In this document: piece by piece, positions 1-34,629 of the stretch
Position numbering within the stretch: the stretch's first letter is position 1
How the letters are laid out: each line of letters starts with the position of its first letter
Virus record (IMG/VR): IMGVR_UViG_3300048556_000290
Coordinates: 1 to 34,629 of that record
From: a virus
Length of the DNA: 34,629 nucleotides
Strand: one strand, 5' to 3'
Program-made: the position numbers and the translations under genes
Notes under the pieces: generated by a model
What the model saw: the letters and a program-made list of their open reading frames with translations, nothing else
The model's database searches: none
What the model was told of the DNA's origin: nothing

Positions 1-245
1 CTAACCTTTACTAAAAATGGCGGAAATATTCTTACCTAAATGGAAAAGCGGAAACGGATCGCAGTTTATGAAGAACCTCGACCGTTATTTGCGTTACGAA
101 GTGGACATGGAAAAATCACAACTCGCAATGCGTGAGGCACAATGCCGTAAAGAGAACCGCGAGATGGGTTCCGCCAAAGCAGATGGACTTGGACAATTAA
201 AAGCATCCATCCCCGCCCGCGATTATTTTCGTTGGCATCAATTTA
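1..245. repeat. Left copy of the terminal overlap repeat
   Basis: Bases 1-245 match 34385-34629 without gaps. The first 99 bases are identical and the remaining 146 carry 17 substitutions, most of them silent in the gene they cover. This indicates a circular or terminally redundant genome closed over two strain haplotypes, or less likely a tandem gene copy. Confidence 0.9.
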
Positions 246-364
246 AGCCAGGATGTTGGGGCGATAAGAGCTTTATCAAAGAGTACCTTCGCGACAACCC
301 ATCCTTCAAGGCTGAGTCCTTAACCAAGAAATCCTTTAGCGGACCAAGTTTTAAAGCGGCATGA
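17..364 (+). CDS. Hypothetical protein following the major capsid gene
   Basis: 115 residues, charged, without membrane segments; I do not recognise the family. The middle part is rich in Lys, Arg and Glu and looks helical, and a [22 protein letters not shown] segment near residues 73-94 is the most distinctive part. If the genome is circular, this gene lies just after the capsid gene and just before the connector gene, whose ATG overlaps its stop codon (ATGA). A head or head-completion role is therefore reasonable but inferred from position only. The second, partial copy at 34401 differs by only two residues over the shared length although it has 17 base changes, so the protein is under purifying selection and the gene is real. 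Confidence 0.8.
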
Positions 365-1191
365 GAGAAGTAGCGGTCAGTACAATGCTCACCAACCTGA
401 AGCACCTGGTGGGCGTGGACTCGTTACTTACGACAGAACAGAATGCGGCAATCCGTAGCTTCAACCGCTTTGGACGGTTGGCATGGGAGCGCACAAGATG
501 GCCCGATACTGTACGCTTGGAACAAAAGACACCTGATAATCAGGTACGCAATGTATCCGTAGGCACAGGAGGCACAGGATATACATCCGCCCCAACCGTT
601 AGCTTTAGCGGGGGAGGGGGAAGCGGAGCCACCGCCACAGCGACAATAGACTCCAATGGATCAGTAAATGGAGTGGCAGTCACCGCAGGAGGAACAGGTT
701 ACACATCTGCCCCCACGGTATCCTTTTCAGGAGGAGGCGGGAGCGGAGCAGAAGCAGTATCCACAATCATGAATGTGATTGATTTTAATACGGATATTGG
801 CGAAGTCCTCCGCATCTCAAACAATGATCCGTACGATACAGGATTTACGGATGAGGTAGCATTTCGCGTGGAGTATGCGAATAGTGGCTATGGTAAGGTT
901 GTACTTACAAATCGCAGTAGCACGAAGCCCATCTTCTTACTATTCCGCGCTCCCTATATTGACTACACATCTAGCAGTACGGACTTCCCTTATGTGTTTA
1001 GCGAGTATGCCACATACGGAGCATACGGAGACTTCTTAAATTCAGACGGGCAAACAGACAAAGCCCAGGTCGCTTTTCAGCAGGCCGAATCACTTCTTTC
1101 TATGGAGCATGACAAGTTGGAGCGCCAACAGGGTCAGCAGAACTTTATACAATTCGTAACTTACGGAACAACATACCAAACCAATATTTAA
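361..1191 (+). CDS. Head-tail connector (adaptor) protein with an inserted Gly-rich tandem repeat
   Basis: 276 residues. The flanking parts (about 1-60 and 137-276) have the look of podovirus tail-tubular/adaptor proteins: an N-terminal helical segment around [18 protein letters not shown], and a C-terminal part ending in helical [20 protein letters not shown]. Between them, about residues 62-135, lie two tandem copies of a beta-type repeat ([19 protein letters not shown]) found in many phage and bacterial surface proteins. The ring body would join portal to tail nozzle and the insert would project from the virion. Position between capsid and nozzle genes supports this. The adaptor assignment rests on pattern and context, not on a strict motif. 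Confidence 0.6.
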
Positions 1192-1193
1192 TC

Positions 1194-1448
1194 ATGGCTA
1201 ACGAATACAGAGGATTAGGACTAAACGGAGGAAAGTATATCTCAGACACTTCCGCGCATACAGGAAACTTTTTTTGCATTGTGGCGACTGAGGATACAGT
1301 TATCGACAGCATTACGAGCAATGTGGAGAACCTAAGTGATATTACCGCGTCCCAGGACAATACCACACTATCCGCAAACACCGCGATCTACGGAGGCATA
1401 ACCGGAATCACTCTGAGTAGCGGTGCGGTAATCGCCTATAATGTATAA
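1194..1448 (+). CDS. Small virion-type protein, possible head decoration or fibre
   Basis: 84 residues, rich in Gly, Ser, Thr and Asn, with few charged residues and alternating hydrophobic residues typical of beta-structured virion proteins. It starts two bases after the connector stop codon, and its stop overlaps the start of the next small gene. No catalytic motif or membrane segment is visible. The pattern resembles small structural proteins of marine phages found near the head genes, but I cannot assign a family. A head-fibre, decoration or connector accessory role is inferred. Confidence 0.65.
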   Translation: MANEYRGLGLNGGKYISDTSAHTGNFFCIVATEDTVIDSITSNVENLSDITASQDNTTLSANTAIYGGITGITLSSGAVIAYNV

Positions 1449-1597
1449 TGGCACTAGCACTCGATCTTAATGTTGGCACGCCTCGTCCATTTACGACAAG
1501 TGGCGTACCTTCGCCACCAGGTCCCGATGGCGTTATACAGACAGAGGCGCAAGATTTCTTACAGGTAGAGGCCGGGCAATTTTTAGCATTCGACTAG
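1448..1597 (+). CDS. 49-residue hypothetical protein between structural genes
   Basis: The ATG shares one base with the preceding stop codon (TAATG), a typical translationally coupled junction. The 49-residue product has a Pro- and Gly-rich middle (GVPSPPGPDG) and an acidic, hydrophobic C-terminus (QDFLQVEAGQFLAFD). It has no membrane segment and I recognise no family. Support comes from the coupled start, uninterrupted frame and the fact that the next gene follows after 13 bases with its own ribosome-binding site. Confidence 0.6.
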   Translation: MALALDLNVGTPRPFTTSGVPSPPGPDGVIQTEAQDFLQVEAGQFLAFD

Positions 1598-1610
1598 GAG
1601 ATAAAACAAA

Positions 1611-2237
1611 ATGGCAAATAAGAAGATATCATCTTTAAACTCACTCGGCGGAACGCCCGATGATACTGATATTATTCCAATTACGGATGTGTCAGATACT
1701 ACAGGTTCGGCTCAAGGTACAACCAAAAAGGTCACCGTAGCGAACCTCATGTCTGCGGGTCTCTTTTCGGATATAGTTTCAGAAACGACCACAGCACGGA
1801 CATTAAGTGACTCGGATTGCGGCAAGGTTATAAATTGCTCTAACGCAAGTGCGGTAACAATTACTATACCTAGTACAGTAAGTGCAGGATTTAATTGCAC
1901 AGTCGTACAGTCAGGAGCAGGACAGGTAACGGTTGCGGCGGGAGCAAGTGTTAATCTTTACTGCTATTCATCTGCTAAAGCAACGGCAGGGCAATATGCC
2001 TCCATCAATATTATCCCGTATGCAAGCAACTCGTATGTGCTTGAGGGCGACTTAGCCGCAAGTGGTAGTGGTGGTGGTTTTAATATCAGCACACTAGACA
2101 CTGAAGCTACTATACTTGCAAGCAGTCCTACAAATCCGAGCGGTGAAGTAACGGTAGCTTATGCTACAGACACAACAAGACTGTGTGTTTATGACGGCGC
2201 CTCTTGGGTAACTTACGACAATAATTTTACAATATAA
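1611..2237 (+). CDS. Fibre-like structural protein
   Basis: 208 residues with an AGGAG ribosome-binding site ahead of the ATG. The N-terminus (about residues 5-50, DDTDIIPITDVSDTTGSAQG then TKKVTVANL) resembles the start of many phage fibre proteins, where such a segment anchors the fibre to the virion. Residues 60-150 have alternating beta character, and the C-terminus (LCVYDGASWVTYDN) is a short motif shared with the next protein (ITYDGSAWKSYG). That shared W-containing motif suggests trimerising or modular fibre pieces. Host-binding or decoration role inferred; confident only that it is structural. Confidence 0.65.
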   Translation: MANKKISSLNSLGGTPDDTDIIPITDVSDTTGSAQGTTKKVTVANLMSAGLFSDIVSETTTARTLSDSDCGKVINCSNASAVTITIPSTVSAGFNCTVVQSGAGQVTVAAGASVNLYCYSSAKATAGQYASINIIPYASNSYVLEGDLAASGSGGGFNISTLDTEATILASSPTNPSGEVTVAYATDTTRLCVYDGASWVTYDNNFTI

Positions 2238-2243
2238 TTAACA

Positions 2244-3125
2244 ATGACTACTATAAATACTTGTACATCATCAACACGCCCTGCATCTCCTTCAGCTGGA
2301 GACACGCTTTTTGAAACGGATACAGAATCTCTAATTACTTATGACGGTTCTGCTTGGAAGTCTTACGGGGCTGACAACGGAAATTATAACTTAGACGGCA
2401 CAAATGTAACAAGTGTTCGTCCTGTCCTGCACTTCGATGCTGAGTTTTTCAATGGTGTAGACACTTCCGGCAATCCATCAAACGACACATCAATTGATAC
2501 TTCAACAGTATGGAAAAGTAGAGTAGGAGATAGTTATTTATCTCAACATACAGCAAGCGCACAGCCTCTTTTTAAATCATCAGGAACCAACTCCAAGCCT
2601 TATGTTTATTGTGATGGCGGAGACTTTTTGTATATATCGCGACCTGTGCTATTGCCTACAACTTTCACAATGTTTGCTATCGCAGAAGGAACAAGCGCGA
2701 ACAAAATGACTTTTTTCGGTGGAACCGGCGCTGTAAAAAGTAGCTTAGGTGCCTCCGGGAATTTAGCGTGGATTTACACAGGCCAACAATATTTTTATTT
2801 TGGTGAAACTGGAGCGGCTAATGCGTCTGTACCTTTAGCTATTAACGGTGGCGAAATGCGTTCTCATTTAATTACTAGAGATTCATCCAACAATACGAAA
2901 CTACACATGGATGGGGATAATGTAGGATCAATGACGGGTACAAATTCTGATCCTCAATTAATATCCACTGTATTTACAGGGAATTCAAACGCTTACCGAG
3001 CGGTAGGCAATGTATACGAAATGATGCTATTTGGTAGTGACCTATCTGATGCGGATCAAAACGCACTAGGTGCTTACGCTCAAGCTAAATACGGAAGCAG
3101 TAATCTTAATTGGACAAACTTTTAG
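2244..3125 (+). CDS. LamG/concanavalin-like adhesin, probable receptor-binding fibre protein
   Basis: 293 residues. Residues 1-45 repeat the YDGSAWKSYG motif seen at the end of the preceding protein. From about residue 55 a jelly-roll lectin-like domain is recognisable: LHFDAEFFNGVD, a central KPYVYCDGGDFLYISRP strand pair, and the typical closing NVYEMMLFGSDLSDADQNALGAY with its final helix. Such domains bind carbohydrate or surface protein and are common in phage host-recognition proteins. It follows the fibre gene by six bases. The jelly-roll is seen by pattern; the receptor-binding role is inferred. Confidence 0.65.
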   Translation: MTTINTCTSSTRPASPSAGDTLFETDTESLITYDGSAWKSYGADNGNYNLDGTNVTSVRPVLHFDAEFFNGVDTSGNPSNDTSIDTSTVWKSRVGDSYLSQHTASAQPLFKSSGTNSKPYVYCDGGDFLYISRPVLLPTTFTMFAIAEGTSANKMTFFGGTGAVKSSLGASGNLAWIYTGQQYFYFGETGAANASVPLAINGGEMRSHLITRDSSNNTKLHMDGDNVGSMTGTNSDPQLISTVFTGNSNAYRAVGNVYEMMLFGSDLSDADQNALGAYAQAKYGSSNLNWTNF

Positions 3126-3130
3126 TAACT

Positions 3131-3352
3131 ATGAAATATTCAATACACAATACACAAGAAGAAGCACAAAGTGAATTGCAATCATTAAATTCGCATTTCA
3201 ATCTACCTAACGAACAAGCTAAGTCTTATTCGACTATAGAGGAAGTAGATGGAGTTTTCCGTTTTAGAGTTAAAGACCAAGGTAAATGGAAAGCGGACGA
3301 CATTGTTTCTAATGTTTCTGAGGTTGAGGAAGAAGCCGAGTTACCTGAATAA
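3131..3352 (+). CDS. Small acidic hypothetical protein after the adhesin gene
   Basis: 73 residues from the ATG at 3131; an in-frame TTG at 3110 inside the previous gene is a less likely start. The protein has a mixed alpha/beta look (HNTQEEAQSELQSLNSHF helix, then VDGVFRFRVKDQGKWKAD strands) and a strongly acidic tail (EVEEEAELPE). Small acidic proteins directly downstream of fibre genes are often fibre assembly helpers, but no family is recognised and this remains inference. Confidence 0.55.
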   Translation: MKYSIHNTQEEAQSELQSLNSHFNLPNEQAKSYSTIEEVDGVFRFRVKDQGKWKADDIVSNVSEVEEEAELPE

Positions 3353-3358
3353 GGAATC

Positions 3359-3469
3359 ATGGCTACTTTAAATACAGTCACATTAGAAGGTAAAACCGCA
3401 TACACGCATACCGAGATGCTTACAACTCTTGAGGGCGAGGAGTGGACAGACCCTGACGCGAATCCTTAA
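3359..3469 (+). CDS. 36-residue hypothetical protein
   Basis: Short acidic frame with a plausible AAGGAA ribosome-binding site five bases before the ATG. Its stop codon shares one base with the next start (TAATG). The product (ending TLEGEEWTDPDANP) has no recognisable domain. It is included because of the ribosome-binding site and the coupled junction on its 3' side. Confidence 0.45.
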   Translation: MATLNTVTLEGKTAYTHTEMLTTLEGEEWTDPDANP

Positions 3470-3813
3470 TGGCAACCGAGGTCGGAGAGAATGTACAGGT
3501 TAAAGCAAACCTCGCATTCATGGCGAAAGTTATCGCCATTGTTGGCACCGCTGTATGGGGCTACTCCGTCATTTGGAACAAGATTAATGAACTCGATAAT
3601 AGCCTTGGGCGAGTGCAACACGAAGGCACTCTGCTTGGCGATTTATCTGCTCGCATGATGCACCTGGAGAAGTTCGCAGAGCAGGCAAAAGCGGATCTTG
3701 AGCATTTGGTAAATATGCAGGACGCTCCAATTACCTCCGACTATCAGCAGTTTGAGCGCTTAAAGTATATAGAAAAGGAGTTGGACAGGCTTCGCGACAG
3801 GGTGGAGAAGTGA
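3469..3813 (+). CDS. Membrane-anchored coiled-coil protein, lysis-cluster candidate
   Basis: 114 residues. One hydrophobic segment at about residues 16-36 (AFMAKVIAIVGTAVWGYSVI) is followed by a long helical, probably coiled-coil region up to the C-terminus (FERLKYIEKELDRLRDRVEK). This layout is shared by spanin-like and holin-accessory proteins. It is the first of four consecutive membrane-protein genes joined by overlapping or near-overlapping starts, which together are the best lysis-cassette candidate in the window. The exact function is not decided by sequence. Confidence 0.6.
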   Translation: MATEVGENVQVKANLAFMAKVIAIVGTAVWGYSVIWNKINELDNSLGRVQHEGTLLGDLSARMMHLEKFAEQAKADLEHLVNMQDAPITSDYQQFERLKYIEKELDRLRDRVEK

Positions 3814-3814
3814 G

Positions 3815-4039
3815 ATGGAGATTTCACACTACATGTTTGCAGGAGTTGGCGTGGCCATATCAATCCTTGCATTCTTCATCAAGCGTAACAAGTGGGAGAT
3901 CGATGACATGAAGGAGCGTCTCCGACAAATCGAGATTAGCGATGCCGGGCAATCCAAGGATGTCGAGCATCTGACCAAACTCTCCGAAGACCGCAGGCGG
4001 GATATACAGAAACTATTTGAGAAACTAGATGCTAAATAA
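3815..4039 (+). CDS. Small membrane protein with coiled coil, lysis-cluster candidate
   Basis: 74 residues: an N-terminal membrane segment at about 5-22 (HYMFAGVGVAISILAFFIKR), then a highly charged helix with heptad character to the end (LSEDRRRDIQKLFEKLDAK). The design resembles XhlA-type holin-associated proteins and small phage membrane proteins with a cytoplasmic or periplasmic coil. It starts one base after the preceding stop, and its stop overlaps the next ATG. Function inferred from topology and neighbours only. Confidence 0.6.
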   Translation: MEISHYMFAGVGVAISILAFFIKRNKWEIDDMKERLRQIEISDAGQSKDVEHLTKLSEDRRRDIQKLFEKLDAK

Positions 4040-4503
4040 TGTTCGAGCTACTTACACTATTTTTGACGGGTGGGGGATCAGCCGCAATGGGCAGTATCCT
4101 CAAGGGCGTGTTTGGAATGCTCACAGATTCGAGGCAACAGAAGTATGAGATTGAAATGGCAAGAGAGGCTCGGAATAACGAGTTTGCAATTAAGTTCCAG
4201 GAAAGTCTCAACAGCGGTGATGGCGGTGCTTTTACTCGCGCAACTCGTAGGATGCTCGCGCTCATTGGGATGGGTACAATCTCATTCGTCACATGCATCA
4301 CAGCAATTTTCCCATCAGTCCCACTCCTCAGTACAACAAATATTACAGGGGAAGGAAAAACAGAGATACTTTTCGGACTCCTCAGTTTTCCGGCAGAGCA
4401 AGCCAATTTGGTCGTCACTACAGGACACCTCTGCCTCTTCCAAACATCAGTCGTGTTGCCGATGATTGTGGGGTTTTACTTCACACCGGGAGGGCGTAGA
4501 TAA
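4039..4503 (+). CDS. Putative holin (3-TM-like membrane protein)
   Basis: 154 residues. The N-terminus is Gly-rich and hydrophobic (FLTGGGSAAMGSILKGVFGM), residues 32-60 form a charged helix, and two clear membrane segments follow at about 74-92 (MLALIGMGTISFVTCITAIF) and 125-148 (near the C-terminus). This arrangement resembles the GTA_holin_3TM-type proteins found in phage lysis regions. It sits among other small membrane proteins but no lysozyme, amidase or peptidase gene is next to it. Two other reading frames are open across the same stretch, but this frame is the coupled one on both sides (TAATG junctions). Confidence 0.55.
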   Translation: MFELLTLFLTGGGSAAMGSILKGVFGMLTDSRQQKYEIEMAREARNNEFAIKFQESLNSGDGGAFTRATRRMLALIGMGTISFVTCITAIFPSVPLLSTTNITGEGKTEILFGLLSFPAEQANLVVTTGHLCLFQTSVVLPMIVGFYFTPGGRR

Positions 4504-4649
4504 TGCTTGATCGCGTCTCAGTAGCGGGCATGAGCGGAACCGCCGCAACCTTTGGATTATCCACGATAGATACATTCTTAGGAATTGCAGTAGGGGCAGT
4601 CACACTCGTTTACATGAGCATAAAACTCTATCAGGAGTTAAAGAAGTAA
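4503..4649 (+). CDS. 48-residue single-pass membrane protein
   Basis: A small gene joined on both sides by one-base stop/start overlaps (TAATG at 4501-4505 and 4647-4651). The product has one membrane segment at about residues 23-42 (TFLGIAVGAVTLVYMSIKLY) and a basic tail (QELKK). It is the last of the four membrane-protein genes and could be a second holin or antiholin. No family is recognised. Confidence 0.6.
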   Translation: MLDRVSVAGMSGTAATFGLSTIDTFLGIAVGAVTLVYMSIKLYQELKK

Positions 4650-6262
4650 TGGCTAGGTACGAACCAATAGGCAGAATGGATGATCCTATTCTTACCGATG
4701 GGGATCGTGGATTTCGTGGTATTGATAGTTACCTAGAGCCTACTACTTTACAGGGCGGTACTGTTGAAACATCGCAGAATATGCGACTAGACGGAGATAT
4801 TGCATCTGTACGCAAAGGCATAGAATTTAAAGCAGGCGGGGTATCCCTTACTTATTCCGCAGGCACAGAGGAAGTATTTGCATCCACCTTATTTTCCGAC
4901 CCGGTAACAGGAACAGAGTTTATTGCCTGTGCCACAAAGGATAAGGTAATCCTATGGAATGATCAGAATAATAGCGGTATCGATATCGCATATCCTGGCG
5001 GTCAAACGGTAGCAAGCGGGGATAATGCTAGCTTCGTGCAGGCGATGGAGAAACTAATCCTGTTTCGTGGCACCGGTAAAGATCCGCTCGAATGGGATGG
5101 GGACTTTACGACCCCCACTGCATTTACGCTCAAGAATAATGCAACCCCCACAGCGGGCAGAGTGGAATGTCCGAGTACAAACTTTGGCACCTTCTTTGCA
5201 AACAGACTGATCGTACCACAGCCAAGTGATTCGCAGTATACCGTAATCATGTCTGACCTCCTGGATACGGATAACTTTTATCCCGCAGAATCGCAGTTTA
5301 GGATTAATCGTGGAACTGCTGATTTTCTAGTGGGATTTACTCCTTACCTGGAGAATCAATTACTCGTATTTTTCCGCAACTCGATCCACATGATAAACAA
5401 TGTGGCACTTACCAATTCAGCGGGAGTCTTTGAGATTACCCGCCAACGCGGATGCGTGGCCCGCAAGAGCATAGCCGCGAGTGGACCACAGATATACTTC
5501 TTATCCGATGATGGTGTATTTACCCTGCAACAAGGGCTTGACCCCGCCAAGGGATTAGGAGTCGCAATCTCGAAGGTAAGCGGAGAAGCAATCCCATTAT
5601 CCCGCCCAATACAGGATCAATTTAAAGAAGTAAACTTCGCCTCTGCGGACAAAGCATGTGGTATCGTATTTGATAATAAATACTACCTCGCAGTCCCCAC
5701 AGGTTCATCCACCGACAATAATAAAATCTTAGTATATGATATCCTTAACACAGCATGGACTTCAGTAGATTCCTTCCCCGCAGGCTTTGTAATCGATGAC
5801 TTTGTCACCGTATTGCATGGAAGCGATCCCACCAAGCGGAGACTCTTCGCAGTCAACGATAAGGGATGGCATTTAATCGAGGAAGGCACCACCGACATCA
5901 CGGGAACGGTAGGGAGCGCAAGCACCACATCCACCGCGATAAGTGCCAAGCTGAAGACCCGCTCCTTTACATTCGGAAATATCGATGTAAAGAGTTGGAA
6001 GAGGGGGCAGTTGGGATGCGAAGTGAGCAACGGGGATCAGTTCACGATCAAGGTCAATACAACAGACCCGGATCGGACGAACACCGTACACACGGAGAAT
6101 GCGACATCGAGCGAGGAGAAGCTGATACGCTTTGGGAGTGGACGCGCAAGAGGTTACGCGGCAAATGTCGAGATCGATGTAACAGCAGGGCGGCCTAGCT
6201 TTCGCCATGTATCGCTTGAAGCGATAACGGGCGGAGCGAATGCACGGAGGGAGATTGCATAA
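4649..6262 (+). CDS. Tail nozzle / stabilisation-type beta-propeller protein
   Basis: 537 residues. Repeated beta-blade patterns run from about residue 60 to 420, for example EKLILFRGTGKDPLEWDG, NQLLVFFRNSIHMINNV, QIYFLSDDGVFTLQQG and NKYYLAVPTG...ILVYDILNTAWTSVDSF. This spacing of strands and W/D-rich turns is typical of the propeller domains in podovirus tail nozzles (P22 gp10 and T7 gp12 type). The C-terminal 110 residues form a separate beta domain. Together with the connector at 361 this would make the short tail. The gene overlaps its neighbours by one base at each end. Confidence 0.6.
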   Translation: MARYEPIGRMDDPILTDGDRGFRGIDSYLEPTTLQGGTVETSQNMRLDGDIASVRKGIEFKAGGVSLTYSAGTEEVFASTLFSDPVTGTEFIACATKDKVILWNDQNNSGIDIAYPGGQTVASGDNASFVQAMEKLILFRGTGKDPLEWDGDFTTPTAFTLKNNATPTAGRVECPSTNFGTFFANRLIVPQPSDSQYTVIMSDLLDTDNFYPAESQFRINRGTADFLVGFTPYLENQLLVFFRNSIHMINNVALTNSAGVFEITRQRGCVARKSIAASGPQIYFLSDDGVFTLQQGLDPAKGLGVAISKVSGEAIPLSRPIQDQFKEVNFASADKACGIVFDNKYYLAVPTGSSTDNNKILVYDILNTAWTSVDSFPAGFVIDDFVTVLHGSDPTKRRLFAVNDKGWHLIEEGTTDITGTVGSASTTSTAISAKLKTRSFTFGNIDVKSWKRGQLGCEVSNGDQFTIKVNTTDPDRTNTVHTENATSSEEKLIRFGSGRARGYAANVEIDVTAGRPSFRHVSLEAITGGANARREIA

Positions 6263-6573
6263 TGGCGGTAACCGCCACAGTTACCCGTGGTTTTACCTTC
6301 GCCACAGGCGTGGAGACCGATGCCGCATCGCTTAATCAATTGGGCGAACCCACCGTCACCGTAGATTCCATCTCCGCCACCTCCGTTACCCTGGAGAATT
6401 TTACCGTATCCTCACTACCCGCAAATGGAACAACGGGCAGAATGATATATGTGAGTGATGGAGACGGGGGCAACCCGTGCCTTGCCGTGGATAACGGCAC
6501 GAATTGGTTGCGCGTAAATCTCGGTAGTGCGGTGAGCGCCACCGATGCAGACGAATACCTAATGGCAGAATGA
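6262..6573 (+). CDS. Fibre-tip-like structural protein
   Basis: 103 residues. The N-terminus (about 1-35: TRGFTFATGVETDAASLNQL then GEPTVTVDS) matches a short segment often present in phage tail or head fibres, where a 'DAA.LN.L..PTV' pattern precedes beta repeats. Residues 55-85 carry the GRMIYVSDGDGGNPCLAVDNG type motif also frequent in fibre proteins. It starts at the last base of the nozzle stop codon. A small fibre attached to the nozzle is a sensible inference. Confidence 0.55.
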   Translation: MAVTATVTRGFTFATGVETDAASLNQLGEPTVTVDSISATSVTLENFTVSSLPANGTTGRMIYVSDGDGGNPCLAVDNGTNWLRVNLGSAVSATDADEYLMAE

Positions 6574-6908
6574 ACATACTCGAACAAGCTAAGAGGTTTT
6601 ACGATAAAACAGGCGGTAATATGTTTGCGGATATATCGGCATACTCTGCCAACGGGTATGTGTTTATTACCCCCACCACGCTACTGCTTGGTAAATCGGT
6701 GAGGACAGATATTGATACCCACCCTGACGATCAATGGAATCCACCTGGAGCGGACGCATGGTATGTGCGTACCGCGATAGGAGATGACAGTATAAAAGAA
6801 TTTATCTCACGCATACCATACCCATTACCGTTTGTTGGATGGATGCGTGAACTGAAACAAAGACCAATTAAGTGGTACGACTTTAATAGAATTAATCGGA
6901 GGAAATAA
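6570..6908 (+). CDS. Hypothetical protein in the tail gene cluster
   Basis: 112 residues, soluble, with many aromatic residues and a Pro-rich middle (PDDQWNPPGADAWYVRTAIGDD). The C-terminus (PFVGWMRELKQRPIKWYDFNRINRRK) is basic and has hydrophobic faces. I recognise no family and see no lytic-enzyme signature. The start overlaps the preceding stop by four bases (ATGA). It is transcribed with tail genes, so a virion or assembly role is likely but unproven. Confidence 0.6.
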   Translation: MNILEQAKRFYDKTGGNMFADISAYSANGYVFITPTTLLLGKSVRTDIDTHPDDQWNPPGADAWYVRTAIGDDSIKEFISRIPYPLPFVGWMRELKQRPIKWYDFNRINRRK

Positions 6909-6910
6909 AA

Positions 6911-9310
6911 ATGGGCGGCGGAACACCAACTTACAACTATCCTAAACAACCAACTTATGGCGAAGGCATGGCCGATGCCATGAAGGCACAAATGGAGCAA
7001 CTGCTAGGGCAGGGTGATTTTGCTGATATTTACGCAGATGCAGGATTTGAGGGAGGCAATCTCGCAGACATTATTCGAGAAGTTGAAGCACCACTTCGCC
7101 AACAAACCGCACAGACGGATACGGATGTTCTGCGTCAGACATTGTTGGGTAATAGGACGGAGTCAACTAGCGGTACTTACGATGACGAGGGGCGATTGGT
7201 TGTTGGGTACGAAGGTGGCAAGGAGGCGACTACTGTAACTAAAAATGTTAAGCCCGATGTAGAATTTGTAGAAGTAAAGAAAGCTTTTTCCCCAGGAATT
7301 CGTTCAAATGCAAAAAGAGAGCCTGCTATCTATAAAATTACCTTCAAAGATCCAAATACAGGCACAGTTATTCAAGAGGGATTTACTCCATTTAGTGGAA
7401 GAGAGCAAGACAAAGAGATGGTAAGGAGTGGTAGGAGTCTTAATGGAAAACCGGTATCAATTGGATTAGCGCCATCCATTGAAATGGCATCAGAAAGTTC
7501 AGGGGTTTTTAATTCAGCGCCAGGTATTGGATTAACAGGACAAAAAGCTATAAATTATTTTACAAAACAAGGGCTTACTCCTGTTGACCTTTCTAATAGC
7601 GGAAAACTAGAAGCTACAACTTCAACTCCCCCTAAAGACGCAGTCCCCGTTTACGGTAAAGATCCAAACGGAAACATAATCGTAGATAAGTCAAAAGCGG
7701 GACAGACGGAAACAATACCCGCCTCATTCTCAGGTGACGGAATGATTAATCTTCTCGGAGATAGTCGCAATGTGCAGGAGTTTACCACCCGCCAAGCCAC
7801 AGAGGATGATGTTGCCGCAGGACTCGCCTCCGAAGTGGGTGAATCAATCACAGAAGCAACGGGTAACCGCAAGGCAGGCTTTGATGCAGACGGTAACTTC
7901 CTTGGCCTTTCCGCATTTAGTGAAGATCTCGCACGCGGTAGTTTATCCCGCCAACGCGAGGCAGACCTGGCGGATGTGGAGCGGTTATCTGATCGCTATC
8001 GCGGGGTAATGGAAGATTACAAACCCGCCGCCACAAGCGGATTGGATGATGCCCGTATTCTGCTTGAACAACAGCGCGAAAACCTCACAGGATTACGCAA
8101 ACCAACACAGGCAGAACTTGATGCAGATCCTTCGCTTGATCCTGATAGTTTGATAAACACAGGTACCGGATCAGGCGGTCCCGTAACAATACCCACAGAT
8201 GATACCTACGGAGGCGATGTAACAGCCGCAACGATGGATGCCGCACAAGTTGCAGACCCATTACAGTTACAAGCAAACACACAATTTCAGGGAGATCTCG
8301 CAACAGGTACAGGTAATGACACTCTAAGATCCGCACTTCTTGGAGATGCCAAGACTGCGCTAGACTCAGGACTTACGGATCGCGAGCAAGCACAAATCGC
8401 AAATGCCGCCCGTGCGAGACAAACCCTCATGGGTAGAACATTTGATCAAAGCGGTGCAATCGCAGAAGCAGAAGCTCGCGTCCAGGAGGATAATGCACGC
8501 CGTATGCAAAACCGTTCATTTGCCCAATCTGTACTCGGACAGGAAGCAAGAAAGCAACAGGGCGATATTACTAGAGGTATGGCACAGGAGAGCGAGCAGG
8601 CAGGATTACAGCAAAGAGCAGACCTTACACAGGCGCAGATGGATCAACAGGCAAATGCGTTTGATGCTGATGCACTACAAAGATCCCGGATGGGAAATCA
8701 GGCACAGCGCCAACAGGCTAATCAGTTTGGCGTGGGTGCTGAAATGGACGCGGAGCGTCTGAACGAGCAACTCCGTCAGCAGGGATTATCGAATTACATC
8801 AATGCGGTGGGTAATCTCGCGCAGATGGAAGATAAGTTTATGCTCGATCCATTCCAGGCACTACTTGGAAGAGGAGGCGGAAATGCTCTGCAACAAGGAC
8901 AGTCCGTATTCGGACAGGCGAACTATGGACTATCGAGCGGACCGCAATACCTAAACCCCGAAGCCGGATTAGGATTTATTTCGCAGATGGCGGCTAACGA
9001 TGCAAATATGTATGCCGCAAATGTAGCCGCAGATGCGAGCAGGAGTGCAGGACTGATGGGCGGACTAGGTGCATTGGGTGGGGGATTACTAAGCAATGCT
9101 TCACTCTTCTGTTGGGTAGCCCGCGAAGTATATGGTCCCACAAATCCCGCATGGCTACAGTTCCGCGAGTGGATGTTTAACGAATCACCGCAATGGTTCT
9201 TCGACCTTTATCGTAAATATGGCGAGCGCTTCGCATCCTGGATAAGCGACAAACCTCGCCTCAAAGGAATTATCCGCAAGTGGATGGACTCTAAAATAGG
9301 AGACAAATAA
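6911..9310 (+). CDS. Large internal virion / tail protein with C-terminal CWVAREVYG domain
   Basis: 799 residues with a strong GGAGG ribosome-binding site. Residues 1-100 are low-complexity and helical. About 110-250 form a beta-type insert with more A+T-rich coding DNA. About 390-720 are long Gln/Ala-rich helices (EQAQIANAARARQTLMGR and similar) like those of ejected internal proteins. The last 68 residues (FCWVAREVYG then NPAWLQFREWM, WFFDLYRKYGERFASWI, KPRLKGIIRKWMD) form a compact domain seen at the C-terminus of other phage proteins. Gly-rich LMGGLGALGGGLL just before it is hydrophobic enough to meet a membrane. DNA-ejection or tail-assembly role inferred from size, position and composition. 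Confidence 0.6.
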   Translation: MGGGTPTYNYPKQPTYGEGMADAMKAQMEQLLGQGDFADIYADAGFEGGNLADIIREVEAPLRQQTAQTDTDVLRQTLLGNRTESTSGTYDDEGRLVVGYEGGKEATTVTKNVKPDVEFVEVKKAFSPGIRSNAKREPAIYKITFKDPNTGTVIQEGFTPFSGREQDKEMVRSGRSLNGKPVSIGLAPSIEMASESSGVFNSAPGIGLTGQKAINYFTKQGLTPVDLSNSGKLEATTSTPPKDAVPVYGKDPNGNIIVDKSKAGQTETIPASFSGDGMINLLGDSRNVQEFTTRQATEDDVAAGLASEVGESITEATGNRKAGFDADGNFLGLSAFSEDLARGSLSRQREADLADVERLSDRYRGVMEDYKPAATSGLDDARILLEQQRENLTGLRKPTQAELDADPSLDPDSLINTGTGSGGPVTIPTDDTYGGDVTAATMDAAQVADPLQLQANTQFQGDLATGTGNDTLRSALLGDAKTALDSGLTDREQAQIANAARARQTLMGRTFDQSGAIAEAEARVQEDNARRMQNRSFAQSVLGQEARKQQGDITRGMAQESEQAGLQQRADLTQAQMDQQANAFDADALQRSRMGNQAQRQQANQFGVGAEMDAERLNEQLRQQGLSNYINAVGNLAQMEDKFMLDPFQALLGRGGGNALQQGQSVFGQANYGLSSGPQYLNPEAGLGFISQMAANDANMYAANVAADASRSAGLMGGLGALGGGLLSNASLFCWVAREVYGPTNPAWLQFREWMFNESPQWFFDLYRKYGERFASWISDKPRLKGIIRKWMDSKIGDK

Positions 9311-9312
9311 TC

Positions 9313-10593
9313 ATGGCTAGACGACCATTCTTTTCAGGTAACTACGGATCAGCGCTCGGCTCGACCGCTAATGCCGCCAACCTCATCGCGAGGGCAGGGC
9401 AACAGCAAGGACAGATGCTTGCCAATATGGGTCAACAGATAGGCGGTATGATTCAGCAGTACGGGCTTAATAAGGAGAAGCGTGCGGAACTTACAAATCA
9501 GATCGAAAGTGCTATAAGGTTCAATCCTGAGTATCTGTCTAGGATGACCTCAACCGGAGATGAGGAGGCAGACAAGAAGGCTCAGAACACTATAGATAAA
9601 CTTGCTAAAGGTGACTTAAATATGTCGCAACTTAAAGGTTTAGCAGGCGACCTTGCTATGATGGAAAAGGTAGACCTTAAAAAGGAACGAGAGCAAACAG
9701 CACAGCTAAATAAAAAGTTACTTAATGAGCGATTACTTACTAGTCAGGAAGCAAGAGAAGCAAACAAAGAGTTATCAGAAATAAAAAAGGCAGAGACGCA
9801 AAGAGTTGAAAACACTTACAAAGCATACGAGAGACAACTTGATGACTTGCAAAATAGGATTTTAAACGGTGCAAAATATGAGGATTTTTCCGTACAAGAT
9901 CGTTTAATACTAGGTAACTCTGCGGGTATAACAAATAGAACCTTACCCTTGGAGGAATTGATTTATGACCCAAGCAAAGATTTAGACTTTGCGACTGCGC
10001 AACAGGAATTTGAAAACATAAAAAAGCAGGGCAAGAAAACTGATCAAGATATTGAGATGGGTAAGCTAGAGTTAGGAGAAAAGAAAACAGAGATTGCAAG
10101 GACTCCTGACTTTACTGATCGCGACTCGGCACTTGCGGCTACTTCAGATTTACCGGAAGGCGTGAGCGCAGATATTAAGAAATTTAAAAATGGATTCAAT
10201 GTTGAGTACAAATACAAAGCTAAAGAATTTACAGACATTCCATCCGTGCCAGGATTTCCTAATTATAAAATTGTTGGCGGATATGTTTATGAAGGAGATC
10301 CTAAAACCAAGAAGTTAACAAAGCTTGGGTCTGAGAATTTTGGAGAAAAATCTGAATTGTTGCAAAAAGCAATTGAATCGCTCTCAACCAAAGATGTAGA
10401 GCAATATAGCCTAGCAAAGGCTAGAGGAGAAAAAAATGAAGATGGTGACTACGATGTGATAGACCCGGCTACGCGTGAAACCTTTACTTTTCCTTACAAC
10501 CAAGATCTTGAAAATAGATTAATTTACCTAGATGGTTTACGAAATAAACTTCAAACACAGCTTGATGTTGATCTAGACCTTACAACTCCATGA
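9313..10593 (+). CDS. Coiled-coil internal virion protein
   Basis: 426 residues. The first 50 residues are Gln/Ala/Gly-rich with a repeated GQQ.GQMLANMGQQIGGMIQQ pattern like small internal virion proteins. Residues 55-240 are mainly charged coiled coil (EQTAQLNKKLLNERLLTSQE). The remaining part has a mixed fold containing two related short strands (VPGFPNYKIVGGYVYEGDPK). It lies between two very large proteins and overlaps the start of the next by four bases. No enzyme motif is seen. Ejection-core component is the best inference. Confidence 0.55.
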   Translation: MARRPFFSGNYGSALGSTANAANLIARAGQQQGQMLANMGQQIGGMIQQYGLNKEKRAELTNQIESAIRFNPEYLSRMTSTGDEEADKKAQNTIDKLAKGDLNMSQLKGLAGDLAMMEKVDLKKEREQTAQLNKKLLNERLLTSQEAREANKELSEIKKAETQRVENTYKAYERQLDDLQNRILNGAKYEDFSVQDRLILGNSAGITNRTLPLEELIYDPSKDLDFATAQQEFENIKKQGKKTDQDIEMGKLELGEKKTEIARTPDFTDRDSALAATSDLPEGVSADIKKFKNGFNVEYKYKAKEFTDIPSVPGFPNYKIVGGYVYEGDPKTKKLTKLGSENFGEKSELLQKAIESLSTKDVEQYSLAKARGEKNEDGDYDVIDPATRETFTFPYNQDLENRLIYLDGLRNKLQTQLDVDLDLTTP

Positions 10594-13500
10594 GCGTAGC
10601 AAACTTCATAAAAGGGACTGCGACCCAAGTAGGTAGGTATAAAAATAAACATGGCTTAGTGGGAATACCTAATACAACTACATCTAATATGGGTCGTGGT
10701 TTTGGACTTAAAGATCCTGTGACAGGTAGAATGGCGACTGTCGGACAAAGAAAAGATTTAGTAAGATCAGGTACAAAGCGTATTTCGGGCGGAGTAGCTA
10801 CTACAGGAACGGTGATTAGAGTCTTAACTGACGATGGAGTAAAAAATGTCCGTATAAATGGAGAGGAAGCTACTCCTGAAGAGATTGAGCAAATTAAGGC
10901 ACACTACAAAATTGAGCAATCTTACGATGACATGGGTGGAACGCAGACTGCACCAATGCGGATTACTGCTCCACCACAGTCACGCCAAATACCGGAATTA
11001 AAACCTGATCCGTTGTCTCCACAGGAAAGAGAGATTGCTCGACTCAAAGCGGAAAGACTAATGAAGGAGCAACAACAACCTGGAGTAGGTACGGTTGCAA
11101 CAAAGTTGGTGCGTCCAAGATTCCAAGGCGAGCAACCTTCTCAAGGAGAGGTAGCTTTGGGTAAAGGTATGGGTAGGGCAGTAAGTTCTTTAGGTGCAGT
11201 TGCATCTGCTGTTGCTGGCGATGCAGATAGAGCAAAAGAGATAGATGCCAATATAGCAAAAATACCCTACGAGGAAGGCGTACCAGGTTTAGCAGAAGGT
11301 ATATCGCAATTTTTAACTATAGGTTCGCCAACCATGCAGATTACTAAATCACTAGTAAAAGGCCCTGTGAAGCAAACCGTAATAGCATCCGGTGCAACAG
11401 GAGGGTTGGGCTTTAGCGGACAGGAAGCTAGGTTGTCTGACTTGGTACAGCAGTATCCTATGATTTCTAATCCTGTTACTGACTTTTTGGCATCAGATGT
11501 AGATGATTCTTTTGCTCTTGGAAGATTTAAAAGTGCGCTAGAAATGGCGGGGCTTGATAGTGCTTTGGCTCTTCCATTTATACGATCCGTCAGACAAACT
11601 AGAACACAAGCTAGGCAGTCTAAGAGTAATGGAGAAGTCGAGTTGGCACAAAAGATTGAGAGCGATGCTTCAAATAAGAAAGTCGCAACCAATAACCAAG
11701 GAATAGCTTATTCAGGTGCGGTAAGATTACCTAATAAAGTTGTGGAGACTATAACCAAACCTGTCGAGTTTGCGCTCAAGGGCGGTAATTATGCCATGCA
11801 ACAGTCTAGAGTCTTTAGTGATGAAGCAATTCGACCGTTGAAGGCACGCATCGAAGAGTTAAGTCCTAGAATGGCTCACAAGCTTGATGAGTTTGAGGTA
11901 AATCAAAATATGCTTGCGGGAAATTATATGCATAAAGCCGCACCTTTTTTGCGTTCATTTAAGAAGATGTCATCCAAAGATCGCAAAAAGTTTACAAGGC
12001 ACGCACTAAATAGCGAGATGCCTGAAGCATATGATGTGCTGAAGCGATACAATAACAAGCTTCCTGGAGTTAAAAGAGAGTTTGATGAATTGCGGACTAT
12101 CTTTGATGATATTCATAAATTGGCACAGAACAATGGCATAGATATTCCATATCGCAAAGACTACCTTCCACGCATAATGAAAGACTACGAAGGTTTTCGC
12201 AAAGCGATTGGTAAAGATTTAAGAGATCCAATCGATGATGCTATCGAAGCTGCTTTTAGGGAAAAAAATAATATAGCCCCAGGGCAACCATTACCGCAAA
12301 ACCCAACCCAATTAACAAAGTTTGAGGAAAGAGAAGCAGTTCGCAAATTCCTAGAAGGGCAGAAATATACAGGCGATGGCACTCCAGGGTTTATGAAAAA
12401 TCGCGTCATTGATAAAATCGAGGAAGATCATTTAAAATTCTACGGTAGCTTTGAGGAAAATATACAAAACTACATAAACAATGTAACTTACCGTGTAGCT
12501 AAGAACCAATTTACAGGGAAGGTGCAAGGAGTGGAAGGTTACACAGAGTTGTTAAGTAAACTCCAACAGCGAGGTAAGTTATCGAGCGAAAATACTAGGG
12601 AGATAAATAGGCTTATTGGTGTGCGTCTTGATGGTGGCGAGCAATCAATAGGAAAAGGTCTACAGATGTTTAGAGATGGCGTTTACTTATCAAGTATTGC
12701 AAATCCGATTTCTACGATTACTCAGGCATCTGAGTTTATGCTTAACGCATACAGGTATGGTACATTCGACACACTTGCCACAACAGGTAAAACCTTAAGG
12801 AGGAAGGGCGTAACTATGTCAGATATAGGCATTGATGACATAGCTCAAGAGTTTGCCGAGCCACTTGCTCAATCACAGCGTGGCGCTTTTGGAAAAGCAC
12901 AAAAAGGTTTAAACGATTTTCTCCGCAAGTCATTAGGCGTTGTTCAATTTAAACGCATGGATGAGTTAATGAAGGAATCCAACCTCAATACTGCTATGCG
13001 TGTAGGTCAAAAGAAGGTAGCAAACAAGCAGTCAAAAGAGTACCAAGAATTTGCCAAGGAAATGGCAGAGTATTATGGGCCTGAGACAAAAAAGTTTCTA
13101 GACGCTTTGAAGCGTGGAGATGTCGGAGATCCTAATGTTAAGACATATCTTTATTCTCAACTTGCAAAGACTCAGCCTATTGGTCTGTCAGAATATCCTG
13201 AAGTGTACCTTAAAAATCCCTCGATGCGGCCACTTTACTTTTTAAAAAGCTTTGGACTCAAGCAACTAGAGACAACTCGCAGGGATGTATTACGAAAGTT
13301 AGGAAGCGGAAATGCAGATGAAATTCGTGAAGGTATGAAGCAGGGAGTACGCCTATCCCTATTGTTTGGCGGTGCAATGACTACAAATAATTTATTCAAA
13401 GATTACTTATTGGATCGCGATGATAAACCTGGTATGCTTGGCGATCAAATGCCCACAAAGGAAAACGCTTTGGATGCGGGAGCAGATGCTATTCTTACCT

Positions 13501-13820
13501 TGTTTGGGCTTAGTAGATATTTTACGAGAAAGTTTGCTGATGAACCTTATCAAGCAGTCACCGATCTTATAATGCCACCTAAATTATCTGAGTTAATAGA
13601 AACCGGAGTAAATGTAGGTAAGGGTGATTTTAATAAAGTAGGAAAGACGATAGAAAAGAATATACCTTTTGGTGGTAAAATCTACAGCGAGCATTGGGGA
13701 TCTGCTTCAGATTATAAGCGGAAGAAAAGAATACAGGAGTATAAAGCGAAAAAGCGTAGGATGGAAAAGGCATTGGAGATGCCAAACATACCTGATATTC
13801 CTGACTTAAACTTTGAGTAG
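10590..13820 (+). CDS. Very large internal virion (DNA-ejection type) protein
   Basis: 1076 residues, the largest gene here. Residues 1-200 are basic and poorly structured. Around 200-290 there are Ala/Gly-rich helices with membrane-active character (GRAVSSLGAVASAVAGDADR). From about 390 to 700 lies a long helical domain (NYMHKAAPFLRSFKKMSSKD, IDIPYRKDYLPRIMKDYEGF). The rest is helical to a basic C-terminus (RKKRIQEYKAKKRRMEKALE). The general architecture is like giant 'polyvalent' or internal ejection proteins of podoviruses. I see no clear transglycosylase or protease signature. Its stop is followed by a terminator, so it ends the late transcript. Confidence 0.6.
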   Translation: MSVANFIKGTATQVGRYKNKHGLVGIPNTTTSNMGRGFGLKDPVTGRMATVGQRKDLVRSGTKRISGGVATTGTVIRVLTDDGVKNVRINGEEATPEEIEQIKAHYKIEQSYDDMGGTQTAPMRITAPPQSRQIPELKPDPLSPQEREIARLKAERLMKEQQQPGVGTVATKLVRPRFQGEQPSQGEVALGKGMGRAVSSLGAVASAVAGDADRAKEIDANIAKIPYEEGVPGLAEGISQFLTIGSPTMQITKSLVKGPVKQTVIASGATGGLGFSGQEARLSDLVQQYPMISNPVTDFLASDVDDSFALGRFKSALEMAGLDSALALPFIRSVRQTRTQARQSKSNGEVELAQKIESDASNKKVATNNQGIAYSGAVRLPNKVVETITKPVEFALKGGNYAMQQSRVFSDEAIRPLKARIEELSPRMAHKLDEFEVNQNMLAGNYMHKAAPFLRSFKKMSSKDRKKFTRHALNSEMPEAYDVLKRYNNKLPGVKREFDELRTIFDDIHKLAQNNGIDIPYRKDYLPRIMKDYEGFRKAIGKDLRDPIDDAIEAAFREKNNIAPGQPLPQNPTQLTKFEEREAVRKFLEGQKYTGDGTPGFMKNRVIDKIEEDHLKFYGSFEENIQNYINNVTYRVAKNQFTGKVQGVEGYTELLSKLQQRGKLSSENTREINRLIGVRLDGGEQSIGKGLQMFRDGVYLSSIANPISTITQASEFMLNAYRYGTFDTLATTGKTLRRKGVTMSDIGIDDIAQEFAEPLAQSQRGAFGKAQKGLNDFLRKSLGVVQFKRMDELMKESNLNTAMRVGQKKVANKQSKEYQEFAKEMAEYYGPETKKFLDALKRGDVGDPNVKTYLYSQLAKTQPIGLSEYPEVYLKNPSMRPLYFLKSFGLKQLETTRRDVLRKLGSGNADEIREGMKQGVRLSLLFGGAMTTNNLFKDYLLDRDDKPGMLGDQMPTKENALDAGADAILTLFGLSRYFTRKFADEPYQAVTDLIMPPKLSELIETGVNVGKGDFNKVGKTIEKNIPFGGKIYSEHWGSASDYKRKKRIQEYKAKKRRMEKALEMPNIPDIPDLNFE

Positions 13821-13849
13821 TTGACAAAATCCAAGACAGCAAGTAGCCT
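13821..13849 (+). promoter_or_regulatory. Weak promoter-like sequence upstream of a terminator
   Basis: TTGACA at 13821-13826 and TAGCCT at 13844-13849 are 17 bases apart. The -35 match is perfect and the -10 is poor. Transcription would run into the terminator at 13890 after roughly 35-70 bases, giving only a short RNA. Confidence 0.25.
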
Positions 13850-13889
13850 CTAAACACAAGGTATATCATAGTACCTTTTCTTTCTATAA

Positions 13890-13923
13890 GGACCGTCTTT
13901 TAACCGAGGCGGTTCTTTTTTTT
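13890..13923 (+). terminator. Rho-independent terminator ending the virion operon
   Basis: GGACCGTC (13890-13897) pairs with GGCGGTTC (13908-13915), eight pairs including G-U, around a 10-base loop, followed by eight T residues. It sits about 70 bases after the last virion gene and isolates the integrase region from late transcription. Confidence 0.85.
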
Positions 13924-13942
13924 AGAAAAATCAGAAAAGTGC

Positions 13943-13972
13943 TTGACGACAAATAAATCGTCTGATTGTAAT
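13943..13972 (+). promoter_or_regulatory. Candidate integrase promoter
   Basis: TTGACG (13943-13948) and TGTAAT (13967-13972) are separated by 18 bases, a fair sigma70 match just after the terminator. A transcript from here would cross attP and enter the integrase gene at 14151. In a prophage this promoter would be split from the gene by recombination, as in other attP-linked integrases. Confidence 0.4.
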
Positions 13973-14005
13973 CTCAACATGCTTTGCGCTTGATTGGAAG
14001 CAATT

Positions 14006-14023
14006 GACATAAATTTTTATGTC
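14006..14023. repeat. Perfect inverted repeat beside the att core
   Basis: GACATAAA (14006-14013) and TTTATGTC (14016-14023) are perfect inverted arms around TT. The palindrome ends one base before the tRNA-like core begins. It may bind integrase, an excision factor or an integration-host-type protein, or it may act as an operator for the integrase. Confidence 0.6.
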
Positions 14024-14024
14024 C

Positions 14025-14074
<50 letters not shown>

Positions 14075-14150
14075 AGTGATCTTGGAGGCGTGAAGCGTAA
14101 ATAATTACGCAAAAACCACATAGAAAGAGAAAAAAAAGGGAAACCACGCC

Positions 14151-15107
14151 ATGTACACTTTACAAGACTCCGAAGATTTTACACAATCCGCCACCCCCAT
14201 GATATCTGACAACGGATTTATTCGCTTCGAAGGTGTACGGAAACAATTGCCCATTTCTAACTTCTTTGAAATATACAGAACGCAAACGCTTGTCGCAAAG
14301 CGACAGGCGAACGAGCGCACAAAAGGAAATAATATCCTGCGCATGGAGCAGATCCTAAGACATTACGGAATCGATCCCGCTAAGGCAGACATATCCGCAT
14401 TTGCTAGTAAAACGGGAGCAAGGATTCCGATCTGCGATGATTGGGTAGCACATCGTGGTTCCAATGAGATGCGTCAGGCACGATCTTTATTCAGTAAGGC
14501 GTGGATAAAGCGTTATAAGCAGTTAGGGATCGATACCTCATGGTTTAATAATTGGATCGCATTGAGTTTGGAGGGCGTGCAAGTCACGCCATTTGATGCG
14601 AATCGTAAGGAGTTGGATAAAATCCGCGAGTCCTGTGAAGCGCTCAAGGAGTCCGACCCCGCAATGTATTTGATGTACGCTTTGGCGTACGGATTAGGTC
14701 TTCGTAGTAGTGAAATCCAACGGGCAAGGTTTGATGATCTACACGAAGATTTCGATGGAAATAAACTGATAAGAATCCACTCTCCCAAAAGCGGTGGTCA
14801 ATACCAGGATCGTCCCTGCGATCCATCGTGGTGGGAACTTATCACCTCCTTTAAAACATCGAACGATGCTTTAATCGTACCTGTTCAGGAGGACCGCATA
14901 ACGCGCGAGTTTCCATCTTTTCTACGGCGGAAGTGCGGGGTGGTGGATGATCGCCCCGTACACCGCCTGCGAAAGTACTGCGGACACCGGGTGATGAGGA
15001 AGAATGGGAATAATGCTTTTGTGGCGAGTAAAGCTCTCGGTCACTCAAGCGTGGAAGTTACCTCCCGTGTCTATGTTGGAATGCCTACGATCCAACGGAG
15101 TTTCTAG
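14151..15107 (+). CDS. int: Tyrosine recombinase (phage integrase)
   Basis: 318 residues. The N-terminal half is an arm- and core-binding region. The catalytic domain spans about 150-315 and keeps the full set: Arg185 (GLGLRSSEI), Lys213 (SPKSGG), His281 and Arg284 (HRLRKYCGHR), His298 (ALGHSS) and nucleophile Tyr308 (SRVYVG). It catalyses site-specific recombination between attP, which lies 75 bases upstream, and a host tRNA-Lys gene. It is the main evidence for a temperate lifestyle. No excisionase gene is obvious next to it. Confidence 0.95.
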   Translation: MYTLQDSEDFTQSATPMISDNGFIRFEGVRKQLPISNFFEIYRTQTLVAKRQANERTKGNNILRMEQILRHYGIDPAKADISAFASKTGARIPICDDWVAHRGSNEMRQARSLFSKAWIKRYKQLGIDTSWFNNWIALSLEGVQVTPFDANRKELDKIRESCEALKESDPAMYLMYALAYGLGLRSSEIQRARFDDLHEDFDGNKLIRIHSPKSGGQYQDRPCDPSWWELITSFKTSNDALIVPVQEDRITREFPSFLRRKCGVVDDRPVHRLRKYCGHRVMRKNGNNAFVASKALGHSSVEVTSRVYVGMPTIQRSF

Positions 15108-15125
15108 CACTCAGTAGGACTTAAA

Positions 15126-15141
15126 TTTCTTGCCCAAGAAA
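15126..15141. promoter_or_regulatory. Candidate operator palindrome downstream of int
   Basis: TTTCTTG-CC-CAAGAAA is a perfect 7-base inverted repeat, 18 bases after the integrase stop. It is followed by AACTACAGAA (15155) and AACTACAGAT (15170), the motif that recurs at other promoters. A repressor-binding site in front of the 15178 gene is possible. Confidence 0.4.
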
Positions 15142-15177
15142 CAATGCGTCATAAAACTACAGAAAAAATAACTACAG

Positions 15178-15420
15178 ATGACTACAAAATATACCACTTC
15201 GGTAATGGATGGTCTTCGCTTGGAGCATGAAGGCGGGAACGAAATTACGATAACAGCAGAAACCCCCACGAAGGTGGGCATAGAGGTTCTAATTAAAGAA
15301 CTACTTACTTTTTTACCATCTTCAGATGGAGAGGGAGCGGAAGAGAATCATCTTCTGTCCCTTCATCAAGCGCCTTACAAGCTGCCTGAAGTAAGAGATC
15401 ATATACCTGAGCCTGCATAA
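15178..15420 (+). CDS. Hypothetical small protein, overlapping an antisense RHH gene
   Basis: 80 residues with an amphipathic first half (TKVGIEVLIKELLTFLPSS) and a less ordered second half. It begins just after the repeated AACTACAGAT motif. The last 116 bases overlap the 3' end of the opposite-strand RHH gene. No family is recognised. The first half looks protein-like, but the overlap makes either gene, or only the 3' end of one of them, uncertain. Confidence 0.4.
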   Translation: MTTKYTTSVMDGLRLEHEGGNEITITAETPTKVGIEVLIKELLTFLPSSDGEGAEENHLLSLHQAPYKLPEVRDHIPEPA

Positions 15421-15511
15421 GGCTAGTACGATCCGCAACTGCTTTAACTTTGTCTCTGACTGAAGGTGAAAGCCTCAGAGATACAGGCTTTGTGAGTATT
15501 TGTCGTCCCAT
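15305..15511 (-). CDS. Ribbon-helix-helix (CopG/Arc-type) DNA-binding protein
   Basis: 68 residues. Residues 7-46 (KPVSLRLSPSVRDKVKAVAD then a second helix QAQVYDLLLQAACKAL) fit the RHH fold: one beta strand with alternating residues that would contact the major groove, followed by two helices. Such proteins are dimeric repressors. It is transcribed away from the SSB-like gene, so the 72-base gap between them probably holds its own operator and the early promoter. With the integrase nearby it is a candidate lysogeny or early-gene regulator. Confidence 0.7.
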   Translation of the reverse strand: MGRQILTKPVSLRLSPSVRDKVKAVADRTSLMQAQVYDLLLQAACKALDEGTEDDSLPLPLHLKMVKK

Positions 15512-15583
15512 GTGGACAATAAAAACACATAACTACATGCAAATACAACAAAAAAATAACAACTAAAAATATACAAAATTATA
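15512..15583. promoter_or_regulatory. Divergent regulatory gap between the RHH gene and the replication operon
   Basis: This A+T-rich gap separates divergent genes. On the + strand TATACA (15570-15575) lies 14 bases before the ATG at 15584, but no good -35 is seen. On the - strand a TTGCAT/TATTGT pair with 15-base spacing precedes the RHH gene. AACTACA occurs at 15531. Promoters here are likely but poorly defined. Confidence 0.45.
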
Positions 15584-16147
15584 ATGGGATTCTTAGATAA
15601 CATAAAAGATGTTCCGCAAAGCTCTTCGAGCGGTGGCGGTAATTACATGAAATTAACGCAAGGTACGAATCATTTTCGTATAGTTGGATCTTCCGATGAT
15701 GGTGGAGTAATCCAGGGTATGCTAGGTTGGGCGGGTTCCGCTGATGGTGGAAGAAGACCGCATCGTTGGAAGATCGGAGAGGATGCGCCAATGAGTTTTG
15801 AAGAGAAACCAAAGCAGTTCTTGGCGATGCTCGTATATAACTATGAGGAGGAGCGTATACAGATACTTGAATTGACTCAGGCAAAGTTACGCCAGGAGTT
15901 AATCACGCTTGCGAAGGATGAGGATTGGGGAGATCCACGCAAGTATGACCTGAAGATTGTACGCAATGGCGAAGGTTTGGAAACATCCTATGCGATGACT
16001 CCATCTCCGCACAAGAAGCGTAGTGATGAGATCAATGCGGCGGTGAAGGAGATGAAGATAAACCTCGAAGCATTATTCACCGGGGATGATCCATTTGCGC
16101 CACCTCCTGAGCCTGAAGATAACGCAAAAGAGGAGGACCCATTCTGA
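15584..16147 (+). CDS. Single-stranded DNA-binding-like protein
   Basis: 187 residues. The N-terminal part (about 20-110) has the beta-rich pattern of phage ssDNA-binding proteins (YMKLTQGTNHFRIVGSSDDG, GRRPHRWK). The C-terminus is a flexible acidic tail ending in EEDPF, similar to the acidic, Phe-ended tails with which SSB and gp32-type proteins contact replication partners. It opens the rightward replication and recombination operon, and its stop codon overlaps the next start. SSB role is inferred from the tail, length and context. Confidence 0.6.
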   Translation: MGFLDNIKDVPQSSSSGGGNYMKLTQGTNHFRIVGSSDDGGVIQGMLGWAGSADGGRRPHRWKIGEDAPMSFEEKPKQFLAMLVYNYEEERIQILELTQAKLRQELITLAKDEDWGDPRKYDLKIVRNGEGLETSYAMTPSPHKKRSDEINAAVKEMKINLEALFTGDDPFAPPPEPEDNAKEEDPF

Positions 16148-16443
16148 TGGCGATTAGCGACATAAAAAAGATAGTGGCGGATTACATGGGAACTACGGTT
16201 GATGAGATCAATTCCCGTAATCGTTTCAAGAATGTGGCACTAGCTCGTCAGATCGCGATGTTCTATTCGCATCTGATGGGCAACACACAGGAGGAAGTGG
16301 CTGAGAAGTTTGATCGAGTCCATACGAATGTGACCCATGCGGTGAAGAAGGTAAAGCAATGGCGGGAATGTGATCATGAGATCCGCGCAATGCTTGAAGG
16401 CATAGAAGGACAATATCCTCAACTGAAAGGCTTATCATGCTAA
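16147..16443 (+). CDS. Stand-alone DnaA domain IV (origin-binding helix-turn-helix) protein
   Basis: 98 residues that correspond only to the DNA-binding C-terminal domain of DnaA. VADYMGTTVDEINSRNRFKN and VALARQIAMFYSHLMGNTQE match the first helices of the family, and FDRVHTNVTHAVKKVKQW matches the DnaA signature region, where 'DHTTV..A' is usual and here reads 'VHTNVTHA'. There is no AAA+ ATPase part. The protein could mark a phage origin for host DnaA or for the phage helicase loader, or compete with host DnaA. It sits between the SSB-like and exonuclease genes and overlaps the latter. Confidence 0.75.
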   Translation: MAISDIKKIVADYMGTTVDEINSRNRFKNVALARQIAMFYSHLMGNTQEEVAEKFDRVHTNVTHAVKKVKQWRECDHEIRAMLEGIEGQYPQLKGLSC

Positions 16444-17414
16444 AGGATGGTATATCTAACGCAGAGTACCACGGGTCGGGCGAGTTATCTCGCTCGACTG
16501 CGTGGAGTCTAATCAACACATGCCCCGCCAAGGTGAGGCACGATATGAATAATCGTAAACCGAGCAGTCCTGCCCTGGTCATAGGGAGTGGATTTCATAC
16601 CGCTACATTGGAACCGGAAAAATTGGATGACGAGTTTGCGGTAAAGCCCAATGAGATAGACGGGCAGGGTCCACGAACCAAGCACTACAAGGAATCGTTT
16701 GAACTTATGCAGAAGAGTGAACCGGATAAGCAATGGCTTGCTCCTGCGGATTACGATCTGATTCTAGAGATGGCGGGAAGTGCATTGGAAAATCCTGTTC
16801 TTCGGCACTACATGGCGGATATTGATAAGGTAGTGGAAGGCACGGGATACTTCGAGATGGAAGGTGCCAAGTGTAAGGTAAGACCTGACTTGTATATCCC
16901 CGGCGCGGGTGTGGTGATTGATTTAAAAAGCACACAGGATGCATCCAATCGTGGATTCACTAAGAGTGTGCGTCAGTTTGGTTATTTATTTCAGGCATGT
17001 TGGTACATGCACGCATTACGATTACTCGGAGAGAAACCCAAGCAGTTCGTATTCATAGCGGTGGAGAAGACAGCACCGTATGCTACTGCCGCCTACACCA
17101 TAAAGGAGAGCGATATAAACAAGCAATTCTCCAATATGGAAAGAGCGTGCCAATTGTGGGCCTCCTGCCAATCAAGTGGCATTTGGCCTGGGTATAGCGA
17201 CATGGTGGAAACCTTGGATCTTGGTTCGCAGATTACGAATAACCGTCTAAACATTTCGCAATTGGCGGACAAGTTTGGGGTCAGTCGTACCTATGTTTAC
17301 CGGATCATCGAGGAGCATGAGCTACACAGCGTCACCGTGGGCAATAGGCGGACGATTGACATTACCGATTTTGCCAATGCGGTGAGACGCGACTCGGAGG
17401 GAAAGGCGGCATGA
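16437..17414 (+). CDS. RecE/ExoVIII-like PD-(D/E)XK exonuclease with C-terminal helix-turn-helix
   Basis: 325 residues. The nuclease part covers about 1-250: early SRSTAWSLINTCPAKVRHD, GSGFHTATLEP (His54), and the catalytic core Asp151 (KVRPDLY), Asp162 and Lys164 (VVIDLKST), followed by the QFGYLFQACWY helix. This matches phage exodeoxyribonuclease VIII-type enzymes that resect double-strand ends for annealing. From about 270 an HTH with a small wing follows (LNISQLADKFGVSRTYVYRI, VGNRRTIDI), like MerR or excisionase-type domains. That fusion is unusual and might target the nuclease. No separate RecT/Beta annealing protein is recognised, so the SSB-like protein may partly serve. Confidence 0.8.
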   Translation: MLKDGISNAEYHGSGELSRSTAWSLINTCPAKVRHDMNNRKPSSPALVIGSGFHTATLEPEKLDDEFAVKPNEIDGQGPRTKHYKESFELMQKSEPDKQWLAPADYDLILEMAGSALENPVLRHYMADIDKVVEGTGYFEMEGAKCKVRPDLYIPGAGVVIDLKSTQDASNRGFTKSVRQFGYLFQACWYMHALRLLGEKPKQFVFIAVEKTAPYATAAYTIKESDINKQFSNMERACQLWASCQSSGIWPGYSDMVETLDLGSQITNNRLNISQLADKFGVSRTYVYRIIEEHELHSVTVGNRRTIDITDFANAVRRDSEGKAA

Positions 17415-17620
17415 ATTACCTGGACAACACAAAACAGGCACTTGCTTTGGCGAGTGATAAATTAGCCAAGGCTGATCTATTCGGTGCGGTAACGGTGATG
17501 CAAGCGGCCCTCGAGCAAGTGGTCGCCCATTTGCGGAATGAGGATCTTAATAATGTGAGCGATCCTGATCTCATCCTGCACTTCGAGGAAGATTGCACAG
17601 ACGAGAAGGAGGAAGCATGA
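17411..17620 (+). CDS. Small hypothetical protein in the recombination operon
   Basis: 69 residues, mostly helical (NTKQALALASDKLAKADLFG, VMQAALEQVVAHLRNEDL) with an acidic C-terminus (HFEEDCTDEKEEA). It overlaps the nuclease stop by four bases and the resolvase start by four bases (ATGA on both sides), which supports it as a real, translationally coupled gene. No family recognised; an accessory role in recombination is inferred from position. Confidence 0.65.
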   Translation: MNYLDNTKQALALASDKLAKADLFGAVTVMQAALEQVVAHLRNEDLNNVSDPDLILHFEEDCTDEKEEA

Positions 17621-18075
17621 AGCTTACGATTGGCATAGATCCCGGCAAGAGTGGTGGATACGCCATTGCATGGGGAGGACAGCATAAGATTGCTCTGCAC
17701 ACCCTCGATGAAGACTTCGAGTTTGTTGAGCATATGCAAGACCTGAAAGACCATCCTGATGTGACAAGCATTGAGGCTGTGGTTGAGCATGTTCCTCCCT
17801 TTGCCGGGAAGATGATTCCATCGAGTACTAGTTTTAAGCTTGGTAAATCATGCGGATTCTTGGAAGGCGTACTCAGAGCATTGGAGATCCCGTTCGTCCT
17901 CGTGCGTCCACAGGAGTGGCAGAAGGGTCTAAGTGGGCTAAGTGGGCTAACCTCAAACAAGCGTAAGAAAGCGCTCATGAATCACGCAAAGCAGTTCTTT
18001 CCCTCAACCAAGGGACTTAAATTACAAACAGCAGATGCCATTCTAATTCTGAGGCATCATTTAAATAACAAATAA
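17617..18075 (+). CDS. RuvC-like Holliday junction resolvase
   Basis: 152 residues from the ATG at 17617, chosen because it overlaps the preceding stop (ATGA) and has a GAAGGAGGA ribosome-binding site. The RNase H-like nuclease residues are in place: Asp8 (IGIDPGKSGG), Glu57 (AVVEHVPP) and Asp140 (TADAILILRH), in the same order and spacing as RuvC. It should resolve branched DNA during phage recombination and before packaging. A short direct duplication, aagtgggct twice in a row near 17931-17948, encodes GLSGLSGL in a likely loop. Confidence 0.8.
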   Translation: MKLTIGIDPGKSGGYAIAWGGQHKIALHTLDEDFEFVEHMQDLKDHPDVTSIEAVVEHVPPFAGKMIPSSTSFKLGKSCGFLEGVLRALEIPFVLVRPQEWQKGLSGLSGLTSNKRKKALMNHAKQFFPSTKGLKLQTADAILILRHHLNNK

Positions 18076-18092
18076 ATAAGGAGAAAAATACT

Positions 18093-19001
18093 ATGGGAAT
18101 ACCACAAATAAATGAAGAGTTAAAAATAAGTGATTATCTGTACGATCCAAGTCGCGATATATATGCATCGATAAGGACTATACATCCAAAGGTGGCAGAG
18201 CAGATTCTACAAGCAAAGGCAAACAATCGAGCAATTAGCAGATCAACTGTAAATGTGTACACAAAATACATGACTGATGGATCTTGGATTCTAAACGGGC
18301 AACCTATTATATTTTCCAATAATGTTCTAATTGATGGACAGCATAGACTATCTGCCTGTGTAAAGAGTAGGAAACCACTAGAAGCGCTCGTAGTTGAAAT
18401 AGGAGACACAAGGGCATTCAGGACGCTAGACCAAGGTAAGCGCAGAAGTGGCGCAGATGTTCTTGGAATAGATGGGCATTCAAACACCTCAGTTCTTTAT
18501 ACCGCACTTTGTATATTAGAGAAGATCTCCAAAGATGGTGAGCTTGGATATAATCAGACGGGAGGATCCGCCAAAGTGGTCATCCCTAACCATGAGGTTG
18601 ATTTGATAGCCAAAAAATATCCAGGCATAGAGGAGTCCACTAAGTTAGCTAGGGCTTTTGTAAGAAACCTTAAGATTAGAGTAGGTCCAACTGCTGTACT
18701 CCACTATCTCTTGCGTCAAACAGAATTAGAGTATGCTCCATTTGGTGATAAGGATGCGTCTTCATTCGCAGATCAATTCATGGATATATTGGCAACAGGT
18801 ATGGGATTACAAAAAGGAGATCCGATTCTTTATTTTAGGAATGCCTTGATAAAAAGAATATCTGAGAAGGAGAAAACAGCACCGCATTATATAATCAGGG
18901 GTGGGATTCTTACTTGGAATAATTGGATCAGAAATAAGAAAGTCTCCAAGTTTGTTTTAAAAGCAGACCCAAGGATTCCTTCTGTACTTAAGCCACTATA
19001 A
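18093..19001 (+). CDS. ParB N-terminal-like (DGQHR) protein
   Basis: 302 residues with an AAGGAG ribosome-binding site. Residues about 25-120 contain the ParB/sulfiredoxin-like signature: ISRSTVNVYTKYMTDGSWIL, NGQPIIF, then LIDGQHRLSA followed by VVEIGDTRAFRTLDQGKRRS. Proteins with this core are CTP-dependent clamps or nucleases, and many phages encode stand-alone versions of unknown role. The rest is helical. Its codon use is more A+T-rich than the genes before it, suggesting separate acquisition. The biochemical activity cannot be decided here. Confidence 0.65.
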   Translation: MGIPQINEELKISDYLYDPSRDIYASIRTIHPKVAEQILQAKANNRAISRSTVNVYTKYMTDGSWILNGQPIIFSNNVLIDGQHRLSACVKSRKPLEALVVEIGDTRAFRTLDQGKRRSGADVLGIDGHSNTSVLYTALCILEKISKDGELGYNQTGGSAKVVIPNHEVDLIAKKYPGIEESTKLARAFVRNLKIRVGPTAVLHYLLRQTELEYAPFGDKDASSFADQFMDILATGMGLQKGDPILYFRNALIKRISEKEKTAPHYIIRGGILTWNNWIRNKKVSKFVLKADPRIPSVLKPL

Positions 19002-19006
19002 TTATC

Positions 19007-19123
19007 ATGGATGGGATAAGAAATGTACTTAAGTTACTACTTCATGGACTGCTTTTTGCAGTCTGTGGGGTAGTATTTTTCACAATTATCATGGGACTTG
19101 TTTGCACAATTTTAGGATTATAA
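19007..19123 (+). CDS. 38-residue membrane peptide
   Basis: A tiny gene between the ParB-like and helicase-loader genes. The ATG lies five bases after the preceding stop, and the stop shares one base with the next ATG (TAATG). Almost the whole product after residue 7 is hydrophobic (LLFAVCGVVFFTIIMGLVCT), enough for one membrane pass. No clear ribosome-binding site is seen. Role unknown; small phage membrane peptides of this type may modify host envelope functions. Confidence 0.5.
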   Translation: MDGIRNVLKLLLHGLLFAVCGVVFFTIIMGLVCTILGL

Positions 19124-19608
19124 TGACAGACGAAATACAGAAAAAGACAGAACTGCGCATCAAGGTTCCTCAATGGATAAGTGATCTTTTGAAAGAGCAT
19201 TGTGATCTTTATGGAGTGACCGCAGTTTCCACCATTACTCCACTCCTGGTGGAGTATCTGCGGCATCCCTCGCGCGTGCGCGACAATTGTTCCAATTGTT
19301 TTAATATTAATAATAGCGAAAAATCCGCGATTAGTGGAAAGAAGAAAACAAAAACGAGGGCATCCAAGATACCCTCTAATTTTGATCCTCCCAAAGAGAT
19401 TGCATTGAAGGAAGGACTCAATCACTCGGAAGCGGTTTCCATCTTCGTGGATTGGGCGAAGGGCAAGGGACATGTCCAAGCAGATTGGATTGCCACATAT
19501 CGCAATGCATGCAGGAGATGGATCAAGGACAAGATGCCCCAGGCAAATAACGATCCAATCCTCAAGGAGGTCACAATTCCTGAATACGAGGACGAGGAAG
19601 AGTTTTGA
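19123..19608 (+). CDS. Replisome organiser / helicase loader-like protein
   Basis: 161 residues from the ATG at 19123. Residues 10-45 form an RHH- or HTH-like region (LRIKVPQWISDLLKEHCDLY), followed by a basic linker (KKTKTRASK). The C-terminal domain (FDPPKEIALKEGLNHSEAVS, IFVDWAKGKGHVQADWIATY, RNACRRWIKD) follows the pattern of DnaT-like and phage replication-protein C-terminal domains, with a typical 'DW.A..RN..RRW' ending. It is directly followed, with one shared base, by the DnaB-type helicase gene. Loading that helicase at an origin is the likely job. Confidence 0.65.
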   Translation: MTDEIQKKTELRIKVPQWISDLLKEHCDLYGVTAVSTITPLLVEYLRHPSRVRDNCSNCFNINNSEKSAISGKKKTKTRASKIPSNFDPPKEIALKEGLNHSEAVSIFVDWAKGKGHVQADWIATYRNACRRWIKDKMPQANNDPILKEVTIPEYEDEEEF

Positions 19609-20867
19609 TGGATTTCCTTGTATCAGAGCAGGCGGTCCTAGCCGCATGTCTTAGGGATGACACAAATCTCTCCACCGCCACAGCGGTTGAGCGTTTAACG
19701 GAGGATGACTTCACCTCGCCCGCGCACAAAGCGATATTCCGTTTGATCGCACAGCGATCCGAGGTCAACGAGGTGGATGTGGCGATTGAGCTACCTGAGT
19801 ATTCCTCAGAAGCTCTAGAACTTGCGGAGAAGTATGGCGGTGGACAGGTGGAGAGATATGTGGATCAATTGGTGGAGTCGAGGAACAGACGCGAAGTGGA
19901 ACGAGCGCTCATGGTATCTACGGATATGCTCAGGGAGGGTAAACAATCAGATGAGATTGCCTCAGAGTTCAATCTCAGGGTAGCCAAAGCATTAGCATCA
20001 GGGAAGGGACAGGTAAAAGTGGGACCCGCCACCAAGGAAGCACATTCTGAGTTTCTTTCCATAGATGCGGGAGAATCATCCGCAGTAAGCACAGGATTCA
20101 AACGATTGGATTTTTGTCTAAGCGGAGGATTCCAACCGGGAAAGCTTTATGTCCTAGCCGCAAGACCTGGGGTAGGGAAGTCAGGACTCGCATTGCATTT
20201 CTCTCATGAGATTGCCAAGAGGGGATACCGTGCAAGCTACGCATCTTTGGAGATGAGTGCTTCGGAATGCTCCGGGCGGTTACTCTCCCGCGAGAGCGGG
20301 GTTGCCCGCCCACGCATGAAAGGGGATCTTCTCCCCGCACATCGTAAGAAGCTCGAGGATGCCACAAAGAGGATGCAGGGATGGCCCATCACCTTCAAGG
20401 ATGACAACAAGGCCACGCTTGATTCCATCCGCGCCTTTCTCGCCCAAGAACGAGTGAAAGGAGATGTGGGGTTGGCGGTGATTGATTATTTGCAATTAGT
20501 CTCCGCTCCAGGATACGAATCCCGCGTGCAGGAGATCACCGCCATTTCTCGTAGTCTCAAACAGATCAGTATGGAATTACAGATTCCGGTCCTCGCCCTT
20601 TCTCAATTATCAAGACAATGCGAGATCAATAACAGAAAGCCCATGCTCTCCGATCTGAGAGACTCCGGGAGTATCGAACAGGATGCAGATTGCGTGTTTC
20701 TCCTATCAGTTGAGGACAAGGTGGATGAGACCAAGGACCGCATCAATTGCCATATCGCCAAAAACCGCGGTGGAGAGACTGATCTCATGGTCACGCTTGG
20801 TTTTGAGAAGAGTACGGGCAATTGGACTACAAGCCTAGGCGAAAAGAAAGAAACAAAGCCTTGGTGA
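19608..20867 (+). CDS. dnaB: DnaB-type replicative DNA helicase
   Basis: 419 residues from the ATG at 19608 (an upstream in-frame TTG is less likely). The N-terminal helical domain (MDFLVSEQAVLAACLRDDTN) and RecA-like core are complete: Walker A ARPGVGKS (185-192), catalytic Glu near 215 (YASLEMS), Walker B Asp293 (LAVIDYLQLV), the LALSQLSRQCE sensor loop and the RDSGSIEQDAD motif. It unwinds the phage fork 5' to 3'. Because no phage DNA polymerase is seen, it must work with host DNA polymerase III. The product is followed by a bidirectional terminator. Confidence 0.92.
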   Translation: MDFLVSEQAVLAACLRDDTNLSTATAVERLTEDDFTSPAHKAIFRLIAQRSEVNEVDVAIELPEYSSEALELAEKYGGGQVERYVDQLVESRNRREVERALMVSTDMLREGKQSDEIASEFNLRVAKALASGKGQVKVGPATKEAHSEFLSIDAGESSAVSTGFKRLDFCLSGGFQPGKLYVLAARPGVGKSGLALHFSHEIAKRGYRASYASLEMSASECSGRLLSRESGVARPRMKGDLLPAHRKKLEDATKRMQGWPITFKDDNKATLDSIRAFLAQERVKGDVGLAVIDYLQLVSAPGYESRVQEITAISRSLKQISMELQIPVLALSQLSRQCEINNRKPMLSDLRDSGSIEQDADCVFLLSVEDKVDETKDRINCHIAKNRGGETDLMVTLGFEKSTGNWTTSLGEKKETKPW

Positions 20868-20883
20868 ACTACAGATGGATACT

Positions 20884-20928
20884 AAAAAGCACGATAGAGG
20901 CTCAGGAAGGCATCAAATCGTGCTTTTT
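20884..20928. terminator. Bidirectional rho-independent terminator
   Basis: AAAAAGCACGAT (20884-20895) and ATCGTGCTTTTT (20917-20928) are perfect 12-base inverted arms around 21 bases. With A and T runs on the two sides it can stop the rightward helicase transcript and the leftward small-gene transcript, which converge here. Confidence 0.85.
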
Positions 20929-20976
20929 GGGGGTAGGGTCCGATAGATTAGACAGATTTTTACATCAAAACGCTTT

Positions 20977-21105
20977 CTAGGTGCCTTCCTGCCGATTTCT
21001 CTTATTCCACCATTCCAACGCCCTGGGCGCGTACCTCATCAGCAAAAAGATGATAAGACCCAACGCCAGGCGTGCAATTGTGTCGGACTCGTTTTTACTT
21101 CTCAT
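20977..21105 (-). CDS. 42-residue membrane protein, last gene of the leftward operon
   Basis: The ATG (complement of 21103-21105) shares one base with the stop codon of the gene upstream (TAATG). The product has a charged N-terminus, a hydrophobic segment at about 11-24 (ARLALGLIIFLLMRYA) and a basic tail (WWNKRNRQEGT), fitting one membrane pass. No family recognised. The convergent terminator follows 49 bases further on, which supports a real transcript end. Confidence 0.55.
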   Translation of the reverse strand: MRSKNESDTIARLALGLIIFLLMRYAPRALEWWNKRNRQEGT

Positions 21106-21302
21106 TAATTGAAGTTAAAATGTAACTGCAATTTCTCGCGCTCAGTCAGCCTCACATGTGCGCGTTTCTCCTTACGCTTAGCGCGGATCGTTTCACGATC
21201 GCCCGCCTTGCGTTCCCTCGTTTCTCTTTCCTTTCGTGCTTTCTCGCCTATCTCGATCAATTGACTGACCGCCTGAGCGAATAGGTTTTCGGCGTGCTTC
21301 AT
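21105..21302 (-). CDS. Highly charged 65-residue protein
   Basis: 65 residues. The first third is an amphipathic helix (ENLFAQAVSQLIEIGEKARK), and the rest is dominated by alternating Arg, Lys and Glu (RETRERKAGDRETIRAKRKE), probably a single long charged helix. Its start overlaps the stop of the upstream membrane gene by four bases and its stop shares one base with the downstream start. It contains one copy of the GATCGT-TTC-ACGATC hairpin inside the reading frame (21186-21200). Function unknown. Confidence 0.6.
   Translation of the reverse strand: MKHAENLFAQAVSQLIEIGEKARKERETRERKAGDRETIRAKRKEKRAHVRLTEREKLQLHFNFN
21186..21200. repeat. GATC-TTC hairpin, copy 1
   Basis: GATCGT-TTC-ACGATC, six-pair stem with a TTC loop, inside an 18-base block GCGGATCGTTTCACGATC identical to the one at 22870. 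This copy lies inside the 65-residue gene. Confidence 0.75.
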
Positions 21303-21400
21303 TGGTCCCCGCCTTTCTCGTATTGGATAAGATCCCAGGCTATGACAGCGAAAACCGGAACCCAGGGTAAAAAGAAAATTAGTTCAAATAGTGTATTCAT
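21299..21400 (-). CDS. 33-residue membrane peptide
   Basis: The peptide is hydrophobic at about residues 5-22 (FELIFFLPWVPVFAVIAW) with a polar C-terminus (LIQYEKGGDQ). The stop overlaps the start of the 65-residue gene by four bases (ATGA), so the two are coupled. No ribosome-binding site is clear and the start is inferred. Role unknown. Confidence 0.5.
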   Translation of the reverse strand: MNTLFELIFFLPWVPVFAVIAWDLIQYEKGGDQ

Positions 21401-21465
21401 ATGTATAAATGTGTAGTATATTCAAGTAAATAAAAGCGCGTTTCTCGTTTGGATTAGAACCGCGT

Positions 21466-21624
21466 CTAGTCGAGTGCTTTCTCTAGATCAATAATGATAA
21501 TATTTAAGTCCTGTTTTATCTCGCTCATCTTATCCCAGGAAAAGCCTTTTTCTTCCATTTCTCTTATCATGGCTTGCAAGCTTATGAGTTGACCAAGTAA
21601 AGCGCGTGTTTGTTCCTTATTCAT
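21466..21624 (-). CDS. 52-residue helical hypothetical protein
   Basis: The ATG overlaps the stop of the zinc-ribbon gene by four bases and is preceded by a purine-rich AGAAG stretch. The product is helical and soluble (QTRALLGQLISLQAMIREME, MSEIKQDLNIIIIDLEKALD) and could form a helical hairpin. No family recognised. A gap of 65 bases separates it from the next leftward gene. Confidence 0.55.
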   Translation of the reverse strand: MNKEQTRALLGQLISLQAMIREMEEKGFSWDKMSEIKQDLNIIIIDLEKALD

Positions 21625-21797
21625 TTATTCTTCTTTCTATATTCTTTAACTTCTTTAGATGTTCCGCATTCATCGCACAAATTAAAATTCCATTGCCCGC
21701 GGTCATAAAAGAAAAGCCAATTTGCTTTAATTTGTTTGCAATGCGGACAAGTGCTTTTTTCGTGTTCGGGTATTTGCTTAAAAAGTTTTGAATTCAT
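21621..21797 (-). CDS. Zinc-ribbon mini-protein
   Basis: 58 residues with two CxxC knuckles, Cys17/Cys20 (STCPHCKQ) and Cys41/Cys44 (LCDECGTS), spaced as in small zinc ribbons, and a basic tail (KEYRKKNK). An AAAGGAT ribosome-binding site precedes the ATG. It follows the GP88-like gene by 14 bases. Zinc-ribbon mini-proteins in phages often bind host transcription or replication proteins, but the target here is unknown. Confidence 0.6.
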   Translation of the reverse strand: MNSKLFKQIPEHEKSTCPHCKQIKANWLFFYDRGQWNFNLCDECGTSKEVKEYRKKNK

Positions 21798-21811
21798 TTC
21801 TCTTATCCTTT

Positions 21812-22762
21812 CTAGCTGTGTATTCCAATACCAATTACAACGCCGCGCAACCTATCGGAACCGCACGCATGCTGTTTGCGTGCAATGCAATTGCCACATG
21901 CTCCCGGACAAGCAAAGACTTTCTTATGGCCCGCTTTTCTCAATTGGATTGCAACTTCTTTACGGTATTCGTTTGAACCATCATTGTCTTTGTCCTGGTA
22001 GGCCTTGCTAGTTATCCATTTCCTTGCAACGGGGACCGCTACAAACTCGCCGCGCGTGCAATCCAATTGCAAAACCTTATCTTTAACTTTGGAACCGTAC
22101 CGGGACCCGCTTGAAACATTTAAAAGATAGTTTGCCGGGAAAGAATACCCTTGCTTGTCCAAAGTAAGAAATAATTGCCATGATTTTGAATAACCGTATA
22201 CCTTCAAATCTTCCCGCGCTTTGCATTGGTCCATCCAAAAGCGCAAAATTGCTAAATTGGCAAAATCCCCGTCAACATAAAGGCGAACGGTCCGCCCGGC
22301 GGGAATATTAGCAAATTCATTTGAGATTAAGGCCCGGCCCGCTTTTGACCGTAAAAGAATACTGTTTTGCAATTGCCGGAAAAAAGCCGCCGGGTAACGC
22401 CACCCGGTAAATGAATAGCACCAACCTTTCCCAAAGTTTTCCGGCGTAAAATCATTGTCCCCGTACAAACAAGCGCCCGCACCCGGACAATCGAAACCGG
22501 GTAAACTCGAAAATGCATAGAATGGCAATTTCATGTTACCTGATTCTGCAAATACGGAAAAATACAACGGCCCGCTTTGATCTTCGAACCAAGAAAGGAA
22601 CCGCGTTGCATAGTACTTAGTGGTACCGCGTGCGCTCGGATCTCCAGGAATAGCCGCAATAAGTTTGGAGAGTAAGGGTAAATCATTGGCAAGCGCGGCC
22701 CGCGCTAAATCAATTTTACCCGGCGTGGATAATTTGGGTGGAATCATAGTTTTTTCTTTCAT
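21812..22762 (-). CDS. GP88-like cysteine-rich protein
   Basis: 316 residues; a second in-frame ATG at 22747 is possible. The pattern resembles the phage 'gene product 88' family: an early SLPGFDCPGAGACLYG motif, a GWCYSFTGWRYPAAFFRQLQ helix, conserved VRLYVDGDFAN, and a C-terminal cysteine group (VFACPGACGNCIARKQHACG). The Cys spacing suggests a metal or Fe-S site. The family has no established activity known to me. Its DNA is unusually rich in CCGG- and CAATTG-type palindromes and has different codon use from neighbours, which suggests separate origin. It heads a leftward operon with its own promoter. Confidence 0.6.
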   Translation of the reverse strand: MKEKTMIPPKLSTPGKIDLARAALANDLPLLSKLIAAIPGDPSARGTTKYYATRFLSWFEDQSGPLYFSVFAESGNMKLPFYAFSSLPGFDCPGAGACLYGDNDFTPENFGKGWCYSFTGWRYPAAFFRQLQNSILLRSKAGRALISNEFANIPAGRTVRLYVDGDFANLAILRFWMDQCKAREDLKVYGYSKSWQLFLTLDKQGYSFPANYLLNVSSGSRYGSKVKDKVLQLDCTRGEFVAVPVARKWITSKAYQDKDNDGSNEYRKEVAIQLRKAGHKKVFACPGACGNCIARKQHACGSDRLRGVVIGIGIHS

Positions 22763-22769
22763 GCTTCCA

Positions 22770-22799
22770 TCTATAAACTACAGATAGCAACAAAGTCAA
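22770..22799 (-). promoter_or_regulatory. Leftward promoter of the GP88-like operon
   Basis: On the - strand TTGACT is followed after 18 bases by TATAGA (complement of 22770-22775), a good sigma70 match. The -10 begins 13 bases before the ATG at 22762, so the mRNA would start at or very near the start codon. AACTACAGAT (22776-22785, + strand) lies between the two boxes. Confidence 0.55.
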
Positions 22800-22872
22800 A
22801 CAAATAAAACAAAAAAGTGTATTCATACCTTTAACACTATAGAAACGCGCTCCCTTACTTCGCGGATCAGCG

Positions 22873-22887
22873 GATCGTTTCACGATC
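22873..22887. repeat. GATC-TTC hairpin, copy 2
   Basis: Same GATCGT-TTC-ACGATC hairpin and the same 18-base block (22870-22887) as copy 1, here in non-coding DNA and joined to the palindrome GATCATATGATC. Confidence 0.75.
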
Positions 22888-23006
22888 ATATGATCAGCGC
22901 CAAGAGCTACCACATGAGCAATGGATTGACGCGGATCAAGGCAAAAAGCGATTGACGCAAATCGACAGATATCAATGCATTTCTGCACCCATGGCTAAAA
23001 AATCAC

Positions 23007-23027
23007 TATTGCAAGTAACTTGCAATA
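23007..23027. repeat. Perfect 21-base palindrome
   Basis: Arms TATTGCAAGT and ACTTGCAATA around a single A. A second short palindrome ATTGC-AC-GCAAT follows at 23032-23043. Protein-binding site or cruciform in the candidate origin. Confidence 0.6.
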
Positions 23028-23153
23028 AGAGATTGCACGCAATGCGGAAAACAGCTTGCCATGAATCCGCAAGAATCCGCTTAAAACCTAGCATGTTTTC
23101 CCGCTTTCCTGGCGTGCAATTGCGTAAAGTGCTGATAGTCAACGCTATCATGT

Positions 23154-23178
23154 AGCATGTGACTTAGAATCACATGCT
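23154..23178. repeat. Strong hairpin in the non-coding region
   Basis: AGCATGTGA (23154-23162) and TCACATGCT (23170-23178), nine perfect pairs around a seven-base loop. No T-run follows, so it is not a standard terminator. Confidence 0.6.
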
Positions 23179-23285
23179 TTCGAGCTAACGCGCGTTAACG
23201 CCAGGCGCGCAGACCCGGGGGGGCGGGGGTGTGCGCTCGTCCGCGCTAATTCTGTATTATCATCACCACCCCGCATAATTTTTTC

Positions 23286-23335
23286 GCCATACGGTTTCCC
23301 CGCAAATCGCGCCTCCTGCCATACGGTTTCCCCGC
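23286..23335. repeat. Pair of 18-base direct repeats
   Basis: GCCATACGGTTTCCCCGC occurs at 23286-23303 and 23318-23335, a 32-base period. The period is not a multiple of three, so the repeat is conserved as DNA, not as protein. Iteron or regulator-binding site likely. Confidence 0.7.
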
Positions 23336-23383
23336 CATTTGCCTTATCCCTCACATCAAGCGTTAGTCCTCGCCTTATACGCG

Positions 23384-23398
23384 GATCGGTTCCCGATC
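23384..23398. repeat. GATC-TTC hairpin, copy 3 with a compensatory base pair
   Basis: GATCGG-TTC-CCGATC: the last stem pair is G-C instead of T-A, so pairing and the TTC loop are kept although both bases changed. Outer arms ATACG (23377-23381) and CGTAT (23402-23406) extend it. Confidence 0.65.
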
Positions 23399-23431
23399 AT
23401 CCGTATTGTACGAAATGCTGTACAGGTGGTT

Positions 23432-23851
23432 CTACGGGGTTTTAAAGAGATCCCACGCCTCGCGGTATTTTTCGTGCTTTGCCTTGGAGAGTGGGTTATG
23501 AGCGTAGAGGGATATGCGCAGGGCCTGGTTTAGTTCGAGGCATGGTATTATGTACCAAGTGGGTATAGCTTCGACATAAGCGGCGAGTATGTCGACTTTC
23601 GTGCAATCTATGGTCATTTTCTTGGAAGTGCCTGATGCGGTGGTGATCATATATCTGCCTTGTCCGGCATTTGCTTTATCGAATACTTTATCCTTAGTGC
23701 CTTTGATTTGTACTTTGAATACTTTGCCCGCTTGGTTCATGACTAGGCAATCCTGAGGTAGGTAATCGCCCAGGGGGGTAAATACTTCAAGATTACGGGA
23801 TAGTGCTTCCGTGAAGAATGTTTGTTCGTAGAGGGAGCCTCTACGCTTCAT
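23432..23851 (-). CDS. PD-(D/E)XK endonuclease
   Basis: 139 residues that fit the small PD-(D/E)XK endonuclease family (PF11645-like, related to archaeal resolvases and to some intron endonucleases). Motifs in order: LYEQTFFTEALSRNLEVFTP at the N-terminus, Asp34 (GDYLPQDCLV), the Q-I-K triad 48-50 (KVFKVQIKGT), and the later KVDILAAYVEAIPTWYIIPC strand-helix. It overlaps the upstream gene by 11 bases. It may cut branched or foreign DNA; the natural substrate is unknown. The 670-base non-coding region lies directly downstream. Confidence 0.75.
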   Translation of the reverse strand: MKRRGSLYEQTFFTEALSRNLEVFTPLGDYLPQDCLVMNQAGKVFKVQIKGTKDKVFDKANAGQGRYMITTASGTSKKMTIDCTKVDILAAYVEAIPTWYIIPCLELNQALRISLYAHNPLSKAKHEKYREAWDLFKTP

Positions 23852-24359
23852 CAGTTACTTCGATGACCTTATCCTTGGAGGCTTGCTTGGGGAGTGAATC
23901 TGTGGCCTTCTTGGCACCCTTGAGGATGGATCTTACTTTATCCGGGGTCATATCGGAGGAACCTAGTTTGACATTGGCGGAAGCGGTGATGTTGGTGGGT
24001 CTTCCGTTGATGGTCATTAGTTTGTCAAAGAGTACGGATAGGGTATAGGCGAGGTTTTGGGGAGGTATCTGATCGAGTTTTTCGTGGATGAGGTTGAGGT
24101 TGTCTCCGACTATGGCGGATAGTTTATTGGAAACTGCGTTTAGATATTCCTGTTCAGTCATTTCGAGGCGGTAGCGCAGGAAGTGGCGTGTATAGTCCTG
24201 GATATCCTTTTGTTTCTTTGTGGGGTTGTTTGCCTTTGCCTGGAGCTTTCGTGTCTCATTGGCTGCATTTGCTTTCTTCATGGCAATCTTGGCGGCAGAA
24301 TCGATGATATCGTTTTTAAGGTCTTTGCGTAGAGCTTTTACGGTGGCTTTGTTACCCAT
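23841..24359 (-). CDS. Possible terminase small subunit or DNA-binding protein
   Basis: 172 residues, mainly helical and very basic in the first third (ALRKDLKNDIIDSAAKIAMK, RKLQAKANNPTKKQKD). The segment IPPQNLAYTLSVLFDKLMTI followed by NGRPTN resembles a short helical motif in some phage terminase small subunits and HTH proteins. That is the only hint of function. It would be unusual to have it on the opposite strand from the large subunit. It is the first leftward gene from the divergent promoter at about 24384 and precedes the nuclease gene. Confidence 0.5.
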   Translation of the reverse strand: MGNKATVKALRKDLKNDIIDSAAKIAMKKANAANETRKLQAKANNPTKKQKDIQDYTRHFLRYRLEMTEQEYLNAVSNKLSAIVGDNLNLIHEKLDQIPPQNLAYTLSVLFDKLMTINGRPTNITASANVKLGSSDMTPDKVRSILKGAKKATDSLPKQASKDKVIEVTDEA

Positions 24360-24383
24360 GATTTATTTTTTTGCACAAAAGGG

Positions 24384-24410
24384 TTGACAGGTCAATGCAT
24401 AAACTACAAT
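24384..24410 (+). promoter_or_regulatory. Rightward promoter with overlapping palindromic operator
   Basis: TTGACA (24384-24389) and TACAAT (24405-24410), spacing 15. The -35 is part of an inverted repeat TTGAC-AG-GTCAA (24384-24395), so a dimeric regulator could block it. The ATG at 24420 starts 15 bases after the first base of the -10, so the mRNA is likely leaderless. The palindrome also gives TTGACC on the - strand, which could serve the leftward gene. Confidence 0.6.
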
Positions 24411-24419
24411 AGGTGACAC

Positions 24420-24863
24420 ATGGATACGGAACGGGCGGGAAAGATATTGGAGAGGCATGGTCTTACGAAGAAGGCATTTGCTGACATGATGGGGGTGAAG
24501 GCGAGTACTGCGAGGATGGCGTTCAGTCTGAAGAGGTTCAGCAAGAAGATGGTGGCTAAATTGGAGGAGTTGGAGGAGGAGTTGAATATTCAGCGAGATT
24601 TAGCGGAAGTGGATGAGATGATAGATGAGGCCCAGGAGAAGAGGGTAAGTATTATTGAGGGGATGGTGAGGCAGAGTAGGGGGAATGCTTTGGTGCAGGA
24701 TGCGAAGGTATACGGGGTGCCTAAGAATAGATTTATTAGATTGATAGAATTTGCGGATGGTAGTCATGGAAAGTTTAGGAGCAAACCGGGCAAGTATTTG
24801 AAGTTGGGAGAGAGTGTGAAGGTGAAGCATTTGGACAGGGATATGTGGGAAGTGGTTAAATGA
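24420..24863 (+). CDS. Helix-turn-helix transcriptional regulator
   Basis: 147 residues. Residues 5-53 form an XRE-like HTH (ERAGKILERHGLTKKAFADM, MGVKASTARMAFSLKRFSKK), then a coiled-coil helix (LEELEEELNIQRDLAEVDEM) and a C-terminal beta domain (FADGSHGKFRSKPGKYLKLG, VKVKHLDRDMWEVV) that looks SH3- or OB-like. The gene is divergent from the leftward operon, with a palindrome overlapping its own promoter, so autoregulation is likely. It may be the Cro- or CI-type switch of this phage; no LexA-like protease domain is present. Confidence 0.65.
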   Translation: MDTERAGKILERHGLTKKAFADMMGVKASTARMAFSLKRFSKKMVAKLEELEEELNIQRDLAEVDEMIDEAQEKRVSIIEGMVRQSRGNALVQDAKVYGVPKNRFIRLIEFADGSHGKFRSKPGKYLKLGESVKVKHLDRDMWEVVK

Positions 24864-24868
24864 ATTTC

Positions 24869-24955
24869 AGAGCAATCCTAGTTTTGGGCCGCAAGGCGAT
24901 AGGAAAACGAGGGATACCTCCACGACACTCGGTGGGCTAGGGTTGCTCTATTTTT
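24869..24955 (+). ncRNA. Structured RNA or long-stem terminator after the HTH gene
   Basis: AGAGCAATCCTAG (24869-24881) pairs with CTAGGGTTGCTCT (24937-24949) over 13 pairs with one G-U. Inside, 55 bases can form GCC-GCAA-GGC (a GNRA loop), GAGG-GATA-CCTC and alternatively TCCAC/GTGGG. The right arm is followed by ATTTTTAT. This is more complex than a plain terminator and looks like a branched RNA closed by a long stem. No known RNA class is assigned. Confidence 0.5.
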
Positions 24956-24960
24956 ATGTG

Positions 24961-25182
24961 ATGGATGATATGGATTATATGTTTGGTACTCTTCTTAGTT
25001 CTGAGGAGATCAATCGTGGATGGCGGTATTTTTGGTCGAATTGCGAGTTACGCTACCGCGAGGGGGAACGAGATCCTGATTGTCCGGCAAATACCTGGAG
25101 GACGGATATTCCACGCAGGATGCCCAAGGCGCGAGCCGAATTAAATTTTAGAAATGAACGCAAAAAGAAAACTAATTCATGA
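24961..25182 (+). CDS. Hypothetical protein
   Basis: 73 residues starting at the ATG at 24961, just after the RNA element; further upstream in-frame non-ATG starts fall inside that stem. It is rich in aromatic and charged residues (NRGWRYFWSNCELRYREGER) with a basic C-terminus (FRNERKKKTNS). No domain recognised. Downstream genes overlap or nearly overlap it, so it is the first gene of a run leading to the terminase. Confidence 0.5.
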   Translation: MDDMDYMFGTLLSSEEINRGWRYFWSNCELRYREGERDPDCPANTWRTDIPRRMPKARAELNFRNERKKKTNS

Positions 25183-25348
25183 GTTAAAAAATACTTTCCA
25201 TCGATGGGAAGAGGAGAGTGATCTGTTTGATGATAGTATTATTGATGCCTGCAAGAAGGCATTGCGCGAGTACTATGATGAACAGGTGATCGTATTCGAT
25301 AGTGATATCGAGTTGGTGGATGACGAGGATGAGGAAGAGGAGGAGTGA
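25154..25348 (+). CDS. Small acidic hypothetical protein
   Basis: 64 residues; a helical first half (LIHELKNTFHRWEEESDLFD, SIIDACKKALREYYDE) and a strongly acidic C-terminus (DDEDEEEEE). Its ATG overlaps the end of the previous gene by 29 bases. Acidic tails of this kind can mimic DNA or bind basic partners. Function unknown. Confidence 0.55.
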   Translation: MNAKRKLIHELKNTFHRWEEESDLFDDSIIDACKKALREYYDEQVIVFDSDIELVDDEDEEEEE

Positions 25349-25533
25349 ATGTGTATAAGCCAACAGGGGAGAAGCTTGAGAATTGGCCCCAATGGGTGGG
25401 TCGTTTATCCGAGGAGAACCTGGAACTGAAGAAGAGGGTGGATCAGTTGGAGAGGGAGAATGCGGAGTTAAAGAGAAGATGCTGTGATTTATTCAGCGAG
25501 GTGATTGAGGCAAAAGCGAGTCATGCGAAGTGA
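25345..25533 (+). CDS. Small coiled-coil protein
   Basis: 62 residues from a GTG that overlaps the preceding stop and has a GGAGGAG ribosome-binding site. Residues 20-48 have clear heptads (LSEENLELKKRVDQLERENA, then ELKRRCCDL), like a leucine zipper. It probably dimerises. No further domain; the partner may be a neighbour gene product. Confidence 0.6.
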   Translation: MNVYKPTGEKLENWPQWVGRLSEENLELKKRVDQLERENAELKRRCCDLFSEVIEAKASHAK

Positions 25534-25736
25534 AAGTACCACCGGGATGGAATCCGATCTTTTGGAAAAAATATGGGCGAGCAATACCACTATCCGTTCA
25601 AAGCTTACCACGACCCGACTTGAAAAAGTTGGGTCCCCCACCATCGAAATTAGACCAAGAGACATTGGAACGGATACGCAGGGATTCAGCGTTGGAGAAG
25701 CGCAAATCCCGGTCCAAACGCTCAAAGAAGGGATAG
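25530..25736 (+). CDS. Small basic hypothetical protein
   Basis: 68 residues from a GTG overlapping the previous stop by four bases. Begins with VPPGWNPIFWKKYGRAIPLS, then a Pro-rich linker and a very basic C-terminus (RRDSALEKRKSRSKRSKKG). A second frame is open over the same bases (ATG at 25547, stop 25768) and is coupled to the next gene, so the choice is not certain. I prefer this one because of its protein-like composition and coupled start. Confidence 0.5.
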   Translation: MKVPPGWNPIFWKKYGRAIPLSVQSLPRPDLKKLGPPPSKLDQETLERIRRDSALEKRKSRSKRSKKG

Positions 25737-25764
25737 TGGTGGGCATGGAGATACAGGCGAGAGG

Positions 25765-26589
25765 ATGATTAATGTATTATCACTAGGTGCAGGAGTTCAG
25801 TCATCCACAATGGCGTTAATGGCGGCGAAGGGAGAGATTACTCCGATGCCTGATTGTGCGATCTTTGCAGATACACAAGCAGAACCACAAAGTGTGTACG
25901 ATTATTTGGATTGGTTAAAGAAGCAGTTGCCGTTTCCTGTGTATCGGGTTTCGGCGGGAAGTTTGACAGAGAAAGCACTCAAACCATTTAAAAGAAAAAG
26001 TGATGGTAAGCACTACATGGCAAGAGAAATACCTCTTTTTGGTATTTTACCAAACGGAAAGAAGACGGGTGCTATTGGCAGGCAATGTACTAATGATTTT
26101 AAGATTCAACCTATACTTAAATTTATTAAGAAAAAGTTTAATGTAAAACGAGGTGAGAAGCAATGTAGGGTAGAAGAGTGGGTTGGTATATCTTGGGACG
26201 AATTGCAAAGAATGAAGGACTCTAGAGTACCTTGGTCGCAAAAGCGTTACCCTTTGATTGAGGCAAGAATTACTAGAATAGACTGTAAAAAATGGCTCAA
26301 AGCTAATGGCTACCCTGAGCCGCCTCGAAGTGCGTGTTATTACTGCCCTTTTCATAACAACGAAGATTGGAGGCATCTTAGGGATAATGAGCCTGTAGAG
26401 TTTCAAAAAGCTATCAACTTCGACAAGGAAATCCGACACCAATATGCAAAATACGATAAGATGAAAATGCCTGTTTTTCTGCATTCATCATGTAAACCTT
26501 TGGATGAAGTTGATTTAAGAACTGATGAAGAGAAAGGCCAACTCACATGGGACTTTATGGCAGAATGCGAAGGGATGTGTGGGGTATGA
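25765..26589 (+). CDS. PP-loop / PAPS-reductase-like enzyme
   Basis: 274 residues of the phage branch of phosphoadenosine-phosphosulfate-reductase-like (adenine nucleotide alpha-hydrolase) proteins. The nucleotide-binding PP-loop is at about 5-20 (LSLGAGVQSSTMALMAA), followed by CAIFADTQAEPQSVYDYLDW, the IGRQCTNDFKI motif and a late CYYCPFHNNEDW cysteine pair. Such proteins activate or transfer sulfur or adenylate groups; sulfate assimilation is unlikely in a phage this small, and tRNA or DNA modification (DndC relatives) is a reasonable alternative. Its coding DNA is more A+T-rich than that of the surrounding genes, suggesting recent gain. Confidence 0.75.
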   Translation: MINVLSLGAGVQSSTMALMAAKGEITPMPDCAIFADTQAEPQSVYDYLDWLKKQLPFPVYRVSAGSLTEKALKPFKRKSDGKHYMAREIPLFGILPNGKKTGAIGRQCTNDFKIQPILKFIKKKFNVKRGEKQCRVEEWVGISWDELQRMKDSRVPWSQKRYPLIEARITRIDCKKWLKANGYPEPPRSACYYCPFHNNEDWRHLRDNEPVEFQKAINFDKEIRHQYAKYDKMKMPVFLHSSCKPLDEVDLRTDEEKGQLTWDFMAECEGMCGV

Positions 26590-26822
26590 GATTATTTATA
26601 TTAGCTTGGGTGCAGGTTTCATTGATCTCATTAAATACATGGCAGATTGCTAATCATAAAATTATCGGCTCAATTGTAGTTGGTTTTCTAATCAGCCTTG
26701 TTTGGACATTCAATGTTCAGGATATCAGTAAGTCTGACCTTGGGGCGAAGTTTATGTACGCCGGAGGTGCGATGACAGGAACTGCAACAGGTTTGGCATT
26801 ATCGATTATTTTTTACGAGTAA
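26586..26822 (+). CDS. Small three-helix membrane protein
   Basis: 78 residues from the ATG that overlaps the preceding stop (ATGA). Hydrophobic segments at about 2-17, 26-42 and 54-76 suggest three membrane passes. Similar small proteins occur in marine phage genomes but have no known role. Coupling to the PP-loop enzyme gene suggests they were acquired together and may act together. Confidence 0.6.
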   Translation: MRLFILAWVQVSLISLNTWQIANHKIIGSIVVGFLISLVWTFNVQDISKSDLGAKFMYAGGAMTGTATGLALSIIFYE

Positions 26823-26824
26823 GG

Positions 26825-27292
26825 ATGAAAGTAGAATTACAACCCGATGAGATACAGGTCTGCCAAATGGTGGGCAGAATGCGCAGTCTGATTGCCCGTG
26901 GCAACGGGGTGCGTGACGCGAAGATGGGTAACCAGGATGGTAGCGAGGCGGATGTGATGGGCATGATGGCGGAGTATGGTTTTGCCAAGCAGATGAATGT
27001 ATTCCCTGATCTAGGTCTTACACCTAGGAGTGGATCTGCGGATGGCAAGATGGCAAGCGGTAAGCGTTATGATGTTAAAGCGTCAAAGCATAAAGGAGCA
27101 AGATTGCTGAGTACGCTAAAGGTGAATCCTGATGTGGATGTTTATGTACTGTGCGTGGTGGATGGAAACACTTTGGATTTTAAGGGATGGGCATGGAAGG
27201 ATGAACTTATCAAGGAAGAGAACAAAATAAATCTCGGACATGGTCTCGGTTATGCCTTAGATCAGGATAAGCTGAGAGGATTTGATGCCTAA
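26825..27292 (+). CDS. PD-(D/E)XK nuclease-like protein
   Basis: 155 residues. A helix with EADVMGMMAEYGFAKQMN near 41-58 is followed by a loop and the RYDVKAS strand (Asp83, Lys85), and then KHKGARLLSTLKVNPDVDVY and VLCVVDGNTL. That order (acid on a helix, D-x-K on a strand, then beta strands) fits a restriction-endonuclease fold of the type seen near phage terminases. The catalytic set is only partly visible. It may help packaging or cut host DNA. It overlaps the TerL start by eight bases. Confidence 0.5.
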   Translation: MKVELQPDEIQVCQMVGRMRSLIARGNGVRDAKMGNQDGSEADVMGMMAEYGFAKQMNVFPDLGLTPRSGSADGKMASGKRYDVKASKHKGARLLSTLKVNPDVDVYVLCVVDGNTLDFKGWAWKDELIKEENKINLGHGLGYALDQDKLRGFDA

Positions 27293-28964
27293 GATAACCT
27301 ACGCAGATGAGGTAGATGCCCACTTTGGTATTCCGTGGATACCTGACCTGAAGTATGAGAAGGGCGAGCTTGCGTGTGCATTATCAGGCGAGGAGATAGA
27401 TGCCCTGCCGCAGGAGCGCGCAGAGACTTTGTCCCGTTTGATATTGGACCAACCGGAGTCGGAGAAGGAAGATCCAATCCAATGGGGTTGGACTCTTCCT
27501 GGATGGAGGCGGGTCATGGATAATTGGAAGGATAATAAGATCCATGTGGTGCTTGGTGGAAACCGGAGTTCCAAAACTACCTTCGCGTCCCGTCTTCTTG
27601 TGCATATGGCACAGACTATTCCTGAAGCGGAGATTCGTTCTTTGCATGTATCGGAGGAGCGCAGTATTTCGGATGCCCAACGGTACATATGGGAAGCACT
27701 TCCCATGAGGTACAAGCGGGCAAAGAAGAAGAGCGAGAACCATTCCTTGCAGTACACACAGAAGAATGGATTCAATTCCGCCAAGGCGATCCTACCACCA
27801 ACCACGCCAGGTGCGGAACGGGGGAGTACAATATCTTTTAATAATTACAGGCAGTATCAGGCAGACCCGCAGATATTCGAGGGATGGTCAGCGCATTGCA
27901 TTCACATGGATGAGGAGGCACCTGAGAGTATCTTCGAGACATTGGTGGGCGGTAGAACCGTGGACTATCATGGACGGGTACTGTTGACCTTCACGACCTT
28001 GCAGGGATGGACCCCATTGATTAATAGTTTATTGAAGGGTGCGGAGACTGTGGAGTCGAGATATAGCGAATTGATGGGGCGAGAGTTACCTGTTGAGCAG
28101 ATATCCACCAATTGGCCTGATTGTCGGATTTATTACTTTTGGTCTGAGATGTCCCCGTTCGTTGACTACAGCGAACTTATTCGAACCTACTCCAAACAAC
28201 CGCAGGAAGTGAAGCTTGCCCGTCTTTACGGGATTCCAAGTAAGGCGATGGAGGGGAGATTCCCTAAGTTTAATAGAGACACTAATGTTGTCCCCCATGA
28301 ACGAATCCCCTTCATCGCTGATCCTACGGTTCGAACCACCCGGTACTTTGTCTGCGATCCCGGTGGATCAAAACCTTGGGTCGCGATATGGGCGGCAGTC
28401 CTGGAGGATGGCACGATCTATGTGTACCGGGAGTTCCCTGATTCATCAATGGGTCAATGGGCATTGCCACATGTGAATGGTTTGGGCAAGAGCGTGGGTA
28501 AACCAGGGCCTGCACAGCGTCCGCTAGGATGGGGGTACTCAGCATATAAGGAGCATTTCGAGGCTTTGGAGCAGGGCGAGGATATCTTTGAGCGAATCGT
28601 TGATCCTCGTATGGGAGCCGCCACGGTGCGCGAGAAGGAGGGGGAGAGTAATATTATTAACACTATGGCGAATCTTGACTTTGTTATGCGACCCGCACCG
28701 GGCGTGGAAGTGGAGGCGGGTATTGCAAAAATCAATGATGCACTAGCATGGGATGATACGGAACCAATGACAGAGAAGAACAGACCCAAACTCTTCGTAT
28801 CTGACAGGTGCGATAATTTTATTAGCTCGATGCTTGAGTATACGGGGAGTTCCCGCCAGGAGCATTTTAAGGATTTTGTGGATACTATCAGATATTTAAT
28901 GGTCAGCGGACCTGACTATATTGGTGGTGGAAGCCTGATGTGTACAGGTGGCGGTGGATATTGA
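27285..28964 (+). CDS. terL: Terminase large subunit
   Basis: 559 residues from the ATG at 27285. ATPase domain: Walker A GGNRSSKT (91-98), Walker B CIHMDEE with Asp209 and catalytic Glu210/Glu211, coupling motif LLTFTTLQGW (about 232-241). Nuclease domain: Asp358 (FVCDPGGSK), Asp440 (RIVDPRMGA) and Asp533 (FVDTIRYL) as likely metal ligands. It packages concatemeric DNA into the prohead and makes the cuts. No normal small subunit lies next to it; the gene at 23841 is the only candidate. Confidence 0.92.
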   Translation: MPKITYADEVDAHFGIPWIPDLKYEKGELACALSGEEIDALPQERAETLSRLILDQPESEKEDPIQWGWTLPGWRRVMDNWKDNKIHVVLGGNRSSKTTFASRLLVHMAQTIPEAEIRSLHVSEERSISDAQRYIWEALPMRYKRAKKKSENHSLQYTQKNGFNSAKAILPPTTPGAERGSTISFNNYRQYQADPQIFEGWSAHCIHMDEEAPESIFETLVGGRTVDYHGRVLLTFTTLQGWTPLINSLLKGAETVESRYSELMGRELPVEQISTNWPDCRIYYFWSEMSPFVDYSELIRTYSKQPQEVKLARLYGIPSKAMEGRFPKFNRDTNVVPHERIPFIADPTVRTTRYFVCDPGGSKPWVAIWAAVLEDGTIYVYREFPDSSMGQWALPHVNGLGKSVGKPGPAQRPLGWGYSAYKEHFEALEQGEDIFERIVDPRMGAATVREKEGESNIINTMANLDFVMRPAPGVEVEAGIAKINDALAWDDTEPMTEKNRPKLFVSDRCDNFISSMLEYTGSSRQEHFKDFVDTIRYLMVSGPDYIGGGSLMCTGGGGY

Positions 28965-28965
28965 C

Positions 28966-28994
28966 TTGCCATGTCAACTACAAAAGGGTACATT
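28966..28994 (+). promoter_or_regulatory. Candidate portal-gene promoter
   Basis: TTGCCA (28966-28971) and TACATT (28989-28994), spacing 17, just after the terminase stop. The -10 starts 17 bases before the portal ATG at 29006, giving a near-leaderless mRNA. TTGAC...GTCAA (28961-28977) forms an inverted repeat here and AACTACAAAA lies at 28976. Confidence 0.45.
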
Positions 28995-29005
28995 ATGCTA
29001 CGCAT

Positions 29006-31084
29006 ATGCAGTCTGCCGCCGATGACGAATTACTTTATGTCAGTAAAGAGCCTGATGTTGACTATCTTGCGGAAACCTACCGCAGGACTCAGTCGGAGTT
29101 GGGCGAATGGTTAGACCGTAGACAGCGCGATTACGATGTAAGAAATTGTTTATGGGCAGGAAAGTCCGATGATTTCAAGAAGCATTCCCATCTAAGCCAA
29201 ACCGGAGAGGTATTCCCCTGGGATGGTGCGAGTGATCAAGAGATTCGCATGGTGGATAATCAGATAAACAAGTGCGTGGCTATGACTACAAATGCGGTAA
29301 GATCCGCACATATCGTGGCTACCCCTGTGGAATCAGGTGATGTTGAGCGTGCTAATGTAATATCCATGTTCCTTCGTTGGTTAATGAACTCCAAGATGGA
29401 GGAGTTTTACGATCAATTGGAATTAGGATTAAACCACTTTTTCGAGAAGGGCCTGATGGTCCACTATGTTTATTGGGACTCCAAGGAACTTAAACAGCAA
29501 CAAACCATCCGCCTGGATGAGATCGCACAGGCACTTCCACAGATCGCACAAGTGATCCAGGATGGAAGTATGGATGAGGAGTTATCTGCCGCGTTAAAAG
29601 ACCAATTTAAAGTATCCAAGTCCAAAGCAAAAGCTATGCTTCGCGAACTTCGCAAGGATGGCACTACCACAGTACCCGTTACCCGCCAGGTCGTAAATCG
29701 ACCCCGCATCAAAGCATTGGCACCGGACGAGGATGTTATTTGGCCTAACTATACAATTGATCCGCAGGAGGCACCATATTGCTTTCATGTATTGCATATG
29801 ACACCGGAGCAGTTGGAATCCAAGGTTAGCTCCGAAGGATGGGATGCCGAGTTTGTAGAAAAGGCAAAGAACTTAGCCAAACATACACAGGCAGACAATA
29901 GTCTCTATAATGTGCGTCAGGAGGATGCGATAATCCGTGATGATGATGAGACTATTAGAATAGTGTACTGTTATCAAAGACTCCTAGATGAAGACGGAGT
30001 CCCCGGTATCTACTGCACAATCTTACATCCCGATATTCCTGAGTTGTATGCCAAACATGAACTCATGGATTACGCTCATGGTAAGTATCCATTCGTGGTT
30101 ACGAAATATGAGAATGTAAGCAAGAGACTTTACTCATCCCGCTCAATCCCTGAAGTGGGAGAACCTCTTCAGCAGGTAGCCAAGATTGAAAGTGATGCAC
30201 TAGTTGACCGTCAATCATTAGCAACTTTGCCCCCGCTTGAACACCCTCTCGGAAGGCCCCCCACGAAGTATGGTCCGGGGGTTCGTATCCCGTATCGTAC
30301 ACCTGGTGAGATCCGTTGGGCAAACACACCCCCATTTGATGGCGGAAATGTGGAAGTCCGTAGATATATACAGGAATTATTCGACCGCTATATGGGGAAT
30401 AACGCTCCAGGCGTTGACCCCGTGGAAGCGCAGAACAAACAGCAGGCCATGATCAATAAGGTATTTAACCACCTTAAATATGTGATCGACCAAGTATGGA
30501 CGCTGTATCAGCAGTATGGACCCGATGCAGAGTTTTTCCGAGTTACCGGAATGCAGGACATACAGAAATTTAATAAGGGCAAAGCAGGTGAAAGATTCGA
30601 CTTTTACTTGCAGTTTGATGTGGCAACCCAAGATCCTGCACAAATGCTTGAGCGCGTAAAAGCGGTTGCCGAGCTTGCCCCTGCACTCGATAGATCAGGC
30701 ACTCTTGATACCGAGAAGATGCTTCAGATCGCAGTTGGGCAGATCATGCCTGGTGCGTCTGAGAAGATCATGATCCCCAAGGAGACAGCATCGCAGAAAG
30801 CGGTGGATGAGGAGAGGCAGACAATTGCAGAGTTAGTGGCAGGAGTACCGCCCAATGTTCGTCCGCAGGATGCACATGAGATGAAGATGCAAGTATTTCA
30901 ACAATGGTTATCACAGCCTGATATTCAACAGAAGGCACAACAAGATCCGGCCTTGCAGGAGCGTATACAGAACTACATGCAACAGCGTCAGATGCAGATC
31001 ACACAGAAGCAAAATGCTCAGATCGGCAGACTCGGTGCGGCTCCCACGCAATTCGGACAAACCGCTCAAACAGAAGCGGCATAG
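29006..31084 (+). CDS. Portal protein
   Basis: 693 residues from the ATG at 29006; an in-frame GTG further upstream overlaps TerL and has no better support. The protein has the general pattern of long podovirus portals: an N-terminal YRRTQSELGEWLDRRQRDYD helix, a core with PPLEHPLGRPPTKYGPGVRI near 410, and a C-terminal helical barrel and tail rich in Gln (QQKAQQDPALQERIQNYMQQ). It forms the dodecameric vertex through which DNA enters and leaves. It follows TerL and precedes small basic virion proteins and the capsid genes. Confidence 0.75.
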   Translation: MQSAADDELLYVSKEPDVDYLAETYRRTQSELGEWLDRRQRDYDVRNCLWAGKSDDFKKHSHLSQTGEVFPWDGASDQEIRMVDNQINKCVAMTTNAVRSAHIVATPVESGDVERANVISMFLRWLMNSKMEEFYDQLELGLNHFFEKGLMVHYVYWDSKELKQQQTIRLDEIAQALPQIAQVIQDGSMDEELSAALKDQFKVSKSKAKAMLRELRKDGTTTVPVTRQVVNRPRIKALAPDEDVIWPNYTIDPQEAPYCFHVLHMTPEQLESKVSSEGWDAEFVEKAKNLAKHTQADNSLYNVRQEDAIIRDDDETIRIVYCYQRLLDEDGVPGIYCTILHPDIPELYAKHELMDYAHGKYPFVVTKYENVSKRLYSSRSIPEVGEPLQQVAKIESDALVDRQSLATLPPLEHPLGRPPTKYGPGVRIPYRTPGEIRWANTPPFDGGNVEVRRYIQELFDRYMGNNAPGVDPVEAQNKQQAMINKVFNHLKYVIDQVWTLYQQYGPDAEFFRVTGMQDIQKFNKGKAGERFDFYLQFDVATQDPAQMLERVKAVAELAPALDRSGTLDTEKMLQIAVGQIMPGASEKIMIPKETASQKAVDEERQTIAELVAGVPPNVRPQDAHEMKMQVFQQWLSQPDIQQKAQQDPALQERIQNYMQQRQMQITQKQNAQIGRLGAAPTQFGQTAQTEAA

Positions 31085-31099
31085 AAAGGGACATATATT

Positions 31100-31210
31100 A
31101 TGCCAATGGTAGGTAAGAAAAAATTCGGTTACGGCACAAAAGGTAAAGCGGCGGCTAAGGCTTATGCGAAGAAGACCGGGAAGAAGATGGTCAAGCGCAA
31201 GAAGAAGTGA
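31100..31210 (+). CDS. 36-residue Lys-rich peptide
   Basis: Fifteen of 36 residues are Lys and the rest mostly Gly, Ala and Tyr (KKFGYGTKGKAAAKAYAKKT). It follows the portal gene by 15 bases with an AAAGGG ribosome-binding site, and its stop overlaps the next GTG start. Such peptides may bind packaged DNA. Its position suggests a capsid-internal role. Confidence 0.65.
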   Translation: MPMVGKKKFGYGTKGKAAAKAYAKKTGKKMVKRKKK

Positions 31211-31455
31211 GTATCACTTATCGCAATGAGCGATTTTCAGGATATAACAAACCTAAGCGAACTCCTGGAAAGTCTAAAAAGTTTGCCGTACTTGCCAAGG
31301 AAGGTGACAAGGTACGCCTTGTTAGATTCGGAGATCCTAATATGCGAATACGAAAATCCGAACCCGCACGGCGTAAATCCTTCCGAGCGAGACATAAGTG
31401 CGATGAAAAGAAGTCTAAATTAAGCGCCGGATATTGGTCTTGTAAGAAATGGTAG
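31207..31455 (+). CDS. Conserved basic virion-type protein ending in CKKW
   Basis: 82 residues from a GTG overlapping the preceding stop. The pattern VRLVRFGDPNMRIRKSEPAR, RRKSFRARHKCDEKKSKL, SAGYWSCKKW is shared by small structural proteins of many cyanophages and other marine phages ('FGDP.M.IRK.DP.RRKSFRARH.C' is the hallmark). It is highly basic and holds two cysteines. Function in those phages is not settled; a virion component is most likely. Confidence 0.75.
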   Translation: MSITYRNERFSGYNKPKRTPGKSKKFAVLAKEGDKVRLVRFGDPNMRIRKSEPARRKSFRARHKCDEKKSKLSAGYWSCKKW

Positions 31456-31456
31456 G

Positions 31457-31807
31457 ATGCCAAAGGACGCATGTTATAAGAAAGTAAAGGCACGGGTAAA
31501 AGTATTCCCGTCTGCCCGTGCGTCTCAACAAATCGCCAAGTGCCGTAAGGCTAAAGGTCAGGTAAAGAAGTCCGCCAAAGGTGCATCCCTTAAAAGATGG
31601 AAGGACGAAAAATGGAAAGATACCCGCACAGGTAAACCATGCGGACAGGGCGGTAAGAACGAATATTGCCGACCCACCAAAAGAGTTTCTAAGAAAACCC
31701 CAAAAACAAAAAGCGAAATGTCCAAGAGTCAGCTTGCCCGCAAGAAAGCGGAAAAGCGAAAAGTAGGAATGGGCAGGCGCGTAAAACCCGTGAGAAGAAG
31801 AGCATGA
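31457..31807 (+). CDS. Basic structural protein of the DUF5872 type
   Basis: 116 residues. MPKDACYKKVKARVKVFPSA followed by QIAKCRKAKG is a familiar small marine-phage motif, and KWKDTRTGKPCGQGGKNEYC followed by RPTKRVSKKTPKT matches the DUF5872-like segment. The remainder is extremely basic (KSQLARKKAEKRKVGMGRRV). With its two neighbours it forms a trio of DNA-binding-looking virion proteins before the capsid genes. Confidence 0.7.
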   Translation: MPKDACYKKVKARVKVFPSARASQQIAKCRKAKGQVKKSAKGASLKRWKDEKWKDTRTGKPCGQGGKNEYCRPTKRVSKKTPKTKSEMSKSQLARKKAEKRKVGMGRRVKPVRRRA

Positions 31808-31881
31808 GAAGATGTCTCATTTGCAGAAGGAAATCTATTGGATTGTACTGCTCGCGATGTTCTTCATCGAACGAGATGTGA
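31804..31881 (+). CDS. 25-residue CxxC/CxxC mini-protein (tentative)
   Basis: The ATG overlaps the preceding stop (ATGA). The peptide holds two CxxC knuckles (RRCLICRRK and LYCSRCSSS) spaced like a mini zinc finger. It overlaps in another frame the 40-residue membrane gene at 31812, so only one of the two may be translated. Confidence 0.3.
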   Translation: MRRCLICRRKSIGLYCSRCSSSNEM

Positions 31882-31934
31882 TCCTGGACACCATGTTTGC
31901 GATCCTAAATATTATTTACGACAATTTTAAATGA
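31812..31934 (+). CDS. 40-residue membrane peptide
   Basis: The peptide has hydrophobic stretches at about 7-19 (EIYWIVLLAMFFIE) and 27-36 (TMFAILNIIY). GAGAAG precedes the ATG and the stop overlaps the next start (ATGA), which makes it a better candidate than the overlapping zinc-finger frame. Function unknown. Confidence 0.5.
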   Translation: MSHLQKEIYWIVLLAMFFIERDVILDTMFAILNIIYDNFK

Positions 31935-32161
31935 GCAAAACGAATCACGAAATTAATCATGAAGATGCAATTAGAGCGCTGTCCGCTCTCAAAAACGACC
32001 CCCACTTCAAGCGATATATTGAAATGCGTGAAAGTATGCGTGAAGAAACTATCCGGGCGTTGCAGGCTCCTGAGAGCATTGCGGACACAAACAGACACTT
32101 TTACATCACAGGGAAGCTCGAAGCGATAGACGAGGAATTGGACATTTTCTACAAGCTTTAG
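31931..32161 (+). CDS. Small helical hypothetical protein
   Basis: 76 residues, all-helical and soluble (HEDAIRALSALKNDPHFKRY, IEMRESMREETIRALQA, LEAIDEELDIFYKL). It is the last gene of the TerL-portal transcript and is followed by a strong terminator. Small helical proteins at this spot can be head assembly factors, but no family is recognised. Confidence 0.6.
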   Translation: MSKTNHEINHEDAIRALSALKNDPHFKRYIEMRESMREETIRALQAPESIADTNRHFYITGKLEAIDEELDIFYKL

Positions 32162-32181
32162 CTCGTTCCACAGAGATAATA

Positions 32182-32215
32182 CCCTCTGCGCTAGGGGTGG
32201 CGCAGGGGGTTTTTT
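32182..32215 (+). terminator. Rho-independent terminator before the scaffold-capsid unit
   Basis: CCCTCTGCGC (32182-32191) pairs with GCGCAGGGGG (32200-32209), ten pairs with one G-U, loop of eight bases, followed by TTTTTTA. It separates portal-region transcription from the capsid unit. Confidence 0.88.
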
Positions 32216-32222
32216 ATTGCCA

Positions 32223-32255
32223 TTGTCAAGACAATATACTACATTTTGCTACACT
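32223..32255 (+). promoter_or_regulatory. Capsid-unit promoter region with palindrome
   Basis: TTGTC-AA-GACAA (32223-32234) is a perfect 5-base inverted repeat, similar in layout to the one at 24384. TACATT (32240) and TACACT (32250) are possible -10 boxes, but neither has standard spacing from TTGTCA. A promoter is expected here because a terminator lies just upstream; its exact boxes are uncertain. Confidence 0.45.
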
Positions 32256-32275
32256 AGGCTACTGCCTTGATTATT

Positions 32276-33370
32276 ATGGAAACATTAACCGAAGAGGTTG
32301 TCTCGGAGTCCTCTGAAAATTCCGTGGAAACAGAAACGAAAGCAGACGGGAATGTCTCGATGGCCGAATTTGCGGATCAGTTATTGAAACGCAAGCAAGT
32401 TACCGAAACGGAACCGGAAGCTACCACCGAGGAGATGGACGAACCCGCTGAAGAATCTGCGGAGCCTACGGAAGTCGCCGAGGAAACTACCGCCGAAGAA
32501 ACGGATGAAACAGAAAATGTGCCGTCCCCACAATCTTCGGAAAATGTTCTTTCAAAGTATGGTATCGACCTGGACAACTTGTCCGAAGAGGAAAGTCGCG
32601 AACTCGCAAAATCGCTGAACGCATCTGCGGTTAAACGGTTTGGCAGACTTACCGCTCAGAAGAAAGCACTCCTTGCTGAAAACGCTGAACTGCAAGCGCA
32701 AGCCGAGCAGGCACAGCAAACGCAAGAGACTGACACTCCTGGGTTCCTCAAGGATAACGCTCTTCACAATGTGGTTAATGAGCAGGCACTCATGAAAGAA
32801 GTCGAGAATCTAAACACTCTAATCGAGTGGGCAGAGGATGGGATGGAAAACGAAACCCAATATGACGATGACGGAAATGAGTATGTCCTCAAGGATGGTG
32901 ACAAAACTTACACCAAGGCCGAACTGCGGAGAATACGATCCAATGCGAAGAAGATAATTCGCAAGGATGCCCCCGCAAGACAGGCATGGATTAAGGAGCG
33001 TCAAGCATCTGATCAGCAGGCCCTACAAACCTTCGAGTTTTTAGGAGACGCGGAGAGTGATGACTACAAGCTCTTCATGCAAGTGAAGAACAACAAGTTG
33101 TACAAGCCATTGGTGGATCATTTACCAAATTCAAACTTTGCCCTGGCACTCATGGTGGAGGGATTGAATGCGGTAAAGGCACGCCAAGGTGAACAGGCGA
33201 AACCCGCCCCCAAGCCAAAAGCACCCGTGGCATCCACGGAGGCAGGAGCGGCAAGGGCAAAGACTCCACAAGCACAGAAGACGAAGGCTGTGGAGGCGGC
33301 ATACAAAAAGTACGAACAAACCGGATCTATGGCGGACTATCAATCTTATCTAAAACTTAAAAGGAATTAA
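32276..33370 (+). CDS. Scaffold-like head assembly protein
   Basis: 364 residues from the ATG at 32276. Residues 1-90 are extremely acidic and low in complexity (EATTEEMDEPAEESAEPTEV), the middle is coiled coil (KALLAENAELQAQAEQAQQT), a helical domain follows at about 160-290, and the C-terminus is basic with a final short helix (YKKYEQTGSMADYQSYLKLK). Acidic, helical proteins with a basic C-terminal helix directly before the capsid gene are typical scaffolds; the tail would bind the capsid shell. No protease motif is seen. Confidence 0.7.
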   Translation: METLTEEVVSESSENSVETETKADGNVSMAEFADQLLKRKQVTETEPEATTEEMDEPAEESAEPTEVAEETTAEETDETENVPSPQSSENVLSKYGIDLDNLSEEESRELAKSLNASAVKRFGRLTAQKKALLAENAELQAQAEQAQQTQETDTPGFLKDNALHNVVNEQALMKEVENLNTLIEWAEDGMENETQYDDDGNEYVLKDGDKTYTKAELRRIRSNAKKIIRKDAPARQAWIKERQASDQQALQTFEFLGDAESDDYKLFMQVKNNKLYKPLVDHLPNSNFALALMVEGLNAVKARQGEQAKPAPKPKAPVASTEAGAARAKTPQAQKTKAVEAAYKKYEQTGSMADYQSYLKLKRN

Positions 33371-33376
33371 TAAAAA

Positions 33377-34342
33377 ATGGCATCTACAAAAACATATTCA
33401 GTAGCCGGAAACAGGGAAGACCTCAGCGACATAGTCACACTGCTTGAACCTGAGTCAACCCCATTGGTATCAATGGCTAAAAAAGCAAACGCAACAGGTA
33501 CATTCTTTGAATGGCAGACCGATGACTTATCAGAGGTTTCATTTAATGGAGTACTTGAGGGCGAGGACGCATCATCTTTTGATGACAAAGCCGCTAACCG
33601 TGCAAAGCTTGGTAACTATGTACAAAAGCTTCGCAGAACTTACGCAGTTTCCGATCTTCAGGAAATCGTTGATACAGCCGGAGTTGCAAGCGAGTACGCA
33701 AATGCCGAAAGCAAAGCTGTTCGCGAACTTAAAAGAGATCTCGAATCTGCTGTTTGTTCAGCACAAGACCGTGATGCTGACGATGGAACCAATCCATACA
33801 AAACTCGCGGTATGCTCAAATGGTTAGGAGTTGGTGGTCAGCCTGCTGATGTCCCTGCTGCATTCCAAAATGTCGCTAACGACACAACCGGAACTCAGAC
33901 TGAGACTACTTTCAATAATGTACTCCAAGAGCTTTACGAAGCCAATGGAATGCCTGGTGGACAACTCACCTTGATTGCGGGTCCTGGACTGAAACGCGAA
34001 ATCTCAAACTTCGCTCGTCAGGAAGGTACTACAACATCCTTAGCATTCTCTGTAACTCAGCCTGCTGAAAGTAAGAAGATCAGTCTTACAGTTTCAGTAT
34101 ACGAGGGAGATTACGGGGTTGTAAATATCCTGCCATCCGTGTTCGTTAACAGGACATCCGGAAGTGCTACTATCGATGCAGACGCAGGACTTCTTATCGA
34201 TCCTGAGTATGTAGGTATCCACATGCTTAAAGCTGAGTCTACTTCTGAGCTTGAGAATCGTGGCGGAGGTCGCAGAGGTTTTGCGGATCTCGTAGCTGGC
34301 CTTGCCTGCTATAGCCCAAAAGCACACGGTTACTTCAACTAA
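33377..34342 (+). CDS. Major capsid protein (SU10/DUF5309 type)
   Basis: 321 residues with an AAAGGA ribosome-binding site. The N-terminal NREDLSDIVTLLEPESTPLV and KKANATGTFFEWQTDDLSEV, followed by the long helix ELKRDLESAVCSAQDRDADD, are the hallmarks of the DUF5309 / SU10-like HK97-fold capsid family. The C-terminal half gives the axial domain (DYGVVNILPSVFVNRTSGSA, LLIDPEYVGIHMLKAESTSE). It forms the icosahedral shell with the scaffold encoded just upstream. Confidence 0.85.
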   Translation: MASTKTYSVAGNREDLSDIVTLLEPESTPLVSMAKKANATGTFFEWQTDDLSEVSFNGVLEGEDASSFDDKAANRAKLGNYVQKLRRTYAVSDLQEIVDTAGVASEYANAESKAVRELKRDLESAVCSAQDRDADDGTNPYKTRGMLKWLGVGGQPADVPAAFQNVANDTTGTQTETTFNNVLQELYEANGMPGGQLTLIAGPGLKREISNFARQEGTTTSLAFSVTQPAESKKISLTVSVYEGDYGVVNILPSVFVNRTSGSATIDADAGLLIDPEYVGIHMLKAESTSELENRGGGRRGFADLVAGLACYSPKAHGYFN

Positions 34343-34356
34343 TCGGGTTTTTAACG

Positions 34357-34385
34357 GAGGGGGGTTCGCGATGCGGACCTCCCTC
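34357..34385 (+). terminator. Strong hairpin after the capsid gene, partial terminator or stabiliser
   Basis: GAGGGGGGTTCG (34357-34368) pairs with CGGACCTCCCTC (34374-34385), 12 pairs including G-U, with a CGATG loop. Only TAACCTTTA follows, so termination would be weak. It may raise capsid mRNA relative to downstream genes. The window's left end matches exactly the last base of this hairpin. Confidence 0.6.
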
Positions 34386-34629
34386 TAACCTTTACTAAAA
34401 ATGGCGGAAATATTCTTACCTAAATGGAAAAGCGGAAACGGATCGCAGTTTATGAAGAACCTCGACCGTTATTTGCGTTACGAGGTAGACATGGAAAAAT
34501 CACAGTTAGCTATGCGTGAAGCACAATGTCGCAAAGAGAACCGCGAGATGGGTTCCGCCAAGATGGAAGGGCTTGGACAACTAAAAGCATCCATCCCTGC
34601 CCGCGATTATTTTCGTTGGCATCAATTTA
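34385..34629. repeat. Right copy of the terminal overlap repeat
   Basis: Matches bases 1-245 with 17 substitutions, all after the 99th base. It begins at the last base of the post-capsid hairpin. Confidence 0.9.
34401..34629 (+). CDS. Partial second copy of the first gene
   Basis: The 76 complete codons before the window ends match the gene at 17 except for two residues (A-D at 54-55 becomes M-E). The ATG and the bases before it are identical. It is cut by the window edge. If the genome is circular this is the same locus as gene 17-364 from another strain. Confidence 0.8.
   Translation, partial: MAEIFLPKWKSGNGSQFMKNLDRYLRYEVDMEKSQLAMREAQCRKENREMGSAKMEGLGQLKASIPARDYFRWHQF

Follow-up and report, generated by a model that had tools for sequence, protein, structure and literature searches.

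Triloop hairpins with covarying stems and a fixed loop strand are confined to the dnaB-containing module of an uncultivated phage group

The window, the whole stretch of DNA analysed here, is a 34,629-bp uncultivated virus record (IMGVR_UViG_3300048556_000290) in which p168 and dnaB are followed, beyond an inverted repeat that probably functions as a terminator, by the leftward genes of a p168-dnaB-A65-gp316-g139-g172 module (Table 1). gp316 (21812-22762) has a Pfam GP88 match (3.2e-14) and is present in only some relatives, and two short, membrane-like leftward ORFs that start with MNTLF are located at 21386-21408, before A65, and at 22812-22834, before gp316. A stand-alone DnaA C-terminal (domain IV) protein is encoded at 16147-16443 (Pfam Bac_DnaA_C, 3.9e-18). 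No tRNA was detected.

Table 1. Genes, hairpin sites and adjoining elements of the module, with positions in the window
Feature	Position	Strand	Basis and remarks
p168, replication initiator-like	19102..19608	+	RHH-like N-terminus, DnaT-like C-terminus (predicted)
Site E, ACAATTG-TTC-CAATTGT hairpin	19283..19299	+	inside p168, adjoins AT-rich tract
AT-rich tract, tttaatattaataata	19300..19315	.	sequence; beside site E
dnaB, replicative helicase	19605..20867	+	PHROG 19 DnaB-like helicase, 1.5e-80
Site D, GATCGC-ACA-GCGATC palindrome	19745..19759	+	inside dnaB; weaker member, loop not TYC
Bidirectional terminator-like hairpin	20884..20928	.	inverted repeat with A-rich and T-rich flanks; divides dnaB (+) from leftward genes
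A65, conserved 65-aa basic protein	21105..21302	-	family protein alignment; gene bears site A
Site A (copy 1), GATCGT-TTC-ACGATC	21186..21200	+	inside A65 ORF; orthologous in 70 unique regions
Site B, extended hairpin	22861..22899	+	outer GATCA/TGATC (22865-22869 with 22891-22895), 3x3 internal loop, then CGC/GCG
Site B, inner hairpin (copy 2), GATCGT-TTC-ACGATC	22873..22887	+	exact match
Site C (copy 3), GATCGG-TTC-CCGATC	23384..23398	+	34 bp past g139 stop; position kept in relatives

About 140 loci of this phage group, which is uncultivated and marine or estuarine, were collected from viral contigs by two protein scans and one pattern scan. The pattern scan left the closing pair of the hairpin free, and this pair is complementary in 36 of 37 matches in family contigs versus 8 of 47 unrelated matches; the single family exception, L145, has a flank identical to that of an unrelated match, L131, and its membership of the group may be doubtful. 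Class-wide counts refer to 75 non-redundant relative contigs (616 kb), with expectations obtained from shuffles, and strand was assigned by the orientation of dnaB, + being dnaB-sense. The core region has no sequence similarity to known phages, among which gp316 also has no match, and TerL matched only one unplaced phage, C75C1, with 31% identity; the 30 kb of C75C1 examined contain no TYC triloop hairpin with a stem of 6 bp or more. Two scans of bacterial genomes revealed no relatives as prophages.

The sequence GATCGTTTCACGATC is present exactly at 21186 and 22873, and GATCGGTTCCCGATC at 23384, all on the + strand, confirming the three copies with a six-pair stem and TTC loop that a sequence-only reading had first noticed, together with the 18-base identical block, GCGGATCGTTTCACGATC, common to copies 1 and 2. 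None of 200 dinucleotide shuffles generated three triloop hairpins with the same five inner-stem bases and loop. Two details are amended: the copy within a gene is copy 1, in the conserved A65 ORF, and the three-copy set was incomplete, the palindromes in p168 (site E) and dnaB (site D) having been overlooked. A match with one mismatch at 6035, in a tail gene, was taken to be a chance occurrence because the relaxed pattern is present at background frequency.

Among triloop hairpins with stems of 6 bp or more in the relatives' contigs, 117 have a TTC/GAA loop versus 8.4 expected and 61 a TCC/GGA loop versus 3.8 expected, making these the two strongest of 32 loop classes, with no other class reaching five times expectation. 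Hairpins with TYC on the + strand number 156 (5.3 expected), and those with TYC on the - strand 22 (7.3 expected). All 156 of the + strand hairpins are located within the module, with none in the 248 kb outside, and 18 of the 19 contigs that contain the whole module have 2 to 4 such hairpins there and none elsewhere. For phage contigs outside the group that were collected through the pattern, the count was 28 versus 13 expected, part of this excess resulting from how these contigs were chosen. TYC is on the + strand in 19 of 19 cases in the rightward gene p168, in 44 of 44 cases for the family hairpin in the leftward gene A65, and nearly always at sites B and C; a different hairpin (GAGCTT) accounts for the two - strand TTC cases in the A65 genes of L144 and L185. 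The class, which is well supported, has a perfectly paired stem of ~6 bp and a 3-nt loop, TTC or TCC when read on the + strand; on the - strand this corresponds to a GNA-type triloop, GAA or GGA.

The stems vary freely. The 135 unique + strand hairpins, all chosen for pairing, have 31 different six-base arms and are closed by T-A (85), G-C (18), A-T (18) or C-G (14), and stems differ between sites of one genome, as exemplified by L036 with GATCGT at A, GGCCGG at B and CAATTG at E. The replacement of the T-A closing pair by G-C in copy 3 is real, relatives having any of the four pairs there, and the GATCG letters do not define the conserved element, as 31 different arms bear the same loop. Ideas specific to GATC (Dam sites, HIP1-like repeats) were dropped, since GATC is replaced by GACC, GGCC, CCTC or CCCC. 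The flanks on the start side of the hairpins have no conserved sequence. It is the fold that is conserved, rather than particular bases.

As perfect pairing was part of the selection of sites B, C, D and E, the unbiased count of wobble pairs comes from site A only, which was read from the orthologous A65 region with pairing ignored. One of the 70 unique regions is without a right arm, and in the other 69 pairs 1 to 5 are all Watson-Crick. Eight arms are found, each with its complement (GATCGT, GACCGT, GACCAT, GATCGC, CCTCGT, CCTCGC, CCCCGT and GGCCGA), and there are no G-T or A-C intermediates in the 69 sequences. Pair 6 is a G-A mismatch in four regions, three regions have a tetraloop, and divergent loops, TAAA and GTTTA, are present in a few copies. 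On the dnaB tree there were at least 23 arm changes, with 16 at pair 3 alone, counts that can be inflated by mosaic exchange among genomes. Almost all indels close to the hairpin have lengths divisible by three. The suggestion, made from the window alone, that a structure is selected has held up: relatives have hairpins at the same places and have kept the pairing through many compensatory changes.

At site B, the extended hairpin has a DNA fold z of -2.98 on the + strand, and the layout in relatives is an inner and an outer stem separated by a symmetric internal loop (3 to 5 nt per side). Because B sites were chosen by the inner hairpin, the outer stem provides an independent test: a perfect 4-bp outer stem with symmetric spacing is present in 30 of 35 relatives' B sites, with eight different stems, versus a mean of 0.35 and a largest value of 4 when the right flank was shuffled. 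Site D is more variable. Relatives have GATCGG-TTC-CCGATC, GATCGG-GAA-CCGATC or GATCGC-GAA-GCGATC at this position, the loop varying and the orientation flipping, and the site is missing from the 84-87% clade. Other dyads are also present in this region, namely a perfect 9-bp palindrome, TATTGCAAG-TAA-CTTGCAATA, at 23007-23027 between sites B and C, which in relatives is TGCAAG-TTA/TAA-CTTGCA (13 copies), and CGTAGAGG-GAG-CCTCTACG at 23827-23845, which spans the g172/g139 overlap and is kept in relatives. The words that flank hairpins in the relatives' core (dnaB to g139) differ by clade, with TACGCG in close relatives at 0.29 versus 0.04 per kb outside, and GCATGC, beside hairpins in the 55% clade, at 0.88 versus 0.18 per kb outside.

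Site E is within the part of p168 that encodes the linker, ~300 nt before dnaB, and a hairpin is found there in nearly all relatives for which this position is covered by sequence. The stems differ, examples being CATTCC TCC GGAATG, ATATTCTT TCC AAGAATAT, GGTATTTC TTAC GAAATACC and ACAATTC TAC GAATTGT, and the loops are TTC, TCC, TAC, TTAC, TATC or TAAC. In most relatives, an AT-rich tract comes after site E and is a candidate duplex-unwinding element that could contribute to an origin. GC skew tracks gene direction, with no origin switch at site E, and DnaA boxes are not above chance. A further hairpin, TACTCCAC-TCCTG-GTGGAGTA, is present in p168 at 19236-19256, 26 nt before site E, and is kept in relatives with 52-75% p168 identity.

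The p168 protein and its relatives match primosomal proteins (best 5.4e-7; 11 of 18 members) and replication initiation proteins (best 5e-4; 14 of 18 members) in PHROGs. The AlphaFold model of p168 (mean pLDDT 72) aligned best with the ssDNA-binding domain of DnaT (4ou6, Z 5.1; also Z 4.7), although these values are modest, and its N-terminus aligned weakly with Arc/CopG folds (Z near 3). Less firmly than for the hairpins, these predictions suggest that p168 is similar to a replication initiator that combines RHH-like and DnaT-like domains. Five genomes (L057, L067, L069, L080 and L170) have a different N-terminal domain, exchanged as a block, and in the same five site E is changed from ACAATTG-TTC to ACAATTC-TAC.

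Several alternative functions were considered. Covarying 15-nt hairpins repeated across two operons, one of them within the gene of a small basic protein (site A) and one with a good RNA fold (site B), might be RNA elements such as nut/boxB-like antitermination sites or sites for a phage RNA-binding protein, but this is quite improbable, given that sense transcripts would present UYC loops from p168 but GRA loops from the leftward genes, that no G-U pair is present in the 69 site A sequences despite repeated exchange of T-A and C-G, and that the loops are TYC or GRA with a sixth pair rather than a GNRNA pentaloop. There is no match in the window to Rfam at the gathering score, and neither side of A, B or C has the T run of an intrinsic terminator. 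As site A has no wobble pairs and the strand of the loop follows the genome irrespective of the direction of transcription, the data favour a DNA hairpin rather than RNA, and so the DNA side of the original proposal, in which either RNA or a DNA cruciform could be the selected structure. Double-stranded operators or partition sites, with the palindrome providing two half-sites for a dimeric protein, would be consistent with the perfect dyads, with the clade-specific enrichment of TACGCG or GCATGC in the non-coding core, and with the RHH-like domain in p168 and an HTH-like domain in reg147. They are nevertheless unlikely: a single half-site could not account for 31 arms, which differ even between sites of one genome; pairing apart, what is best conserved is the asymmetric loop, whose strand is fixed; and at site B a second stem covaries on the far side of a symmetric internal loop. 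As a functionless alternative, the arms could be kept identical by mutation, through template switching that makes quasi-palindromes perfect, which would explain both the paired changes without intermediates and the loop flips at site D. It does not explain the fixed strand of the TYC loop (156 to 22), the absence of hairpins outside one module or their persistence at orthologous places over large divergence, and we regard it as very improbable.

The remaining alternative is an N4-like virion RNA polymerase that uses the hairpins as promoters, with extrusion driven by supercoiling, the - strand as template and rightward transcripts. When applied to the N4 left end, the same scan identified GTTGC TTC GCAAC, AAGAAGC TCC GCTTCTT and AAGCTGC TCC GCAGCTT, all with TYC on the + strand, and 107 of the 135 unique + strand hairpins have the equivalent of the N4 -8G (template strand). 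The N4 hairpin has a 3-nt loop, a sheared G:A pair that gives stability and the -8G on the template (PMC4496689), and, whereas SSB melts the hairpin on the opposite strand, the template-strand hairpin persists (PMC4496689). However, no polymerase match was obtained for p1076, p799 or p426 in PHROGs, or for p1076 among PDB sequences, the predicted p1076 model being of low confidence (mean pLDDT 43). Sites A, B and C are oriented against the leftward genes in which they lie (A) or to which they are antisense (B and C), E and D are inside p168 and dnaB rather than upstream of genes, the closing pair is mostly T-A (85/135) and not C-G as in all three N4 hairpins, and a conserved start-side sequence, as noted above, is absent. 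Such promoters are therefore improbable here.

Hairpins with strict pairing maintained through repeated arm changes, with a fixed strand and with confinement to p168-g172, may instead mark a replication-initiation module, as strand-specific DNA structures that provide an origin and single-strand-initiation sites guiding priming or DnaB loading, a function that we infer at a little below even odds (~0.45). The AT-rich tract by site E would open, or a rightward fork would expose single strands, and the exposed segments could then fold into hairpins that resist SSB and become landmarks at which p168, host primosome proteins and DnaB come together or a primer is begun. Site E would belong to the origin, with A, B and C possibly auxiliary single-strand-initiation or primosome-assembly sites. 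DnaT, with PriA and PriB, helps load DnaB and was discovered via phiX174 single-strand conversion, and PriB stabilises PriA on a DNA hairpin (PMC4129139). For E, A, B and C a DNA hairpin is predicted on either strand, as expected of phiX174-type sites folding in single-stranded DNA. Against an origin role, the sites span 4 kb, which is wide for an origin. More tentatively, the module might constitute a distributed single-strand-initiation system, an undescribed type of replicon with several strand-fixed GNA-triloop hairpins, free in stem sequence, and an initiator with RHH and DnaT-like domains. Literature searches, covering open-access papers, led to N4 hairpins and primosome reviews and to no description of this hairpin set.

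DNA-level covarying hairpins, with no wobble at an unbiased site and with a strand-tied loop, have rarely been shown in double-stranded DNA phages, the model case being the N4 promoters. This phage group has the N4-type loop, with no polymerase found, beside a putative initiator with a DnaT-like domain, and it seems that folded DNA, not letters, has been preserved by evolution. The 31 stem arms with one loop rule are a natural variant set for tests of hairpin folding and recognition where phage replication begins. A search for strand-specific TYC triloop hairpins restricted to one module can also be applied to other viral genomes.

In physical terms, the closest match is to the N4 promoter hairpins. 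As in the N4 early promoters, there is a 5-7 bp stem with variable letters, a 3-nt TTC/TCC loop with its GAA/GGA complement on the opposite strand, and few copies, all one way round, in one early region; unlike in N4, no virion RNA polymerase was found, genes contain the sites or run antisense to them, the closing pair is free and no start sequence is conserved. In phage lambda, the boxB element of nut is a 15-nt hairpin, repeated in the phage genome, with a GNRNA pentaloop. The hairpins described here are likewise 15 nt and repeated in a phage genome, but have no such pentaloop, no wobble at site A and an orientation that is independent of transcription. With the phiX174-type ssi, or primosome assembly site, they share a DNA hairpin, a predicted DnaT-like protein with DnaB, and proximity to replication genes, although here there are several short triloop hairpins over 4 kb in a double-stranded DNA phage. 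The lambda-type origin is inside the O initiator gene. Site E and its AT-rich tract are likewise within a putative initiator gene of two domains, in the part encoding the linker, just before the helicase gene, but site E is one hairpin with freely changing letters, no iterons were found and the initiator is RHH/DnaT-like.

Follow-up and report, generated by a model that had tools for sequence, protein, structure and literature searches.

The non-coding region at positions 22763 to 23431 (no strand assigned) of the window, that is, of the whole 34,629-bp virus record analysed here, is probably a phage replication origin, an assignment drawn from sequence comparison to which we give a probability of roughly 0.8. 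Within it lies a 75-bp core (23217 to 23291, + strand) that runs from a G-tract to a T-tract and the motif CGCCATA. The explanation that best accounts for the evidence as a whole, and which we consider likely, is that the region is the origin and that the core starts leading-strand synthesis of the + strand rightward, toward the terminase genes. To our knowledge, the origins of uncultured phages have almost never been located; in more than 100 of them, a single short element now marks the likely origin and gives a prediction of its strand, direction, and point of initiation.

The region is flanked on the left by GP88 (PF17338, minus strand) and on the right by a PD-(D/E)XK endonuclease-like gene (PF11645, minus strand). 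Its longest internal ORF (22716 to 22988, minus strand) has no Pfam or PHROG match and is disrupted or diverged in relatives; the first-pass annotation, which saw no believable gene here, is therefore upheld. A search of the window against Rfam also returned nothing. The first 245 bp of the window recur at its end with 93% identity (1 to 245 versus 34385 to 34629); probably the record is circular, at about 34.4 kb, and was assembled from two strains, or else the start of one gene has been duplicated.

The repeats, palindromes, hairpins, and G-run listed in the first-pass annotation were all found where it had placed them. Compared with 200 dinucleotide-preserving shuffles, the region holds more repeated 10-mers (9 versus 0.36, with 0/200 shuffles as high) and more hairpins with a stem of at least 9 (2 versus 0.01; 0/200) than chance would supply, whereas hairpins with a stem of 7 are not unusual (24/200). 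A perfect 21-bp palindrome, TATTGCAAGTAACTTGCAATA, lies at 23007 to 23027 (no strand assigned), and related words are enriched in relatives. Two hairpins of the form GATCG-TTC-CGATC, again without assigned strand, are GATCGTTTCACGATC (22873 to 22887) and GATCGGTTCCCGATC (23384 to 23398); with a further exact copy at 21186 to 21200, the hairpin GATCGNTTCNCGATC occurs three times within 2.2 kb, and its stems show two-sided changes between copies and relatives (e.g., GGCCGGTTCCCGGCC in L001).

The direct repeats, which had been proposed as iterons, are not supported as a functional part. Each family has two copies and no more: ATTGACGC at 22925 and 22951, and GCCATACGGTTTCCCCGC with starts at 23286 and 23318 (23286 to 23335, + strand). 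The former is missing from several relatives; the latter is single-copy in the close relatives L065 and L138 and is thus a lineage-specific, dispensable duplication. Repeats on the same side of the core exceed chance in 43 of 90 loci, differing from lineage to lineage, and none exceed it in the other 47, so the conserved array of direct repeats that defines an iteron origin is lacking. Fast-changing short tandem arrays (CAAACCCGG; GGGAAAGCGGGGAAAG) occur left of the core in L001, L004, L005, L006, and L007 and are absent from the window.

What relatives do keep is the core. A search with GP88 gave 30 related loci, and in relatives whose GP88 is about 65% identical nearly all of the region is gone save the stretch around the G-run. 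The first-pass annotation had proposed comparing related phages for conserved repeats; its direct repeats did not hold up there, and the shared element proved to be a G-run/AT/C-run/T-run core of which it had named only the G-run. The layout is G7CG5, about 19 variable nt, TTCTGTATTATCATCACCACCCC, and then TTTTTTCGCCATA. The interrupted G-tract (23217 to 23229, + strand; G7[A/C]G5-6 in relatives) is the sole copy of G7CG5 and the longest run of G or C in the genome. It is followed on the + strand by an AT element and C-run, TTCTGTATTATCATCACCACCCCGCAT (23248 to 23274), defined from an alignment of 87 distinct core sequences, and by the T-tract TTTTTTCGCCATA (23279 to 23291).

We scanned viral DNA with a pattern consisting of a G-run, 14–34 nt, and TATTATNNTMACNNCCC, which matched at least 119 stretches. 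The main group comprises at least 110 of these, loci in IMG/VR with a few from contigs already fetched; it is counted separately because L044, L133, and L148 belong to another phage lineage. Since the pattern itself fixes some positions, only those outside it were taken to speak independently for conservation. Such positions include the T-tract, CGC, and TA after the C-run, which are conserved all the same, with the T, C, and TA positions of the T-tract segment invariant or nearly so in the 87 aligned cores. The spacing from the inner G-run to the C-run is 53–55 nt in nearly all of the loci listed. The core is present exactly once in 20 of 20 longer records, and a reversed control pattern has no match in these 20 genomes.

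The phages with the core are mostly marine-looking, habitat being our reading of sample types. Neither the region nor the core has a DNA match in the named-phage collections searched, and as a sequence class the core is new to those collections, although a replication origin is a kind of element already known; we did not find the core described in the literature searched, a weak negative given that subscription papers were largely outside its coverage. Two GTDB MAG contigs also carry the core, L185 (PBSV01000023.1) and L186 (JALRFC010000018.1). They come from an Opitutia MAG and a Kapaibacterium MAG, bins that alone are no basis for naming a host, and we read them as phage contigs because one of them also encodes a terminase at 80% identity. 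One further contig, G003 (L102 and L022), has a different version of the core at each end, which points to a probable join, at this conserved element, of sequence from two strains.

Evidence that the core belongs to an origin comes from strand composition, which we examined in the window and 18 fetched relatives, all oriented by the core. Left of the core, the + strand has a slightly negative GC skew, which rises to +0.25 to +0.32 at 0.5–2 kb on the right and decays rightward to about 0.03 by 8 kb. Gene direction can be excluded as the cause because minus-strand genes on the right share the positive skew of the + strand: at third positions of minus-strand genes it is 0.02 to 0.10 immediately left of the core and +0.28 to +0.33 immediately right of it, and in the window alone the third-position values are 0.00 for GP88, +0.40 for the PD-(D/E)XK gene, +0.46 for P172, and +0.80 for HTH147.

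In all 17 testable genomes, the largest step in GC skew is no more than 0.6 kb from the core; two others, in which the core sits at a contig end, were left out of this count. The cumulative GC-skew minimum lies 141–568 bp to the right of the core in all nine near-complete genomes, treated as circles; there is no clean terminus opposite the core. The first-pass annotation had named a skew switch elsewhere in the genome as evidence against an origin; in every testable genome the switch sits at this region, which supports the origin interpretation. The pattern is a classical sign of an origin and supports the + strand leading rightward, and because the left side has just a small dip in skew, initiation mainly in one direction is suggested.

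The genes around the core are arranged consistently. On every contig of sufficient length, dnaB stands to the left of the core and P172, HTH147, and terminase to its right, with GP88 and the PD-(D/E)XK gene variably present beside the core. Replication genes (SSB, RuvC-like, loader, and DnaB) are on the left; the nearest conserved one is the DnaB-type replicative helicase (19605 to 20867, + strand; PF03796, E 8e-65), adjoined by a probable helicase loader (19102 to 19608, + strand) with weak PHROG matches to primosomal/initiation proteins. The large terminase gene lies 4 kb to the right, and its product resembled a single record, Phage C75C1, at 31%. In some phages the slot right of the core (23432 to 23851 in the window) is occupied by the PD-(D/E)XK gene; L024, L025, and L027 have there an HNH-like gene assigned by motif, as if nuclease genes insert beside the origin.

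No initiator common to the whole group was found among 19 genomes or contigs. The window encodes a 98-aa protein consisting of DnaA domain IV only (16147 to 16443, + strand; PDB 1j1v, E 9e-10), whose DNA specificity may differ because its recognition region reads RVHTNV in place of the RDHTTV of Escherichia coli. Its gene is present in 8 of 19 genomes or contigs, the window included and several contigs being incomplete, and it is unlikely to be a universal initiator. GP88 was rejected as a cognate initiator, as many loci with the core do not have it. Two genes adjoin the core across the group: P172 (23841 to 24359, minus strand), with no family match and a low-confidence fold, and HTH147 (24420 to 24863, + strand), predicted to comprise a helix-turn-helix, a long helix, and, at the C-terminus, a beta domain that weakly resembles OB/S1 domains in Foldseek (with no hit below E 1e-3). 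As modelled, HTH147 is a candidate initiator present throughout the group.

For the start itself, we tentatively prefer priming by a transcript (an R-loop) at the core. The start would be made by a short transcript running rightward across the core; its G7CG5 segment may stay on the template strand, or join the displaced G-rich strand in a hybrid quadruplex, and transcription would stall near the T-tract, about 60 nt past the G-tract. The stalled RNA end could then be extended as the primer for the + leading strand, with the loader placing DnaB on the displaced strand. There are precedents for such steps: at T4 oriF, a promoter and an unwinding element yield R-loops that prime the leading strand one way (PMC3016281), and in human mitochondria an interrupted tract of 12–15 G stalls transcription through a hybrid quadruplex, linked to primer formation, with the G-tract of CSB2 ranging from G5AG7 to G6AG9 and terminated products found near T-tracts (PMC5027508).

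The G-rich sense of the core is rightward, the same as the skew, and, as in CSB2, an interrupted G-tract of at least 12 G is followed by a T-tract downstream in the same sense. The absence of universal iterons or DnaA boxes across the main-group loci also counts for the transcript model. In 17 of 98 loci, and never in shuffles, the motif TATAAA.AGACGC stands to the left of the G-tract at a distance of 23–34 nt; the motif is absent from the window, whose region also has no sigma-70-like promoter (0 found versus 1.3 expected). RNAalifold gave a weak 4-pair stem between G-run and C-run and nothing stronger for the core. Counting against the model, the base that interrupts the G-tract is C, not A, in most members.

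Slightly less probable, in our view, is that the same origin starts otherwise: an initiator (host DnaA, or the phage DnaA domain-IV protein, HTH147, or P172) would bind left of the core and melt the AT element, and helicase and primase would start both strands. The sequences left of the core offer candidate binding sites. A conserved imperfect palindrome, AGCATGTGACTTAGAATCACATGCT (23154 to 23178, + strand; it includes GCATGTGACTTAGAATCACATGC at 23155 to 23177), has 42 distinct versions in relatives, and its arms covary more than in shuffles and slid controls (for AGCANNNGACTNNGAATCNNNTGCT, 79.6% paired, with 42 double changes versus 26.7 in shuffles); CTTGCAA/TTGCAAG words occur left of the core in 61 of 94 loci versus 13.5 expected. 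Both would fit a hairpin or the binding of a dimeric protein. Many lineages keep palindromes on this side, but the left-side motifs vary by lineage, canonical DnaA boxes near the main-group core are at chance (7 loci with a match, 6.6 matches expected on a uniform-base estimate), and the phage's own DnaA domain-IV gene, which speaks for melting, is found in just those 8 of 19 genomes or contigs, many of them incomplete.

The other argument for melting comes from a second lineage. In L044, L133, and L148, which have no gene matches to the window, GGGGGGAGGGGG, about 16 nt, ATTATTAT, and CCCCCC stand directly beside an array of TGTGGATAA boxes, and a second pattern found four more carriers of the module, L193–L196. 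These phages are podovirus-like, with terminase and portal of types other than those of the window, and in all seven 5–7 consensus DnaA boxes (CTGTGGATAA) abut GGGGGGAGGGGG and the AT/C-run module; the skew flips sign at the module (gene direction not separated). Their module is likely a DnaA-dependent phage origin, and its array links the G-run/AT/C-run module to DnaA-type origins. The box orientation and box-to-AT spacing in L044 (a reversed box and a spacer of about 27 nt) misfit the published BUS layout (PMC8287927). If the transcript model holds for the main group, the DnaA-box lineage would be a case of one module answering to two different triggers.

That the core is no origin but a strong rightward promoter or attenuator is unlikely. 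Some lineages do have the promoter-like TATAAA, and long-lived R-loops or a strong rightward transcript could by themselves skew composition, damage to the displaced strand in R-loops being expected to have the same effect. Against this, the region of the window has no sigma-70-like site, the skew extends about 8 kb, the cumulative-skew minimum of the whole genome falls at the core, and the transcript would be antisense to the PD-(D/E)XK gene and P172, both on the minus strand just right of the core.

Very unlikely is a packaging start (pac/cos) with P172 as small terminase, which would leave the skew switch unexplained. P172 is predicted helical and always nearby, the large terminase gene is 4 kb rightward, and of 86 contigs, 6 break off no more than 30 nt to the right of the core, contig ends being an indirect measure; yet nearly all contigs span the core, ends of near-complete contigs are scattered, and breaks are expected at a sequence common to co-occurring strains. 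P172 matches no terminase family, and its model (mean pLDDT 55) is unusable.

Least probable is a site for prophage attachment (attP) or for partition, or an immunity locus (the latter two raised in the first-pass annotation and now disfavoured). There are palindromes, a nearby HTH gene, and a phage-encoded integrase, but that integrase is 8–9.6 kb away and no partition gene pair adjoins the core, which leaves no argument for partition or attP. Integrated copies were not found, both of the GTDB MAG contigs looking like phage contigs, and none of the three readings predicts the skew. A terminase search for prophages in 384 Opitutia-class genomes returned just the phage-like contig itself and distant matches of 28–34%.

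Returning to the replication origin, four known systems invite comparison. Iteron origins (lambda ori, P1 oriR type) likewise have direct repeats near an AT-rich part, but those here are present in two copies, are specific to a lineage, and prove dispensable in close relatives. Bacterial oriC (DnaA boxes, DnaA-trios/BUS) shares a GC-rich cluster adjoining a triplet-like AT element, and a DnaA-box array does stand beside a similar module in the other phage lineage; in the main group, an oriC-type cluster is absent, and there are AT triplets but no box, and in L044 spacing and orientation misfit a BUS (DnaA-trios no more than 16 bp from a box).

T4 oriF/oriG are closer, as short non-coding elements with an AT-rich part, a one-way leading-strand start (proposed here for the core), and a phage-encoded helicase and loader. 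They differ in that the window has no recognisable promoter and that the T4 origins, mutually little alike in sequence, have no described G-tract core (PMC3016281).

The mitochondrial LSP-CSB2-OriH system is not homologous; the phage tract is often interrupted by C, and the phage has SSB, loader, and DnaB and presumably uses host polymerases. Both have an interrupted tract of 12–14 G on the strand of the proposed RNA sense, followed by a T-tract, together with strand displacement in one direction, suggested for the phage, and a composition skew. It is doubtful at present whether replication across a large group of uncultured phages begins from a transcript that stalls at an interrupted G-tract followed by a T-tract, as a convergent counterpart of the mitochondrial LSP-CSB2 primer switch; if the G-tract transcript model is true, the mitochondrial mode of making primers would also exist in DNA phages.
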